Position numbers and translations under genes: made by a program
Notes under the pieces: model-generated
The model's input: only the letters and a program-made list of their open reading frames with translations
The model's database searches: none
What the model was told of the DNA's origin: nothing
In this document: positions 1 to 64,000 of the stretch, piece by piece
How positions within the stretch are numbered: position 1 is the first letter of the stretch
Layout: every line of letters begins with the position of its first letter
Assembly: GCA_947494335.1 (NCBI GenBank)
Contig: CANLUT010000007.1
Coordinates: 10,469-74,468 of the forward strand
DNA length: 64,000 bases
Direction: 5' to 3'
From: Oligoflexales bacterium
GTDB lineage: Bacteria; Bdellovibrionota_B; Oligoflexia; Oligoflexales; RGVZ01

Positions 1-774
1 GATATATGGGGCTCCAATCAGCTGAAACGGCAAACCAGTTCCACGGCCTTCCGATATGTTTGTACCCTCAAATATAACTGTACCTGGATAAACATAAACT
101 GGGTCTATGGTCGGAAGATTTGGTGATGTTAAAACCCACGGGCGACCTAAGTCACTCCAATAACTTTTTGGATCCCAGCCTTTAAGTTCGACAATTTCTA
201 GTTCGCATCCAATGAATGAATTAAAGAATTTCGCCGATTCACCAGCAGACAATCCATGTCGCATGGGAATGGGATACTCGCCGACAAATGAAGTACTATC
301 CATGTCCAACACCCGCCCCTCGCACACCATACCACCGACGGGATTTGGACGATCCAGGACAACCACTTTTTTTCCATGTTTTTTTGCTGCGCGCATACAC
401 CCGGCAATCGTCGCTTTCCATGTATAAATGCGACAGCCGACAATCTGCAAGTCGATCACTATTGTATCTAGGTTTGACAGCATTTCGGCTGTTGGTTCTC
501 TAGTCTCCGAATACAGACTAAAAAGCGGAATTCCAAATCTGGAAAACTGCCCATGACCAGTCTCGATCATGTTGTCCTGCTTCGTACCGTAAAACCCGTG
601 CTGAGGTCCAAAAAGCGCAGTAAGCCTTGGTCCAAGCACTGTTTTTAAAACGTCCCATGCCGGCAAAAATTCAGAGGTGACCGATGCCTGATTACACACG
701 AGGCCACATCGTCCCCACGATCGAGCCAAAGAGCTGTCAGCCGACACACGCTCCAAACCAACCAGACATTTCAT
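1..774 (-). CDS. NamZ-like exo-beta-N-acetylmuramidase (DUF1343), 3' part missing
   Basis: Partial gene: it starts with ATG at 774 and runs off the left edge after 258 open codons. The hand translation carries the DUF1343 landmarks in order: GLVCNQASVT near residue 25, LFGPQHGFYG near 55, LDTIVIDLQIVGCRIYTW near 100, VVVLDRPNPVGG near 135 and YPGTVIFEGTNISEGRGTG near the break. The characterised member NamZ removes terminal N-acetylmuramic acid from peptidoglycan fragments. No signal peptide is visible, so a cytoplasmic wall-recycling role is likely, although many relatives are exported. AGGA lies 7-8 nt before the start. It follows the 80-aa gene by 17 nt, so the two are probably co-transcribed. 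Family assignment is firm; the exact substrate is inferred. Confidence 0.88.
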   Translation of the reverse strand, partial: MKCLVGLERVSADSSLARSWGRCGLVCNQASVTSEFLPAWDVLKTVLGPRLTALFGPQHGFYGTKQDNMIETGHGQFSRFGIPLFSLYSETREPTAEMLSNLDTIVIDLQIVGCRIYTWKATIAGCMRAAKKHGKKVVVLDRPNPVGGMVCEGRVLDMDSTSFVGEYPIPMRHGLSAGESAKFFNSFIGCELEIVELKGWDPKSYWSDLGRPWVLTSPNLPTIDPVYVYPGTVIFEGTNISEGRGTGLPFQLIGAPYI

Positions 775-791
775 AATTGTTCCTGCAAGAG

Positions 792-1034
792 TTACAGACC
801 GAGACGTTGTCCGATCCTGGACACTAAATTACCCAAGCAATCGTCTACTGACTTACCGCTGACGGACTCAACAAAGCTATTGCGATCCGTAGAATGCTCT
901 CCGTGGCCTGTGAAGGTCCCATCACTGAATTCGTCGATTTCTAATTGATAAGTCACGCCCTTCACCATGTAAGTGAAGTTGTGGACTTTGAATAACTTGC
1001 CCCCGGCGTGAACTTTAATATCTTTCCATGACAT
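792..1034 (-). CDS. small conserved-looking hypothetical protein (80 aa)
   Basis: I do not recognise the family. The 80-aa product has no signal peptide or membrane segment and reads as a compact beta-rich domain (LFKVHNFTYMVKGVTYQLEI) followed by an amphipathic helix at the C-terminus (DDCLGNLVSRIGQRL). An AGGAG ribosome site precedes the ATG at 1034, and good spacing to the NamZ-like gene downstream supports a real two-gene unit. A role connected with muramic acid recycling would be guesswork from position only. Confidence 0.6.
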   Translation of the reverse strand: MSWKDIKVHAGGKLFKVHNFTYMVKGVTYQLEIDEFSDGTFTGHGEHSTDRNSFVESVSGKSVDDCLGNLVSRIGQRLGL

Positions 1035-1116
1035 GAGGATTGTCTCCTGGGAATTTTTTGCTTGTGCTGATCAAACTATTAATGACTTTTAGAACTGACC
1101 TCTAGTTTACGTTATT

Positions 1117-1133
1117 TGGACATATCTAGTCCA
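1117..1133. repeat. inverted repeat TGGAC-N7-GTCCA
   Basis: A perfect 5-bp inverted repeat with a 7-nt spacer, 83 bp before the start of the minus-strand 80-aa gene and about 385 bp before the sigma-54 promoter at 1517. It could be an operator for the minus-strand unit or an enhancer site for the sigma-54 activator. Five-bp arms occur by chance, so confidence is low. Confidence 0.25.
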
Positions 1134-1167
1134 TAAACCGGCAAGATTTCAGTAACATGCATCATCC

Positions 1168-1197
1168 TTGCTGTATTGAGTCGTCTTTTGGTAAGAT
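1168..1197 (+). promoter_or_regulatory. possible sigma-70 promoter for the 1203-1389 RNA
   Basis: TTGCTG (1168-1173), an 18-nt spacer and TAAGAT (1192-1197). Each box is a partial match (3 of 6 and 4 of 6). It is listed because the predicted transcription start, near 1203-1204, coincides with the first base of the hairpin that opens the RNA element. Confidence 0.3.
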
Positions 1198-1253
1198 AGT
1201 AATGAGGTCACAAAGACCTCATAGACTATACGTCTAGGAAAGGAGGTGGTGCT

Positions 1254-1304
1254 GTGGGTTGTTGTAAACAAAACCCTAGTAGCGCGGAGGTGCGTGTCTC
1301 TTAG
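1254..1304 (+). CDS. 16-codon leader peptide with Cys-Cys
   Basis: GTG start, 7 nt after AGGAGG, encoding MGCCKQNPSSAEVRVS and ending in TAG at 1302-1304. The upstream sequence complements at least 11 nt of the usual 16S 3' tail, far more than any other gene here. Codons 2-4 (Gly-Cys-Cys) lie in the 5' strand of the helix that competes with the terminator, and the stop codon sits in the loop of the innermost hairpin. That placement suggests the act of translation matters more than the peptide. It may be a Cys-sensing or ribosome-state attenuator; this is inference. Confidence 0.45.
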   Translation: MGCCKQNPSSAEVRVS

Positions 1305-1329
1305 CTGAGACATCGGACCTGAAAGCTAC

Positions 1330-1387
1330 CAACCGGCTCCCCTCCTTTCACAAATGGTTTCTTGATGGGGATGCCGGTTGCTCTTTT
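1330..1387 (+). terminator. intrinsic terminator closing the RNA element
   Basis: CAACCGGC (1330-1337) pairs with GCCGGTTG (1373-1380), extended by TCCCC (1338-1342) with GGGGA (1367-1371) across one bulged T. CTCTTTTTCC follows. The 24-nt loop contains the CCTTTC part of the anti-Shine-Dalgarno sequence. Confidence 0.65.
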
Positions 1388-1516
1388 TCCACCCCTCCTC
1401 ATCCCTATATGTCGCCCTATTAGACAGTGTGGACCTTTTAGCCATCCCAAGACCGCTTCAATTGATATAACTATCTAATATAACTTAATAAATTTTCATA
1501 AGCTTTCCTTATTTTA

Positions 1517-1532
1517 TGGCACTGCTCTTGCA
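1517..1532 (+). promoter_or_regulatory. consensus sigma-54 promoter for the M14 peptidase gene
   Basis: TGGCAC (1517-1522), five bases, TTGCA (1528-1532): a perfect match to the -24/-12 consensus with the required GG-N10-GC spacing. The predicted start is near 1542, leaving a leader of about 16 nt that still contains the AAGGAG ribosome site (1544-1549). Transcription should need an enhancer-binding activator; an NtrC-type candidate lies at 18395-19888, but nothing shows that it acts here. Confidence 0.78.
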
Positions 1533-1558
1533 ATCATACAGGCAAGGAGCCTAATGCC

Positions 1559-2584
1559 GTGACCTACTTGAAGACTAAAACAACATGTCAAAGCCGCACG
1601 ATTATTACCGTGCTCCTGGCTAGTCTTTTTTTGGTTTATGGCAACGCCTACGGCAAAGATGGTTTCGGACTGGACGAATTTAAAAGGCCGGCTGAAGTTA
1701 TAACCAAACCGGCTCAACCATATCGAACAAAGTTTGGTAACCCGATTCATGTCTATACGATTAAAAATAGCGATAACAACCAAGACGCCTCAACCGTGCG
1801 CTTTTTGATCCAAGGTGGCCTACATGGAAACGAACTACTCGCAAGTGAGTACGTAGGCTGGCTAGCAAAAAGATTTGCAAAAGGAGAGAGCCTCCTCAAT
1901 ACGATCAACTCGGGTAATGTAGAAATCGATTTCATTCCATTTGCAAATCCGGACGGTACAATTCAATTCACGCGTTACAATGGAAATAAGATCAATCTAA
2001 ATAGAAATTTTGGTGTTCTCTGGGGAACTACCAAGGAAAACCCTGGGCCAAAAGCATTTAGCGAGAGTGAGACAAGGGCTATCCGCGATCTTTTAACAAC
2101 TCGTAACTATGCTGGTTCAATAGACGTCCACGGCTATGTGAATTGGGTCGTAATTCCAACTTCACCAAACGATGGACTTCAGGGACTCCCTACCGTCAAT
2201 AAAACAAGGGTTGAGGCCTATGAGAAATGGAGAAAGTCCGTTGAACGTGAAACAACTAAAACAATGCCTGGCTACCAAGTAAAAACTGCCGGTGCATTAG
2301 GTGATGGCGGTGCCTTTGAAGATTATGCATGGTGGGGCGCTGGCGTTCCCTCTGCTTGTCTTGAGGTCTTTTCGGAAGAACGTTACATCGCGAAGACATT
2401 AGCAGGAAAAGTATTTGACTGGATCACGCCGAGTATTTTTACGCGCAACAGAGCCGATGCCAGCATGACAGACACTTTCCTGATATATGAGTCTTACATG
2501 CATGGGCTTTTTATGGAGGCTCTGAAGCTACGACCTGAAGGTTCAGGAAACAAAGAGCTGGCCGGCGATATTTTAAAGAAATAA
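1559..2584 (+). CDS. exported M14-family zinc carboxypeptidase
   Basis: A 341-aa metallocarboxypeptidase. An N-terminal signal sequence (hydrophobic IITVLLASLFLVYG near residues 15-28) predicts export. The zinc site is visible as HGNE near residue 84 (His and Glu ligands) and DVHG near 194 (second His), with NPDG and NLNRNF substrate-site motifs between them. The conserved catalytic Glu is probably in ACLEVF near residue 268. Short M14 enzymes of this type trim peptides, often peptidoglycan stem peptides; the substrate is not determined here. GTG start chosen because AAGGAG lies 9 nt upstream and the nearby ATG at 1554 stops after two codons. Driven by the sigma-54 promoter. Its end faces speE with a 1-nt gap. 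Confidence 0.85.
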   Translation: MTYLKTKTTCQSRTIITVLLASLFLVYGNAYGKDGFGLDEFKRPAEVITKPAQPYRTKFGNPIHVYTIKNSDNNQDASTVRFLIQGGLHGNELLASEYVGWLAKRFAKGESLLNTINSGNVEIDFIPFANPDGTIQFTRYNGNKINLNRNFGVLWGTTKENPGPKAFSESETRAIRDLLTTRNYAGSIDVHGYVNWVVIPTSPNDGLQGLPTVNKTRVEAYEKWRKSVERETTKTMPGYQVKTAGALGDGGAFEDYAWWGAGVPSACLEVFSEERYIAKTLAGKVFDWITPSIFTRNRADASMTDTFLIYESYMHGLFMEALKLRPEGSGNKELAGDILKK

Positions 2585-2585
2585 T

Positions 2586-3443
2586 TCAGTTAAAATTTCC
2601 GTCAATTTTACTAGCGTAAAATTTCGGCAACGCAAACGCACCCGTCATCAAATCCAAGCTCAGATACTCAAGGCCTTTTTCAACTCGGCTAAAACGCGCT
2701 TTATCGAAGGACGCAGGCTCGATCGGCGACTGAGACGCCACTGTCCACGACCAACTTCCGCGGGGATACGTCGGTATCGGAGCTACGTAGCTTTTTCTGT
2801 GTTTAAAACCGCCGCTGATGTTTCTATGGATACGCCCCAGTGCATCTTTAGTAAACCACGGGGATTCACTTTGAGCAGCCATTAGACCTCCAGGGCGAAG
2901 TGCCGTAGCGACGTCGCGGTAAAACTCCCGGCTAAACAGTCCTTCTCCTGGCCCAATAGGATCGGTGGAATCCACCAATATGACGTCAATCTCCTCTTTC
3001 AGCTCTTTGATAAATGCAATTCCGTCACCGACACGTACCTTTACGCGCTTGTCGACACCTGGATTCAAACAATTTGCCACATGCGGGAAAAACTTTTTGC
3101 TTGCATCAATGACCATGGCATCGATCTCGCAAAGAATCACTTCTTCTACTTCTGGATGTTTTAATATCTCTCTGACCGTACCACCATCGCCGCCACCAAT
3201 AACGACCACGCGACGTGGATTGTTGTGAAGACACAAAGGGATGTGGGAAATCATCTCATGATAGATAAATTCATCGGCATCGGTAATCATGACCAAGCCG
3301 TCAAGAAGTAACATCGTTCCGTAGGCCTTGGTTTCAACAACGTCGACACGTTGAAACTCGCTTTTTCCACTGAAAAGAACTTCCGTTACAGCCCATCCAG
3401 TTCGGATATGATCACTCTCTTGCTCGGTTACCCACAGATCCAT
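2586..3443 (-). CDS. speE: spermidine synthase
   Basis: A 285-aa polyamine aminopropyltransferase that moves the aminopropyl group from decarboxylated S-adenosylmethionine to putrescine in the cytosol. Visible landmarks: the N-terminal beta domain ending in VMITDADEFIYHEMISHIP, the nucleotide-binding GGGDGGTVREILKH near residue 98, and VDSTDPIGPGEGLFSREFY near 155, with the catalytic Asp. Length is normal for the family. AGGGA lies 8 nt before the ATG. It sits 33 nt behind the ribbon-helix-helix gene on the same strand and may share its transcript. No S-adenosylmethionine decarboxylase gene is in the window. Confidence 0.95.
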   Translation of the reverse strand: MDLWVTEQESDHIRTGWAVTEVLFSGKSEFQRVDVVETKAYGTMLLLDGLVMITDADEFIYHEMISHIPLCLHNNPRRVVVIGGGDGGTVREILKHPEVEEVILCEIDAMVIDASKKFFPHVANCLNPGVDKRVKVRVGDGIAFIKELKEEIDVILVDSTDPIGPGEGLFSREFYRDVATALRPGGLMAAQSESPWFTKDALGRIHRNISGGFKHRKSYVAPIPTYPRGSWSWTVASQSPIEPASFDKARFSRVEKGLEYLSLDLMTGAFALPKFYASKIDGNFN

Positions 3444-3476
3444 GAATTAATCCCTCAAATCAGACCACAAACTTAA

Positions 3477-4007
3477 TTAACGACGCTTTTTTTCCTGATT
3501 GCGGACATATTCAAGGAATGCCGCCTTATCTTGCAGAAGGTCCATAGCATTAGCATGCTGGCGAGCCTGTCTCTGAAGTTTTTTCTGAGCCTGGCGATTT
3601 CCACCCTGCTGAAATTGGCTACGGTGTTGCTGATGACCCTGCTGGGAGTTCCCACTGGCGACATTGCCATTAACATTGCCATTTTGGGGATTCCTATTGA
3701 AGTTACCCTGATTGCCGCCGCGCATTGTATGCTTCCGCTCCACGATCTCCCAAGCGCGTAACACGACTCCCTCGGCTAGAAGTTCGGAGATAAGCTCATC
3801 AATGGTCACACCCTCTTCGCGAGCGTTATCCCGAAGCTTCCTGTGCAGATTCTTCGAAATACGAATCGTCAGGTTCTCTGGCAGCGGCTCTGGCGCCTCA
3901 TCAAGAACCTCTTCGAGCTCCTCGTCCTGCACATCGCGAGTAACCTGATGATTAGATGTATCAATGCGGTTTCCGCGATTATCAGCGTCCTGATTAAACT
4001 TAGCCAT
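3477..4007 (-). CDS. ribbon-helix-helix protein with Asn/Gln-rich linker
   Basis: A 176-aa protein. Residues about 45-85 (LTIRISKNLHRKLRDNAREE, then GVTIDELISELLAEGV) read as a ribbon-helix-helix DNA-binding fold of the Arc/CopG type, which dimerises and binds palindromes. Residues about 95-145 are low complexity, rich in Asn, Gln and Gly (repeated NGN, QQG, QHR). A basic, coiled-coil-like tail follows (AQKKLQRQARQHANAMDLLQ). No toxin partner is adjacent, so it is not an obvious antitoxin. AAGGA lies 7 nt before the ATG. Three short inverted repeats fill its leader (4026-4095) and could be self-binding sites. The low-complexity segment suggests flexible tethering or RNA/DNA condensation; this is inference. 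Confidence 0.7.
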   Translation of the reverse strand: MAKFNQDADNRGNRIDTSNHQVTRDVQDEELEEVLDEAPEPLPENLTIRISKNLHRKLRDNAREEGVTIDELISELLAEGVVLRAWEIVERKHTMRGGNQGNFNRNPQNGNVNGNVASGNSQQGHQQHRSQFQQGGNRQAQKKLQRQARQHANAMDLLQDKAAFLEYVRNQEKKRR

Positions 4008-4025
4008 AATGGATCCTTAAGATTT

Positions 4026-4095
4026 GGGCCGAATCTGGCCCGTTTGTTCCGAGCCTACGCTCGATCACGTGTGGTGTCGTTCAGCTTAAACTGAA
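4026..4095 (-). promoter_or_regulatory. three tandem inverted repeats in the RHH gene leader
   Basis: GGGCC/GGCCC (4026-4041, 6-nt loop), CGAGC/GCTCG (4050-4063, 4-nt loop) and TTCAG/CTGAA (4080-4095, 6-nt loop) lie within 70 bp just upstream of the ribbon-helix-helix gene. Each is a perfect 5-bp arm. RHH dimers commonly bind such palindromes, so autoregulation is plausible. They could equally be leader hairpins, or one may act as a weak terminator for the upstream gene. Confidence 0.35.
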
Positions 4096-4122
4096 ACCTG
4101 AGTTAAAATTTTGACTCTTAAA

Positions 4123-5460
4123 TCAATTTGTTATTGGGTCATGCCAATGGGCCGAAACGGCTTGAAAATCCGTGAACCCATCATGTGCCTGATTTGACAG
4201 GGCTACGTCAAGCGCAAAATCATAAAGTCCCCGCTTAATCCCGGATATATCAATAAAAACAGCCACGCTTCCCGGACCATACTTTAACCACGGCCAACGA
4301 CCACTCAGCTCCTGGTTTGAAAAGTCCTTCTCTAAAGCCAGATAAGGCGGAGGGGACTGTTTAAGCGCCTTTTCATCAACACGAACATTGGCCATAAAAC
4401 TGCCAATTTTGCTGTGCCCTTTCACTGAAAAAACTCCGGAGGGACTGTGATCGAACGCCGTTTTCTTGAAGCCCTCATAACCTGGTCCAGATGCTGGCAA
4501 AAATTCTAAATTCGCATCAAGCGACCATGCGGCATCTTTTGAATACCTCAATATATAGGCCATTCCTGATCCACGACTCAGGTAAGAGGATGGATCAAAA
4601 ACAAATTCGATTTTTGTCGGGATTTGAAAATAGTCGTCATAAAACACGAGCTCACTGAATAGATGTAAGTTCAATGCTCCAAAAAATCGTCTTAGCTTTG
4701 CGCCGACCGCAACGATACTGCGCACTGGACCAGAGCGCCAAGACTCAACCTCTGATGTAAAATCTTTTTCACCAAAGTAAAAGGACGGCAGAACGAAGAT
4801 TCGAGGGATCAGCGGCATTACAAACGAGCTACCTGCGAAGACCTGCTTTGGCCCGTCAGACGTTTTCACCATAACGTCGCCAATCAACATCGGCTGCCCC
4901 GATCTAAACACATATTTATATTTTGAGGTTTCTACCTTTGATAAGGTTGGATCAAAAAGTGGCTGAAAAACGTCTTGCGTGGTAATACTTCTGACTTCTC
5001 CGATTAGGACTGAGCCCAAGTATGCGTCGCGCTCGCCGCAAAAATCAACACGTGCAAAATCGATTAGTGATGCTTTAAGATCTTTGGACAACTTCTTGCC
5101 ATTGAATGGTTCACCTAAACTAGTCCCTTTGATGCTGAGCTCATCATTGTTGTCAAAAATCTCATCATCAGTTCCACTCGTGAATGGTATCCCTCCCTCA
5201 AGAACATAGTTTTCATCAGCATTCACTTCATCGATCTGAATCGGTATCTTTGACCATTTTCCGGACCTAAATGTCCATCCCTGAATAGAATGGATAGATC
5301 GCCCCCGTAACCAAGACGCTCCTTTGATCACAACAGGAAATCGGAAGGTTTTTTGGGGTACACTGGTCGCCACGCAACCATCAGACTTGGCTAAAATCGG
5401 CATCGCATTGACTAGCGACACTATGTGAATCCATAAAACAGCAACCAGAAAGGTCTTCAT
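4123..5460 (-). CDS. secreted protein of unknown family (445 aa)
   Basis: I do not recognise the family. The first 24 residues form a signal peptide (FLVAVLWIHIVSLVNA), so the product is exported to the periplasm or beyond. The mature part is beta-rich, with repeated aromatic strands (SFYFGEKDF, VFYDDYFQIPTKIEFVF) and an acidic segment near residues 75-100 (EVNADENYV, TDDEIFDNNDEL) that could bind metal. No lipobox is seen. Its ATG overlaps the stop of pepP by 4 nt (ATGA), so the two are translationally coupled on one transcript. Function is unknown; coupling to an aminopeptidase hints at but does not show a role in protein or peptide handling. Confidence 0.75.
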   Translation of the reverse strand: MKTFLVAVLWIHIVSLVNAMPILAKSDGCVATSVPQKTFRFPVVIKGASWLRGRSIHSIQGWTFRSGKWSKIPIQIDEVNADENYVLEGGIPFTSGTDDEIFDNNDELSIKGTSLGEPFNGKKLSKDLKASLIDFARVDFCGERDAYLGSVLIGEVRSITTQDVFQPLFDPTLSKVETSKYKYVFRSGQPMLIGDVMVKTSDGPKQVFAGSSFVMPLIPRIFVLPSFYFGEKDFTSEVESWRSGPVRSIVAVGAKLRRFFGALNLHLFSELVFYDDYFQIPTKIEFVFDPSSYLSRGSGMAYILRYSKDAAWSLDANLEFLPASGPGYEGFKKTAFDHSPSGVFSVKGHSKIGSFMANVRVDEKALKQSPPPYLALEKDFSNQELSGRWPWLKYGPGSVAVFIDISGIKRGLYDFALDVALSNQAHDGFTDFQAVSAHWHDPITN

Positions 5461-6767
5461 AGCCGTTCAACGTCAGCTATTTCTTTTGGAATAGACGCTG
5501 TTAGCACCTCGTTGCCAGTTGTGGTGATTAGAACGTCATCTTCGATACGAATGCCAATTCCTCGAAATTCCTCCGGGACGGATTGATCAGTGGAATTGAT
5601 GTAAATACCCGGCTCCACACTAAAATACATTCCAGGTTCAAACGGGATTGGGGTTTCGCCTTCTTTGTACATACCTGCATCATGCACATCGAGGCCAATC
5701 CAGTGACTGATACCATGCGGGCAAAAATGCTTATGAATATTTTTCTGCAAAGCTTCGTCCACGGACTCTTTGATTAGACCGATATCAATTAGTCCCTTAG
5801 TTAAGGTCTTGAAAGCTGCGTCTTGTACATCAACCCAACTCGCTCCCGGTTTAGCCGCGGCGATAGCGTCCTTTTGTGACTGAAGGCAGATTGAGTAAAG
5901 AGACTTCTGAGCGGCACTAAACTTACCATTTATCGGAAAGGTTCTGGTGACGTCGGATGCATAGTTATCGACTTGGCAACCGGCGTCGATCAGCAACAGT
6001 TCTCCGTCGCGCAAGGTCGCATTGTTATCACGATAGTGAAGAACACAGGCATTATTTCCGCCTGCTACGATGGAGCCATAGGCCTCCATTTCTGCCCCGC
6101 CTTTTAAAAACTCGTGCAAAAGAGTGGCATGGACATCCCGCTCAGATTGACCGGGCTTCAACTCCTTCAACACGCGCGCGAAGGCACCTGACGTAATTTT
6201 TGCGGCAGCTTTCATACGCGCGACCTCGTCAGGACCTTTGCGAACACGGAGACTCCCACCAATGAGTGAAGGATCGGAAATGGTCAGCATTCCGGCTGCA
6301 TTGCGAGCAGCCGTCGCACGATGTCGACGAAGTGCTTCTATAACTTTACGGTCAAAATCATGCCAAAGGCCTAAGGAATAAAATAAGCCCTGCGCACCGT
6401 TTAACAAGTTCGGTAATTTTTGCCACAAATCGTCCCAGGAGAAAGCCTCATCGATCGGCAGTTTTTCCTTGGCAGCGGCCACACCCAAGCGAAGACCATT
6501 CCAGAGTTCTGCATGAGGATCTTTGTCACGAAGAAATAAAATCACCCTTGGTTCCGAGGGTCCACGGTGAGAAAGAACTAATAGTGCTGCGTCTGTTTCA
6601 CTAAATCCCGTCAGATAATAAAAAAGACCGTCCTGACGCCAAGGAGCTTCCACCGTGCTATTTCTATACGCTTGGGGCTGAGCCATGATCAGCATAGCCT
6701 GGCCGTTAAGTTTTGAAATGACTTGATCAAGACGACGACGAAAGTTGATTTCCGGAAGAGACAGCAT
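5457..6767 (-). CDS. pepP: Xaa-Pro aminopeptidase (M24B)
   Basis: A 436-aa cytosolic metallopeptidase that removes the N-terminal residue before proline. An N-terminal creatinase-like domain (residues 1-165, with FYYLTGFSETDA) is followed by the pita-bread catalytic domain. Metal ligands are visible: the two Asp in LLLIDAGCQVDNYASDVTRT, His in PHGISHWIGLDVHD, Glu in SVEPGIYI and Glu in IRIEDDVLI. The ATG at 6767 is preferred because AGGA is 5 nt upstream and the length then matches E. coli PepP; a TTG at 6803 is the longer alternative. First gene of a two-gene unit with the secreted 445-aa protein. Confidence 0.92.
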   Translation of the reverse strand: MLSLPEINFRRRLDQVISKLNGQAMLIMAQPQAYRNSTVEAPWRQDGLFYYLTGFSETDAALLVLSHRGPSEPRVILFLRDKDPHAELWNGLRLGVAAAKEKLPIDEAFSWDDLWQKLPNLLNGAQGLFYSLGLWHDFDRKVIEALRRHRATAARNAAGMLTISDPSLIGGSLRVRKGPDEVARMKAAAKITSGAFARVLKELKPGQSERDVHATLLHEFLKGGAEMEAYGSIVAGGNNACVLHYRDNNATLRDGELLLIDAGCQVDNYASDVTRTFPINGKFSAAQKSLYSICLQSQKDAIAAAKPGASWVDVQDAAFKTLTKGLIDIGLIKESVDEALQKNIHKHFCPHGISHWIGLDVHDAGMYKEGETPIPFEPGMYFSVEPGIYINSTDQSVPEEFRGIGIRIEDDVLITTTGNEVLTASIPKEIADVERL

Positions 6768-6856
6768 AAAGGTCCTCGAAACTTTATTTAGAGACCTATT
6801 CAATCATCCAGGTCACTTTAGATCAACTAGGTAAGGCGGACTTAAGAGCAAAAGAA

Positions 6857-6885
6857 AGAGGGTACGCGGTGAACGCGTACCCTCT
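6857..6885 (-). terminator. intrinsic terminator of the HU gene
   Basis: Perfect 12-bp stem AGAGGGTACGCG / CGCGTACCCTCT with a 5-nt loop. On the minus strand it is followed by TTTCTTTTGC, so it ends transcripts from the HU gene 32 nt after its stop codon. Confidence 0.85.
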
Positions 6886-6916
6886 GCAATATACCTAAGA
6901 GTTCAAAAGGATGGAA

Positions 6917-7324
6917 TTATACCATTTCCTTAAGAGCTTTAAGAGCGCGAACCTTCACAACGTTGCGAGCAGGCTTAGCTTTGAAAACTTGCTCTTCGCC
7001 GGTGAATGGGTTGATGCCCTTGCGAGCCTTAGTAGCAGGCTTGTTAACGCGTGTGATCTTCATAAGGCCTGGAACTGTGAAGATACCTGGACCTTTCTTG
7101 CCCACATCGAGACCGATGACTTCGCCAAGAGCGTTGAAAAGTGCGCCAACGTCTTTGCGTGTCAAACCTGTGTTTTCAGCAAGAGCAGTCATGATTTCGC
7201 TCTTGGTGCGTGGCTTGTTAACAGCCTTCAACGCAACAGGTGATTTGTTGGTGTGTGCAGCAGCCTTTGCTTTTGGAGCTTTAGCTTTTGCGGTCTTCTT
7301 TGCGGTTGTTTTCTTCTTAGCCAT
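6917..7324 (-). CDS. HU-family DNA-binding protein with Lys/Ala-rich N-terminal tail
   Basis: A 135-aa nucleoid protein. Residues about 1-38 are a histone-H1-like tail made of Lys, Ala and Pro (KKKTTAKKTAKAKAPKAKA). Residues about 40-135 are an HU/IHF fold: the dimerising helices (KSEIMTALAENTGLTRKDVG) and the DNA-clasping arm, where KGINPFTGEE stands for the usual RNPxTG motif. It should bend and compact DNA as a dimer; the tail adds non-specific affinity. HU with such tails is known in several phyla and often differs in role from short HU. A good sigma-70 promoter (7377-7405) and a strong terminator (6857-6885) make it monocistronic and likely highly expressed. Confidence 0.9.
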   Translation of the reverse strand: MAKKKTTAKKTAKAKAPKAKAAAHTNKSPVALKAVNKPRTKSEIMTALAENTGLTRKDVGALFNALGEVIGLDVGKKGPGIFTVPGLMKITRVNKPATKARKGINPFTGEEQVFKAKPARNVVKVRALKALKEMV

Positions 7325-7352
7325 TTAATGGGCCTCCCTGAAAATTTCATTC

Positions 7353-7369
7353 CGGAACAAATCGTTCCG
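7353..7369 (-). promoter_or_regulatory. hairpin at the 5' end of the HU transcript
   Basis: Perfect inverted repeat CGGAAC-AAATC-GTTCCG. With the promoter at 7377-7405 transcription should start near 7370, so the mRNA would begin in this hairpin. Such 5'-terminal hairpins stabilise mRNA; alternatively this is an operator for autoregulation. Confidence 0.4.
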
Positions 7370-7376
7370 ACAAAAA

Positions 7377-7405
7377 ATCATAAAAGGCTGTATTTGAAAA
7401 ATCAA
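7377..7405 (-). promoter_or_regulatory. sigma-70 promoter of the HU gene
   Basis: On the minus strand: TTGATT (-35, at 7405-7400), a 17-nt spacer, TATGAT (-10, at 7382-7377). The -10 matches 5 of 6 and the -35 matches 4 of 6. The start codon is about 45 nt downstream of the predicted start. Confidence 0.65.
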
Positions 7406-7417
7406 GTGTGTTCCCTC

Positions 7418-7435
7418 AAAAAAATGCATTTTTTT
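7418..7435. repeat. 18-bp perfect A/T palindrome
   Basis: AAAAAAATGCATTTTTTT, a perfect palindrome lying between the end of the 591-aa gene (stop at 7452) and the HU promoter. A7 and T7 tracts flank TGCA. Possible jobs are a hairpin ending the upstream transcript, an UP-like element 13 bp upstream of the HU -35 box, or a bent-DNA site for HU itself. Confidence 0.45.
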
Positions 7436-7451
7436 CGAGAAAAATGAATAT

Positions 7452-9227
7452 TCAGCTCGGAAGGGACAAAGAAACTGAATTCCAGCTCGCCGGATGTTCC
7501 ACCATGAAGTGCACCAAACGAATTCGCAGATGGCGATCAAAAGTCTTGGAACCCAGTCTGCGCTGGACGTCCATGACGAGCGCCTTGGTGTCTTCGTCCA
7601 AAGAGGAAATGTATTTCTGCTTGAGCTCTGTGTACGTGCTTGGGGATTGCCGGATCATTTTATCCAGTTCGTCCTGAGCCAAACGGCGCAAATTTTGAGC
7701 CAAAGTGACTTGTTTCTGCGATTTTGGGGGTTCAGGCTTGACAGTTAAGCTGTTTGCGGGCACCGATTCCGGAGTCTTTAACTCGTTTTTCGGCCATTTT
7801 TCCGCTGATTCAACAAACACTGATTCTTTTCTCGAGCGGTAGTCCATGACAGATTTTTTACAGACTGTCTCGATATCAGCCCGCAAAACCCCGGAGGCCA
7901 GCGAAAATTGCCCGTCATTCTTAACTGTGTAACGCAATTCCTCAGACCGTCCTGCCAAGGACAAAAACTCGCGGTAACGCTGGGTGACGTTTGCCAAAGA
8001 AACACTCGAAACCACGTTGAAAATCGGATTTTTCATGATCACATCAGGAAGGGGGGCAAGGCAGCCAGGTTGGGATCTTGCAACCCACTCAATAAATAGC
8101 ATCGGCGCCTGAGTCATTAAACCAGGACCCATAATAAAAGCGCCAGCGGACTCATCGGAAATCCGAGTCCAAATTCCCTCGAGAAGTTCGGAAACCTGCT
8201 TGGACTTTGCCGGACAAAGTCGAGCGAACGTTGATAAAAGCATACCCATCTGCGGTGTAAGGCCGTTTTTGACCACCTTAGTAGATGCTAAACCAAAATA
8301 CTCCGATTCTGCACGCGATCTCAGTCTTTCCGATGATGCCTGCCACACCAAAAGAGGCGATTGCGACGAGATCCCATTTTCAAGGGCAACAAATCCGTTA
8401 TCAGGCTCTCGCTGAATAACGCCATGGGCCGTCAGTCTTCGACCCAATTTTCCCACTAAACGCAAGCGATCCATTAACAAAGTTGATGCCGTCTCCTGAG
8501 TTTTCTTGCCAAGTTTTACACCGGCCGTCAGCTCATCTAAAGGCGCTCCAACCAGTCCGTCGAGACCAAGCCATGCAGACTCATTTTGCATGGCTGATTC
8601 CATACGGGCATAAACCAACTGCTCAGACAACGACAGCTCCAGCCAAACCGGAGTCCAGAGAACCAGAGGAGATATACCTTTGTTTACTGAGGCCAAACTT
8701 GGCCCACCTGTAAGTCGCCTTATAAAATCAAGGTGAACATCTGTAAACCCAGTCAACAACTCCAGCGCGATAGACGTGGGTTTTAGCCTCAAATGGCTGA
8801 GCTCTGAACCGTTGGCATTGCCACTCCATGTTTCACTCTCAAAAAGTGGAAACACTCGAAATAACCCGGATTGATCTTGAATTGGAAATCGTAATTGAGC
8901 GAAAGATTCAAAGACTCCCGCCAACCGCTCTCTCGCTTGATAATCGATTCCATTCAACTGTTTTTGCGATCTGCTCCAGTCCAACTCAACAAAGCCAGAC
9001 ATATTCTCATCCAAAAGTTGGCGCTGAACATCACCTAACAAGACCGCCAGGAGACTTAGCTCCTGAGAGCTAAATCGAGGCAGCACTCCTCCAGCACATA
9101 AGCGAACATCCGTCGACAAAGGATCAGCCGGAGAAAAAAGTGACTCAAACGCATGGAACCACCAACCAGGAACAAACGTTCTGGCAGTCTCAAGTTTTAG
9201 GGACGGACTGCTGTTTGGTGGGACCAC
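7452..9227 (-). CDS. hypothetical cytoplasmic protein (591 aa)
   Basis: I do not recognise this family. No signal peptide or membrane helix is seen. The N-terminal third alternates helices and strands (LLGDVQRQLLDENM, then FVELDWSRSQKQLNGI), faintly like the winged helices of replication initiators, but I could not confirm that. Residues about 470-510 form a Pro/Lys/Ser-rich linker. The C-terminus is a charged helical region (LAQNLRRLAQDELDKMIRQ, RLGSKTFDRHLRIRLVHF). The GTG start is uncertain, because no good ribosome site precedes it. A large imperfect inverted repeat (9287-9342) lies 60 bp upstream. It sits between the nuo operon and HU on the same strand, with its own likely regulation. 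Confidence 0.6.
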   Translation of the reverse strand: MVPPNSSPSLKLETARTFVPGWWFHAFESLFSPADPLSTDVRLCAGGVLPRFSSQELSLLAVLLGDVQRQLLDENMSGFVELDWSRSQKQLNGIDYQARERLAGVFESFAQLRFPIQDQSGLFRVFPLFESETWSGNANGSELSHLRLKPTSIALELLTGFTDVHLDFIRRLTGGPSLASVNKGISPLVLWTPVWLELSLSEQLVYARMESAMQNESAWLGLDGLVGAPLDELTAGVKLGKKTQETASTLLMDRLRLVGKLGRRLTAHGVIQREPDNGFVALENGISSQSPLLVWQASSERLRSRAESEYFGLASTKVVKNGLTPQMGMLLSTFARLCPAKSKQVSELLEGIWTRISDESAGAFIMGPGLMTQAPMLFIEWVARSQPGCLAPLPDVIMKNPIFNVVSSVSLANVTQRYREFLSLAGRSEELRYTVKNDGQFSLASGVLRADIETVCKKSVMDYRSRKESVFVESAEKWPKNELKTPESVPANSLTVKPEPPKSQKQVTLAQNLRRLAQDELDKMIRQSPSTYTELKQKYISSLDEDTKALVMDVQRRLGSKTFDRHLRIRLVHFMVEHPASWNSVSLSLPS

Positions 9228-9286
9228 GGGACCCAGTCACTCCAAGGCTTTTGACAGTTTTGCGGTTAAATCGAACATCTTTGGTA

Positions 9287-9342
9287 CTAATTTTGACTCT
9301 CGCTGTCGATTAAATTCGACCTAGCAGAGAGGGCAAAATTAG
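9287..9342. repeat. long imperfect inverted repeat before the 591-aa gene
   Basis: Left arm CTAATTTTG-A-CTCTC-GCT and right arm AGC-AGAGAGG-GCAAAATTAG, closing on TCGA-TTAAAT-TCGA at the tip: a stem of about 20 bp with small bulges over 56 bp. No T-run follows on either strand, so it is not an intrinsic terminator. It lies 60 bp upstream of the GTG at 9227. A cruciform, an operator or a leader hairpin are all possible. Confidence 0.55.
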
Positions 9343-9436
9343 ACGCGTAAACCGCTAAAATTTCAGAAAAAAACGCTCGTAGCCCGCGCAACCCCAAGAT
9401 TGGCTGGCTATCTGTGATCCCGCGAAGAAGAGTTGC

Positions 9437-10039
9437 TCAATGGTGTCCGTGTCGAACCAACGAATGAATCTCTGCCTCTTTAGCGTGCGGCTTGTCGGTG
9501 ATCGGATGTTTTTCATTTTCATCCTTAACACTCGAAATGCCTCCGTGAAGCGTCGAACGCTGGGCCAGATAATCCTTAGTGTAGACCCACTTTTCTTCAG
9601 CTAATCCAGCCATCACGTATTCGGGGCCAAGGCGAATGGCATCTACTGGACAGGCCTCTTCGCAGTATCCACAAAAAACACAGCGAAGAATATCGATCTC
9701 AAAGCGTACGGGATATTTCTCAATTTCGTTTGTTGGGTGCTGGCCGGCTTCAATATGAATACATTGGGCTGGACAATTAGTCGCACACAGAAAGCAGGCA
9801 GTACAACGAACATTACCATCATCACGAAGGGTTAGAAAATGCTTGCCCTTAAAACGGTCGCTGTAAGTCGCCTCCTGCTCGGGCCACTCAAGTGTTTCCG
9901 TTTTCTCCCGACCAGTTATTTGAAGGACGAAAGTCTTCATGGTGAACTTCATACCAGTCATAATACTTGTGAAATAACCCCAAGCCGCGGCAAAGGGATT
10001 TGCATCAACAGGCGGTGGAGCAACTTTTTTTACTGCCAT
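9437..10039 (-). CDS. nuoI: NADH-quinone oxidoreductase subunit I
   Basis: A 200-aa complex I subunit that carries iron-sulfur clusters N6a and N6b and passes electrons toward NuoB and quinone at the membrane. Two ferredoxin motifs are intact: CTACFLCATNCPAQC near residue 79 and CVFCGYCEEACPVDA near 118. The ATG at 10039 is chosen because GGGGGA lies just upstream and an extension to 10108 would overlap nuoG. The C-terminus is a His-rich tail (LVRHGHH). Last gene of nuoCD-E-F-G-I; nuoH, normally between G and I, is absent here. Confidence 0.95.
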   Translation of the reverse strand: MAVKKVAPPPVDANPFAAAWGYFTSIMTGMKFTMKTFVLQITGREKTETLEWPEQEATYSDRFKGKHFLTLRDDGNVRCTACFLCATNCPAQCIHIEAGQHPTNEIEKYPVRFEIDILRCVFCGYCEEACPVDAIRLGPEYVMAGLAEEKWVYTKDYLAQRSTLHGGISSVKDENEKHPITDKPHAKEAEIHSLVRHGHH

Positions 10040-10055
10040 ATCTAAAATCCCCCTT

Positions 10056-11549
10056 TTAGTGCGCCGTTTTATAAGCTTCGGAAAGAGCGGCCACTGTGCC
10101 ACCAACACATTGCGCGCCTGCTACAGGACACGCGTATGGCGTCGTTAAGTGACCTTCTTTTCCTTGATGGTTCATGAAGGTCCCGCGTTTTTCAGCAAAT
10201 CCCTTAAGTGGGATAATGTGCTTAGCGGATTTAACCTCATCGACCATTCCATTAACTGTCCAGAACGAAACAAAATCCAACTCAGACAGAGCGATCAAAT
10301 GAGATTTAAGGCTTGGAAACCCGGATGGAAGCTCAGGCACTAACGCTACAACAACCTTCGCACCAGATTTTGCCAATTCTTCGTGCTGATTTCTGGCTTT
10401 ATCAGCGGTCACTCCATGCCTGTGAAGTGATGCCATCAGACCGGCTGTATTTGCATTGCGGTCGCCGCGTAGCAATAGACCATCGAAGTCTTCGACTTTT
10501 TCTGTTGGTTCACGCCATTGATAGACTTTTTTGACACCAAGTTTACTGACAAAGAAATCAAAAAGTGCGTCGTACTCTTCATTTGTATATTGGGCAGAAA
10601 CCAGCAGTGCAATTTCCTCGGGCTTGTGTGTTTTTAGCTTGTGGGCCAAAACCTTTACTGCCTCCGAAACCTCTGCATCCCTTCGTTTACCATGATCAAC
10701 AATGACGGCGACACGCTGGCGTTCCTCGGCATTCAAATGACGATAGGTTCCACGTCCATAGTCACACATCCAATGACCATTTTGTTCACCCTCGCGTGGT
10801 TTAACACGGTAATAGGTACCAGTTTGTTCCTTACCAAACACATCAACCTGACATCCTGTCGAACAACCAGGACAGGTGGCCGGTTTTTCTTTCAAAAACC
10901 AAACGCGTTGTTTGAATCTAAAGTCTTTGGAGGTAAAGGCACCTACCGGACAAATATCAACTAGGTTGGTCGTATAACCGTGACTAATTTTCTTTCCGGG
11001 ATACGTTCCAATGATAGCGTGATCGCCCCGATCAAAGATTCCCAGTGCACCGGTTTTGGTAACTTCTTTTTCAAACCGCACGCACCGGCTGCAAAGAATA
11101 CAGCGTTCCGTATCAAGAACCAAATCACCACCAATGTCCAGAGCCTTGGGCTTTAGCACCTTGGGACGATCCATTTGGCTCTGATATTTACCTACTGACA
11201 TATAATAGTTTTGGAGTCCACACTCACCAGCCTGGTCGCAGATTGGACAATCCAGTGGGTGGTTGATCAGGTGGAATTCAAGAGCCCACTTGTGAGCATC
11301 TTTGACTTCATCCGTATCGGTCCTTACCTCCATCCCCTCAGTTGCTTGCAAATTACAAGCGATCTCAAGCTTAGGGCGACCTTCAATTTTAACTAAACAA
11401 AACCGGCACACGCCAGCGACAGAAAGACCCGGATGCCAACAGAAATGCGGAATGGCGATCTTCATCTGCTGAGCAGCCTGCATTACAGTCGTACCTTTGG
11501 GTACAGAAACCGCCTGACCGTTTATTTTGAATGAGACTGTATCGCTCAC
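10056..11549 (-). CDS. nuoG: NADH-quinone oxidoreductase subunit G (short form)
   Basis: A 497-aa subunit of the NADH-dehydrogenase arm of complex I. The N-terminal [2Fe-2S] site (CWHPGLSVAGVCRFC near residue 37), the His-ligated 4Fe-4S site (HPLDCPICDQAGECG near 97) and the C-x2-C-x2-C site (CILCSRC with DICPVGA near 150-200) are all present. CPGCSTGC near residue 225 starts the molybdopterin-like domain, which is only about 270 residues long. E. coli NuoG is about 900 residues, so this is a compact form lacking much of that domain. Its start overlaps the nuoF stop by 4 nt; nuoI follows after 16 nt. Confidence 0.93.
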   Translation of the reverse strand: MSDTVSFKINGQAVSVPKGTTVMQAAQQMKIAIPHFCWHPGLSVAGVCRFCLVKIEGRPKLEIACNLQATEGMEVRTDTDEVKDAHKWALEFHLINHPLDCPICDQAGECGLQNYYMSVGKYQSQMDRPKVLKPKALDIGGDLVLDTERCILCSRCVRFEKEVTKTGALGIFDRGDHAIIGTYPGKKISHGYTTNLVDICPVGAFTSKDFRFKQRVWFLKEKPATCPGCSTGCQVDVFGKEQTGTYYRVKPREGEQNGHWMCDYGRGTYRHLNAEERQRVAVIVDHGKRRDAEVSEAVKVLAHKLKTHKPEEIALLVSAQYTNEEYDALFDFFVSKLGVKKVYQWREPTEKVEDFDGLLLRGDRNANTAGLMASLHRHGVTADKARNQHEELAKSGAKVVVALVPELPSGFPSLKSHLIALSELDFVSFWTVNGMVDEVKSAKHIIPLKGFAEKRGTFMNHQGKEGHLTTPYACPVAGAQCVGGTVAALSEAYKTAH

Positions 11550-12820
11550 GCCGAAGTACCTCTCTTAATATAGTCTCGGATTTCGTCTCCGAATTTTTTT
11601 GTTATGGCCATTGTAGGCATCGCAGCGGCATCAGAAAGAGCGCAGATCGTTCGTCCACCCATCTGTTTTGCCACTGTCCACATTCTATCGACATCAGACT
11701 CATGACCAGCCTTGTCGTAAATTCCGCCCATAATGTTTGCAAGCCATCCCGTTCCCTCACGGCAAGGAGTGCACTGACCACAACTTTCGTGATGATAGAA
11801 GTCTGCAATCACCTTCATGATCTTCACCATGCTGACACGGTCATCAATGATCATGATAGCGCCTGAGCCAAGCATTGAGCCTTTTGCCGCAATGGCCTCG
11901 TAATCCATAGTCAGGCCTTTTAATTCTTCTGGAGTTAGAACTGGGGCCGACGCTCCACCTGGAATGCAGGCCTTCAAAGTCCTTCCAGGAAGCATTCCAC
12001 CGCAGTCTTCATTCAGAAGCTTTTCAAAAGAGTAGCCTAGAGGAAGCTCATAGACTCCTGGCTTTTTGATGGCGCCGGCAATTGAAAATAATTTTGTACC
12101 GGGAGACTTCTCGGTACCGATAGCTTTATAAGCGGAGGCGCCATTATTGATAATCCAAGGGACCGCTGCGAAAGTCTCAGTGTTGTTTACTACAGTTGGC
12201 TTACCGAGGTAGCCACTTACAGCTGGGAAAGGAGGCTTTAACTTCGGCTGCCCTTTCTTTCCTTCGAGTGACGATATCAACCCAGTTTCTTCACCACAAA
12301 TGTAAGCGCCGGCTCCAGTGTAGTGATCCAAGTCAAAATCAAAACCAGATCCCATGATATTTTTTCCGAGTAACCCAGCCGCATAGGCTTCCTTGATCGC
12401 CGTCTCTAGCCAGCTTATTTCCTCGAAAAACTCGTATCTTGTATAGATATAGCCCTTCGTTGCACCAATTGCCTTGGCAGCAATAATCATTCCCTCAACG
12501 ATCATGTGGGGGCTTAGTTCAGCGATGTAACGATCTTTGAAAGTTCCCGGCTCACCTTCATCGTTATTGCAAATGAGATAGCGAGGCCCAGGAATATTTT
12601 GCGGAACAAAGCTCCATTTCAGACCCGTCGGAAATCCCGCTCCACCTCGACCACGAAGACCAGATTGCTTCACCTCTTCGATGACCTGAGCAGGCTGCAT
12701 GGATAATACTTTCTTTAAAGCGGAGTATCCACCCTTTGACTGGTACGTTGACAGCGCGCGACTGTTCGGCACGCCTTCAAACGCAGTGAGGATTTTTACT
12801 TTATCGGTGGAATTTGCCAT
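11546..12820 (-). CDS. nuoF: NADH-quinone oxidoreductase subunit F
   Basis: A 424-aa flavoprotein that oxidises NADH at the tip of complex I. GRGGAGFPTGLKWSF near residue 55 binds NADH, YICGEETGLISSLEG near 173 belongs to the FMN site, and ESCGQCTPCREGTGW near 345 with the later Cys in RTICALSDAA near 393 binds cluster N3. Length is typical. It follows nuoE by 9 nt and overlaps nuoG by 4 nt, so it is translated as part of the operon. Confidence 0.96.
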   Translation of the reverse strand: MANSTDKVKILTAFEGVPNSRALSTYQSKGGYSALKKVLSMQPAQVIEEVKQSGLRGRGGAGFPTGLKWSFVPQNIPGPRYLICNNDEGEPGTFKDRYIAELSPHMIVEGMIIAAKAIGATKGYIYTRYEFFEEISWLETAIKEAYAAGLLGKNIMGSGFDFDLDHYTGAGAYICGEETGLISSLEGKKGQPKLKPPFPAVSGYLGKPTVVNNTETFAAVPWIINNGASAYKAIGTEKSPGTKLFSIAGAIKKPGVYELPLGYSFEKLLNEDCGGMLPGRTLKACIPGGASAPVLTPEELKGLTMDYEAIAAKGSMLGSGAIMIIDDRVSMVKIMKVIADFYHHESCGQCTPCREGTGWLANIMGGIYDKAGHESDVDRMWTVAKQMGGRTICALSDAAAMPTMAITKKFGDEIRDYIKRGTSA

Positions 12821-12829
12821 CTAATCACC

Positions 12830-13318
12830 TCACTTCAATGGGGCATATTTTTCGAGAATTTGATCAACATTATCAACAGTCACCTTGTGATGACGGTCTT
12901 TATTTACAATGATCGCCGGTGCTTGGTCACAAACCCCTAAACACGGAACGCCGATAACTTCAAACGGAGCATTGTCTCCATGCTTTTCTTCAAGACGCTT
13001 CACATGACCTTCTATCTTCTCAATCAACTCATCTGCACCCATCATGCAGCAAACAATGTTGTCGCAAACTTGGATCGGATGTTTACGAGGTTTTTTCTGA
13101 TAGTAGGCTTTGTAAAAAGTCAAAACTTCTTTCACCTGAACGCGATCAAGGCCGTACGAATTGTTAAGAGCCTCGATGTGCTTTTCTTCAACCCATCCAC
13201 ACTCATCTTGAATGGCGTGCAAAACAGGCAAAATAGATGTCCGCTTTGTCTCATAGCGCGTGAGTTCTTTTTTGATTTTTTCCTGAAGACCAGATGAAAA
13301 CACGTTGCTGTCACTCAT
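12830..13318 (-). CDS. nuoE: NADH-quinone oxidoreductase subunit E
   Basis: A 162-aa thioredoxin-fold subunit holding the [2Fe-2S] cluster N1a beside NuoF. The four Cys ligands are visible as VCDNIVC near residue 84 and PCLGVC near 129. An extra Cys directly follows the first pair (VCDNIVCCMMG), which is uncommon. The N-terminal helical part (ILPVLHAIQDECGWV) is typical of the family. It lies 17 nt after nuoCD. Confidence 0.94.
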   Translation of the reverse strand: MSDSNVFSSGLQEKIKKELTRYETKRTSILPVLHAIQDECGWVEEKHIEALNNSYGLDRVQVKEVLTFYKAYYQKKPRKHPIQVCDNIVCCMMGADELIEKIEGHVKRLEEKHGDNAPFEVIGVPCLGVCDQAPAIIVNKDRHHKVTVDNVDQILEKYAPLK

Positions 13319-13335
13319 AGTAACTACGTCCTCTA

Positions 13336-15051
13336 TTAACGGTCCAATTCACCGGCGATAATGTTGATTGTACCCAAGGTCGCCGCAATATCTGCAATCA
13401 TGTCTCCTTGAACCAACTCGGAGACTGCCTGGAATATAGCAAAGCAAGGTGGACGACATTTGACGCGGTAAGGAACACCGCTACCGTCTGAAACAACATA
13501 AAAGCCCAACTCACCGTTGGCAGCCTCATAGCCTTGGTATATCTCCCCAGCAGGAACCTTGACACCATTGATCACTTGCATGAACTGGTTCATGAGGCCT
13601 TCGATATTGCCGTAAACATCTTGCTTGTTCGGCAACACAATCGCTGGATCTTCGACGTCGATCGGACCGCTTGGAATATTATTTAAACATTGATCAAGGA
13701 TCCGGCAACTTTCCAAAATCTCTGCCATGCGCACCTGATAACGGTCGTAGCAGTCACCACGATCACCAACCGGAACGTCAAACTCCAACTGATCATAGCC
13801 ATAGTAGGGAGCATACACACGCATATCAAGCGGAACACCTGATCCGCGCAAGCTCGGCCCTGTCCAACCCCAGTTAATCGCATTTTCAGCCGACATTTTC
13901 CCAACGCCAACCATTCGTTTCACGAAGACGCGGTTTTTTGTACACAGCAAATCAATCTCGCGGTGTGCCTGACGGATAGCCTTGATAACGTCGCGCGCTT
14001 CATCAAACCACCCATCTGGGAAGTCAAAACCCATGCCACCGATTCTTGAAAGAGACACCGTCAAACGGGCGCCGCAAAGCTTCTCAAACAGAGTGTAAAC
14101 TCGCTCACGAGCAGAAAATCCAAGCCAGAAGTTGGTGAGTCCACCCAAGTCAACCAAGTTGGTTGTGATACAGACGAGGTGATCAATACAACGGCTAAAC
14201 TCGTCCAAGATTACACGCATGGTTTGGGCTCGTGCAGGAATCGTAATCCCTAGCTGTTTTTCAATCGCGCGGCACCAAGCGTTGTTATTTATCGGAGCAG
14301 AGCAGTAGTTGAGACGGTCAGTGTAAGGAATGATCTGATTGTAGTTGTGATTTTCACACATCTTCTCAAAGCAGCGGTGGAGATAACCGATTTCAACATC
14401 GCACTTTTCTATCGTCTCACCAGATAGCACGGCCATGAATCGAAGAGTTCCATGCGTTGCAGGATGAGCTGGGCCAATGTTGATCCAAACACGGTCTTCA
14501 AGAAAATCGTCTTGAGTTTTAAGCATGCGTTCGCGATCTTTCTCGAACGTGTGATGCATCGGAGTCTTCAGCTCTTGATTTCGATCTGCAGGGTAGTCTT
14601 TTCTAAGAGGGTGTCCGACGAAATCTTCGTGACACAAAATGCGTCGAAGATTCGGGTGACCACTGAATTTCAAACCAAATAAGTCAAAGGCCTCGCGTTC
14701 AAACCAGTTGGCTGATTTATAAACGGGAGTCAGAGAGGGAATTTCGTCTGTCTCACCAACGCGCGACTTCATGCGAAGGCGCTGATTGTTATCTGGATTT
14801 ACAAAGTGGTAAACAACTTCAAAACGCTTGTCACGGTTTTGATAATCGACACCACAGACATCAAGCAAATATGGGAACTGCTTTTTAAGGTCACGCGCGA
14901 CTTCAAGAACATTACTGTGATTTACATAGATGGTATCTTCGTCGGTGAAGCGCTCGTTCTTCACATACTCAATTCCAGCTTGAGGAAATTTTGTCTTGAG
15001 CTCTTGGCTGAGAGTATCAACATACCGAAGTTGACCAGATGAGTCGTACAT
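13336..15051 (-). CDS. nuoCD: NADH-quinone oxidoreductase fused subunits C and D
   Basis: A 571-aa fusion. Residues 1 to about 185 are NuoC (30-kDa subunit; WFEREAFDLFGLKFSGHPNL then RKDYP), and residues about 190-571 are NuoD (49-kDa; NIGPAHPATHGTLRF near 192, ELGFYVVSDGSGVPYRVK near 517), which forms the quinone site with NuoB. Fused CD is known in enterobacteria and others. The ATG at 15051 is used because AAGGAG lies 10 nt upstream and YDSSGQ is a sensible N-terminus; the frame stays open to 15105. First gene of the nuo cluster. Confidence 0.95.
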   Translation of the reverse strand: MYDSSGQLRYVDTLSQELKTKFPQAGIEYVKNERFTDEDTIYVNHSNVLEVARDLKKQFPYLLDVCGVDYQNRDKRFEVVYHFVNPDNNQRLRMKSRVGETDEIPSLTPVYKSANWFEREAFDLFGLKFSGHPNLRRILCHEDFVGHPLRKDYPADRNQELKTPMHHTFEKDRERMLKTQDDFLEDRVWINIGPAHPATHGTLRFMAVLSGETIEKCDVEIGYLHRCFEKMCENHNYNQIIPYTDRLNYCSAPINNNAWCRAIEKQLGITIPARAQTMRVILDEFSRCIDHLVCITTNLVDLGGLTNFWLGFSARERVYTLFEKLCGARLTVSLSRIGGMGFDFPDGWFDEARDVIKAIRQAHREIDLLCTKNRVFVKRMVGVGKMSAENAINWGWTGPSLRGSGVPLDMRVYAPYYGYDQLEFDVPVGDRGDCYDRYQVRMAEILESCRILDQCLNNIPSGPIDVEDPAIVLPNKQDVYGNIEGLMNQFMQVINGVKVPAGEIYQGYEAANGELGFYVVSDGSGVPYRVKCRPPCFAIFQAVSELVQGDMIADIAATLGTINIIAGELDR

Positions 15052-15210
15052 GCCTGCTAAGCTCCTTAAAAAATTCCAAGCCGCGTTGTCTCGACTTGAC
15101 CTCAATTTAGAGAGGACTCACAAACCTGACAAATGTCAGAATTCAGTGGTGTTTTTGCCAAAAACTAACGCTAATACCCTACCACCGGCAGCCGGCATGG
15201 GCAAGCAAAG

Positions 15211-15222
15211 GGATCACCTCCT
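15211..15222 (-). promoter_or_regulatory. 12-nt full complement of the 16S 3' tail in the nuo leader
   Basis: On the minus strand AGGAGGTGATCC, the complete complement of the usual 16S tail GGATCACCTCCT, about 160 nt before nuoCD. A TTG 8 nt after AGGAGG opens only a 9-codon ORF, and an ATG 18 nt after it opens 19 codons. It may be a standby ribosome site, a leader-peptide start or a regulatory trap. Confidence 0.4.
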
Positions 15223-15243
15223 GGGCGAGCCTATTTTTTAATC

Positions 15244-15275
15244 AAACGCATTGCTAAAACAACACGTATGCGTTT
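15244..15275. repeat. inverted repeat AAACGCA-N18-TGCGTTT
   Basis: Perfect 7-bp arms with an 18-bp spacer in the nuoCD/aspS divergent region; half-site centres are about 25 bp apart. It is placed where a regulator could act on either promoter. The target and regulator are unknown. Confidence 0.35.
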
Positions 15276-15368
15276 AAGTGTTTCCCGCGGCTTCACGCTG
15301 CTATAAAACGTTACCCTTAATGCGACTTCGGGCGCGTGAAAAACCTGCAAACCAAGGATCACACGGTC

Positions 15369-17192
15369 ATGACACAAGCAGCATCAATGTGGCACCGCAC
15401 CCACACTTTGGGCGAATTAAACAAATCTCATGCGGGGCAGGACGTAATTCTAACCGGATGGATCAATCGTCACCGAGACCACGGGCAATTTATTTTTCTA
15501 GATCTTCGAGACAGATATGGCATCACTCAAGCAGTCGTAGACCCCGAAAAAGCTCCAGCGGCCTACGAAATCGCGCGCTCACTTAGAGCAGAGTTCGTGG
15601 TGGCCATTAAAGGCAAGGTCAATCTACGCCCTGAGGGGATGATCAATAAAAACATGGTCACCGGCGAGGTAGACATCCTTGTGTCTGACATTCGCATTTT
15701 AAACAAATGTGATGTGTTGCCATTTACTGTTCATGATGAATCCGAGGCGTCCGAAACTTTACGTCTAAAATACAGATACTTGGATCTTCGTCGCCCCACC
15801 CTCAAAAGTAACATGATAAGTCGCAGCAAGTTTGTCCGCGAGATGCGTCGAGCCCTTGACGATCGCGGATTTATGGACATCGAAACTCCATTTCTCTACA
15901 AGTCAACTCCAGAGGGCGCCAGGGAGTTTCTTGTCCCTTCGAGGATTCACACTGGACACTTCTACGCACTTCCGCAAAGCCCACAGTTATTCAAGCAAGT
16001 TCTGATGATCAGCGGATTCGACCGCTACTATCAGATTGTAAAATGCTTTCGTGATGAAGACCTTCGTGCCGACCGGCAGCCCGAGTTCACTCAAGTTGAT
16101 ATTGAGATGAGCTTCGTTGACGAAGCTCTGGTGACCAACACTCTCGAAGCCGTCACAAAACAAACCGTCACAAAATTTTATGATGGGAACGTAAAACTTC
16201 CGGAAAAATTTCCTCGACACACGTATGCACAAGTTATGGAAGATTACGGCGTCGACAAACCAGACATGCGATTCGATTTGAAGCTTAAAAATATCACTGA
16301 TCTCGCAGCGCAAACTAAGTTCACCATATTTAAAGACGCAGTGGGATCTGGCGGCATTGTGAACTGCATCGTCGTCCCGGGCGCAAGTGAGAAATTCAGC
16401 CGCAAAGATCTCGATGAACTATCTGAGCTGGCAAAACAGCATGGCGGCAAAGGCCTCGCATGGATCAAAAAGGCTGCAGGCGCTGGAGTTGCAAGCTGGA
16501 GCGGACCGATTGCCAAATTTTTTACAGATGAAAACTGTGCTGCGATTGAGGAGCGGGCCAATATTAAGCCCAATGACCTAATTCTCTTCGGAGCGGGAGA
16601 CTACGACTCCACCAAAGCGATGTTAGGTGCTGTGAGAAATAATCTCGGGGCAAAGCTTAAACTCTATGACCCGAAAGAGCTTTGTTTCCTTTGGGTCACC
16701 GAGTTCCCTCTTCTGGAAAAAGACAAAGAATCAAATCGTTGGCTTGCAAGACACCATCCTTTTACCTCGCCACGACCCGATGATCTCCACTTAATGAAAT
16801 CAGATCCTGGGAAGGTTCGCGCCTCGGCCTACGATTTGGTGTTAAACGGTTACGAGATCGCTGGTGGGTCGATTCGTATTCACGATCCCGATGTGCAGAA
16901 ACTCCTGTTTGAAACCATCGGACTAACAGAGCAAGAGGCGCAAAGTAAATTTGGATTTCTTTTGGACGCACTCAAATTCGGAGCGCCTCCCCATGGCGGC
17001 ATGGCTTTTGGCGTTGACCGAATGGTCATGTGTCTCACAGGTGCAGAAGCGATTCGAGATGTTATCGCGTTTCCAAAAACCCAAAAAGGCACTTGCCTCA
17101 TGACAGGTGCCCCGAGCCTTGTATCGAATAACCAACTTAAGGACCTCCATGTCAAAGTTGATGGAGTGATCGAAGGAGCCGAACACTTATGA
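15369..17192 (+). CDS. aspS: aspartyl-tRNA synthetase, probably non-discriminating
   Basis: A 607-aa class II synthetase that charges tRNA with aspartate. An OB-fold anticodon domain (WINRHRDHG...FLDLRDRYG), motif 1 region, motif 2 (YYQIVKCFRDEDLRADRQPE), a bacterial GAD insertion and motif 3 (GMAFGVDRMVM near residue 545) are all present. Two specificity positions are informative: His in RDHG (Leu in E. coli) and Gly in RPEGMIN (Lys in E. coli DEKNIN). Both match enzymes known to charge tRNA-Asn as well, implying a GatCAB step elsewhere in the genome. The ATG at 15369 is chosen over a GTG at 15336 by family length, with AAGGA upstream. Overlaps the next gene by 4 nt. Confidence 0.95.
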   Translation: MTQAASMWHRTHTLGELNKSHAGQDVILTGWINRHRDHGQFIFLDLRDRYGITQAVVDPEKAPAAYEIARSLRAEFVVAIKGKVNLRPEGMINKNMVTGEVDILVSDIRILNKCDVLPFTVHDESEASETLRLKYRYLDLRRPTLKSNMISRSKFVREMRRALDDRGFMDIETPFLYKSTPEGAREFLVPSRIHTGHFYALPQSPQLFKQVLMISGFDRYYQIVKCFRDEDLRADRQPEFTQVDIEMSFVDEALVTNTLEAVTKQTVTKFYDGNVKLPEKFPRHTYAQVMEDYGVDKPDMRFDLKLKNITDLAAQTKFTIFKDAVGSGGIVNCIVVPGASEKFSRKDLDELSELAKQHGGKGLAWIKKAAGAGVASWSGPIAKFFTDENCAAIEERANIKPNDLILFGAGDYDSTKAMLGAVRNNLGAKLKLYDPKELCFLWVTEFPLLEKDKESNRWLARHHPFTSPRPDDLHLMKSDPGKVRASAYDLVLNGYEIAGGSIRIHDPDVQKLLFETIGLTEQEAQSKFGFLLDALKFGAPPHGGMAFGVDRMVMCLTGAEAIRDVIAFPKTQKGTCLMTGAPSLVSNNQLKDLHVKVDGVIEGAEHL

Positions 17193-18154
17193 TGTCAACG
17201 ACACTCAAAACGTCTCTGACTTCATTCCCGATGGGACCACACATCCAGAAATGGATGAATGTGGGTCATGACCAGTACAAGGGCCATGGAAACACCAACC
17301 CCTCTGCAGAAGAGGTTGCTGTTTTCACGGAAGCATTTCTTGCGCGTCTTGAGGATGGTTCTCCCGATCACCGCGATCACCTTGTGGATCTTCTTGAAGA
17401 ACTGGTGGCAATGAATTTGCCTTTGCTTGCCATCAAATTGGTAGATGCATATCCCGATCTTTTTCCTCAAGACGATTTTCGTGCACTGCTCCACCTCGGC
17501 AATGCCGCAATGCTTGTCAGCGATCTCGCGCGCGCCGAGTCGGCCTTCATCGATGCTCAAAGACTTGTTCCAGAAGAACCAGCACCCTACGTCAATCTAG
17601 TTCAAATCTATTGCCATGACGGACTGATGGATCAAGCGGAGCGCTGGTGCCAAGCAGGTCTTGATGCAGAGAGTGATAACACGCGACTTTGGGAGTTAAT
17701 TGCGTGGATTGAGCAACAAAAAACAGGAACAGACGAATTGGACGCAAAAGCTGTTGCTCAGCGCATTCGCTCTTTAGCGCTCTCCAAAAACTCATGGGCC
17801 GGACTATCGTTAGCTAGTGAACTAGAAAATCCGGAAGACGCGCTTTCAAAAGTGGCTGTTCTAGAACCATTTTGGAGTGAGGGCTGCAGGGACGATGCGT
17901 TTTTAATCGAGTACACAGCGGCACTCGGCATGGCTGGTAAGTACGATAAAATTCCTGCGATTATTTGGCAGGCTGAAAAGCAAGAAACTAATAAAAAGTT
18001 GGCTTGGCAACTTTACCTGCATCTCATTCAATCATTCATGGGACTTGGGCGAGACGACGACGCGAGAGAAACCTTGAAAAAATTGGAACAACGAAACGAC
18101 CTGCCAGATGCCGCTGTTAACGTGATCTCCGCTCTCAAAAGCGAGCTAGGCTGA
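17189..18154 (+). CDS. TPR-repeat protein coupled to aspS
   Basis: A 321-aa cytosolic helical-repeat protein. Tetratricopeptide-like units are visible at about residues 105-135 (HLGNAAMLVSDLARAESAFI), 140-170 (NLVQIYCHDGLMDQAERWCQ) and 275-300 (IQSFMGLGRDDDARETLKKL). TPR proteins are scaffolds; no catalytic motif is seen. The ATGA overlap with the aspS stop shows translational coupling, which is unusual for this synthetase. Partner and role are unknown. Confidence 0.8.
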   Translation: MMSTTLKTSLTSFPMGPHIQKWMNVGHDQYKGHGNTNPSAEEVAVFTEAFLARLEDGSPDHRDHLVDLLEELVAMNLPLLAIKLVDAYPDLFPQDDFRALLHLGNAAMLVSDLARAESAFIDAQRLVPEEPAPYVNLVQIYCHDGLMDQAERWCQAGLDAESDNTRLWELIAWIEQQKTGTDELDAKAVAQRIRSLALSKNSWAGLSLASELENPEDALSKVAVLEPFWSEGCRDDAFLIEYTAALGMAGKYDKIPAIIWQAEKQETNKKLAWQLYLHLIQSFMGLGRDDDARETLKKLEQRNDLPDAAVNVISALKSELG

Positions 18155-18168
18155 TCGTCAAAAGCAAA

Positions 18169-18186
18169 CCGGCGGCTAGCTGCTGG
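18169..18186 (+). terminator. weak terminator candidate after the TPR gene
   Basis: CCGGCGGCTAGCTGCTGG folds on itself if G-U pairs are allowed (about 6 bp, two wobbles). It is followed by CCTAAAATATTTC rather than a clean T-run. Location 15 nt after the stop is right, but the signal is weak. Confidence 0.3.
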
Positions 18187-18307
18187 CCTAAAATATTTCT
18201 CAATAAATACAGGTGTTTATTTTTCCTTCACGTATCAATACTTAGGAAGCGAACCAGCACCTGACCGTTAATATATTTAATTATATCAATGATTTTATGC
18301 AAAGTGG

Positions 18308-18336
18308 TTGACATTTGATACCAAACGCGCTAACTC
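18308..18336 (+). promoter_or_regulatory. possible promoter of the NtrC-type regulator
   Basis: A perfect TTGACA (18308-18313), 17-nt spacer, then TAACTC (18331-18336), a poor -10 box. The start codon is about 50 nt downstream of the predicted start. Confidence 0.3.
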
Positions 18337-18355
18337 AGCGCTTGAAAGCGACATA

Positions 18356-18376
18356 ATTCTATTGATTTTATAGAAT
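18356..18376 (+). promoter_or_regulatory. inverted repeat ATTCTAT-N7-ATAGAAT
   Basis: Perfect 7-bp arms with a 7-nt spacer, 18 bp before the start of the response-regulator gene and just after its predicted promoter. It is well placed to be an autoregulatory operator or a leader hairpin. Confidence 0.4.
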
Positions 18377-18394
18377 CCACCTGGAGCCCCGCCC

Positions 18395-19888
18395 ATGAAA
18401 GCTTTAGTCGTCGATGATGATAGCACTCTGCGTCTCGTACTTCGCACCGTACTTGAGAAAAGAGGCTTTAAGGTTCTAGAGGCAGAAGATGGGCAAATGG
18501 GGCTTGAGCTCGTCCAGCGCCATCCCGATATCGGAGTCGCAATTCTTGATGTGAACATGCCGCGTATGAACGGTCTTGAGGCACTAGCCAAAATAAAGGC
18601 TATCAACGCCTCGATTTTTTGTTTGATCGCTACCGCATACTCCAACATGAACGATGCGATCACCGCAATTAAACACGGCGCCTATGATTATCTTCAAAAG
18701 CCAGTGGATCCGGATCGACTGGCAAAGCTACTCGACAAGGCCACATCAGCAAACAACATGATCCTAGAGGCTAGCTTTTCCGCGCCTAAACTAGACTTTG
18801 ATGAAGGTCGAAGCATCATCGGTGGAAGTTCTCAACTGAAACAAGTGTTCGACGTTATCTACAAGCTAGCTCGCGTCGACACATCGGTATTGATTCGAGG
18901 CGAGAGCGGGACGGGCAAAGAACTCGTGGCTCGCGCTTTACACTTCAACAGTCATCGTAAACATGGTCCATTCGTTGCCATCAACTGTGCGGCAATTCCA
19001 GAGTCTTTGCTGGAGAGTGAACTATTTGGACACGAAAAGGGCGCATTTACAGGAGCGGACAAACGAAAAGTTGGTAAATTCGGTCTGGCCGAAGGCGGAA
19101 CATTGTTCCTTGACGAGATTGGAGACATCAGTCCCGCCACTCAGGTGAAGTTGTTACGAGTTTTACAAGAACGAACATATACACCAGTAGGTAGCGGCCA
19201 GGAAATCAAAGCAGATGTCCGAATCGTGGCAGCCACACACAAACCATTAGAAAAAATGGTTGAAAAAGGGGAGTTCAGATCAGACCTTTTCTTCCGTTTA
19301 AATGTGCTACCCATTACTTTGCCTCCACTTCGCGATCGTAAAGAAGACATCCATTTGTTGTGTCAATATTTGATCAAGAAGTTTAACAAGTCACATAAAC
19401 GCAAAGTTACCTCAATAAGCGAACAAGCGATGAAGTTACTGATGGCTCATCAGTGGCCCGGAAATATTCGCGAGCTTGAAAACGCCATCGAACGCGCCTT
19501 CATTATGGAGTCTGGTGATACGCTTCAAGCAGAGGCCTTCGACTTGCAAGCATCATCACAAGGAATGTTGATACCTGCATCATCCCCAAGCGCAATGAAG
19601 CAATTACAATTCGTGACGTCTACGAGCTCAACTCCGAAATTGGAATTACCAGCTCAAATTGAACCGATTACAAAAATCAACGATAAGAGCAGCCTTATAC
19701 CCGATGGTCAGGAATTGAATTTCCCAATATTAAGAGAGCGTTTTGAGAGGGAATTTATCATCAAAGCTCTAACTGCGTACCGTGGCAGGATCAATCAGAC
19801 GGCTGAGGCGACCCAGATGACCAAGGTTACGCTCCTTAGGAAACTGGAAAAATATGGCATAGATGCCAAAGATTACTTCAAGATTTAA
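18395..19888 (+). CDS. NtrC-family sigma-54 response regulator (orphan)
   Basis: A 497-aa enhancer-binding transcription activator. Receiver domain residues 1-120: acidic pocket DDD at 7-9, phospho-acceptor Asp52 in [10 protein letters not shown], and Lys in YLQKPVD near 101. AAA+ domain about 140-380: Walker A GESGTGKE, the sigma-54-contacting GAFTGA loop and Walker [11 protein letters not shown]-terminal Fis-type helix-turn-helix follows ([20 protein letters not shown]). Phosphorylation by a sensor kinase should allow ATP-driven opening of sigma-54 promoters. No kinase gene is nearby. Two consensus sigma-54 promoters occur in this window (1517-1532, 44671-44686); a link is only a possibility. 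GGAG precedes the ATG. Confidence 0.93.
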
Positions 19889-19982
19889 TGGTTACCATAA
19901 TTTTCGCGAAGCACGCCCTAGCATGCTATAATTAAGAGATAAAATCTCAAAAATTTGTGCATGTTGGAAGCCTGGTTCGCTC

Positions 19983-22448
19983 ATGTCACTCTCTGAAACA
20001 AAAAAGTCATCTGGCGCAATAAGTTCGACGACCCTAGCCCTCGTCAGACTCAGTCGATGGCACCATCTTACCCCTGAAACCTTAGCATTGGTTAAGGCAG
20101 AGGTTGCTAAATCTTTGGGGCTGGAAGACAGCTCAACAAACGCTGGCATGCGAGAATCTGCTAGACCATACGGTGAGCAAGACCCCGCAAAATTGACACC
20201 GCAGATGCGACACCTGATTGGAGCCGGGGCTCCGTGGCACGTGATTTCGGATGTGTTGTGGCAGGATTATAACTCTGGGCCTAGTCCAATCAAGGCTGCT
20301 CGAATCCTGGAGACAGCGTTTGTACAGGCATCACCCTCGGAGACGTTGGATATTTTCACGCGCATCATGTCCTCGGGGCTAAAAGGCTTTTATTGGTACC
20401 TCCACCCAAAATTACGCGACTTCATCGTTGAACACGCACCAGAACAGCACCTTGATCATCTTTATTGGGTAATCGCTCGAGAAACCGATGAATCAAAACT
20501 TAGCGGTATCGAGATGAATTACATCTTCCTACGCGTTGCCATGACCTCTGACAAAACAGCCGCTTGGATGTATTTCCGTAGGCATAAGAATAAAATTCTC
20601 GACGCATTCGGTAGCTCTAGACATTTTGGTTTAACCAAAAACCAGCTAGTCATGAAAGCTGGCGAGTTAGCTTTGAGCCTTGGATACAATGAAGATGCGA
20701 AGAATCTTTTCCAACTATTCCCGCAGGATTCTAATGAGCGTGAAACCGCGGTTCAAATGCTACTTCGCTTCGAAAGTAATGTCGTAGATAGAGGCAAGAA
20801 CAGTTATCTCGCGACTATCGACGATACACCAGAGTGGAAAGATCGCCTGAAGCTTCTCTCTAATTTCTGTGACAACCATCGAAAACTGGGATCGGTCCGT
20901 GACCCAAACAGGTCGTCTTTAGATCTGCTTTTGAAATCTGTTCTTCAGTGGGTTCCAAAAAATCCCGAAGGCTGGCGAATGGTTGGCGACCTCATTATCC
21001 ATCATCGCGATCTCGCAAACTCCCTTCCTGGACTTTTAAAACCTCTATTCGATAACGCTGTCATATACCATGGACCGGATATTGATGCTGCTCTTTGGCA
21101 CGCTTCGGGAAACATCGAGCCCAGAAATTTCTTGGAACAGTATCTTGTGGCCACTGGCCTACTTCATAAGTATGTAACCAATCCCCGCTTGGGAGAATCG
21201 TTGCTCTGGGATGCGCAAAGGCTAATGATGCACCCCGACGCCGTTTCCTCAAACACACCATGGACATGGCGTGATTTACTAAAAACGGGATCTCAATGGC
21301 TAAATAATACTACTTTACTTCTAGATCGTGACAGAAAGCGCGGGTTGGCTGCTCTTCGTCTCGCTCAGGACGGCGTCCTCGCGTCACAGGATACCGTTGA
21401 AACATACCTCTCCCATTGTAGAAACATACCCGACGGCCTTCTGCAATCGATTGCAAAGAATGCCACCGCCTCAGGAAACTTTGATTTCGCAAAAAATCTG
21501 ATAGTAAAAAGCGGACATTCCCGTGCATTCACAAATAAAGACTTACTAAACCTCTGGAACATGGCTGTGCGGGGTGACAATCCTGATTTCTCATGGCGGG
21601 TTGCGACGATTCTGAGTTCACGCGACTCGCTACCTGATTTGATCAAAAACTCCTGGGAAATAAGTGGCGAACGAAGAACAACCTACGTCCCGATCACGAT
21701 CACCCAACAGGATATAGAATGCGCTTTGGCGCAGATAAGTCCCGTGACGAAAAAGATCTGCCTAGCTCTGTGCATCATTGGTGGGCGTATTAATGATTTA
21801 GCCCAAATTAATGGAGCTTCGAGCCATCACTCTCCACCTATGACGGGAAGCTCCGGTGCCGAGCTAGCGATTATCAATGCCCTAAAAACCTGCCCAGTGT
21901 TACCAAAACCAACCAAGTCAGTTGTAGAAGCACGCGGCGTACACATGGTGCCAGAGATTTCTGCTCCCTTGGCTCAATCAATCATAAATGGCCCATGGCT
22001 TTTTGCCTTGCGCCTCTTAGCTGAGCGTTTATCCATCCCCGCATGGGGTTGGAGTGTCAGCGTACTTCAGGAAATCACAAAATCAGTACTCCCTCTTATT
22101 GGAACGGAATCCTCGCAACGAAGCTCTCCGAAGCTTTCAAAATGGGTCTTAAGCCTGACATCACAGGAGCGGGCGGCCTGGGCTGAGGTTGCCAATTCCG
22201 CATCAGGGGAATCCACTGAACAAATTTCTGCTGAAATGACGAAATTCATATGCAGATTGGCACTACTTGTTTATCCAAGCCATCTCCATGCCCTAAAAAC
22301 ACTTCAGCAATTACGGATGCCTTTGGAAGTTCTTCGAGACTTAGAATGGTTTGTACTTTGTGATGAAATATCTTCGTTCAGACTTCGCCACAACATTGCA
22401 AATCGAGTCGTAATTCCAGAAACATTGAAAAGCCATATTCAAATTTGA
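19983..22448 (+). CDS. large cytoplasmic protein of unknown family (821 aa)
   Basis: I do not recognise this family. The 821-aa product has no signal peptide, no clear membrane segment and no familiar catalytic motif. It reads as almost entirely alpha-helical, with many Trp/Leu helices of 12-20 residues (HVISDVLWQDYN, YWYLHPKLRDFIVEH, LAERLSIPAWGWSV), which suggests a helical-repeat solenoid scaffold. It begins 94 bp after the NtrC-type regulator on the same strand and may be co-regulated with it. The end overlaps the convergent hydrolase gene by 10 nt. No strong ribosome site marks the ATG at 19983. Confidence 0.65.
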   Translation: MSLSETKKSSGAISSTTLALVRLSRWHHLTPETLALVKAEVAKSLGLEDSSTNAGMRESARPYGEQDPAKLTPQMRHLIGAGAPWHVISDVLWQDYNSGPSPIKAARILETAFVQASPSETLDIFTRIMSSGLKGFYWYLHPKLRDFIVEHAPEQHLDHLYWVIARETDESKLSGIEMNYIFLRVAMTSDKTAAWMYFRRHKNKILDAFGSSRHFGLTKNQLVMKAGELALSLGYNEDAKNLFQLFPQDSNERETAVQMLLRFESNVVDRGKNSYLATIDDTPEWKDRLKLLSNFCDNHRKLGSVRDPNRSSLDLLLKSVLQWVPKNPEGWRMVGDLIIHHRDLANSLPGLLKPLFDNAVIYHGPDIDAALWHASGNIEPRNFLEQYLVATGLLHKYVTNPRLGESLLWDAQRLMMHPDAVSSNTPWTWRDLLKTGSQWLNNTTLLLDRDRKRGLAALRLAQDGVLASQDTVETYLSHCRNIPDGLLQSIAKNATASGNFDFAKNLIVKSGHSRAFTNKDLLNLWNMAVRGDNPDFSWRVATILSSRDSLPDLIKNSWEISGERRTTYVPITITQQDIECALAQISPVTKKICLALCIIGGRINDLAQINGASSHHSPPMTGSSGAELAIINALKTCPVLPKPTKSVVEARGVHMVPEISAPLAQSIINGPWLFALRLLAERLSIPAWGWSVSVLQEITKSVLPLIGTESSQRSSPKLSKWVLSLTSQERAAWAEVANSASGESTEQISAEMTKFICRLALLVYPSHLHALKTLQQLRMPLEVLRDLEWFVLCDEISSFRLRHNIANRVVIPETLKSHIQI

Positions 22449-23392
22449 TCTTTTGGCTCTGTACTTTTAGCAGGCCTAAACCGCAAGTCTTGTAAAAGAC
22501 CCTCGGACTCTTCACGCCCAAAAATATTAAGTGCAAAGTCAACTGTTCCACTTGATGCGAGACCAACCACGGAGACAGCAAGCATCGATTTGAAGGTTTT
22601 CTGATGATCTCTGGATGTGAATGGATCGACTCCAAGAGCTGATCTTGCAAACATACTTGGACCTTGAGCGTCATCATGAGTCGCGTTAGGAACGCTGATT
22701 TCTAGAATATCGCCGGCAGCGTGCTTCCAAAACTTATCTCTGCCCCTTGACGTAAAGACAAGTTTATCAGCGCCCAGCAAAATAATAGGCAGATCTATAT
22801 CCTGAAGATCTTTCAAAACAGTTTTATGAACAACGGCTGGATCAAGTAAAACTAAACCTAATACGGGAGAACCTTGACGCGCTGCAATCACAGAAGCACT
22901 GCCACCGAACGAATGGCCAACTAAAATCATCCTTGATGTATCAGCATTTCGACCAAGGATATCCGGTCGTCGGTAGATAAGCTCCGTCAATGCTTTTAAA
23001 CGCGAACCATTATCAAGCCACTGATTCCGATTAGGCAAGTCACTAACTACGACATGAAAGCCCCATGATGCCAAATAGCGAGCCTGAGCGTTATGAGCAT
23101 CTCGGCTTGAATAATTACCATGTGTTATAAAAATCACTGGGATCTTCTCGATCGTCTGCGGATAAAAGTGATCAATAACTAATGTGTTATTAAAGTCGAT
23201 CGCCAACTCTCGACCTCGTTTTTCAGAGACGGAAAACGGGCCGTTGCCGTGAAAGCTTCTTAATCTCGGCTCCTTAAGTATCACGCGTGAATGCAGTTCA
23301 TCCACGCCTAGGCGAGTATCCGAGAAACTCTGCAAAGAAACGCAGGCATTGCCCAAGAGACTGAATACCAGCAATATTTTTGAAAGCATCAT
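22439..23392 (-). CDS. exported alpha/beta hydrolase
   Basis: A 317-aa alpha/beta-hydrolase. The nucleophile elbow GHSFGGSAS (Ser near residue 164), an oxyanion segment after FITHGNYSS, a likely catalytic Asp in LLGADKLVF and a His in PNATHDDAQG make a plausible triad. The sequence suits the chlorophyllase/PET-hydrolase-like dienelactone branch. An N-terminal hydrophobic stretch (LSKILLVFSLLGNACVSL) is a signal peptide, possibly with lipobox-like GNAC. The start at 23392 or 23389 is chosen because upstream residues would mask the signal. Substrate unknown. Divergent from the lipoprotein gene at 23490. Confidence 0.8.
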   Translation of the reverse strand: MMLSKILLVFSLLGNACVSLQSFSDTRLGVDELHSRVILKEPRLRSFHGNGPFSVSEKRGRELAIDFNNTLVIDHFYPQTIEKIPVIFITHGNYSSRDAHNAQARYLASWGFHVVVSDLPNRNQWLDNGSRLKALTELIYRRPDILGRNADTSRMILVGHSFGGSASVIAARQGSPVLGLVLLDPAVVHKTVLKDLQDIDLPIILLGADKLVFTSRGRDKFWKHAAGDILEISVPNATHDDAQGPSMFARSALGVDPFTSRDHQKTFKSMLAVSVVGLASSGTVDFALNIFGREESEGLLQDLRFRPAKSTEPKDQI

Positions 23393-23489
23393 TAACAACT
23401 CAAACTCCACCAGAAAATCTGCTAAAATAATCGGTACATCTCGCAAAAAATTGACAAAGACGCTCAGCGGCAATCTGGAGCCAAGCATA

Positions 23490-24050
23490 ATGCAACGACA
23501 ACACTTGTTTTTTTTAAATTTTTTGATGTCTATCCAAATTTTGGGATGTAAAAGCCTTTATGACTTCAAAAACTACTCCAAGTCTAATGTCAAAGGAAAC
23601 ATCTCAGGCACAGAGTGGACCTATGCTTATGCCTATACAAATCCCGAGGCTAAACTCGCCGACGGACAGGAAATTATGATTGTTTTAGTTACGGCTAAGC
23701 CCAAAAACGCATGTCCGGACGTTAACGATAAACTCGCAGACCAGAGAGAGGTGGCCATTGCCATCGACGGCAAAATCGGAGAGATGAAAATTGGGGCTGC
23801 TTCAGATCGTCTTGAAACTAGTGACGACATGTTTACTTATAGAAAATTAGACCGCCAGGCGTCTGTAGCCTTTTTTGATCCTTCAAAGCCTAACGATGAG
23901 CAGTATAAATTTGCCACATCAGGAAAGGTCAAAATTACAAAAATTAGTAAAGAAACGATTGAAGGTGCAATTCTCGCAAAGATCAATCGATCAATTTTTG
24001 TAAACGGACGCTTTAAAGCGAAGGTTTGTAAATACGGACAGCTTAATTAG
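23490..24050 (+). CDS. lipoprotein of unknown function (186 aa)
   Basis: A 186-aa predicted lipoprotein: hydrophobic FFLNFLMSIQILGC with Cys near residue 20 as the acylation site. The mature part is beta-rich with no recognised domain (GTEWTYAYAYTNPEAK, VAIAIDGKIGEMKIG) and two further Cys that could pair (ACPDVN and KVCKYG). ATG at 23490 is preferred over an upstream in-frame start because GGAG lies 9 nt before it and only this start exposes the signal peptide. It overlaps the convergent small membrane gene by 4 nt. Confidence 0.75.
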   Translation: MQRQHLFFLNFLMSIQILGCKSLYDFKNYSKSNVKGNISGTEWTYAYAYTNPEAKLADGQEIMIVLVTAKPKNACPDVNDKLADQREVAIAIDGKIGEMKIGAASDRLETSDDMFTYRKLDRQASVAFFDPSKPNDEQYKFATSGKVKITKISKETIEGAILAKINRSIFVNGRFKAKVCKYGQLN

Positions 24051-24331
24051 TCGCAGATTTCATGCTCTATTTTACGTGGCGCATCCTGCCAGGGCCTGTA
24101 TGCCCATGCCTCCGATAGCGGTAATAGAAAAAGAAGACCACCAAGAGCGCAAGCCAAAAGCTCAATATTGATTGGAGCAGCACGATGAGACTGCAGTGAA
24201 TTCCAGGCGATCGCCGATGTGATAAGCGCCACAGCCAGAAATGTTGCCGCAAAGTTTATGAAACGCTGCTTCGGATTCACAAGCAATGTCACGACCTTTG
24301 CAGATACCACATTGTCAACTTGCTTTGCCAT
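24047..24331 (-). CDS. small two-helix membrane protein (94 aa)
   Basis: A 94-aa protein with two predicted membrane helices, about residues 26-45 (FAATFLAVALITSAIAW) and 57-73 (ELLACALGGLLFLLPLS). A short charged tail follows (RPWQDAPRKIEHE). The family is not recognised. It follows the 117-aa membrane gene by 26 nt on the same strand, so the pair likely form one transcript and perhaps one complex. Confidence 0.6.
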   Translation of the reverse strand: MAKQVDNVVSAKVVTLLVNPKQRFINFAATFLAVALITSAIAWNSLQSHRAAPINIELLACALGGLLFLLPLSEAWAYRPWQDAPRKIEHEICD

Positions 24332-24357
24332 CTTTTACCCCCAATAATTTAGTCGTC

Positions 24358-24711
24358 CTACTTTTTTGTTTCTTGCGATTTTTGACTGGTAAACTTAAGG
24401 GTGCTTGCCTGACCGTGAACACCCCATCGAAGCCATGCAATAATCGTTGTTGTGCCACCAACAAAAATGAAATTCCAAACCGAAATCTGAGACATTGTAG
24501 CCAGATCAGTGGCTGCATACATGCACACCCCGATCGCCATCAATGTGATTGAATAGGTTAAATGTGCGAGGTCATCTCGGCGATCCACACCTTTGAGGCT
24601 AGTTAACAAAATCACCACCCAGAAGGCGCATAAAAGCAAAGACCACGGAGCAAAAGGTATAACCCCATCCCACCACTCACGCAGACTACCGCTAAATAGA
24701 CTGGTCGACAT
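24358..24711 (-). CDS. small three-helix membrane protein (117 aa)
   Basis: A 117-aa protein with three predicted membrane helices (WSLLLCAFWVVILLTSL; SITLMAIGVCMYAATDL; VWNFIFVGGTTTIIAWL) separated by a basic loop (KGVDRRDDLAH). No family is recognised. The ATG at 24711 is used because an AGGAGG site lies 10 nt upstream; a TTG at 24720 is too close to that site. First gene of a two-gene unit with the 94-aa membrane protein. Confidence 0.62.
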   Translation of the reverse strand: MSTSLFSGSLREWWDGVIPFAPWSLLLCAFWVVILLTSLKGVDRRDDLAHLTYSITLMAIGVCMYAATDLATMSQISVWNFIFVGGTTTIIAWLRWGVHGQASTLKFTSQKSQETKK

Positions 24712-24836
24712 ACTGCCCAATCCTCCTTCGCAGTCCTAAAGATCGGCAGTTAAACCTGCGACTTAACAGGCAATACTTGCCCAGTAGGGACTCCTAGGTT
24801 ACCATTAGGACACTTCCCCGCGTACTGGAGATAAAC

Positions 24837-25901
24837 ATGCCGACCAAGGTCCTGCCATTTTTGGCTATTGTGATGATCCTCGCCACAATTGAGACTGCGC
24901 CAGCAGCAAGCCGCTCTGCAGAAGCTCGGTCTGTAACTAAAAACAATCGTCTAACCAACGAGCCATCAGGTGTGATCTCCTTTGACAAACCAGTTATCGA
25001 CTTTGGACTGGTTAAAAGAGGACAAAAACTACCAGCAAAATTTCCGTTCAAAAACATCGGAAAAGGAACATTATCCGTTCAAGGGGTTCAGGCGTCTTGC
25101 AACTGTGCAACAGTGGACGCTGCGAAAGGCAAAGCATTTGCGCCGGGGGAAAGTGGTCTCATTGAAGTTTTGTTTGATACTACCGACTATTCCGGCAAAG
25201 TCTCAAAAGCAATCACAGTCATCACAAATGAACGATCAATGCCAGATCGCACCCTGACAATCACCGCTCTGGTAAATAGCGAGCTCGACGCAACACCGCC
25301 ATTAGTAGACTTCGGCGACGTCGTACTCAACCAAACACCCCAACAGACCATAAGACTCAAAAACAATATGAAAACCGAACTTAAAATTGAGCGTATTCGC
25401 TTCAATGAAGAGTTTCTTGATGTTGGCTATACTAAGGATGGCCGTGAGTTCACCATTTACGTTAAATTGAAGCCGACGGTACCAATTGGTTTTTTCAAAG
25501 ATACTATATGGGTAAAAAATAATTCTGCATCGCTCCCCGAGATGCCAATTCCAATTCGCGCGTCAATTCGAGGTCAGATCTCTGCTAGCCCGGCCTACAT
25601 TGAGTTTGGATCAGTGTCCGCGAATGAAACAGCTGCCAGACAAATCGCGCTTCGAGCCTCGAAAGAGTTTGAGATTACGGATAACTCTGTTGAATTGAAT
25701 GTCAACGGCAGCAAAGCCGATGATGGTCAGAAGCTCATAAAGATCAGTGTGCAGCAGGTAGATAAGACCGGCAAAAACATATCACTCGAACTAAAAAATC
25801 CAGGAAACAAATCCGGAAGCGTTCACGGTAAAATCACCCTTCAGACCAATAATCCCCAGCAGAAGAATTTGGTAGTAGACTTTTACGCGTTCTTCCGCTG
25901 A
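24837..25901 (+). CDS. exported DUF1573 protein
   Basis: A 354-aa exported protein. A signal peptide (residues 1-24, FLAIVMILATIETAPAA) is followed by repeated immunoglobulin/MSP-like beta-sandwich modules. The first carries the DUF1573 hallmarks ISFDKPVIDFGLVKRGQKL and VQASCNCATVD (CxC pair near residue 88). Two further modules begin at about 155 (PPLVDFGDVVLNQTP) and 255 (SPAYIEFGSVSANETA). Such domains are carrier or adhesion modules with no known enzymatic role. GGAG lies 8 nt before the ATG. Its stop lies 1 nt from that of miaB (convergent). Confidence 0.82.
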   Translation: MPTKVLPFLAIVMILATIETAPAASRSAEARSVTKNNRLTNEPSGVISFDKPVIDFGLVKRGQKLPAKFPFKNIGKGTLSVQGVQASCNCATVDAAKGKAFAPGESGLIEVLFDTTDYSGKVSKAITVITNERSMPDRTLTITALVNSELDATPPLVDFGDVVLNQTPQQTIRLKNNMKTELKIERIRFNEEFLDVGYTKDGREFTIYVKLKPTVPIGFFKDTIWVKNNSASLPEMPIPIRASIRGQISASPAYIEFGSVSANETAARQIALRASKEFEITDNSVELNVNGSKADDGQKLIKISVQQVDKTGKNISLELKNPGNKSGSVHGKITLQTNNPQQKNLVVDFYAFFR

Positions 25902-25902
25902 T

Positions 25903-27330
25903 TTAGTGTACTAGCTCGCCGACCAAAGCCGTCTTATTTCCTCCCATAATTTTAACAGGGAGAGTCTTGCCCGCAAGATCAGCCGAACTATGAACGCGTA
26001 CAACCCGAAACTCTGGAGTTTTGCCAATCCAAACTCCGGGTTCTTTTTTACTGTTGAATACAAAGAGTACATGTTTAACTGATCCAACATCTGCCAGAGC
26101 CAGTTCCAGGGTAATCTTGTCCTGAAGCTGATTTAAAGCCGCAAGGCGGCGCTCTTTGATGTCCTCAGGTATCTGATCCAAAAATCTGGTCGCAGCAGTA
26201 CCCTTACGCGGTGAGTATTTGAACGAGTAGATAAAGCTAAAACGCACAGCTTCTATAAGCCTCAATGTCCCTTCAAATTCTTCCTCGGTTTCACCGGGAA
26301 AGCCCACAATCAGGTCGGTGCTTATCGCAATTCCAGGGACGGCGTCTCGCAGCCATTTAATGCGCTGCATATATTCTTCGACAGTCACCTTGCGTTTCAT
26401 TCTTTCAAGGGTTCTATCGTGTCCAGCTTGAACAGGAAGATGGATGTATCGTCCAAGCTTAGGATGACTTGAAAATAGCTCGGCCAATGGCTTGGTAAAG
26501 TCATGAGGATTTGATGTCGTAAAACGAACCCGATCTACTCCCGGCAAATCAGACACCGCCTTAAGAAGCTCAACAAACGGGCCTCCATCAGCCGGTACAT
26601 CATCACGACCCAACAGGTCTAGACCGTAACTATTCACGTTCTGTCCAAGCAATGTGATTTCCTTGGCTCCTTGCGAAACCATGTATTCAACTTCTTTGAC
26701 TATCTCTGGAATTGGCCTGCTGATCTCACGGCCGCGGGTAAACGGGACCACACAAAACGTACAGAAGTTATTGCAGCCTTGGATGATATTCACGAAGCGA
26801 TTCACTTCTGGTTTACCAGAAATTGATGGAATATGGATCATCGGCTCATCACTAATAGTCGAATGCTCCGCCCCCCGATCACCATGTTCATCTTTATGAC
26901 GATCAAAGCCCGTCGCGACTGCAGACACCCCGGTCTGCTCACGTTCCTCAAGAAGACGCGGCAACTCATCAATTTTTCCAGGTCCAATAAGAACATCGAT
27001 CTGAGGAGCCAGCTCAATCAATTTTTTACCGTCAGCCTGAGCCACACAGCCAGTAACCGCAATTTTTAAACCTGGCTTTTTTGACTTGATGCGATCAAGA
27101 ACTCCCAGCCGACTGAGAACCTTGTGTCTTGCTTTCTCCCGAATATGGCAGGTATTTAAAAGGATCAAATCTGCTGCTTCCGGGCCTGAAGCCGTCAGCT
27201 CATAATTGTTTGCCTCCAGAAGAGAGAGCATACGCTCACTATCCGCCACATTCATCTGGCAGCCCCAAGTCTCAATGTGAACTTTACGCCTAAGCACCAG
27301 ATTGTCAGCTTTTGTCGGCTCTACATTCAT
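25903..27330 (-). CDS. miaB: tRNA-2-methylthio-N6-dimethylallyladenosine synthase
   Basis: A 475-aa radical-SAM methylthiotransferase that adds the methylthio group to i6A37 of tRNAs reading UNN codons. The N-terminal cluster ligands are visible (WGCQMN, LNTCHIREKA, VTGCVAQ), then the radical-SAM CxxxCxxC in GCNNFCTFCVVP near residue 185, and a C-terminal TRAM domain. About 20 residues longer than average, mostly in a linker near residues 145-165 (DRHKDEHGDRGAEHS). It follows ffh by 18 nt, so it belongs to that transcript. Confidence 0.95.
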   Translation of the reverse strand: MNVEPTKADNLVLRRKVHIETWGCQMNVADSERMLSLLEANNYELTASGPEAADLILLNTCHIREKARHKVLSRLGVLDRIKSKKPGLKIAVTGCVAQADGKKLIELAPQIDVLIGPGKIDELPRLLEEREQTGVSAVATGFDRHKDEHGDRGAEHSTISDEPMIHIPSISGKPEVNRFVNIIQGCNNFCTFCVVPFTRGREISRPIPEIVKEVEYMVSQGAKEITLLGQNVNSYGLDLLGRDDVPADGGPFVELLKAVSDLPGVDRVRFTTSNPHDFTKPLAELFSSHPKLGRYIHLPVQAGHDRTLERMKRKVTVEEYMQRIKWLRDAVPGIAISTDLIVGFPGETEEEFEGTLRLIEAVRFSFIYSFKYSPRKGTAATRFLDQIPEDIKERRLAALNQLQDKITLELALADVGSVKHVLFVFNSKKEPGVWIGKTPEFRVVRVHSSADLAGKTLPVKIMGGNKTALVGELVH

Positions 27331-27348
27331 AAACTTTGTCCCAAATAA

Positions 27349-28893
27349 TTATCGGCGATTTTTTTTGCGAGCGTCTTTGGCGGCCTTGCGCATTTTCTTT
27401 AACTTTTCACGATCAACTTTCTTGGGAGTCGCAGCGCCCAGACCACCACCAAAAAGATCACCCATTCCACCCATTCCACCAGGTAATCCACCCTGGCTCA
27501 TCATGTTTTGTGCCATTTTCCGCATATTATTGAGCTGACCTAGGCCACCCATTCCTGGAATTTTACCAAGCATGCCACCAAAACCTTTGCCCATCATCCC
27601 CATCATTTGCCGCATGGATTTGAAACGCTTAATCACATCATGAACGTCATTGGGCTTTGTTCCGCTGCCTTTGGCAATACGACGAATGCGGTTATCATTG
27701 AAAACTGCTGGATTTACTCGCTCTTGCTCAGTCATGGAGTCAATCATGGCCTTAACCTTGACAAGCTCACGATCATCCAAATTAGCTTCCTTAGGCAGCA
27801 TGCCCTGCATCGGCAGCTTTGCCATAATATCTTTCAAAGAGCCCATCTGCTGAATCATGGACAGCTGATTGTAAAAATCTTTGAAATTAAATTGCCCTTC
27901 GAGCATTTTGAGCATCTCGGCTTCTTTGTCGCCTGTGTGAACACGCTCAAAGTCCTCCATGAGGCCAATGACATCTCCCATGCCTAAAATTCGGCTGGCA
28001 AGACCCTCCGGTCTAAACTCCTCAAGGCGCGCGAGATCTTCTCCCATACCGAGAAATTTCAGAGGCTTTCCCGTCACGCGTCGAATACTAAGCGCCGCGC
28101 CACCTCGGGTATCACCATCGAGTTTCGTCATGACGACGCCTGAGATATCCAAGCGATCATTGAATGATTTGGCAGTTGTTACTGCATCCTGGCCCATCAT
28201 CGCATCACAGACAAAAAAGATGTTGTCGGGTTTTGCCAGAGCCTTAATATCGTCAAGCTCCTGCATCAACTCGCTGTCAATTGTCAGTCGACCAGCCGTA
28301 TCCAACAGCACGACATCACATCCGAGCTCAAACGCTTTCTGAATGGATTTTTCGCAAATTTCTTGGGGCTTAGCGCCGTCAACGTGGAAAACAGGAATTT
28401 CCAGCTTTCGACCAAGGACTCTCAATTGTTCAACGGCCGCTGGACGATAGACGTCAGCTGCAACCAATAATGGCTTTCGCTTAAACTTTGTCATCAAATA
28501 GTTTGCAAGCTTACCAGTTGTCGTCGTCTTACCACTTCCCTGTAAGCCCACCATCATAATGGTTGTGGGACGATTGACGGCAAAACGAATAGACGCGTCG
28601 GGTTCACCCATCAGAGCTTCGAGCTCTTTTTTACATATCTGTACGAAATGATCGGCAGGTGTGACGCGAACCCGTTCAGATCCTGATCCAGCGCGAACTT
28701 GAACAGTCTGACCCAACGCCTCAGACTTCACTTTGCTCAAGAAGTCCTTGGCGACCCCATACTCAACATCGGCTTCAAGAAGACTCTTACGAATCTCTCC
28801 TATTGCCTCATTAATGTTTTCTTCCGTCAGAGTTGCTTTGCCAGTGAACTTTTCGCGAGCGACACGAAAGCCATCACTCAAAATATCAAGCAT
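27349..28893 (-). CDS. ffh: signal recognition particle GTPase Ffh
   Basis: A 514-aa SRP54 homologue that binds signal sequences with the 4.5S RNA and delivers nascent membrane proteins to FtsY. N domain residues 1-90; G domain with GLQGSGKTTTTGKLA near 112, DTAGRLTID near 198 and TKLDGDTRGGAA near 255; Met-rich M domain from about 330 (MRQMMGMMGKGFGGMLG) with a basic end (KKVDREKLKKMRKAAKDARK). The tail is Gly/Met-rich and somewhat longer than in E. coli (453 aa). A sigma-70 promoter lies at 28969-28997. The SRP RNA gene was not found in this window. Confidence 0.97.
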   Translation of the reverse strand: MLDILSDGFRVAREKFTGKATLTEENINEAIGEIRKSLLEADVEYGVAKDFLSKVKSEALGQTVQVRAGSGSERVRVTPADHFVQICKKELEALMGEPDASIRFAVNRPTTIMMVGLQGSGKTTTTGKLANYLMTKFKRKPLLVAADVYRPAAVEQLRVLGRKLEIPVFHVDGAKPQEICEKSIQKAFELGCDVVLLDTAGRLTIDSELMQELDDIKALAKPDNIFFVCDAMMGQDAVTTAKSFNDRLDISGVVMTKLDGDTRGGAALSIRRVTGKPLKFLGMGEDLARLEEFRPEGLASRILGMGDVIGLMEDFERVHTGDKEAEMLKMLEGQFNFKDFYNQLSMIQQMGSLKDIMAKLPMQGMLPKEANLDDRELVKVKAMIDSMTEQERVNPAVFNDNRIRRIAKGSGTKPNDVHDVIKRFKSMRQMMGMMGKGFGGMLGKIPGMGGLGQLNNMRKMAQNMMSQGGLPGGMGGMGDLFGGGLGAATPKKVDREKLKKMRKAAKDARKKNRR

Positions 28894-28968
28894 TCAAGGC
28901 TCCTTTAGTTCAGCCAGACTATGCCACCTAAAAATCTCAAAAATCCCAGTAATGTCCGAGATTAGGAC

Positions 28969-28997
28969 CGTATAATGGGATTCGTTTGTAACGTCAA
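28969..28997 (-). promoter_or_regulatory. sigma-70 promoter of ffh-miaB
   Basis: On the minus strand TTGACG (28997-28992), exactly 17 nt, TATACG (28974-28969). The boxes match 5 and 4 of 6 positions. The predicted leader is about 70 nt. Confidence 0.6.
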
Positions 28998-29041
28998 TAA
29001 AAAGGGTCAAAAGGGGGGCGTTTTGCGCCTCCTCGAGCTCA

Positions 29042-30145
29042 CTAAAATCCTGAATTTAACACCTTAAAAAACAGCCCAGATGCGTCAGCCAGGATTTTTT
29101 GGCGCCACCGGCTATCTTGCGGAAAAAAAAGATTTTTAAGGTGCCTCGACGCCTTGGAATCAGGTCCAATTTTACCCCTTAGCCAAGCGCCGCGCTCAGA
29201 TCTCAAACCACGTAACACTCTAAAATCATTATAGGTACCAAATTCCTGTAAAATATAGCGAACTTTCGACTTTGGAAAGGCCTGGTAAATGAGGTTTGAA
29301 AAGCTACCAAAAGACCTATAAGTCGAGCGGCCCTCGATCTCGTCCAAGGTCAGCTTCACGTTCAGTTGCCGCTGCATCAGCTGAAGATCACCTTGTTCCG
29401 CGACTTCCGTCGAAAAAAGTGCCTCAAACCCATAGGGTCCAAGTCCCGTGTGAATGTCGACGGCGAACACTCGTTGAACATCAGAAAAATTTTGCTCAAA
29501 GAAATTTTTGAGTCGTGACAACTCCGGTTGCCATTTATCTCCGCCGTAGAAAAAACCATCGGCATAATGATACTGGCCACCTGAAAGCCCCTGCATCAAA
29601 AATTGCTTTCCTCGCCGAATAGTCATTGCCGCTAAACGCAACCAGCAAAGCCAGCGGCGCCAGGACTCGTCGGTTAGGATCTGATGCACCTGATGGTAGG
29701 CCCTACCATCAGGCAAATTGTCTCCGGTTAGAAACGCATTACGATTTAAATCAACATTATCTGCATTGTTTCGTCGAAGCCAACTCATGCCATAAGCGTT
29801 CACGGTATGAACGAACACGACGCGAATCCGCGGTAATGCGTCAATTCGCCCCGACTTTTTTAGTGCAGAGAGCTCCCTAAGAATTTGCAGCTGAGCTGCA
29901 CTCCCAGCAAAGCCTTCCACTCCATGCACACCGGACACATGTAAAAAAAGATCAGATGGAGAGTTTTTAGACGAATGTCCCAGCAAAACTGTCCCAATAC
30001 CAATTGAGAGACTTTCACCGCCTGGACCTTTTTGTCCAAGGTCGAGGCTTTGAAACTCGCCACCAATTTCACCAATACTTAATATGAAAGCTTTGCGTGC
30101 GTCCGACCATGAGTCAAAACACACACCACCCGTCTTTTCATTCAT
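29042..30145 (-). CDS. DUF2817 family M14-like metallopeptidase
   Basis: A 367-aa protein of the DUF2817 branch of zinc carboxypeptidases. The zinc site is seen as SGVHGVEG near residue 70 (His, Glu) and VDIHTGLG near 242 (His), with NAYGMSWLRRNNADNVDLNR near 115 for substrate binding and QEFGTY near 306 as the catalytic Glu region. No signal peptide is visible. Substrate unknown; relatives are often called hydrolases or deacylases. The ATG at 30145 is favoured because AGAAGG lies 9 nt upstream; a GTG at 30166 is the alternative. Last gene of the gp19-like/lipoprotein unit. Confidence 0.8.
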   Translation of the reverse strand: MNEKTGGVCFDSWSDARKAFILSIGEIGGEFQSLDLGQKGPGGESLSIGIGTVLLGHSSKNSPSDLFLHVSGVHGVEGFAGSAAQLQILRELSALKKSGRIDALPRIRVVFVHTVNAYGMSWLRRNNADNVDLNRNAFLTGDNLPDGRAYHQVHQILTDESWRRWLCWLRLAAMTIRRGKQFLMQGLSGGQYHYADGFFYGGDKWQPELSRLKNFFEQNFSDVQRVFAVDIHTGLGPYGFEALFSTEVAEQGDLQLMQRQLNVKLTLDEIEGRSTYRSFGSFSNLIYQAFPKSKVRYILQEFGTYNDFRVLRGLRSERGAWLRGKIGPDSKASRHLKNLFFPQDSRWRQKILADASGLFFKVLNSGF

Positions 30146-30159
30146 CAGAGAAAACCTTC

Positions 30160-31740
30160 TCACCACTGCTTAATGGAGAGATTACGCGACGATCCCCACG
30201 CAATCTCACCCGAAGTTGTAGGCGTGTTTTCCTCATCTACATCTTCAGAGTCAAGCGGATTCGGAGGCAGAACATGAACTTTGTATTGATATTTTCCATG
30301 GGGCAAACGAAGAAGCTTGGATTGGCCATTGTCTAACACAAACTCAGTCTCTGAACTAAGTGACTGCTGCAAATAGCGTGACAAGGACGCCACTTCCTTA
30401 TTCTCATCATCTTCGTGCTCATAAATAAAACCACACTCAAAATTGAATCCCTCACCGGTGAGTTTCATACCATCTGCGATTCTCATCAGGCCCCAAGATT
30501 CAGCAAACAACGGATGCCAACACATGTCGGAACGCGCTGCAGCAACAATCGGCGCGACTGTAACGTGTTTAGGCTTCACATCAGTTTGCCGGTGTCCCTT
30601 TTTTCGAGCCACTCGTCGCGCCAGACGCTTTGGCTGATCGTCACGGTCTGAGCGACCAAGATATTTTCGCGCCTCGGCAACCAGGCGGTCAGAAACCTCA
30701 TTATCTGGCGAGATCGTGACGCGAAGAGGCTGACGTGACGTGTCTTCAGCACGTCCAGGAATGACATCCGAGGGAATCCTCACACTTAATACGCCGACAC
30801 GACTGATTCCCTCATAGAGCTCACGTAACATCGCTAATTCCTGGGTACCTTTAGCCAATCCGTATAATGCAGCCTGACGTCGCAAATCACCTTGACCTGA
30901 GCACAAAGCATTCTGCCATCGCCTTGAGGTCATCACTACTGGAAGCTCTTCGGGAAGACTAAACTGGAGGATCTTGCAAAACTTTGCGAAGCCTTCATCG
31001 TTGGACATGTAGGTCGCCGTTTTTGCAAGCGTGGCGACGACTCCGGTACGTCTCGCTAAAATGTAGGGCTGTCTGCTCCATTTCCTGATCATTGATTTTT
31101 GAAAATCTTCTGTTTTAACAAGCGCTGGCTGGGGAAGTAAAGAATCCAATGTACACTTTGCTGTTTGTCCCACGACTTCAATAGCCTGGCAGTCCGGGAT
31201 CATCTTCACCATCACATCTTTGACAACAGCTCGAAGAGGGGCTAACGATTCTTCACTTACAACTAAAAAATTGCCCCGATAACCTCGCATGCTCTCACAT
31301 GCCGTTTGTTTGATTTCTTGTGGCATTACGAAGCCTGTGACTTTAGATTCGGAGTCTTCAATAGTCACAACAGAAATATGACCAGCGTCCTCCTCGAGGA
31401 CCATGTCATATCCGACACCCAAAACATGAAGGGTTGTTCGGAATGAAAACTTCTGATCAATGCAAGACCGCGCATTCATCAGCACAAAAGCAGAAGCAGA
31501 TGGATTATTCGAGGAGCGGATTTCGATCCAATTTTCTTTGACCGGGTCAACAATTGATATCAACTTGGATTTTTTTTCAGCTTCCGGAGACGTTGACTCG
31601 CGCGTCACCATCCCAGGATCAGTGGAGTTAGGCATATGACTCGAGCATGACGCTCCGGTCATCATCATGAATAGTAGAAATGGGGAAATAGAATGCTTAG
31701 CGGCGCTCAATCTTTTGAACGGCGAAAATGACTTTTTCAT
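30160..31740 (-). CDS. large lipoprotein of unknown function (526 aa)
   Basis: A 526-aa predicted lipoprotein: hydrophobic SISPFLLFMMMTGASC ends in a lipobox with Cys near residue 32, then a Ser/Thr/Pro/Glu-rich linker. The body has no domain I recognise. A basic stretch near residues 370-395 (RLARRVARKKGHRQTD) precedes a C-terminal beta-rich domain ending near a His/Trp motif (MCWHPLFAESWGLMR). GGAGGT lies immediately before the ATG at 31740, so that start is firm. It overlaps the gp19-like gene by 44 nt and lies 14 nt before the DUF2817 gene, all one operon. Confidence 0.72.
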   Translation of the reverse strand: MKKSFSPFKRLSAAKHSISPFLLFMMMTGASCSSHMPNSTDPGMVTRESTSPEAEKKSKLISIVDPVKENWIEIRSSNNPSASAFVLMNARSCIDQKFSFRTTLHVLGVGYDMVLEEDAGHISVVTIEDSESKVTGFVMPQEIKQTACESMRGYRGNFLVVSEESLAPLRAVVKDVMVKMIPDCQAIEVVGQTAKCTLDSLLPQPALVKTEDFQKSMIRKWSRQPYILARRTGVVATLAKTATYMSNDEGFAKFCKILQFSLPEELPVVMTSRRWQNALCSGQGDLRRQAALYGLAKGTQELAMLRELYEGISRVGVLSVRIPSDVIPGRAEDTSRQPLRVTISPDNEVSDRLVAEARKYLGRSDRDDQPKRLARRVARKKGHRQTDVKPKHVTVAPIVAAARSDMCWHPLFAESWGLMRIADGMKLTGEGFNFECGFIYEHEDDENKEVASLSRYLQQSLSSETEFVLDNGQSKLLRLPHGKYQYKVHVLPPNPLDSEDVDEENTPTTSGEIAWGSSRNLSIKQW

Positions 31741-32191
31741 GAAGACCTCCAACCTCTGGATTGCCGGCTTCTACAGTCCACGCAACAGGCTGCGACATGC
31801 GCAACGTGTGACGAGCAACTTCAACACCCTCAGCATTTTCAGAGATCAGAGTGACATCTTTCAAACCAGTATTTCCTCTCATCAGAGAGTTGGCCCAAAG
31901 ATACAACGAAGGATCCGTTACAAAATCGCGACTGAGCTCAACGCGAGCGTGCTCGGAAGAACCTATCGACGCTCCTAAGCCGTCGATGTCCGCGACTGGA
32001 CTAAACGCACCGTAATTTACGCCCTCAATCTCCACCACCATTCGTGATGCTTTGCCGGAGAAACTAGCGGGCAATCGCTGAGTCGCTGCGATTGGAACCA
32101 ATAACATGGCAAGTAACAATAAGTTCGCAATTCTGACTTTGCGACTTGAAGAGGTGTCTAAATTGAATTGGCGCAAGAGGCGCACTTTCAT
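31697..32191 (-). CDS. exported phage tail-tube (gp19)-like domain protein
   Basis: A 164-aa protein with a basic N-terminus and a membrane/signal segment near residues 20-37 (IANLLLLAMLLVPIAA). Residues about 50-164 read like the T4 gp19/tail-tube fold used in phage tails and contractile injection systems: VVEIEGVNYGAFSPVADIDG, a middle stretch VELSRDFVTDPSLYLWANSL, and GVEVARHTLRMSQPVAWTVE. The segment between strands 2 and 3 (usually YREG and KLPG) is shortened. No sheath, baseplate or spike gene is adjacent; instead it leads an operon with a lipoprotein and a DUF2817 hydrolase. The ATG touches AGGGG, so GTG at 32185 may be the true start. Fold assignment comes from motif resemblance only. 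Confidence 0.62.
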   Translation of the reverse strand: MKVRLLRQFNLDTSSSRKVRIANLLLLAMLLVPIAATQRLPASFSGKASRMVVEIEGVNYGAFSPVADIDGLGASIGSSEHARVELSRDFVTDPSLYLWANSLMRGNTGLKDVTLISENAEGVEVARHTLRMSQPVAWTVEAGNPEVGGLHEKVIFAVQKIERR

Positions 32192-32337
32192 CCCCTGATT
32201 GAATTCTGTTACTGATAACTGAGGTTACAAATAAATTCTAACACCCACTATCAAAAAACACCAGATCCCCACTCAAAAAAACTTGACAGCCCATTTTTTA
32301 AACCTTCCAGGATCTTGACTGGGTTATCGACAAGATC

Positions 32338-32721
32338 TCAAGAAAGTTTAGCTATCACATCAATTTCCACGTTTACATCGCGCGGCAATCTGGCCACTTC
32401 CACCGTAGCTCTGGCCGGAAACGGTTGTGGGAAGAAGCTTCCGTAGACTTCATTGACCACCGAAAAATTATTCATGTCTTTGAGAAAAATGGTGGTTTTT
32501 ACAACGTCACCAAAACCTCCACCAGCAGCCTCAAGTATGGCTTTGAGGTTTTCCAGGACTTTTTTGGTTTCGTCAGCAACTCCTGACTTAACGAGCTCGC
32601 CCGTCTTTGGATCCAAAGGGATTTGACCCGAAACAAATAGGAGATCCCCGGCGCGAACAGCTTGGGAATAGGGACCTATAGCGGCTGGAGCATTTGCGGT
32701 TTGAATGACTTGTTTTTTCAC
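32338..32721 (-). CDS. ridA: RidA family enamine/imine deaminase
   Basis: A 127-aa RidA/YjgF protein that hydrolyses reactive 2-aminoacrylate-type enamines made by PLP enzymes. Landmarks: [28 protein letters not shown] (N-terminal half written here in part), [20 protein letters not shown] near 55-75 and the catalytic Arg in [15 protein letters not shown] near 102. It should act as a cytosolic trimer. Single gene, with a spaced gap on both sides. Confidence 0.93.
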
Positions 32722-32836
32722 GTCTCACCTCACGGTTTTAACTTGGCACTTTGCTCAAAAAACAACGTATTTGGAGTCCATTCATAGTGACTTTAACAAA
32801 AACAAAAAACAATACATTTATTCAATAGATTCAAGG

Positions 32837-32865
32837 TTGTAATCCCGAAGGCTTGTTCCTATAAT
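32837..32865 (+). promoter_or_regulatory. sigma-70 promoter of lgt
   Basis: TTGTAA (32837-32842), 17-nt spacer, perfect TATAAT (32860-32865). Predicted start near 32872, leader of about 65 nt. Confidence 0.6.
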
Positions 32866-32937
32866 AGGCAGCCAAGTGATCAACAAAAAGCTGCACTCTT
32901 TCACTAATTGGGCCAAAAAACGGGGGCTCGGCTTACT

Positions 32938-33703
32938 ATGACGTTTCCTCAAATCAATCCGGTTTTCTTCTCCATCGGTCCCTTTGAACTTCGATGGTAT
33001 AGCCTAATGTACGTCATCGGGCTGCTAGCCGTTTATTTCTTCTTCAGATATGCATCTCGCAAAGGCACATTGAAATTAACGCACCAGGAAATTGAATCCG
33101 TCATGCTTGTTGGCATGATAGGCATGATTCTTGGCGCGCGATTGGTCTATGTGTTTGTCTACAACTTCGACTTCTATATTGAACGTCCCAATGAAATATT
33201 CGCCACGTGGCGTGGGGGCCTATCGTTTCATGGCGCAATCCTTGGCATCGCCATTGCCTTACTGATCTATTCAAAACAAAAAAACAAAAGCTTCTTCAAC
33301 ATCACTGATCACATGGTGACTATTGCCCCCGTAGGTCTCGGTTTTGGAAGAATAGGAAACTTCATTAATGGCGAACTCTGGGGGCGCGTGACCGACGCTC
33401 CTATCGGAATCATCTTTCCAGACGCAGGGCCGTCACCGAGACATCCCTCTCAGCTTTACGAGTCCATGTTTGAAGGCTGGATTCTTTTAGCCATCATGTT
33501 TCTTTTCTATAGCAGAAGGCCTCGAACTGGAGTGCTGTCTGCAGTCTTTCTGATTGGTTACTCTACGTTTCGCTTCTTTATAGAGTTCTTCCGAGAGCCT
33601 GACAAACAGCTTGGAGAAGTACTGGGTCCGTTTAGTATGGGACAGGTCCTTTGTGCGATCATGTGGGTCATCGGCGCGATGATTCTGACCTATTCCCTAA
33701 ATT

Positions 33704-33729
<26 letters not shown>
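32938..33729 (+). CDS. lgt: prolipoprotein diacylglyceryl transferase
   Basis: A 263-aa inner-membrane enzyme that adds diacylglycerol to the lipobox Cys of prolipoproteins, the first step in maturing the many lipoproteins seen in this window. About seven membrane helices; the signature GRIGNFINGELWGR near residue 138 and HPSQLYE near 182 are intact. ATG at 32938 gives the normal N-terminus (FPQINPVFFSIGPFELRWYS); a TTG at 32908 is the longer option. Its last 26 nt overlap the end of ruvC on the other strand. Confidence 0.95.
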
Positions 33730-36121
<2,392 letters not shown>

Positions 36122-36137
<16 letters not shown>

Positions 36138-36568
36138 TGTTTACTAATGTCAGCGTCTTCAATCTTCTTATCGCCGCCATCGGCGGAGCCTCATTTGGCA
36201 TCGTCTTCAGAATTCCTTATCGCTATTTTTTGCACGTCGTTTTACTGGCGATGGTGGCAAAACTTGGCGTTGACGTCATATCTCAAAAGGCAAATGTCGG
36301 TTTTGCAACCTTCGTATCCACATTTATTGTGGGTGCTATTAGTCACGTGTTTGCACGCGCAACGGGAAAGCCAGCTCAGGCATTTTTAATACCGGGTGTG
36401 ATGTTTTTGGTTCCCGGAACAAGCTTATACAAATCATTTGCAGGAGCCATGACAGCCGACTACCAGGCTGCAATGGCACTTTTGGTCCAAGCCATCATCG
36501 TGACGGTATCTATTTCATTTGCTCTGCTACTTGCAAACTGGGTCGTACCCAGCAAAAAAACGCTTTAA
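36122..36568 (+). CDS. ThrE/YjjB-type exporter, C-terminal subunit
   Basis: A 148-aa membrane protein with about four helices, matching the DUF3815/YjjB half of the ThrE carrier (GASFGIVFRIPYRYF, IPGVMFLVPGTSLYKS near 100). It completes the split exporter with the preceding gene, which it overlaps by 16 nt. In ThrE the two halves are fused; the split form is common. The transported compound cannot be told from sequence. Confidence 0.85.
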
Positions 36569-37252
36569 TTAAAATCTAATTCCGTAAGAAACGCTGACCT
36601 CGCGCTCAAACGGTGACTTTTCCGGAAACTTATATAGAAACAAGCTGTATTCGGCCAAGAAGTACATCGCTCGCCCCAATTTGACACCGGCACCGGCACC
36701 ACAGGTAGGCTTGTAGGTAATAGGACTCTCAAAGCTAATTGGCTCTTGACCATCAGCTTCCTTGGAGAATAGACGCTGCGTTGCAATGACGCCAGCCTTT
36801 GCCCGCAATATGAAAATTGAAAAGCTTGGATCGATTGCAAGCACGGCTGAGGCTTTGCGCTGAGTTTCTTTAATTGTGACTTCCTTTTCTGGATCTGACG
36901 TATCCATATCCAGATCTTTTTCAAAGTCGATTTCACCATAGTCGTCAACAGCAGCACTCGTCTTTGAGGTAGTCGTTAGCTCGTTTTGTCCAACTCCAAG
37001 TTGGAATTTAAAAAGCTTTGACAAACCGACTGTTGCACGTAGGCCGTATGTCGTACGCTGTTTGATTGTTTCTGTCTCGGTGGCAGCACCAGAAGTCGAA
37101 TCAGACTTGTTACTTCCTGCCTTATCCGGCTTGATCTGCTTCGTCGAACTAATGCTTACGAACGGCTCGATACTGATACGTGCGAATGCGACCGACTGCT
37201 GGAACAATAATCCAGCGCAAAGTATCCACTTGAATTGGCTAAACCTCGACAT
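36569..37252 (-). CDS. predicted outer-membrane beta-barrel protein (227 aa)
   Basis: A 227-aa exported protein: signal peptide residues 1-24 (FKWILCAGLLFQQSVAFA), then alternating amphipathic strands (YGLRATVGLSKLFKFQLGVG; AMYFLAEYSLFLYKF) and a terminal aromatic residue (SVSYGIRF), typical of small outer-membrane barrels. Two loops are rich in Lys, Asp and Ser/Thr (residues about 40-65 and 105-130). No specific family is recognised. Convergent with the exporter gene with no gap. Confidence 0.68.
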   Translation of the reverse strand: MSRFSQFKWILCAGLLFQQSVAFARISIEPFVSISSTKQIKPDKAGSNKSDSTSGAATETETIKQRTTYGLRATVGLSKLFKFQLGVGQNELTTTSKTSAAVDDYGEIDFEKDLDMDTSDPEKEVTIKETQRKASAVLAIDPSFSIFILRAKAGVIATQRLFSKEADGQEPISFESPITYKPTCGAGAGVKLGRAMYFLAEYSLFLYKFPEKSPFEREVSVSYGIRF

Positions 37253-37440
37253 GATGTTGACCCTCCCGAGTTTCTGGCGAAGGGATCGGAATGATTGACT
37301 TAAAACTTAAAATTTCAAAACCGCCACGCTAAATTAGGCATTGGTAAAACGAAAAAAAACAGCGAAAATAGGTTCATTCTTAATGGTTTAGAATTCAATT
37401 GATCAGGCCACGTGAGCCTTAGTTTGATCGGGAGTGTTTT

Positions 37441-37896
37441 ATGACTGCGACCGCCCAAGGCGCTTCACCCGCTATTATCACTTGTTCACATCTTGTCGTA
37501 ACGTCGAAACACGTGCCGACTATGACGAAGTTTATGGAAACTTTTTTTGAGGTAAAACCTCACTATGCAAATCGACAATTTGCCGATTTTGTCCTACCTA
37601 GCGGATTTCGAATTGCATTCTTTGCCGCGATTGGCAAGACCGTGGAATATTTCTCCGCTGATGGAGAGCGACACTTTACATCCATTGGAGTCACAACAAA
37701 AAACATCGATCAGCTCTATGAAAAAAGCCAAGCCAAAGAGTTTTTAGACCTTGGAGTTCGGGTTAGTGGACCACCGAAAGAACATCCTTGGGGAGAAAAA
37801 AGTTTTTTAATGATGGACCCTGATGGTAACCGCTGGGAGATCACAGAATCGCCAAGCGAATCAGGGATGCTGGTCAACAAAGACTTTGAGCCATAA
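37441..37896 (+). CDS. VOC (glyoxalase/bleomycin-resistance) superfamily protein
   Basis: A 151-aa vicinal-oxygen-chelate protein. ITCSHLVVTSKHVPTMTKFM opens the first beta-alpha-beta unit and KSFLMMDPDGNRWEITE closes the second; potential metal ligands are the early His, a central His/Glu (RHFTSIGV) and the final Glu. Members include dioxygenases, isomerases and resistance proteins, so the reaction is not known. It ends just before a strong bidirectional terminator. Confidence 0.8.
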   Translation: MTATAQGASPAIITCSHLVVTSKHVPTMTKFMETFFEVKPHYANRQFADFVLPSGFRIAFFAAIGKTVEYFSADGERHFTSIGVTTKNIDQLYEKSQAKEFLDLGVRVSGPPKEHPWGEKSFLMMDPDGNRWEITESPSESGMLVNKDFEP

Positions 37897-37924
37897 AAAA
37901 GGAGTCCCCGTGGGGACTCCTTTT
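37897..37924. terminator. bidirectional intrinsic terminator
   Basis: AAAAGGAGTCCCC and GGGGACTCCTTTT form a perfect 13-bp stem on a 2-nt nominal loop (the top pair will open). T-rich on both strands, it separates the convergent VOC gene and aldehyde dehydrogenase gene. Confidence 0.9.
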
Positions 37925-37944
37925 GTTCAAACATCAGAGAAAAC

Positions 37945-39483
37945 TCAAATATCAAACTTGATGCCCTGCGCAAGCGGCAGTTGCGTTGAATAATTGATGG
38001 TGTTGGTTTGACGACGCATGTAGGCCTTCCACGAATCAGAACCAGACTCACGTCCGCCGCCTGTTTCCTTTTCGCCACCAAAAGCTCCGCCAATTTCTGC
38101 ACCGGACGTACCAATGTTGACGTTCGCAATACCACAATCAGATCCAGCTGCTGACAAAAAGGCTTCTGCTTGGCGCAAGCTATCCGTAAATATCGCCGAA
38201 CTTAGACCCTGCTTCACATCGTTTTGCATGTGAATCGCATCATCGACACTGCCGCTGTATTTCATGAGGTAAAGAATCGGAGCAAATGTCTCTTCTTGGA
38301 CAACTGACATTGAGTTCTTGGCCTCGACTATCGCGGGCTTCACGTAGCAACCAGATTCAAAACCATCTAGTACTTCGCCTCCGAAGATGACCTTGCCGCC
38401 CTCCGCTTTTGCCTGAGTGAGAGCTTTTTGCATCATTGTGACAGCACCTTTATCGATCAACGGTCCTACATGATTTTTCTCATCTAATGGCGACCCAATC
38501 CTCAAACCCGCATAAGCCTTCAAAAGCATTTCTTTAACTTTGTCATACATCGATTCATGAACGATCAGACGGCGAGTCGTAGTGCAACGCTGACCGCAGG
38601 TACCAACGGCACCGAAAACAATACCAGGCGCAGCAAGCTGAAGATTGGCGTTTTCAGTCAAGATGATCGCATTGTTTCCACCTAGCTCGAGAAGGGAACG
38701 TCCTAGGCGTTTGCCAACAACCTCTGCCACACGCTTACCCATGCGACACGATCCGGTGGCTGATACCAATGGCACGCGTTCGTCAGCAAGCATTGGCTCA
38801 CCAACTTCTGCGACATCTCCAACAATCATCGCCAATGTGCCTTCAGGAACATTGTTCGCAATCAGCACATCTTTAATGATGTTGAAGCAGGCGACTGCCG
38901 ACAGAGGAGTTTTTTCACTTGGTTTCCAAATGGAAACATCACCGCACACCATGGCGATGAAGCTGTTCCAGGACCATACAGCCACTGGGAAATTGAACGC
39001 TGAAATAATTCCCACAACTCCCAATGGATGCCATTGCTCATACATTCGGTGCGAAGGGCGCTCGGAGTGCATTGTCAATCCATAGAGTTGACGCGCGAGA
39101 CCAACAGCGAAATCTGCGATATCGATCATCTCCTGAACTTCACCCAAGCCCTCTTGAAGAGATTTTCCCATTTCATAGCTGACGAGTTTACCAAGGGGCT
39201 CTTTGAATTCGCGTAGCTTCATTCCGATTTGACGCACAACTTCACCCCGTTTGGGGGCTGGCACCTTGCGCCATTCAGCAAAAGCCGATTGCGAAAGCTT
39301 TACCAAAGAATCGTAATCAGACTTGGAGGCCTTAAAGACCTTACCAATCAACTTACCGTCAACAGGACTATAACTTTCAAAGGCTCCTTTATTGCGTGAG
39401 CCAGATGCTTTGTTGCCCGTATGAATGGCATCCACGTCACCGCGAATCCCAAGCTGATCCAAAAAATCCATAGATATTGTCAT
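37945..39483 (-). CDS. ALDH7-family aldehyde dehydrogenase (antiquitin-like)
   Basis: A 512-aa NAD-dependent aldehyde dehydrogenase. Catalytic Cys in GTCGQRCTTTRRL near residue 297 and Glu in LLELGGNNAII near 265 are present, with the cofactor motif SATGSCRMGKRVAE near 242. GGNNA and the C-terminal GGEKETGGGRESGSDSWK are marks of family 7, whose members oxidise alpha-aminoadipic semialdehyde in lysine breakdown. Other lysine-degradation genes are not adjacent, so the substrate is inferred. GGGGG lies 6 nt before the ATG. Confidence 0.9.
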   Translation of the reverse strand: MTISMDFLDQLGIRGDVDAIHTGNKASGSRNKGAFESYSPVDGKLIGKVFKASKSDYDSLVKLSQSAFAEWRKVPAPKRGEVVRQIGMKLREFKEPLGKLVSYEMGKSLQEGLGEVQEMIDIADFAVGLARQLYGLTMHSERPSHRMYEQWHPLGVVGIISAFNFPVAVWSWNSFIAMVCGDVSIWKPSEKTPLSAVACFNIIKDVLIANNVPEGTLAMIVGDVAEVGEPMLADERVPLVSATGSCRMGKRVAEVVGKRLGRSLLELGGNNAIILTENANLQLAAPGIVFGAVGTCGQRCTTTRRLIVHESMYDKVKEMLLKAYAGLRIGSPLDEKNHVGPLIDKGAVTMMQKALTQAKAEGGKVIFGGEVLDGFESGCYVKPAIVEAKNSMSVVQEETFAPILYLMKYSGSVDDAIHMQNDVKQGLSSAIFTDSLRQAEAFLSAAGSDCGIANVNIGTSGAEIGGAFGGEKETGGGRESGSDSWKAYMRRQTNTINYSTQLPLAQGIKFDI

Positions 39484-39628
39484 TACAAACCCCCGGGGAT
39501 TGTCACAAAAAGTTTCGAGGCGGCAGTCTATCCCTAAATTCCCTTCTATTTCTACAAACTTCCCGATATCATCTGTGTTTTCAGGACTATTTCCACCTTA
39601 TCTCTTGTTCCGGAGCCTTAGTTCGACC

Positions 39629-40858
39629 ATGTCAGCCGCATCCCTCATCGCTAAGCGTTATCTGGTCGCCTCTCGAGGTAGCCGATTTCTACGCTGGATG
39701 ACGGGTCTATCCATTGCCGGAATCAGCATTGGCATTGCAGCGATGATCGTCGTTCTTTCGGTTATCAATGGATTTGAATCACAACTTCGTGAACGATTTT
39801 TGGCTGCAAATGCCCACATTTTGGCCTTTCAATTCCCCGCAGGCGTCGAAGACATCGAAACTTGGAGCAAGCAAATTGCAGAAGACTTTGGTAGCGAGAT
39901 CAAGGGAATGAGTCCATTCGTGCATTCGGAAACCATGGCCACCAAAGATGGACTGATGCACAACATTTTGATTCGAGGTATTCATCCGAGCAAACGCAAA
40001 GAAGCTCAGGACTTGACCCCGCTCATCCGTCCTGCAGGAGCTATGGACGAACTACAGAAAAGCTTTGAGGCGCCTGACAAGTATCCAGCGCCCAAACCAA
40101 TTATTGTTGGCAGTGGTCTGCTGTCCATTCTTCAAGCTGAAATTGGCGGTAACATCAAACTTGTTGCTCCGGAGTCATCGTCCATTGGAGAGCTTCGCGA
40201 GTACAAAGTTGTCGGCGTGTATGACTCTGGCCTCAAGCACTACGATAATCGAATTGGCATCATGGCGATCAACGATAGCCAGGAATTCTTTAAAATGAAA
40301 AAGAGGGTTCACGGCCTGGAAATCGGATTGAAAAATCCTCGTGAGTCAAAGTCTATTGCATTGCAGATGAGTCGAAAATACTCGCTCACGATCAAAGAGT
40401 GGCAATCATTTAATAAGCAAATGTTTGAATCTCTGCAAATGGAGCGGGCCGTTATTGCGCTGATTGTCGCCCTAGTCGCGATTGTTGCCAGCTTTAATAT
40501 TTTGACAACACTTCTCATCACCGTAACTCAGAAACAAAAGTCTATTTCAGTTCTAAAAGCCCTGGGCGCCTCCAATTGGCAAATTCAACGAATTTTTCTG
40601 CTTCAAAGTTTTCTCATTGGAACCCTTGGCGCTGCTGTGGGAATGGTTTTCGCACTGGGAATCAGTAAAGTACTTGAGACTTTTAAAATCGTGGATTTGC
40701 CGGATCTCTACCTTCTCGCCCGACTGCCTGTGACTTATGACCCTATGGTCTATATCTCCATGGCTGCGGCGGGCTGCCTAATTTGTGTGCTGGCTGGTGC
40801 CTATCCAGCGTGGGCAGCCAGTAGGGTTAATATAGTAGATGGTTTCAGAGGACGTTGA
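39629..40858 (+). CDS. LolC/LolE-family lipoprotein-releasing permease
   Basis: A 409-aa inner-membrane ABC permease. Topology is the standard one: helix near residues 25-45 (MTGLSIAGISIGIAAMIVVL), a periplasmic domain of about 215 residues, then three helices from 265 on (VIALIVALVAIVASFNILTT; FLIGTLGAAVGMVFALGI; MAAAGCLICVLAGAYPAW). QKQKSISVLKALGA is the coupling loop. It should extract mature lipoproteins for LolA with LolD ATPase. Neither LolD nor a second permease is adjacent. Start set at ATG 39629, with GGAG upstream, since the upstream in-frame part does not look like the family. Confidence 0.87.
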   Translation: MSAASLIAKRYLVASRGSRFLRWMTGLSIAGISIGIAAMIVVLSVINGFESQLRERFLAANAHILAFQFPAGVEDIETWSKQIAEDFGSEIKGMSPFVHSETMATKDGLMHNILIRGIHPSKRKEAQDLTPLIRPAGAMDELQKSFEAPDKYPAPKPIIVGSGLLSILQAEIGGNIKLVAPESSSIGELREYKVVGVYDSGLKHYDNRIGIMAINDSQEFFKMKKRVHGLEIGLKNPRESKSIALQMSRKYSLTIKEWQSFNKQMFESLQMERAVIALIVALVAIVASFNILTTLLITVTQKQKSISVLKALGASNWQIQRIFLLQSFLIGTLGAAVGMVFALGISKVLETFKIVDLPDLYLLARLPVTYDPMVYISMAAAGCLICVLAGAYPAWAASRVNIVDGFRGR

Positions 40859-40987
40859 GTGGCGCGGGTTTCGCGTAAGCCTCTGAAATTTATATTTAAT
40901 TGAAACAATAAACTATGCTAGGCTTACCAGTGGCCCTGGGTTCATGAGGAATGCTGGCCAAAAGTCCACACGTGATGAGTTTAGACC

Positions 40988-41779
40988 TTGGCAAAGTATA
41001 AGAAAAAAAAATCACCTGTTGAAACCAAAACTCAGGCTCCGAAGACTTCCTCTGCGCCAAAAACCGCACCGCTTCAGATTTCTGCACCTAATATCCAAGA
41101 CGACAAAAAGCTCAAAAAACTCGCCGCGGGATCATTGAAGCTTCAATTCGCAGGTGATCTTATTCTCGTAAAGAATCCTCAGAAGTCCCTTAGTGGGCTG
41201 TTTAAGCGCTATGCGGCTCTATTTGAAGCTTTAGCCAACCTACCCAAAGACCAGCGCGGTCTCGCGTACAAGATCATGACCGGGCTTATGCTGACGAGTC
41301 ACGCAAAGAAATCTACAAATAGCGATGAAAAACGGCGACTGTTCGAAATGAAAAATCAGCTATTCTTAGCTATTGCTAACGATCGCGCCTTGAGACGCCA
41401 GGTTGAATTCAAATATCTTGTTAGCAAGAACTTCCGCGTCAGCCAGTATTGTCAGACCTGTCAAAAGTCAAACTCGGAACTTGGTCTTGATCGTCACAAA
41501 TGGAAATACTGCAAGGCTTGTGACGTCGATCATAATTTCTATAACTTGCTTTCGTTGGAAGCGAGATTCCCTCAAGGTTTTGCGAGAATTTTTATCTCAA
41601 ACGATCAACTTCCGAAAATAGAACACTTTAAAATGCCAAGAAAGATCAAAGCCGACCTTCTAAAAGAAGAAGCCATGATTGATCAGTTTCACTACAACAC
41701 CAGAAATTTGGATGCCATCGATCTGGAGTCCATTACAAAACTCCACGATAGACTCGTGATAAAAGGCGCGACGCCCTAA
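40988..41779 (+). CDS. hypothetical protein with a zinc ribbon (263 aa)
   Basis: The family is not recognised. The 263-aa product starts with a Lys/Pro/Thr-rich disordered tail (YKKKKSPVETKTQAPKTS), then helical segments, then a probable zinc ribbon near residues 155-180 with two CxxC knuckles (YCQTCQKSN and YCKACDVDH). No membrane segment. The ribbon and basic tail suggest nucleic-acid or ribosome contact; this is inference. The TTG start at 40988 has a weak ribosome site, so the true start may be a little downstream. Confidence 0.62.
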   Translation: MAKYKKKKSPVETKTQAPKTSSAPKTAPLQISAPNIQDDKKLKKLAAGSLKLQFAGDLILVKNPQKSLSGLFKRYAALFEALANLPKDQRGLAYKIMTGLMLTSHAKKSTNSDEKRRLFEMKNQLFLAIANDRALRRQVEFKYLVSKNFRVSQYCQTCQKSNSELGLDRHKWKYCKACDVDHNFYNLLSLEARFPQGFARIFISNDQLPKIEHFKMPRKIKADLLKEEAMIDQFHYNTRNLDAIDLESITKLHDRLVIKGATP

Positions 41780-41818
41780 ATTATTCTTAACTCTCAACAT
41801 CAATTTAAGTCTAGACGA

Positions 41819-42919
41819 TCAGTCTTGACTGAAGATTCTATGGAAGAAACCACCTGACGTATTAATGGTTGTCTCTTCCTTGGAAATTTCGGCGTATTTT
41901 TGCAAAAGCTCTTTTTGTTCTTTGCTGAGTTTTTTCGGAACCACAACACGCAACTGAATGTGCATATCGCCACGACCAACACCTTTTAAGTGAGGCACTC
42001 CCGCGCCGGCCAGAGTCACGCGATCACCGGATTGCGAGCCTGCGGGAATCGAAATATCGGATTCACCATCCAGTGTTTTGATTTTAAGATCGCAACCCAG
42101 AGATGCTTGAGCAATACCAATCGGCTGCTCAACGATCAAATCAAGACCATCACGAACAAAACGCTCGCTCTCTTTTACATGGAGAACAACGTATAAGTCA
42201 CCGTTCGGTCCACCGGCCGGTCCTGGTTCTCCCTCTCCTGACAGGCGAAGTCGCACACCTGAATCAACTCCAGCAGGGACCTTTACAGTCAGTGTACGCT
42301 TTTTGTTGACCCGCCCCTGACCACGGCAGTCGTCACACGGTTTCTCAACAATTGTTCCTTCACCACCACACGCGTGACAGGTCGTTCGAATGGCAAAAAA
42401 ACCTTGGGTACGATTAACCTGACCTTGACCACCACAAGTACGGCAAGTGATTCTGCCACTTCCTTTTTTCGCACCGGATCCATCACAGGTTTCACAACGG
42501 ATCGGGCGCTCTAGCTCAACCTGACGCTCAACTCCGAAAACGGCCTCTTCAAACTCAATGGCCATATCATATCGCAGGTCCGCTCCACGTCGAACGCGTC
42601 CTCGACCCTGACCAGCTCCGGTGAATCCAAAGAAATCCTCAAAAATGGATCCAAAACTTGAAAAGATATCATTTACATCTTGAAAACCTTGGCTTCCGAC
42701 ACCTTGATGACCAAAACGATCATATCGAGCGCGTTTATCCGAATCCGAGAGGACTTCGTAAGCTTCGCTGGCTTCTTTAAATTTTTCCTCGGCAGCTTTG
42801 TCGTCGGGATTTCTGTCAGGATGATATTTTAGAGCAAGCTTGCGGTAAGCTGCCTTAATGTCACTTGCGCTTGCACTGTTGGCAACGCCCAAAACTTCAT
42901 AATAATCACGCTTGGCCAT
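41819..42919 (-). CDS. dnaJ: chaperone DnaJ
   Basis: A 366-aa J-protein co-chaperone of DnaK. J domain residues 1-70 with the HPD motif ([10 protein letters not shown] near 32), a short Gly/Phe region, four CxxCxGxG zinc repeats ([32 protein letters not shown], residues about 140-210) and the C-terminal substrate domains. Complete. It follows panB by 56 nt on the same strand rather than dnaK, the usual partner. Confidence 0.96.
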
Positions 42920-42975
42920 GAGCCCCGTTTCCTCAAAATAGTCAAAATCCCTAAGCCCGCAGACTCTATAACAGT

Positions 42976-43797
42976 TTAGGAACCAAAGCTATGTTCCGCT
43001 GCGGGAAACTTCTTAGATTTAACGTCTTTATTGAAACTGACAAGGGCATCCCCAACGATTTTATTTAAGTCTGCATATTTCTTTAGAAATTTTGGTTTAA
43101 ATGACTCATCGAAACCCAAAAGATCCTGAAGTACGAGCACCTGCCCATCACAGCCAGCCCCCGCACCAATACCGATCGTAGGAATGGAGAGCGATTTAGA
43201 TACAGACGCTCCGAGGGCAGCCGGGATCATCTCCAGCACCAAGCAAAAGACTCCGGCATCTTGCAACGCTTTGGCATCCGCTAAAAGTTTTTTCTGGGCC
43301 GCCTTTTCCTTTGCCTGAACCTTGTAACCGCTTAACGCATGAACACTTTGCGGCGTTAACCCTAAATGACCGATCACAGGAATGCCATTAGCGACAAGCG
43401 CTTCGATCTGAGGGCAAATCACCTCTCCACCTTCAAGCTTGACAGCATGAGCTCCACCTTTTTGAACGAGCTTTGCAGCATTTCTAAGTGCGTCGTCCTT
43501 CGTCGCGTAAGTCATAAACGGCATATCTGTACCCACGAAAGGACGTCGAACCACGCGAGTGACTGCAGCTGTGTGATGCACCATGTCATCGATTGTTACA
43601 GGAATCGTGGAATCATGACCCAGCATGACGTTGCCAAGACTATCGCCAACGAGAACCATATCAATGGGAGACGCCTCCACAATTCGGCCAAAGGCCGAGT
43701 CATAGCACGTCACCATGGAAATCGGCTCACCCGCATCTTTCTTAGCCTGAATAGCCGCAACAGTGATCGGCTGAACTTTACTTGCTGCATGACTCAT
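42976..43797 (-). CDS. panB: 3-methyl-2-oxobutanoate hydroxymethyltransferase
   Basis: A 273-aa TIM-barrel enzyme that makes ketopantoate for pantothenate and coenzyme [21 protein letters not shown] and [15 protein letters not shown] near residue 55 hold the magnesium site; KLEGGE near 118, [10 protein letters not shown] near 141 and IGIGAG near 210 are also typical. Start moved to ATG 43797, where GGAGGG precedes. No panC or panD nearby. Divergent from the ceramidase-like membrane gene. Confidence 0.95.
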
Positions 43798-43882
43798 AGT
43801 GACGCCCTCCAAAGGACTCCCGTATACTAGGGAAAGTATTCATATTACAATAAAAACTCTCCAATTCGGAGCTAACTTCATC

Positions 43883-44560
43883 ATGGATCTTTTTGCTCCC
43901 CTAGACTTGTATTGTGAACGAACAGAGGCTCACCTCCTCAGTGAACCTCTAAATCTCATATCAAATCTAGCGTTTATCATCGCTGGAGCCCTAATATTGC
44001 GAAAATTAGGACGACCGGGCTCGTCTCAAAGAGATTCAGTAGCAAGACTTTTAGGCTGGCAAATTGTAGCGGTCGGTATTGGCAGTGCACTTTTCCACAG
44101 TTTTGCCACAGGGTGGGCTCAGCTCTGCGATATTATTCCCATTGGGATTCTTATTCTGACCTATTTGTGGTTGTTTTACCGAAAGCTTGTTGATTTGACT
44201 AGGCTTCAAAGTTTTTTAGGGCTGATAGCATTTCTCCTCGTATCCGTCGTAATGGCTTGGTTGTCGGACCCCATTAAGGCAAATGGCGGGCAGTTTTATT
44301 TTGGGACTTGGTTAACCCTTACATGCTTATGCACCTACGTCGCGGGGCGTCAGAATTTGCTTCAATTCAAACCCATGTTCATGGCGAGTGTTCTGTTTTC
44401 ATTTTCAATTTTGATGCGCACGATTGACTTAAAGTTTTGCGAAGAGTGGCCTTTCGGAACGCATTTGTTCTGGCATTTAACAAACGCAACTGTGCTTTAT
44501 CTGGTGGTCAACGTACTGATCAATTCTATACCCGAAGACGCACGAACCCGTGAGGGTTAG
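43883..44560 (+). CDS. ceramidase-superfamily (CREST) membrane protein
   Basis: A 225-aa protein with about seven membrane helices. Motifs of the alkaline ceramidase family are visible: YCERTEAHLLSEPLNLISNL near the N-terminus, GSALFHSFATGWAQLCDIIP near residue 80 (Ser, His and Asp of the zinc site) and GTHLFWHLTNA near 203 (two His). CREST hydrolases cleave amide bonds in lipids; in a bacterium the substrate could be a sphingolipid or another amide lipid. ATG 43883 is chosen by the GGAG site and by family start. Confidence 0.78.
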   Translation: MDLFAPLDLYCERTEAHLLSEPLNLISNLAFIIAGALILRKLGRPGSSQRDSVARLLGWQIVAVGIGSALFHSFATGWAQLCDIIPIGILILTYLWLFYRKLVDLTRLQSFLGLIAFLLVSVVMAWLSDPIKANGGQFYFGTWLTLTCLCTYVAGRQNLLQFKPMFMASVLFSFSILMRTIDLKFCEEWPFGTHLFWHLTNATVLYLVVNVLINSIPEDARTREG

Positions 44561-44834
44561 GACCGTTGAGAAGAGAGTAAGCAGAAAAACAAGGAAGAGA
44601 TTAAGGTGGGCTTCAGACGTGCGACGCGCTTGTGGAGGGATGGTCCCGTGCGATGCGTCATAATTACATAAGCAAGCAGCGTGCCAAGATGATCAGTGAT
44701 GTTTCGCACAAAAATTGTTCAAAATTAGACTGCTCAAGGGTTTGGCGGTATCATTAATGTACCAGTAGCGCAAAGACATGGTATCAAGACGAATCAGTAC
44801 GCGAATCTAACCAGCCATGACAGGCCTCTAAACG
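44561..44834 (-). other. gene-free gap with a minus-strand sigma-54 promoter
   Basis: A 274-bp gap between the ceramidase-like gene and murB. Its main content is the consensus sigma-54 promoter at 44671-44686, reading left. The transcript would start near 44661, where an ATG (44661-44659) opens a 34-codon ORF with a basic start and hydrophobic middle (LISSLFFCLLSS), leaderless and so doubtful. The predicted RNA then runs toward the 3' end of the ceramidase-like gene as antisense. No tRNA is seen. Confidence 0.4.
44671..44686 (-). promoter_or_regulatory. consensus sigma-54 promoter, no known gene behind it
   Basis: On the minus strand TGGCAC (44686-44681), five bases, TTGCT (44675-44671): perfect -24/-12 boxes and spacing. 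The predicted start is near 44661. There is no annotated minus-strand gene for about 860 bp downstream, so it would drive a small RNA, a tiny ORF or antisense RNA. Confidence 0.6.
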
Positions 44835-45896
44835 ATGATCTCGATCAAACAAAATGTGCCGTTAAAAAACCTCTCAACGATTCACACCGGTGGGAACGCT
44901 CAATTTTTCGCCACGTGTAAGAATGAACGCGACATCATCGATGCCCTGCAACACGCTGCATCGCATTCGATACCTGTTACAGTGCTTGGCGGGGGAAGTA
45001 ATAGCTTGATCTCTGACAATGGAATCAGGGGTCTAGTTCTAAGAATCGAATTGGATGGGTTCAGCATTAGCAGCTCGGGACTTACTACATCTGGCGCGGG
45101 CGTATCATGGGACCTATTGGTTGCCGAAACCTGCCGCCAAGGCATGACAGGAGTCGAAGCCTTGTCTGGAATACCGGGACTTGTTGGCGCAACCCCCATT
45201 CAAAACGTCGGAGCTTATGGTCAGGAGGTTGCAGAAACCATTAAATCTCTGCGTGCAATCAATAGAAAGACTCTCGAAACAAGAATTTTCTCTAACGCTG
45301 AATGCAGCTTCTCTTACCGAAATAGCCGCTTCAAAGAAACTGATAAAGACTCATGGATCATCACTGAGGTCTCATTTCAACTTGACGCGAAAGAGGAACC
45401 AAAACCGCGGTATGACGAGTTGCAAAAGTCTTTACTGAACGACAAGCGATGGAGCCTCTCTAACCGAGAAGAAAAACTACTTCTGGTCCGTGAGCACGTA
45501 CTTAAAATTCGTGCTCAAAAAGGAATGGTTCTAGATCCATCTGATCATGACACAGTCAGCCTCGGTAGTTTTTTTACAAATCCTTTGATCGACCAAAATA
45601 CCAAACAAGCCATTGAAGAACGTGCAGCATCTCTAAACACTAAAGCAGTACCCATCTTTCACAGATCTGGGGACAACCTCTGGAAGATATCTGCCGCATG
45701 GCTTATCGAAAGCGCTGGTGTTACAAAAGGGTTTACGATGGGTAATGCAAGAATTTCATCCAAACATGTACTTGCCATTACAAATCCTGGAGAGGCCACA
45801 ACACTGGATATCCTGCAGTTACAGAGACACGTCGAATCCCAGGTACTCAAGGTATTTAACGTGAAATTACAGCGTGAACCGGTATTTCTTGATTAA
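44835..45896 (+). CDS. murB: UDP-N-acetylenolpyruvoylglucosamine reductase
   Basis: A 353-aa FAD enzyme that finishes UDP-MurNAc in peptidoglycan precursor synthesis. FAD-binding VLGGGSNSLISDNGIRGLV near residue 50, SGIPGLVGATPIQNVGAYGQEV near 115, and a Tyr/Arg-containing SYRNSRFKE near 158 are seen; the catalytic Ser is in VSLGSFFTNP near 236. The long insertion and C-terminus make it the E. coli-like type I. Upstream ribosome site is weak (AGG). Confidence 0.95.
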   Translation: MISIKQNVPLKNLSTIHTGGNAQFFATCKNERDIIDALQHAASHSIPVTVLGGGSNSLISDNGIRGLVLRIELDGFSISSSGLTTSGAGVSWDLLVAETCRQGMTGVEALSGIPGLVGATPIQNVGAYGQEVAETIKSLRAINRKTLETRIFSNAECSFSYRNSRFKETDKDSWIITEVSFQLDAKEEPKPRYDELQKSLLNDKRWSLSNREEKLLLVREHVLKIRAQKGMVLDPSDHDTVSLGSFFTNPLIDQNTKQAIEERAASLNTKAVPIFHRSGDNLWKISAAWLIESAGVTKGFTMGNARISSKHVLAITNPGEATTLDILQLQRHVESQVLKVFNVKLQREPVFLD

Positions 45897-45988
45897 CTCT
45901 CGCATCACTGCTTTTTGATTTAGACAGCGGCTTGCCTGGATTCAGCGGGACCGAGTAGCCTTGTGTAAAAAATAATCCCCTGTAATTC

Positions 45989-46010
45989 TTTGGCATTTTT
46001 AGTTGCCAAA
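45989..46010 (+). promoter_or_regulatory. inverted repeat TTTGGCA-N8-TGCCAAA
   Basis: Perfect 7-bp arms with an 8-bp spacer, 76 bp before the PuuD-like gene. It resembles a dimer operator. It also partly mimics sigma-54 boxes but with one base too many between GG and GC. Confidence 0.4.
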
Positions 46011-46085
46011 ATTACTCAACATTTGGGATAGTAGTGCCGTGACGTCAATTCACTCGACGCCAACATCAATGGAGGAACTCGCTGC

Positions 46086-46790
46086 ATGGAATCATCAGAG
46101 GTCATTTATTATTTAATGAAGTGGTTTCACTATGTTTTTGGAATTATCTGGATTGGGCATCTCTACTACTTCAACTTCACCCAAGTTCCATTTTTCGGTG
46201 AAACGGATGCAGCGACAAAATCGAACGCTATTCAAAAACTGGTGCCGAGAGCTTTATGGTGGTTTCGTTGGGGCGCGATGTTTACCTTCATCACCGGCGT
46301 GATTATGCTTTATATGTGGGGTGAAAAAAGCGGTCACGCTGCATTCATGTCCACAAGCTTTGGTTTGTTTATTTCTGTGGGTGCTCTCCTTGGAACAGTT
46401 ATGTTCCTCAACGTTTGGCTTATCATTTGGCCATCGCAGAAAGTTGTCATCGAGTCTACGACTAATGTTGCGCAAGGTAAGGCTGCACTGCCTGAAGCTG
46501 CAGCCAAGGGTGCTGCTGCACTGCTCGCTTCCCGCTCAAACACCATGTTCTCATTGCCAATGTTGTTTTTTATGGGTGCGGCATCCCACTTACCAATACT
46601 GCAACCTCCCGCAGACGGATCGACGGCTAATTACTCCACAGCCTTCTTGGCTGCGCTGGTGGTCATCGTACTACTTGAAGCGAATGCCATCAAAGGAAAG
46701 CTCGGTCCCTTGGCAAGTGTCAAAGGCGTGATCCATGCTGGCGTTGGTCTGACAGCGGTGCTCTTTGGACTTCTTTACGCAATGGCCTAA
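46086..46790 (+). CDS. PuuD-like (urate hydroxylase N-terminal) membrane protein
   Basis: A 234-aa membrane protein with about six helices matching the N-terminal domain of the membrane urate oxidase PuuD (MKWFHYVFGIIWIGHLYYFN, PRALWWFRWGAMFTFITG, and FSLPMLFFMGAASHLP near 155). Conserved His and Arg/Trp residues could hold haem. The cytochrome c domain fused in true PuuD is missing here but a separate cytochrome c follows after 24 nt. GGAGGAAC precedes the ATG. Whether the substrate is urate is not shown; no purine-degradation gene is near. Confidence 0.78.
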   Translation: MESSEVIYYLMKWFHYVFGIIWIGHLYYFNFTQVPFFGETDAATKSNAIQKLVPRALWWFRWGAMFTFITGVIMLYMWGEKSGHAAFMSTSFGLFISVGALLGTVMFLNVWLIIWPSQKVVIESTTNVAQGKAALPEAAAKGAAALLASRSNTMFSLPMLFFMGAASHLPILQPPADGSTANYSTAFLAALVVIVLLEANAIKGKLGPLASVKGVIHAGVGLTAVLFGLLYAMA

Positions 46791-46814
46791 TCACAATCCG
46801 AAAGAACGCTTTCT

Positions 46815-47168
46815 GTGATTTTTAAACTTTTGTCATCAGTACCTTTATTACTGGCTCTGACGAGCTGCCGCTGCCAAAGCGGTGGCTCATCAGAAGCCAG
46901 TAAAGCTTCGCCAGAGGCTCAGCTGATTGCCCGTGGGCGAGCCGTCTATGTCTCAAACTGCACAGCCTGCCATGCTACAAACCCCAAGCTTCATGGTAGT
47001 CAGGGTCCAGATGTATACGGTTCATCTAAGGAGCTACTGACAGCTCGTATCCTTGAAGCAAAGTATCCTGAAGGATACAAACCCAAGCGCGAGAGTGCCG
47101 CCATGCCAGCCTTGCCTCATTTGAAAAATGACATCGATGCTCTCCACGCATATTTAAACGCTCCATAA
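46815..47168 (+). CDS. lipoprotein c-type cytochrome
   Basis: A 117-aa protein: short signal ending in LLLALTSC (lipobox), then one haem-binding motif, NCTACHATNP near residue 50, with likely distal ligand Met in SAAMPALPHL near 96. A class I monohaem cytochrome c, anchored by lipid and facing the periplasm. Its position right after the PuuD-like gene suggests it accepts electrons from that membrane protein. GTG start; ribosome site weak. Confidence 0.82.
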   Translation: MIFKLLSSVPLLLALTSCRCQSGGSSEASKASPEAQLIARGRAVYVSNCTACHATNPKLHGSQGPDVYGSSKELLTARILEAKYPEGYKPKRESAAMPALPHLKNDIDALHAYLNAP

Positions 47169-47263
47169 GATCAGCCAAGCAATCTGCGCGACCCCAGGTG
47201 GACTGTTTAGGGCCCTTGGGCTACCATGTTGAAATATTCAACAAACTCATAAGGCTTTTCGAC

Positions 47264-48193
47264 ATGTCTCTGCATCTAAACCAGGAACGTTCAGATGTAT
47301 CCCTAGCCGACCTTGCAAAGTTCTACCCGGAACTTTGGCAGGAGGTCATGGGCAGCATCAAACTTGCTGTCGAAAAAAAGCAAATGTCAGAACTAGCGAC
47401 CATGAGTCAACGTGCGGGTGCTACCATTAGTCGATGGAGTGGCGCAGGTGACAGCCCAATTGCACAAACGCAGCATGCAAAGCGAGAACTACTAAAAGCT
47501 CAGATGACAGCGTTAGCTATTGAACAATTCGTTGCAGCTTTCACAAATCTGGACCACAGGCCTTCACTTCGCGATCAAGTTCTTCTCAAGTGGGGAATCA
47601 CGAGACATTTACAGTCTGGGCGTCTATTGAGTCTAACAAGCTTCCAAAAAGGTTGGTCGAGACTTACGGATAAAGGTGCCGCTGCGTCGGGCGTGCAATC
47701 AGCAGGATTTTGGTCCATACCTACGAGGGAGCTCTGTCTTGGTTTGAAAGAATATATCAAAGACCGTGAGGTTCTTGAGGTGGGAGCTGGCAGGGGATTA
47801 TTTGTTTCTGCCCTTCGCGAAGTCGGGGTACGAGTCACGGGAATCGACGACTGTAGCTGGTCCATGGCAAAAAATGTTATTGCTGGCGCCAAATCATTCA
47901 TGAAGGTCGAATCGGCCGAGACCGCACTAAAGACCATTAATCCCTCAGTCGTTCTTTCCGTTTATCCACCACCAGGCAATCAGTTTGAACGAACTATTTT
48001 CGCTACAAAATCCGTGGATCTATATTTAGCAGTCGTGAGCTCTCATCAATTTGCCAGCGGCAACTGGCAAGACTATAAAGCTCAGGACGCACGAAACAGC
48101 CCGTTTTCGTGTGTTATGAATGAGTCTTTAAACAAAATGCTGAGGCCCATTGAATCGGATCAACGACTACTCATTTTTCGTCGCAATAAATAA
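47264..48193 (+). CDS. SAM-dependent methyltransferase-like protein
   Basis: A 309-aa protein. The N-terminal 160 residues are helical and unfamiliar; the C-terminal part has class I methyltransferase motif I (VLEVGAGRGLFVSALREVG near residue 180) and an acidic residue after beta-2 (TGIDD). Motif IV is replaced by VVLSVYPPPGN, reminiscent of an [N/D]PP[Y/F]-like loop. Substrate unknown. ATG 47264 is preferred (AAGG 10 nt upstream); an in-frame GTG at 47198 extends it by 22 residues. Confidence 0.68.
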   Translation: MSLHLNQERSDVSLADLAKFYPELWQEVMGSIKLAVEKKQMSELATMSQRAGATISRWSGAGDSPIAQTQHAKRELLKAQMTALAIEQFVAAFTNLDHRPSLRDQVLLKWGITRHLQSGRLLSLTSFQKGWSRLTDKGAAASGVQSAGFWSIPTRELCLGLKEYIKDREVLEVGAGRGLFVSALREVGVRVTGIDDCSWSMAKNVIAGAKSFMKVESAETALKTINPSVVLSVYPPPGNQFERTIFATKSVDLYLAVVSSHQFASGNWQDYKAQDARNSPFSCVMNESLNKMLRPIESDQRLLIFRRNK

Positions 48194-48213
48194 CCCAAAG
48201 AAAATCTTGAATT

Positions 48214-49347
48214 GTGATTATCCAAGTAGCAAAATTGTCCGCCATTGTAATCATCACCTCAGCCTTTTTGGCTATAGGCGAAACCGTGATTGCTCAGAAA
48301 GCCAGTCATGCTTCTGAACTTGAATACATTGTACTCCCAGGCGTATTTCGCGCTCCAGAGACAGGCTTTGGTGCTGGGCTGGGCTTGTTTATATTAAGCC
48401 CGCCTCCTCAGGGATCTCGAGGCTCCCAGGGTGACGCGTTTAAAATTGGCGCTATATATACTGAAAAAAAACAATTTGTGATGCGAACGTTGCTGGAGAA
48501 ATATGTCAATGACCACCGCGATCACCTGAGCTTTTCAGCAAATGCACAAAAGTATCCAGACTCATTTTTCGGCGTTGGCGGCAACACTCAAGTCAAAGAT
48601 GAAGAAAAATACACGTCATACGCCTGGGACGCACAACTCCGCTATCTACATGAGTTTGCGTCGACATTTTATATTGGCGGCCAAGGAGTCCTCTATAATG
48701 AACGCATTACAGACTTGAATCCGCGTGGTTTTTTAACCAAAAAAACAGATCAAAACGGCCAACACATTTACGGCACTGAACCCGTGCGACACGCGGGATT
48801 TGGAATTCTTTCCCGTATTGATACCCGCGATGATCTCCAAGATCCCGATCGAGGACATTTCATAGAGATGGGAACTATCGCTCGAAATAAATTGTTGGGA
48901 AGTGATTTTGATTTCAACACAGCACAGATTGATGCTCGAGGATTTATCCCCCTCTCCGATAACAAGCGCCCCATAAGGCTTGCATGGCAAACCGTCGTGA
49001 TCTCACACGATGGCAACCCTCCATTTCAGGCACTAGCGCCCCTTGGGGGACGTGACCTTCTCAGGGGATATTTTCTAGGACGATACCGGGATAGAAAGCT
49101 TCTATCATCGCAACTTGAAATTCGAATTCCCCACGGAGAAAAGTGGGGAACAGCCCTCTACGTGGGCGCTGGTAACGTTGCTCGCAACTGGAAGGCTATG
49201 ACTCTTAAATCATTTAAGCCAGCTTGGGGTGCGGGTGCACGGTACCGGATCTCAAGCACTCAAAAAGTAAACATACGCCTTGATCTGGCCTGGGGTAAAG
49301 TCACCCCTAATCCCAGTGCATATCTTAGCCTTGCGGAAGCGTTCTAG
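48214..49347 (+). CDS. Omp85/BamA-type surface antigen barrel without POTRA
   Basis: A 377-aa exported protein: signal peptide residues 1-27, then a beta-barrel of the bacterial surface antigen family. Landmarks: FGAGLGLFILSP near 52, FFGVGGNTQ near 118, TRDDLQDPDRGHFIEMG near 205 and LGGRDLLRGYFLGRYRDRKL near 275, the conserved L6-loop region with RGY. No POTRA domain is seen. Members form outer-membrane pores or insert proteins. GTG start with weak ribosome site. It converges with uvrA. Confidence 0.82.
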   Translation: MIIQVAKLSAIVIITSAFLAIGETVIAQKASHASELEYIVLPGVFRAPETGFGAGLGLFILSPPPQGSRGSQGDAFKIGAIYTEKKQFVMRTLLEKYVNDHRDHLSFSANAQKYPDSFFGVGGNTQVKDEEKYTSYAWDAQLRYLHEFASTFYIGGQGVLYNERITDLNPRGFLTKKTDQNGQHIYGTEPVRHAGFGILSRIDTRDDLQDPDRGHFIEMGTIARNKLLGSDFDFNTAQIDARGFIPLSDNKRPIRLAWQTVVISHDGNPPFQALAPLGGRDLLRGYFLGRYRDRKLLSSQLEIRIPHGEKWGTALYVGAGNVARNWKAMTLKSFKPAWGAGARYRISSTQKVNIRLDLAWGKVTPNPSAYLSLAEAF

Positions 49348-49350
49348 CCG

Positions 49351-52116
49351 CTAATGAAATAAAAATTTCTGAGTGATACTGATCTTATTGTCTTTTAGTC
49401 CAGTCGGCTTCCCGCAATAGACAACCTCTCCGCCTCGAGCCGCCGCATCAGGTCCCATTTCAATCAGCCAATCAGCCTGCCGAAGAACATCGAGGTGATG
49501 CTCAATGACAATGACCGTATGACCAGATTTCGCCAGATCCTTGAACTGCGAAAGTAGGCTTGCCACATCAACATCACTCAATCCAGTAGTCGGCTCATCA
49601 AAAATCAAAATTCCTGGCTTACCCTTCTTAGCGTCACGCATGATCTGCACCAGCTTTAAACGCTGCGCTTCACCGCCACTAAATGAGCTAGTTGACTGCC
49701 CAAGCGTGACGTAACCCATGCCAACCTTCAAGACAGCATCCAAACATTCCGAGATGGCTCTGTGATCAAAAAAGAATGTTCGTGCTTCATCTGCGGTCAT
49801 AGCCAAAACATCGATCAAATTTTTTCCCTTGTGCTGAACAGAGAGAACAGACTCCTGAAATCTGGCGCCATTACAGGCCGGGCAAATGATCTCCATTTCT
49901 CCGAGAAACGATAGATCTTCCACCACGGTTCCAAGACCCCTACAGGTTTCACAACGAGCACCAGGACTATTAAAACTAAAAGAACCTGGAGTCAGGCCAA
50001 GATTTTTTGCCGTCTCCTGGGATGCAAATATTTTACGAATATGATCCATCACATCCAAGTACGTCGCAATCGTGCTGCGACTACTGCGCCCAAGAGCCAC
50101 CTGTGACACCATGAGCACATTGTCATGAAGTTTGATAAGGCTTTCTGGACCAATAGACCCAGTCACCTCTTTTGGGATTTCTTTTTCCGGACCTCCGGAG
50201 AGTTTTGCAAAACTTAGCTCCAAAAGAGGAAACAATGTATGTCTAATCAGACTTGTTTTCCCGCTGCCGGACACACCACACACAGCAGTGACCTTCCCGA
50301 CAGGGATCTTCACCTCTGCATTTTTAAGATTATGAATCGTTGCGTTCTTTAGATGCAGAAACTTCGCCGCCTTATCATCGAGCCCAATCGCTGACTCGAC
50401 TATTGGTGACTTCTGAGTCTTTCGATCACTAGGACGGCCTGCGTAAACGAGATGACCACCTTCGTGACCAGCTTTGGGACCAATTTCTATGAAATGATCT
50501 GATCCATTAATGATGGTTCTCTCATGTTCAACAACAACCACCGTATTACCCTGCTGCTGAAGCTCCCGAATAACACCGAGTAGATTCTCACTGTCTCTAG
50601 CATGTAGTCCTGCCGTCGGCTCATCCAAACAAAAAAGTGTCTCTGTCAAAATAGAACCCAGACAGCGGGACATATTGATTCGCTGCAACTCTCCACCACT
50701 CAGTGTTTTGGCGCTTCGATCCATGGAAAGATATGAAAGCCCCATCTTCATGAGGTAACCTAGTCTAGATTTCGCCTCCAAAAGCGCCTCAGCGAGCCCT
50801 TGCCCTCCAGACTCCCGCCCCTCGATGGCTTTAAGATTTGCCGCTTCAATACCGTCAAACCATGTTTGAAGCTCCTTAATACTAATTTTTGCAGTTTCGT
50901 TGATGGATTTACCAAGTACCCGAATTGACCGCGCCTTAAGGTTTAACCTTTGGCTATCACATTCTGGACATGTCACATATTTGCGAAAACGTGCCGCATG
51001 AATCCGGTAGTGAGTTTTGTAGCGTTTTGTGTCAAGCCAGCGGAAGTATCCATTGATACCACCAAAATACTTTTTGTCGCCCTTCCAAAGCCATTCAATC
51101 TCCTCTTTGGTGTAATCCGAAAATTTCTTCTTTTTGATATCCCACTTTTTGGCTGTTGCAGATTTAAGAGCGTCTTTATAGCAAACGACGTGTTCTCCAA
51201 AGTTCCATGCAACAACACCCTGCTCTGCAAGAGTAGATGACTTATCAGGAATGATTTTTAATGGATCAAGCTCGGTACTGCTCCCGAAACCTTGACAGGT
51301 ACCACACGCCCCAATGGGGTGATTGAATGAAAACAGCGCCATCGTTGGCTCTTGGTATTGGACACCACAACAAACTAGACGCTTTGAAAATTCCACAATT
51401 TTTCCGTCTGACCCAATCACGCCGGCCCGTCCACGACCAAGCTTAAGTATGAGACTGGATGCCTCGGCAAGACGTTTTCGCGCGTCAGGGCTGACTGAGA
51501 TCCTATCCACGACGACCCAAGATTTTTCCCGGTCAATTTTCTTGAGATCTTCAAGACGAACCACATCTTTATTGACCCAAATTCTAGTAAAGCCCTGGCC
51601 CTGTAGAAGTGATTTCAATTCTTTATCTGAGATACTTTCCCAGGCATCCACAGGAGCAACCATTAAGACTTTGTCATCTGACATTTCTTTCAGAATGCTC
51701 GAAGCCATTCGATCAGGATCAGCCTTCTCCACGTTACGACCACAAGACGAGCAAACGATAACGCCCGCAAGGGAGTAAACGACGCGCAAGATGTCGTGAA
51801 GCTCTGTTAGCGTTCCAACTGTTGAGCGATTATTAGCTCCCGAGCGAGACTGCTGCACAGCGATCGCTGGTGGAAGTTGCCGAACGCCAGAGATTTTTGG
51901 CTTTGGCATTGCCTTCAAATACTGACGAGCGAAGCTACTTAAACTTTCCACGTATCGGCGATACGCTTCCGCGTAGATCGTATCAAAGACAAGAGAGCTC
52001 TTGCCGCTGCCCGAAACTCCTGTCACCGACGTAAGCTCGTAAAGGGGGATTTTTACGTTTATTCCCTTGAGGTTATTCGTCTCAACGCCATCAATTTCAA
52101 TAAAGTTTCGAGTCAT
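49351..52116 (-). CDS. uvrA: UvrA-family excinuclease ABC subunit A, divergent
   Basis: A damage-sensing ABC ATPase of nucleotide excision repair. Two ATPase modules: Walker A GVSGSGKSS and GVSGSGKTS, signatures LSGGELQRI and FSGGEAQRL, Walker B LDEPTAGLH and FDEPTTGLS. A UvrB-binding domain (with CSSCGRNVEKADPDRM) and the C-terminal zinc module (CETCRGLG with CPACNGAR) are present. It departs from the standard: ELQ for EAQ, TAGLH for SIGLH, and the first zinc module has VCCGV in place of CPxCG. It may be a second UvrA. Start at ATG 52116 follows family N-termini (EIDGVETNNLKGI); GTG 52185 would add 23 residues. Confidence 0.88.
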   Translation of the reverse strand: MTRNFIEIDGVETNNLKGINVKIPLYELTSVTGVSGSGKSSLVFDTIYAEAYRRYVESLSSFARQYLKAMPKPKISGVRQLPPAIAVQQSRSGANNRSTVGTLTELHDILRVVYSLAGVIVCSSCGRNVEKADPDRMASSILKEMSDDKVLMVAPVDAWESISDKELKSLLQGQGFTRIWVNKDVVRLEDLKKIDREKSWVVVDRISVSPDARKRLAEASSLILKLGRGRAGVIGSDGKIVEFSKRLVCCGVQYQEPTMALFSFNHPIGACGTCQGFGSSTELDPLKIIPDKSSTLAEQGVVAWNFGEHVVCYKDALKSATAKKWDIKKKKFSDYTKEEIEWLWKGDKKYFGGINGYFRWLDTKRYKTHYRIHAARFRKYVTCPECDSQRLNLKARSIRVLGKSINETAKISIKELQTWFDGIEAANLKAIEGRESGGQGLAEALLEAKSRLGYLMKMGLSYLSMDRSAKTLSGGELQRINMSRCLGSILTETLFCLDEPTAGLHARDSENLLGVIRELQQQGNTVVVVEHERTIINGSDHFIEIGPKAGHEGGHLVYAGRPSDRKTQKSPIVESAIGLDDKAAKFLHLKNATIHNLKNAEVKIPVGKVTAVCGVSGSGKTSLIRHTLFPLLELSFAKLSGGPEKEIPKEVTGSIGPESLIKLHDNVLMVSQVALGRSSRSTIATYLDVMDHIRKIFASQETAKNLGLTPGSFSFNSPGARCETCRGLGTVVEDLSFLGEMEIICPACNGARFQESVLSVQHKGKNLIDVLAMTADEARTFFFDHRAISECLDAVLKVGMGYVTLGQSTSSFSGGEAQRLKLVQIMRDAKKGKPGILIFDEPTTGLSDVDVASLLSQFKDLAKSGHTVIVIEHHLDVLRQADWLIEMGPDAAARGGEVVYCGKPTGLKDNKISITQKFLFH

Positions 52117-52199
52117 GGGGACTGGAACTCCGGCCTTGTAGAAATGTCTATTTGTCGCCATAATTAAGCCAAGATCAGACGACACTATATAGGTACATC

Positions 52200-52667
52200 A
52201 TGCAGAAGACTATTGCCATCGTGGCCACTCTACTTTTGGGTATTTTTATTGGAGTCTTTTCGGTCTCTGCATTGAACAAAAAGGTTAAACATAAATCCGA
52301 GACCCAAGCCGAAACTAATGCTGAGAATCCGGCTATAAAATCCAAAGCATCTGAAGATCAGGCCGTCTTTTATACAAGTGTGGGTGGATCCTCTCCGTCA
52401 AGCGATAATGCGCCCAGTTCTGGACGAGTTGCCACTAGGTATACGATCGAGCTCGGCACCGTCAACTCTCAGGCAGATGCTGAGTCACTGCTGTTAAAGT
52501 TGAAAGATCGCGGTATCGATGGTTTTTATACGCCCATGCGCCGCGGAGGTCGGGTGATCTTTCATGTGAGAATTGGGCTTTTTGCAAGCGCTGACGACGC
52601 AGAGCAAAATTTAAAAAAGATTGCAGCTCGCGCAAATGTCAAAGGACGCGTCACGAGGCTCCACTAA
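52200..52667 (+). CDS. SPOR-domain membrane-anchored protein
   Basis: A 155-aa protein with one N-terminal membrane anchor (residues 4-22, IAIVATLLLGIFIGVFSV), a Ser/Glu-rich linker and a C-terminal SPOR domain (RYTIELGTVNSQADAESLLL to FHVRIGLFASADDAEQNL). SPOR domains bind denuded glycan strands and bring proteins to division or remodelling sites in the periplasm. It reads away from uvrA, with under 100 bp between starts. Confidence 0.88.
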   Translation: MQKTIAIVATLLLGIFIGVFSVSALNKKVKHKSETQAETNAENPAIKSKASEDQAVFYTSVGGSSPSSDNAPSSGRVATRYTIELGTVNSQADAESLLLKLKDRGIDGFYTPMRRGGRVIFHVRIGLFASADDAEQNLKKIAARANVKGRVTRLH

Positions 52668-52700
52668 CATTTAGACTAATTGATGTCTAAGAAAACTGGG

Positions 52701-53084
52701 CTAATTCTTGGGGGATGACTGAGTTAAACGCTCTTTCGCAGGCCCACCCGTAACGGCGTCAATGACACCATTTCCATCAAAGTCATACGCCCACATATAA
52801 GGCTTGCCCTCTGAGTCCAAGGCCTCAAGCATGTCAAAACTTCCATCGCGATCAATATCCCAACCGCGAAATCCTTCCTGCGAGCTTTTTCCGCCATCCG
52901 AGTACGTCCAATTTACGAATATCTTCGTCAGATTTGGTAGCGGGGCTCGGTGCTCTATGGCGGTACCCTCTTTAAGGGTGTAGAAGGCCGGCGAGGCCAC
53001 ATTAACCTCAGCCATCTCGGGTGATTGAATGGTTGAACAACCAACCAATCCTAGCGCAATTGCCAGAGTCCAAACGTTCTTCAT
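52701..53084 (-). CDS. lipoprotein with two calcium-loop motifs (127 aa)
   Basis: A 127-aa lipoprotein: IALGLVGC lipobox with Cys near residue 16. Two EF-hand-like acidic loops are visible, [12 protein letters not shown] near 76 and [11 protein letters not shown] near 101, similar to dockerin or FG-GAP-like calcium loops. ATG 53084 has GGGAGG just upstream; the longer frame to 53099 is less likely. Function unknown; calcium binding is inferred from the loops. Divergent from lepA. Confidence 0.72.
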
Positions 53085-53200
53085 GGATAGCCCTCCCACA
53101 TAGACACGACAAAACAGCCACTTTCAGAGGGTTTTCGGTTGCAGTAAGCCAAAGCTTTAAGCACAATAGGGCCCTTCAAGACTGGGGAGATCGGAAATCC

Positions 53201-55003
53201 GTGCAAGATCCTAAATATATTAGAAATTTTTGTATCGTGGCTCATATTGACCATGGAAAATCGACTCTTGCCGACCGCCTGATCGAATATACCGGCACGC
53301 TATCCAACCGCGAGATGACCAATCAGGTCCTCGACTCCATGGATTTGGAGCGCGAGCGGGGCATAACCATCAAGGCCCAAACCTGCTGCATGCGCTACAA
53401 AGCTAAAGACGGCAAAGTGTATCAGCTAAACCTGATCGACACCCCAGGTCACGTTGATTTCTCGTATGAAGTATCGCGAAGCTTATCAGCCTGTGAGGGC
53501 GCTCTTGTCATTGTTGACGCTAGTCAAGGCGTGGAAGCTCAGACAGTGGCTAACGTCCAACTTGCCATGCGCAACAATCTGGCGTTGATTCCTGTCATCA
53601 ATAAAATTGATTTACCATCTGCCGACCCTGATCGTGTAGCCCAAGAAATTGAAGACGAACTAGCTATCGATGCTCTTGAGGCGGTGAAATGTTCTGCTAA
53701 AGCTGGAATTGGTATTCAAGACGTGCTTGAAGCTGTAGTTACAAGAATTCCTCCGCCAGCAGACAATAATAACGAACGCCTGCGGGCATTGATTTTTGAT
53801 AGTTGGTTTGACCCTTATTTGGGAGCTGTCTCGCTTATACGAGTGAAGGACGGCGTCATCAAAAAAGGCCAGAGGATGCAGATGATGTCCACTGGCAAGT
53901 CTTACGAAGTCCTAAAAATCGGAAAACTCATGCCGAAAGGCGTCGAAGTCGAGTCACTTTCTTGCGGCGAGGTAGGATTTGTTGCTGGCTCCATTAAAGC
54001 TGTTGCTGACACCCGCGTCGGTGACTCCATTACTGATTCCGTGAAACCTGCTTCATCACCACTAGCTGGATTTCAACCGGCAAAACAAATGGTCTTTGGT
54101 GGTATCTTCCCTGTGGAGTCTAGTGATTACCCAGTTTTAAAAGATAGCCTAGAGAAGCTCACCCTCAATGATTCCAGTTTGACCTATGAAGTGGAAAGCT
54201 CTAATGCCCTCGGCTTTGGTTTCCGCGTCGGGTTTTTGGGTCTTTTACATATGGATATTATTCAGGAGCGTCTTGAGCGGGAATACAATCTTGACCTCAT
54301 TTTTACGGCACCGACGGTGGTTTACAAAGTTCACACGCTAGAGGGCGAGATGCTGGAAATCGAAAATCCAGCTAAGCTTCCCGACCCGACAAAGATTGCA
54401 ACCTTCGAAGAACCATATGTAACGATGACCATTCATACGCCCGAAGAATATCTCGGCGTATTACTGAAACTGTTGCAAGAGCGTCGTGGCGTACAAAAAG
54501 CGATGGACTATACGACGTCAAAGAGAGTTCGATTGACTTATGAAATTCCAATGAACGAAATGATCTTTGACTTTCACGACAAGCTTAAATCCATGTCGCG
54601 CGGCTATGCTTCGATGGACTATGAACTTCTAGATTACCGCGAAGGTGATCTGGTCAAGCTTGATATTCTTGTTAACGCTGAGCCAGTTGATGCTCTTTCA
54701 TGTATTGTACACCGTAGCTACGCAGCGAACCGCGGACGTCAGCTTTGCGAAAAATTGAAAGAATTACTGCCAAGGCAGATGTTCCAAATTGCCATTCAAG
54801 CTGCCATAGGTAGTAAAGTTGTGGCACGCGAAACAATTTCTGCTCTTAGAAAAGACGTGACGGCCAAATGTTACGGTGGTGACATTTCCCGTAAACGCAA
54901 GCTTCTTGAAAAACAAAAAGAAGGTAAAAAACGCATGAAGCAGATTGGGTCTGTAGAGATTCCGCAATCTGCATTTACGGCGATCTTAAAGCTTGATAGC
55001 TAG
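53201..55003 (+). CDS. lepA: elongation factor 4 (LepA)
   Basis: A 600-aa ribosomal GTPase that can back-translocate tRNAs and aids initiation/assembly. G1 AHIDHGKST near residue 12, G3 DTPGHVDF near 80 and G4 NKIDLP near 134 are complete; the LepA-specific C-terminal domain ends in [23 protein letters not shown] 53201 gives the standard length with GGGGAGA upstream; the frame stays open to 53021, overlapping the lipoprotein gene on the other strand, which rules against that start. Confidence 0.96.
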
Positions 55004-55005
55004 GG

Positions 55006-55656
55006 TTATTTGCAAGGAATCCCGCTGTTTTCAATCGTAAACTTGATGTTAGGACGGTTCGTAGGTGGCTTTATCCTGAGATACGTATCATGCCACTTTG
55101 CATCCGTATTATCATTTGTTTCAACCGTAAAACTTCCATCAGCCGCGTTGGGAATTATGTGCATTCCTTTACCGTTGATACCACTGTTGTGCTTACTCGA
55201 GTTACCACTAGAAATTAAATTCGCTGACTGAGTCGTGAAATTTTGACTGCCGTTTGTTGTCAGGGTGAGACGTAACGTATTGCAAGTATTCGTCAGGAGC
55301 TTCATTTTAACATTGGTTGGAATTACACCTTTGTTGCACCCCAAGTGAACATTTTGACCGCCCCCAACAAGCTCCGCAGAAAGGCAGTTTGTCCAAGCGG
55401 CACTGTCACCCAATCTATCGATTGTCAACTCCGCATCAACCAACTCCACTTTCCCACCATCGTCAGTATTTAATCCGCTACCATTCGGCTTGGTTGCATC
55501 ACCACCTGTTGGGTTATTAGACGTATTTGGTTTACCTGGCTTACCTTTTTTATATGTACCCGCCGAACCACTATCGCCAGCAAACTCTTGATTAGAGCAA
55601 GACGCAATCAAAGCCCAAGTCGCCATTAGACCTACAGAAAAAATAAGAGCTTTCAT
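55006..55656 (-). CDS. lipoprotein of unknown function (216 aa)
   Basis: A 216-aa lipoprotein: hydrophobic FSVGLMATWALIASC with Cys near residue 20. A low-complexity Gly/Asn/Lys/Pro linker (residues about 30-70, KKGKPGKPNTSNNPTGG) leads to a beta-rich C-terminal domain with several Cys (NCLSAEL, LGCNKG, TNTCNT, GIPCK) that may form disulfides. Family not recognised. A candidate promoter lies at 55719-55748. It converges with lepA. Confidence 0.68.
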   Translation of the reverse strand: MKALIFSVGLMATWALIASCSNQEFAGDSGSAGTYKKGKPGKPNTSNNPTGGDATKPNGSGLNTDDGGKVELVDAELTIDRLGDSAAWTNCLSAELVGGGQNVHLGCNKGVIPTNVKMKLLTNTCNTLRLTLTTNGSQNFTTQSANLISSGNSSKHNSGINGKGMHIIPNAADGSFTVETNDNTDAKWHDTYLRIKPPTNRPNIKFTIENSGIPCK

Positions 55657-55718
55657 GCCGCCTCCGTCTCCCCTGCGCGTATAGACACACTTGGGGTCTT
55701 TCCAAAGGAAGAATCGGC

Positions 55719-55748
55719 ATATTTTGGGACAAACTTGAAAAATGTCAA
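55719..55748 (-). promoter_or_regulatory. candidate promoter for the 216-aa lipoprotein
   Basis: On the minus strand a perfect TTGACA (55748-55743), 18-nt spacer, AAATAT (55724-55719). The -10 box is poor. Confidence 0.35.
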
Positions 55749-55814
55749 TTATACCAATTATTACTGACTCTTATTGTTTGTGATTTTCAGCGCTTTTGGG
55801 GCGTCTTATCAACT

Positions 55815-55830
55815 TGGACCTTTCGGTCCA
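55815..55830. repeat. inverted repeat TGGACC-TTTC-GGTCCA
   Basis: Perfect 6-bp arms on a 4-nt loop in the divergent region between the 216-aa lipoprotein and the Pro-rich protein. Not followed by a T-run. Possible operator. Confidence 0.3.
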
Positions 55831-55896
55831 TTGCATTGACCAACTGCAAGCTCGATAATGGAAGCTTCTGTTCAATCATTTAAGCGAGGTTAAACT

Positions 55897-56964
55897 GTGA
55901 TTTATAAAATCTACCTACTCTCAGTCGCATTGTTTTTTGCAGTTGCAGAGCCGACGTACGCTTTTGACCTAAAGAAAGAAGCGCAAAAAGCTTTAGAAAA
56001 AGAAAAAAAGAAATTTGAAGAGCAGCAAAGGAAAGAAAAAGAAAAAAAGGAGCAGGAAAAAAAGGCTGCTCAACCAGCTCCTGCACCAACTCCGACGCCC
56101 GCGCCGACACCCGCGCCAACTCCAGCTCCAGCCCCAGCCCCAACGCCACCACCTGCAACAACTCCGGCTAACAATGGCGCCGCCGTTCAACCACCCGCGC
56201 AGCCCGTAAACCCGACGCCACCGCCAGCTACAAATTCGCAATCATCAACAACATCCGGTGCCACTGCAAGCCCAAGCCCGACCCCGCCGGCACAGGACAC
56301 AAGCAAAATGTCCACTGCGGAGAAAATTCGCTACGCTTGGCAAAAAATCCCGCAAGCCACTAACATCTATAGCCCGTCCGGAGACACTGTCTTTCCTAAA
56401 AACCTGGAGGATGACTCGGGTGGAACGATTTCCGCTCATTTGATGTCTATCTATAGCTTGGACCAGTTGGAAAAAATGTCGGGCAACCCGCCGTACATTA
56501 GGACCAAGGGACCTGACGGAAAGCCGATTCGAGTAAAGTTCGCACAAGTTAATCCAAAATTTATCGATTGGGCAGTCGCTAACGCAATTCCTGCGGCGAC
56601 CGACGCCGCATTCAAGTCTGCGACCCTACAAATTTACACAGAATACCTATCAAAGACAGTTGAAGTATTTCTTCATGCAATTTATGGCCTCGAATCAAAT
56701 CCAAAGAAATATGCATCTATGGTGCAAGAGTACAAAGCCGCTATCAATGATCCTCGAGGCTTGATGGGTCCTGAGTCTTTTATAGCACGGATCATGAAGG
56801 GTCTTCCTGAGGGAACAGGAGCACCGATAACAGTTGGATTCTGGCTACGCCGAACCATGGATGGCTCAGCACCCGGATTAAAAGCGGGTCTAGAAAAGCT
56901 GGTGAAGACCTACACACCAGAGCGCCTAGGAGCCATCAAAGGTCAATTTAAAAATAAGAAATAG
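55897..56964 (+). CDS. exported protein with KE-rich coil and Pro-rich linker (355 aa)
   Basis: A 355-aa exported protein in four parts: signal peptide (residues 1-22), a Lys/Glu-rich helix or coiled coil (about 25-58), a Pro/Ala/Thr linker (about 59-135, made of PAPTP-like repeats) and a helical C-terminal domain with no recognised family (IPAATDAAFKSATLQIYTEY). The layout is like TonB or wall-spanning proteins: the linker could cross the periplasm or peptidoglycan. GTG start. A terminator follows at 56975-56993, inside the convergent gene. Confidence 0.7.
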   Translation: MIYKIYLLSVALFFAVAEPTYAFDLKKEAQKALEKEKKKFEEQQRKEKEKKEQEKKAAQPAPAPTPTPAPTPAPTPAPAPAPTPPPATTPANNGAAVQPPAQPVNPTPPPATNSQSSTTSGATASPSPTPPAQDTSKMSTAEKIRYAWQKIPQATNIYSPSGDTVFPKNLEDDSGGTISAHLMSIYSLDQLEKMSGNPPYIRTKGPDGKPIRVKFAQVNPKFIDWAVANAIPAATDAAFKSATLQIYTEYLSKTVEVFLHAIYGLESNPKKYASMVQEYKAAINDPRGLMGPESFIARIMKGLPEGTGAPITVGFWLRRTMDGSAPGLKAGLEKLVKTYTPERLGAIKGQFKNKK

Positions 56965-56965
56965 A

Positions 56966-57472
56966 CTATTTACGGGCGGCCTCAAGGGCCGCCTTTAATT
57001 TTGCGTTTTCAATGTCGTTTGGCCCACGAAAGAGCGTCCACTCTTCAATCATTGACCCGTCAGAAAATGAACAAAACGAAAATTCACCGTCTTGATCCAA
57101 AGCAGATTTTCCTTGTCCGCCGTTTTTCTCGCAGTTTATAGAGGCAGGATTTGCTCCACTGGTGGCAGCACGACCTTCGTTCACCAAAGGCGAGAAAAAG
57201 CGCGTGGACGCTTGGCTTTGCTTAGCATTGAGAAGTGAAATGATCTCTATTCGTGCACGACCAAAGACACAAGCTCTAATCGCTGAGCCATCAACTGCTT
57301 TAAACGTTTCAGTTAATCCACCGTGATCTTTGCAAAATTTATCTGCCAAAGAATAGTCACCCGAAGCATCAGAGGAGCTATTTGGAGATACACCAGGCGA
57401 TGAGGGCTTTCTATTTTTACATGCCACTAAAGCAGCTATTAACATCAATATAATAATCTGAGAATTTTTCAT
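56966..57472 (-). CDS. lipoprotein of unknown function (168 aa)
   Basis: A 168-aa lipoprotein: IIILMLIAALVAC with Cys near residue 18, then a Ser/Pro linker. The mature part has four Cys (FCKDHGG, RACVFG, NCEKNGG, FCSFSDG) suggesting two disulfides, in repeats resembling small hemolysin-like or DUF333 Cys domains (CKDHGGLTE, GSAIRACVF). No firm family. GGGAG lies before the ATG at 57472. Its last codons contain a hairpin that also serves as a plus-strand terminator. Confidence 0.65.
   Translation of the reverse strand: MKNSQIIILMLIAALVACKNRKPSSPGVSPNSSSDASGDYSLADKFCKDHGGLTETFKAVDGSAIRACVFGRARIEIISLLNAKQSQASTRFFSPLVNEGRAATSGANPASINCEKNGGQGKSALDQDGEFSFCSFSDGSMIEEWTLFRGPNDIENAKLKAALEAARK
56975..56993 (+). 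terminator. terminator of the Pro-rich gene, inside the convergent CDS
   Basis: GGCGGCC and GGCCGCC form a perfect 7-bp GC stem on a 5-nt loop, followed by TTTAATTTT on the plus strand, 11 nt after the 355-aa gene stops. On the minus strand the same bases encode the ALEAARK end of the 168-aa lipoprotein. Confidence 0.72.
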
Positions 57473-57508
57473 GCTAACTCCCACCAAAATAATTAGAAAC
57501 TCAGATAA

Positions 57509-58495
57509 TTAAAATGTCACCGTGCCAATAGCTTCTCGGTCGTCACCAATGGCGATGGTCTCCGATGTCCGAGACTGCAGCGCCACAGCTGCCTCTTCCC
57601 GAATCGCAACATTTCTTACTGCGAGGAAACTCGGATAATAGTTACGCGCGGCGAAGCCAAAGAGCTTTGTCTTATGCTCCTCACGAATCTTCATATAATC
57701 TGGCCCGAACTTTTGAATGGCGCGCATAACACCATTCTGCCCATAATTATAAGCCGTAATTGCGAGCTCCCAAGATTGAGTTCTGAGATAAATTCCCGCC
57801 AAATGATCAGTCGCCGCATCAGTTGAAAGCTCAGGATCAGTGCGCCAATCTTTTTTCTTCTTAACAACAAGACCCTCTGCTCGCGCTGTGTGTGGCATAA
57901 ATTGCCAAAGACCTTTAGCTCCGGCTTTACTTGTTGCAAAACGATCAAAGCCGCTCTCTAGATGAGGCAAGTACGCAAGATCTTCAGGCAGTCCTTTTTC
58001 GCGAAGCGTCTGTTTGATCATTGAAATGTAGGGGCGACTGCGCGCGAGAGACCTACCAAACTCCACACCTCTTTGACAACGCACCTGATCGCGGGCGTCG
58101 GAAAAAAACTTTCGATTTCGCAGAGAAGAAGGAACCGACTGGAAAATACGCCGTTCAAGGTCTGATTTTGGTTCACCGCGAACTTCCAAAGATTTTAAAG
58201 CTGACCGAATGCTCTTTACGTGTTTTTTCAAGAGACGATTATTCGACCCTTTAACGCGCGGAACCGTAGCAACATAATAGATCACGTCCAGATTCCACTC
58301 ATCATGGAATACGCATTCATCTGGACCGTAATCTTTAAATATCTTCTCCCAAAAGCGCACATCGTCTGCGAGCCCTTCAGGTGTGGGAAGTCTCGTCTGA
58401 TAGGACTCCTCAGCATTGGCAGTCTGTCCGTCCTGGGCATACGCCACACCAAAACAAGCAAGCAATAGCGGGAGCATGACGAGAGAGTTTCGCAT
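57509..58495 (-). CDS. lytic transglycosylase (SLT, MltD-like)
   Basis: A 328-aa exported peptidoglycan-cleaving enzyme. Signal peptide residues 1-20; the SLT domain spans about 165-285 with catalytic Glu in LPHLESGFDRFATSKAGAKG near residue 179, GLWQFMPHTAR near 195 and AITAYNYGQNGVMRA near 245. It splits the MurNAc-GlcNAc bond leaving a 1,6-anhydro end. No LysM repeats, unlike MltD proper. It lies 21 nt downstream... in reading order, before the 168-aa lipoprotein gene, so they may share a transcript. Confidence 0.9.
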   Translation of the reverse strand: MRNSLVMLPLLLACFGVAYAQDGQTANAEESYQTRLPTPEGLADDVRFWEKIFKDYGPDECVFHDEWNLDVIYYVATVPRVKGSNNRLLKKHVKSIRSALKSLEVRGEPKSDLERRIFQSVPSSLRNRKFFSDARDQVRCQRGVEFGRSLARSRPYISMIKQTLREKGLPEDLAYLPHLESGFDRFATSKAGAKGLWQFMPHTARAEGLVVKKKKDWRTDPELSTDAATDHLAGIYLRTQSWELAITAYNYGQNGVMRAIQKFGPDYMKIREEHKTKLFGFAARNYYPSFLAVRNVAIREEAAVALQSRTSETIAIGDDREAIGTVTF

Positions 58496-58806
58496 GATTT
58501 GGGACCTATCTGTCGAACGTCGAGAGGTGATCTTAATATTGTCCCAAGTTCTGGGAGAAATCGGAAGAGCGACGCATTTTTTTGCAGCAATGTCCTGACC
58601 TATCCCACCGGGGATGCCTCTTTATAAATTTAAATTTCAATTGAATCAGGACGTTATGGGGAAGTGGTCCAGCACGCAGGACTGCCAGGATTTTTGCACC
58701 CATTTAATTAATTTGGCCTTTGATGCCTTGTTGCCTTAAGGCCTCATTTGTAGAAAAATTTCGGTAAATCTTTATGCCACAACCCTAGGAAAAAGGAGCT
58801 TTACGT
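58496..58806. other. gene-free divergent region before the aminotransferase gene
   Basis: A 311-bp gap between divergent genes. It holds the ribosome site AAAAAGGAG for the aminotransferase, a short palindrome GCCTTAAGGC at about 58733-58742, and weak promoter-like boxes (TTGTTG, 17 nt, TAGAAA). I see no RNA gene or ORF with support. Confidence 0.4.
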
Positions 58807-59991
58807 ATGTTCTTACAAAACTTTCCTCCCATGGGCGTTTACGAAACACTATTCAAATTTCAAGATGCCACCGGGCAATACATGGGTGATGCTGGAACAA
58901 GTCCTTGGGCACAGGGCTTTCCTCTGACTACACAACTTCCCGGAGGGCCTGAGCTTCCATCTTCTGTTTCTTTTGCACCAACTGACTTGAAATACCCAGC
59001 TGCAGCGGGCATCGATCCGCTTCGTATTGCCATTCGCGATTACTACAATCACTTCTACGGAGCTAGCATCACGGAAGACAACATCGCCGTGTTTGCTGGA
59101 GGTCGTCCGGCAATTTTTGCGACCATGCTGTTTCTAAATCCTGATGTCAAAGTATTGATCGAAGAAACGGAATACACACCTTACTACGACAAACTGAAAC
59201 TTCTAAACCGTGCGCACAAAATCATCCCAAGTAACGTTCAAAATCGGTTTAGACCAACACTTGAAGATTACCGAAAAGCCAGAAAAGACGCGGGCAGCTC
59301 AACTCTGATGATAAAAAGTAACCCCTGCAATCCAACGGGCGTCACTTGGGAGAACGAGCAACTGCAGCAAGCAGTGGCGTTTGCATCTGAACAGGGCCAC
59401 GGTGCTATTTTTGATGAGGCTTATGAATTTTTCTCTGAGAGTGGGCCTGTCAGTGCGATGAAGTATGTAAAAAATATTGATGACTCAAATATCTTTGTGA
59501 TTGGTGCAGCCACAAAGGGTCTACAAGTTCCCGGAATGCGCACGGGCTGGGTCATAGCATCTAAAAAACACGTCGAGATATTTAGAAATTTCTCCTCGAT
59601 CGCCATGGGCGGCGTCTCAAGACCATCACAACTTTACGTAGCAAACCTACTGAAGCTTGACCGCGTTGAAAAAGCCCGCAAAGCCGTAGTCAACTTTTAC
59701 AATGGTCAACGTGCGCGCTACAAGAAAGGCCTTGAAGCACTTGGCGTCGAGCTATTCACAGGAACCGGAGGGTTTTACCACTGGGGAAAACTTCCTGGTG
59801 GCTTGACCGCTGATGAATTTAATAATCGCCTTTTTAAACACAAGGCGGCCATTTTGCCTGGAACCCTATGTGACATGAATCGTCTTGGGGCAAAAGGCAT
59901 CCACAATCAGTTCATGAGATTTTCATTCGGTCCATTAAGTCAAGAGTCTTACAATCGCGACATCGAGGTCATTCAAAGTTGCCTTCGCTAA
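58807..59991 (+). CDS. class I/II PLP-dependent aminotransferase
   Basis: A 394-aa fold-type I aminotransferase. SNPCNPTGVTWENEQL near residue 170, the Asp-containing FDEAYEFF near 200 and the PLP lysine in GAATKGLQVPGMRTGW near 236 are present, followed by the substrate Arg in RFSFGPL near 374. Substrate cannot be told; the family covers aspartate, aromatic and other amino acids. AAAAAGGAG precedes the ATG. The decarboxylase gene follows after 31 nt, so the two probably act in one pathway. Confidence 0.87.
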   Translation: MFLQNFPPMGVYETLFKFQDATGQYMGDAGTSPWAQGFPLTTQLPGGPELPSSVSFAPTDLKYPAAAGIDPLRIAIRDYYNHFYGASITEDNIAVFAGGRPAIFATMLFLNPDVKVLIEETEYTPYYDKLKLLNRAHKIIPSNVQNRFRPTLEDYRKARKDAGSSTLMIKSNPCNPTGVTWENEQLQQAVAFASEQGHGAIFDEAYEFFSESGPVSAMKYVKNIDDSNIFVIGAATKGLQVPGMRTGWVIASKKHVEIFRNFSSIAMGGVSRPSQLYVANLLKLDRVEKARKAVVNFYNGQRARYKKGLEALGVELFTGTGGFYHWGKLPGGLTADEFNNRLFKHKAAILPGTLCDMNRLGAKGIHNQFMRFSFGPLSQESYNRDIEVIQSCLR

Positions 59992-60022
59992 GAAGTCCAG
60001 ACTTGATGGACACGACTACCAC

Positions 60023-61504
60023 ATGACGACGATTAAAAACGCGTACAGCCCCGGAACATTTCTTGTGCAGGCTCAGCAATTGGGCCAATGCCTTGAAAGA
60101 TATTACGCGGAATGTCAGAGTCTTGGTGGTCGCACGCTGCCAACGCTCGATCCTGATCGCTACGTTGAGATGGCTGAGGAGTTACTTGAGCGTCCCAAAG
60201 CGGATTTTCGTGAGCTGGTTGAACTAGCTCTTAAATTTAGTCACAGACTTCACGATCCTCGCTACATGGGTCACCAAGTTCCTCCAACCATTCCCACTGC
60301 AGCGCTCTTTGACACAATCGGCAAGGCCACCAATCAGGGCGCTGCGGTTTTTGAAATGGCGCCATTCGGCACAGCTGCCGAAAAGGCTCTCATACAAAAA
60401 ATGGGACAAATGATTGGCTGGACCAAGGGTAAATTTGCGGGCATTGGCACCCACGGCGGAACCCTTGCTAACGTCACCGCATTACTCGCCGCTCGTAACG
60501 TCCGCTATCAAGACGGATGGAAACAAGGATTTGCTAACAGTTCAAAACTAAAACCTGCCATCATGACAAGTGCTGAAAGCCATTACTGCATCGCAAGAGC
60601 CTGTGGAATTCTTGGCATTGGTACCGAGCAACTGATCAAAGTACCCGTCGACAAAAAGCGGCGCATGGATACAGGCGAGGCTAGACGCCTACTCGACAAG
60701 GCTAAAGACCAAGGACTTGATGTGTTTGCGATCGTTGGATCTGCATGCACCACTCCAACGGGTTCATTTGATAATCTTCGTGAGGTGGGACAACTCGCGA
60801 AAGACTACGGCCTTTGGTTTCACGTCGACGGAGCTCACGGGGCAAGCTTTCTTTTTTCTGATAAACATCGGCATATTCTCGACGGCATCGATCTCGCCGA
60901 CTCGGTGGCATGGGATGCGCACAAAATGCTTTTTGTGCCAGCCCTGTGCACCTACCTTTTCTACAAAGACGCCAAGCATAGTTGGGAGGCGTTTTCTCAA
61001 GATGCTCCGTACCTATTTGATCCAAGTGATCCACAAGGAATGGCGGAATTTGACGGCGGACTTCGTACGTTTGAATGCACAAAAGGTGCAATGTCTCTTG
61101 GACTTTGGGGTGTTTGGAGTCTCTACGGCAAAGAGTTCATTGCCTCCCTCATTGAAAAGGCCGTGGAAAATACGCATATTCTTTATGAAAAAATCTCGAA
61201 GTCCAATGACTTCGAGGTCGCACACGAGCCCCAATGCAATATCTTGTGCTTTCGCTACTTGCCAGCGGAGCAAAAAAATATCTCTTCGCAGGATCTTTCA
61301 AGCCTTCAACAAAAAATCCGTCAGCAATTATTACACGACGGAGAAGGCTACATCACCGGAACCAAACTTAACGGCGAATACTGGCTCAGAGTCACTGTCA
61401 TTAATCCACTCACCGACGAAAGTCACTTAAGGGCACTACTCGGCAAAATTAGGACTGTAGGTGCAGTATTCTCTCCCTCATCTTTACCAAGAGGTGGGAT
61501 CTAA
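60023..61504 (+). CDS. group II PLP-dependent amino-acid decarboxylase
   Basis: A 493-aa decarboxylase. GTHGGTLANVTALLAAR near residue 150, HVDGAHGASFLFSD near 270 and the PLP lysine in AWDAHKMLFVPALCTYLF near 308 mark the family that includes glutamate, aspartate, diaminobutyrate and cysteine-sulfinate decarboxylases. DAHKM in place of DPHKW sets it apart from aromatic decarboxylases. Possible products are beta-alanine, GABA or a diamine; with panB in the window and no panD seen, beta-alanine is one idea, unproven. Second gene of the PLP pair. Confidence 0.87.
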   Translation: MTTIKNAYSPGTFLVQAQQLGQCLERYYAECQSLGGRTLPTLDPDRYVEMAEELLERPKADFRELVELALKFSHRLHDPRYMGHQVPPTIPTAALFDTIGKATNQGAAVFEMAPFGTAAEKALIQKMGQMIGWTKGKFAGIGTHGGTLANVTALLAARNVRYQDGWKQGFANSSKLKPAIMTSAESHYCIARACGILGIGTEQLIKVPVDKKRRMDTGEARRLLDKAKDQGLDVFAIVGSACTTPTGSFDNLREVGQLAKDYGLWFHVDGAHGASFLFSDKHRHILDGIDLADSVAWDAHKMLFVPALCTYLFYKDAKHSWEAFSQDAPYLFDPSDPQGMAEFDGGLRTFECTKGAMSLGLWGVWSLYGKEFIASLIEKAVENTHILYEKISKSNDFEVAHEPQCNILCFRYLPAEQKNISSQDLSSLQQKIRQQLLHDGEGYITGTKLNGEYWLRVTVINPLTDESHLRALLGKIRTVGAVFSPSSLPRGGI

Positions 61505-61714
61505 CCAGACCTTTCATAATTCATAATCATTTCAGGTGCCTGTAATCCAAGCCCTCTCAATCTATAAATTATTAAAGATTACGATCGATTAAGCCGATCC
61601 CTTCTCCATATGAAAGGGACGCTTCGAAATCCACAGATGAATATTATCACTTAGGCGTATTTCATGCAGATCAGCACGTGGAAATAGTGAAAAAATTGAA
61701 AAAAGGACATAGTC

Positions 61715-62110
61715 ATGAATCTTGGAACTTTTGCATTACGGAAACTGTCTATTGTCGTTGCTGCATTTACTTTTTATGCATTGCCAAGTGCGACGCTAGG
61801 CAACCCTAATTACCCTGTGGACAATGCTACAGATCCGAACCCCTTAGTTCCTCGACCCATTGAAACTATCAATGTTCCTGTTAGCTCGCCGACGACAAAC
61901 CAACCCAATTTGACAAGTTGCCAGACAGATTTGAAAGCGGCACTGGCCCATATTGATAGATTGAGCCGAGTCCGAGCTGAAGAGGCAAAGACAATCGAGA
62001 CACTAAAAGCCCAAAATTCCAAGCTTCAAACCTTGGTTGAAAATTTGATCCGTAAAATTCGAATCTGCCAAGAAAATCCGGCTGCATGTAAAAATCTGGA
62101 AATTCCATAA
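61715..62110 (+). CDS. small exported coiled-coil protein (131 aa)
   Basis: A 131-aa exported protein of no known family: signal peptide (residues 1-29, LSIVVAAFTFYALPSATLG), a Pro/Asn/Thr-rich stretch, then a coiled coil from about 75 to 115 (LAHIDRLSRVRAEEAKTIET, LKAQNSKLQTLVENLIRKI) and two Cys near the end (ICQENPAACKN), with one more before the coil. Likely forms an oligomer in the periplasm. AAAGGAC precedes the ATG. Confidence 0.65.
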   Translation: MNLGTFALRKLSIVVAAFTFYALPSATLGNPNYPVDNATDPNPLVPRPIETINVPVSSPTTNQPNLTSCQTDLKAALAHIDRLSRVRAEEAKTIETLKAQNSKLQTLVENLIRKIRICQENPAACKNLEIP

Positions 62111-62314
62111 CAATAGTTCAAGATAAAAGCCCCAGAGTTTTTGCTTTGAGTCGAACTGGAAATAAAACGCGACGTTCTCGAAAAAGTTCGCCCAGATTCT
62201 GTTCTTTTTGGGAATTGCTCTCGTGGAAAACTCTAATTACCTTCAGGGAGAGGGCAAGAAATCCATTCACACCAGGACTATGATCGCCACGTCCTTCGAT
62301 TTATGAGCCAAAAA

Positions 62315-63358
62315 TTACAGGGCTTTAACGCGCGTCTTCGTAATGATAGCGTTTCGAATGCGACCATCGTCATCTTCGTCGTATATGTCCCCTACAATCT
62401 CTTCGAGAATGTCTTCTAGAGTTACAATTCCAAGAGGTTGGCCCACCTGATCGCTGACAATTGCCATATGATGGCGTTTGTCTTGCAATTGTCTCATTAT
62501 TTTTAAAGCTGAATCAGTTAAAGCAATCGTAACGGCCGGGCGAATGATTGTCTTCCAATCGGCGTTACCTGCTTCCTTAAATGCCGCAAACTCCTTTGCA
62601 TGCAAGATGCCGATCACCACTTTGTTCTCGGTTACTGGTAACCGGGTATGGCCGGAACTAAGGATTAACCGATTGATCTCTTCATACTGATCAGCTGAGT
62701 CCACGGTGTTAACCTGGCCCCATGGAATCATGATCTCTTTGATTCGCCTCTGTTCGATTTGAGCTAAATTCATAATGTATTTTTGATGCTGGGGCGTCAG
62801 TGTGTCGAGTTCGATAGTTGGAGACTCTCCGTGGGTTGTCTGCTCATCTTTTACTCGAAATAACACAGAAATAATTAGCTTAGTCGACACCTCAAGCAAA
62901 TGAACCATTGGCGATAATGAGCGATCGGCTAACGCAATCCAGCGACTACCAAGCAATGCAATCTTTATTGGATTGCGTAAAGCCAGCGACTTTGGCACGA
63001 GCTCTCCGACAACAACGCTCAAGAAAGTAATCGGTGCAACGACCACAATCACTGCAGCTAGTTCAGCACTGGACTCGCTGAATCCAAGTTGATCAATAAA
63101 ATAAGGTTCAATACTATCCGATGCACCAGCGCCGCCGATCGCTGCAGCGATGGCTCCCACGGCGGTTATACCTAACTGAATGACCGATAAAGTACGCTCA
63201 GGATTCTCACGAAGGCTAAGCAACCTCTTGGCCCGACTATTTCCTGCCTGCGAAAGAGCACGTAGCGCTGGTCTCGATACCGATACAAACGCCATTTCGT
63301 AAGCCGCAAATAAACCATTCAGTAAAAGACAAACAAAAATGACGACTATCTCGAGCAT
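62315..63358 (-). CDS. DUF21-CBS (CNNM/TlyC-type) membrane protein
   Basis: A 347-aa inner-membrane protein: a DUF21/CNNM domain with about four helices (EIVVIFVCLLLNGLFAAYEM; TLSVIQLGITAVGAIAAAIG; AVIVVVAPITFLSVVVGELV), then a CBS pair (residues about 200-340, IPWGQVNTVDSADQYEEINR and GIVTLEDILEEIVGDI). Such proteins are implicated in Mg2+ or Co2+ handling. The CorC_HlyC C-terminal domain is missing. Start at ATG 63358; the frame is open to 63394. Confidence 0.87.
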   Translation of the reverse strand: MLEIVVIFVCLLLNGLFAAYEMAFVSVSRPALRALSQAGNSRAKRLLSLRENPERTLSVIQLGITAVGAIAAAIGGAGASDSIEPYFIDQLGFSESSAELAAVIVVVAPITFLSVVVGELVPKSLALRNPIKIALLGSRWIALADRSLSPMVHLLEVSTKLIISVLFRVKDEQTTHGESPTIELDTLTPQHQKYIMNLAQIEQRRIKEIMIPWGQVNTVDSADQYEEINRLILSSGHTRLPVTENKVVIGILHAKEFAAFKEAGNADWKTIIRPAVTIALTDSALKIMRQLQDKRHHMAIVSDQVGQPLGIVTLEDILEEIVGDIYDEDDDGRIRNAIITKTRVKAL

Positions 63359-63857
63359 TTGACCAAAGATTCCCCTATGACGAGAAGGCCGCACTGATTA
63401 TGGGCGCAAGAATCTCCGATTCGGGCGTTACCCAACAAACTAGAAAGTGCGCTATAAACAGAGTCCTGTAAAATAAGCTTGGAGCTAATTTGACAAAGAA
63501 ACATCGAAGATCCCTCACAGATAATCAAATGGCCGCATAGCTTTTAAGATATCGATACTATTCACAGTAGTAGCTACCCACACGCCTGTCACCCAAAAAA
63601 AGGTATCACTTGGAGAAATAAATAACAATGTCAGCACCTTCAAGACATCTAGTCTTCCTATCGACCCCGAGAGGTTCCTATGATTGAGCTTGAAAGAATT
63701 GTTTTCCGTGGTTGACCCAAATCGTTGGTATGGTCGTCGTCATCACTCAATCGATTCTTTTCAGAAAAATCTATGAAAAATACCCTTTGAGCCAAAATCG
63801 ACTCTGGCGTTTAGGATCGACCCAGTGATCTGATCAACAGAATCGGATGAAAAACAA
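63359..63857. other. gene-free stretch between the CBS gene and the rRNA operon
   Basis: About 500 bp with no gene I can support. Small ORFs occur, such as 19 codons from ATG near 63628 (GGAG 12 nt before it), but with nothing else in their favour. No tRNA cloverleaf or repeat is seen. It is the downstream flank of the 5S rRNA gene and upstream flank of the CBS gene. Confidence 0.5.
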
Positions 63858-63889
63858 AAAGCCCCAGAGAATTTCTTCTCTGGGGCTTT
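63858..63889 (-). terminator. rRNA operon terminator
   Basis: AAAGCCCCAGAGAA and TTCTCTGGGGCTTT form a perfect 14-bp stem on a 4-nt loop. On the minus strand it is followed by TTGTTTTTC and lies 11 nt after the 5S rRNA 3' end. Confidence 0.92.
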
Positions 63890-63900
63890 CCGATTTAATA

Positions 63901-64000
63901 GGCTGCATCGTGCTACTCTCCCACACTTAAAAGTGCAGTACCATCACCGCTGACGAGCTTGACTTCCGTGTTCGAGATGGGAACGGGTATTTCCTCGTCG
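63901..64000 (-). rRNA. rrf: 5S ribosomal RNA, 5' end cut by the window
   Basis: The minus strand reads the conserved 5S core: CCATCTCGAACACGGAAGTC, then GATGGTACTGC and GTGGGAGAGTAGCAC, ending near 63901 with GCAGCC, the 3' strand of helix I. About the first 15-20 nt lie beyond the right edge. A perfect terminator follows, so this is the last gene of an rRNA operon whose 23S gene should lie to the right. Confidence 0.95.

Follow-up and report, generated by a model that had tools for sequence, protein, structure and literature searches.

Dual-function sRNAs such as SgrS/SgrT and RNAIII are free-standing structured RNAs that carry a small ORF. Leader-peptide attenuators, for their part, combine a short ORF and a strong Shine-Dalgarno (SD) sequence with alternative hairpins and an intrinsic terminator. 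In prfB and dnaX, an in-frame internal SD sequence acts on the ribosome as it elongates or terminates close to a stop codon or a slippery site. The named RNA that comes closest to the element described here is APsRNA2 of Bdellovibrio bacteriovorus HD100, which has been listed only, among eight attack-phase sRNAs (Karunker et al. 2013, PMC3627812). It was mapped by RNA-seq and start-site data to positions 535,188-535,321 of the forward strand (134 nt), with 8,869 RPKM in the attack phase versus 204 in the growth phase, a 43-fold increase, and it is much scarcer than merRNA or APsRNA5 (PMC3627812). A full-text literature search on the name APsRNA2 returned this paper alone, with no account of an ORF, a family or a distribution.

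In the window, a stretch of 64,000 nucleotides from an Oligoflexales bacterium, we identified what is almost certainly a conserved, free-standing RNA whose micro-ORF is kept in frame; we term it a double Shine-Dalgarno micro-ORF small RNA (double-SD RNA). Its coordinates, all on the forward strand, were verified base by base. The 187-nt segment at 1203-1389, which the original prediction had taken to be a structured RNA, folds at -81.9 kcal/mol, compared with -54.6 ± 4.7 kcal/mol for dinucleotide shuffles (z -5.8), and none of 200 such shuffles was equally stable. The promoter and terminator proposed for it were also found: a -10-like element, TAAGAT, is located at 1192-1197, with TATAAT, TAAAAT or TAGAAT at the equivalent place in homologues, transcription is predicted to start near 1204, and the terminal hairpin leads into the U-rich end of an intrinsic terminator at 1381-1389. 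In the sister genus, the -10 element lies within the last codons of an oligoribonuclease-like gene.

From its 5' end, the RNA comprises hairpin 1 (TGAGGTC/GACCTCA, 1203-1221), seen in the fold and, by inspection, also paired in homologues, and hairpin 2 (TAGAC/GTCTA, 1222-1236), in which 99.3% of cells are paired and 4 of the 5 pairs show two-sided changes. Immediately 3' of hairpin 2 lies the first SD sequence, SD1 (AAAGGAGGTGGT, 1239-1250), which is the complement of the 16S 3' tail AUCACCUCCUUU with one G-U pair. Hairpin P2 (1249-1285) contains the start codon and is formed by GTGCT (1249-1253) and AGCGC (1281-1285) with an inner GGG/CCC; 93.3% of its cells are paired, the variation consisting mostly of one-sided G-U exchanges. 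The micro-ORF, MGCCKQNPSSAEVRVS, extends from GTG at 1254-1256 to TAG at 1302-1304, in agreement with the 16-codon ORF preceded by a very strong SD that had been described. One of the features that define the family, an internal second SD sequence (SD2, GGAGGT, 1286-1291) located in frame with the ORF and 11 nt 5' of the stop codon, had been overlooked in the first reading. SD2 is covered by hairpin P3 (1288-1320), which is supported by covariation and by folds and in which AGGT (1288-1291) pairs with ACCT (1317-1320) and GTCTC (1296-1300) with GAGAC (1307-1311), leaving the stop codon in the hairpin loop, as previously noted. The terminal hairpin, CAACCGGC (1330-1337) paired with GCCGGTTG (1373-1380), shows two-sided changes in 8 of its 10 pairs and is followed by CTCTTTTTC. 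Its loop carries an anti-SD mimic, CCTCCTTTC (1341-1349), which is present only in some families.

With regard to other RNA genes, ARAGORN reported no tRNA or tmRNA within the window and no Rfam tmRNA match was obtained. A 5S rRNA fragment (Rfam RF00001) was observed at 63900-64000 on the reverse strand, where the window end is also the contig end; the break in the assembly at this point is thus probably due to an rRNA operon. The pattern of the 16S 3' tail gave no match in the assembly of the genome from which the window derives.

A search against Rfam release 15 (4227 covariance models, gathering score and E<=10) gave no match for the locus in the window, the HD100 locus, two further homologue loci or 20 loci of a second phylum, which agrees with the earlier statement that no known class could be recognised. 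At the DNA level, the element was found in each of the six genomes belonging to the genus; all four genomes of the sister genus gave a match as well, but a weak one. A covariance model built from 10 sequences of these two genera (R1) retrieved, at E<1e-6, 29 genomes, all within one order. Named records carrying the element comprise Oligoflexales, Oligoflexus and Pseudobacteriovorax assemblies, and the same gapped pattern also matched Bdellovibrionales assemblies and Centralia_MAG_338 (L082), which is labelled Proteobacteria. Among 368 genomes around the Bdellovibrionales matches, 30 contained a strict version of the pattern; its reversed control matched 2 genomes. At E<=0.01, a sequence-only core model made from 43 sequences (R2) matched 111 of the 368 Bdellovibrionota genomes (96 at <1e-3) and 66 of the 301 genomes around L082, which represent the second phylum (36 at <1e-3). 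By inspection, most second-phylum matches exhibit the same anatomy and a few, L180 for example, appear chance-like. L088 and L115 were rejected as chance pattern matches within coding sequence, and L180 is probably another. In Bacteroidota, R2 matched 10 of 198 genomes at E<=0.01 and none at <1e-3, this phylum being a weak control because it makes little use of SD sites. Viral contigs gave no match to the pattern, and blastn with the window sequence found nothing in E. coli genomes or phages.

The carriers are predatory and related bacteria of two phyla. Of the plasmid records, that of Thermomicrobium roseum is the best match (82%) to the 23S rRNA on one second-phylum carrier contig, and the second phylum is therefore probably Chloroflexota. 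Literature searches yielded no description of the family, although papers outside the open literature could hold one. By elimination, given that no tested known family fits, we rate the RNA class as new, with the uncharacterised member APsRNA2 as the nearest named RNA and with a mechanism that is putative. Two observations on individual members may be added. A 7.3 Mb genome of the order (G042) carries two copies of the RNA, L061 (G042:C1) and L071 (G042:C18:72414-72531, reverse strand), and in the latter SD2 is soon followed by its complement, CACCTCC. Furthermore, L065 and three other loci (L161, L163 and L164), which together span both phyla, have a common run, GATAGTAGTCA (Asp-Ser-Ser-His), at the start of the ORF; common descent or a sequence requirement in the P2 loop are both possible.

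The homologue in HD100 is the APsRNA2 locus itself: the R2 match (535,188-535,273) lies inside the published interval, and the first base of APsRNA2 is the first base of hairpin 2. The RNA displays SD1, a micro-ORF, MVKNVDITKAEVTSS, an SD2 located 11 nt 5' of the stop codon, and a terminator. A c-di-GMP-I riboswitch match in HD100 coincides with the published merRNA interval; merRNA is a different RNA and was rejected as a homologue. APsRNA5 of HD100, which is 5,295-fold up in the attack phase and also uncharacterised (PMC3627812), was located at L125 (G195:C1:605200-605900).

The structure is conserved well beyond the window. In 28 distinct members of the order, 18 of the 29 pairs show two-sided changes, the proportion of paired cells is 86% versus at most 48% when the partners were slid, and none of 500 shuffles was as good on any of five measures; the absolute values lean towards structure, as the alignment was fitted to most of the structure under test. 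Hairpin 2, P2 and P3 are retained in these members, as is the terminal hairpin, and in P3 each of the five inner pairs shows two-sided changes. RNAfold gave a mean z of -5.0 over 52 members. In every one of these folds most of SD2 is base-paired, with a median unpaired probability of 0.12, and in 31 of them the stop codon lies in a hairpin loop of the minimum free energy structure. A covariance search across Bdellovibrionota, which had been proposed as a check on both the helices and the Gly-Cys-Cys codons, thus gave a divided answer: the hairpins covary strongly, but the codons do not persist.

The alternative pairings proposed for a switch show no such signal. The original prediction held that GGTTG, within the ORF, competes with the terminator for CAACC. 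GGTTG is present, although at 1257-1261 rather than 1258-1262, and within the order 59.2% of the cells of the proposed helix are paired, compared with 58.6% for shuffled partners. Masking of SD1 by CCTCCTTTC fares no better, given that the mimic is missing in several families and that no covariation was detected; 75.4% of cells are paired and slid partners reach up to 76.8%, in a test of low power because SD1 barely varies.

What is invariant, in addition to the hairpins, is the geometry of the ORF and the two SD sequences. None of the homologues inspected (73 non-redundant) has lost the micro-ORF, which is open and in frame throughout. Among 52 distinct homologues, it is 14-19 codons long, which is the range in Bdellovibrionota, and the spacing between GGAGG of SD1 and the start codon has a mode of 8. 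The script applied to these 52 demanded an in-frame SD2 and so cannot show by itself that SD2 is always in frame; the 73 pool these 52 with second-phylum loci counted without this requirement. Of the 68 counted in the pooled set, 66 have GGAGG of SD2 in the reading frame of the ORF; in the two exceptions, the script picked an upstream GTG, and a start codon located 5 nt further downstream shares the frame of SD2. A looser script applied to all loci found an in-frame SD2 in 42 of 46 loci from Bdellovibrionota and in 16 of 24 from the second phylum, the remainder lacking GGAGG or having another start chosen. The distance from GGAGG of SD2 to the stop codon is 11 nt in 58 of 73 and 8 nt in 8 of 73, and SD2 is absent in 5 of 73, including some second-phylum members. 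When the A site contains the stop codon, the codon in the P site is located 8 (or 5) nt from GGAGG, within the range observed for SD1. The fixed distance thus places a terminating ribosome at SD2 in the same register as an initiating ribosome at SD1.

Over 11-13 nt, SD1 is complementary to the 3' end of 16S rRNA, and the tail GGCTGGATCACCTCCTTTC was found exactly in 7 carrier genomes from both phyla. Positions 0 to +9 of SD1 were fixed by the search motif, which makes their invariance partly circular; positions -3 to -1, located 5' of GGAGG and free in the search, still pair with 16S in 93-100%. GGAGGT in SD2 could be conserved for the sake of hairpin P3 instead of for pairing with the anti-SD, but this would leave the fixed frame and the fixed distance to the stop codon unexplained.

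The encoded peptide, in contrast to the frame and length, is not kept: pN/pS over 58 close pairs is 1.44, a descriptive value given without a p-value because of dependence among the pairs, and the differences are spread evenly over the three codon positions (158/154/144). The consecutive cysteines that had been read as sensor codons occur in only 5 of 52 distinct homologues, which disposes of cysteine sensing. A dual-function or mRNA-like sRNA with a bioactive micropeptide of consensus ...S-[ATM]-E-V-x-x-S would account for an ORF with a strong SD in every member and for the near-invariant Glu-Val on its C-terminal side. Nevertheless, Glu-Val is near-invariant because GGAGGT itself is translated in this way, and the preceding Ala, Thr, Met or Val is set by RYG in RYGGAGGT; together with the pN/pS value and the even distribution of changes, this makes a functional peptide very unlikely.

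The genomic context points to a free-standing sRNA. A terminator-like hairpin with a T tract was found in 65 of 74 homologues. The genes downstream, whose names are our own reading of the sequences, differ across families; among them are genes for an M14-like and a PepP-like peptidase, a cheA-like gene and a convergent spermidine-synthase-like gene. Of about 50 cases, 12 have a downstream gene in convergent orientation. An oligoribonuclease-like gene is located directly upstream in several families (L037, L038, L052, L053, L058, L064 and L065), which indicates an orthologous locus in those families. These data bear on the cis-acting attenuator or riboswitch first proposed, in which ribosomes on the Cys-Cys codons would favour termination before the M14-like peptidase gene (1559-2584). 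In the window, the terminator does lie between the element and this co-directional gene, and in Bdellovibrio the RNA is found 5' of the cheA-like gene. However, given the changing and partly convergent neighbours, the rarity of Cys-Cys, the lack of conservation of the competing helix and the detection of APsRNA2 as a discrete intergenic sRNA (PMC3627812), we regard cis attenuation as slightly less probable still than a functional peptide.

Stand-alone organisation from promoter to terminator, together with growth-phase regulation in HD100, would also suit a trans-acting base-pairing sRNA gated by translation of the micro-ORF. Here, the ribosome would open P2 and P3 and thereby free 3' segments or, in some families, the C-rich terminal loop (CCTCCTTTC) for pairing with mRNA targets, and the anti-SD mimic in the terminal loop of several families is consistent with this. 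Apart from SD1 and SD2, however, no conserved single-stranded seed was found, the terminal loop is variable, several families lack the mimic, and the invariant parts, namely the two SD sequences and the ORF geometry, are not needed for base-pairing alone. We consider this explanation rather unlikely, but the most probable of the rivals. The least probable of the explanations considered here is a CsrA/Rsm-type decoy in which the GGA motifs of SD1 and SD2 titrate CsrA. GGAGG does occur at two places and csrA is present in all five Bdellovibrionota carriers tested, but it is absent in all seven second-phylum carriers (5 of 12 carriers overall). Moreover, the GGA of SD2 is located in a stem rather than a loop, the sites per RNA are few, and a decoy would leave the reading frame unexplained.

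The reading which we tentatively favour, at somewhat less than even likelihood and on the basis of sequence analysis, is that the double-SD RNA captures ribosomes, as a trap or as a sensor. We infer that it binds and holds ribosomes, and that this has a physiological role, along the following lines. The working core of the stand-alone RNA of about 130-190 nt would be a ribosome-docking module in which SD1 captures 30S subunits. The ribosome would translate 14-19 codons whose amino acids are irrelevant and would thereby open P3, which hides SD2. Once the stop codon has entered the A site, the P site would be occupied by the last sense codon, 8 nt from SD2, a distance equal to the spacing between SD1 and the start codon. 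Pairing of SD2 with the anti-SD could then keep a ribosome that is terminating, or has already terminated, in a register resembling that of initiation. The shortest Bdellovibrionota ORF, of 14 codons, has 39 nt between the start and the final P sites. A ribosome footprint covers about 28-30 nt, and the ORF length may therefore just fit one held and one initiating ribosome. SD1 would be expected to draw in 30S subunits strongly, given that extended SD sequences act in initiation, as reported for S. aureus (PMC13009471). The net effect would be an RNA that traps or counts ribosomes, which may be useful in non-growing cells such as those of the Bdellovibrio attack phase. For an RNA acting as a bulk ribosome sink, the abundance of APsRNA2 would be modest, and a sensor or regulator would fit better. 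The wider proposal is held with more reserve: a class common to Bdellovibrionota and probably Chloroflexota, in which SD1 loads ribosomes and a masked SD2 holds them at the stop codon, might serve as a trap or availability sensor in non-growing, partly predatory cells.

The double-SD RNA is thus a structured RNA of two bacterial phyla, absent from Rfam, in whose translated-looking core position matters and the sequence of the product does not. If ribosome holding is correct, it would represent a type of RNA whose action on ribosomes relies on a timed second SD sequence, and it would provide a testable function for an sRNA that Bdellovibrio turns on in its attack phase. Even with another mechanism, APsRNA2 and its relatives gain a family definition and an ORF.

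Compared with the known systems, the double-SD RNA resembles SgrS/SgrT and RNAIII in its free-standing, structured form and its small ORF; it differs in keeping the frame and geometry rather than the peptide, and any base-pairing function is putative only. With leader-peptide attenuators, it has in common the short ORF, the strong SD, possible alternative hairpins and the intrinsic terminator, whereas it has no constant downstream gene and no conserved sensor codons. Mutually exclusive terminator and antiterminator helices that covary, as in an attenuator, were not observed, GGTTG/CAACC being equal to shuffles. As in prfB and dnaX, an in-frame SD lies near a stop codon, but neither a conserved slippery site nor an extended frame was observed. 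In contrast to prfB, in which the spacing is short and strained, the P-site spacing of the double-SD RNA is 8 nt and hence initiation-like.
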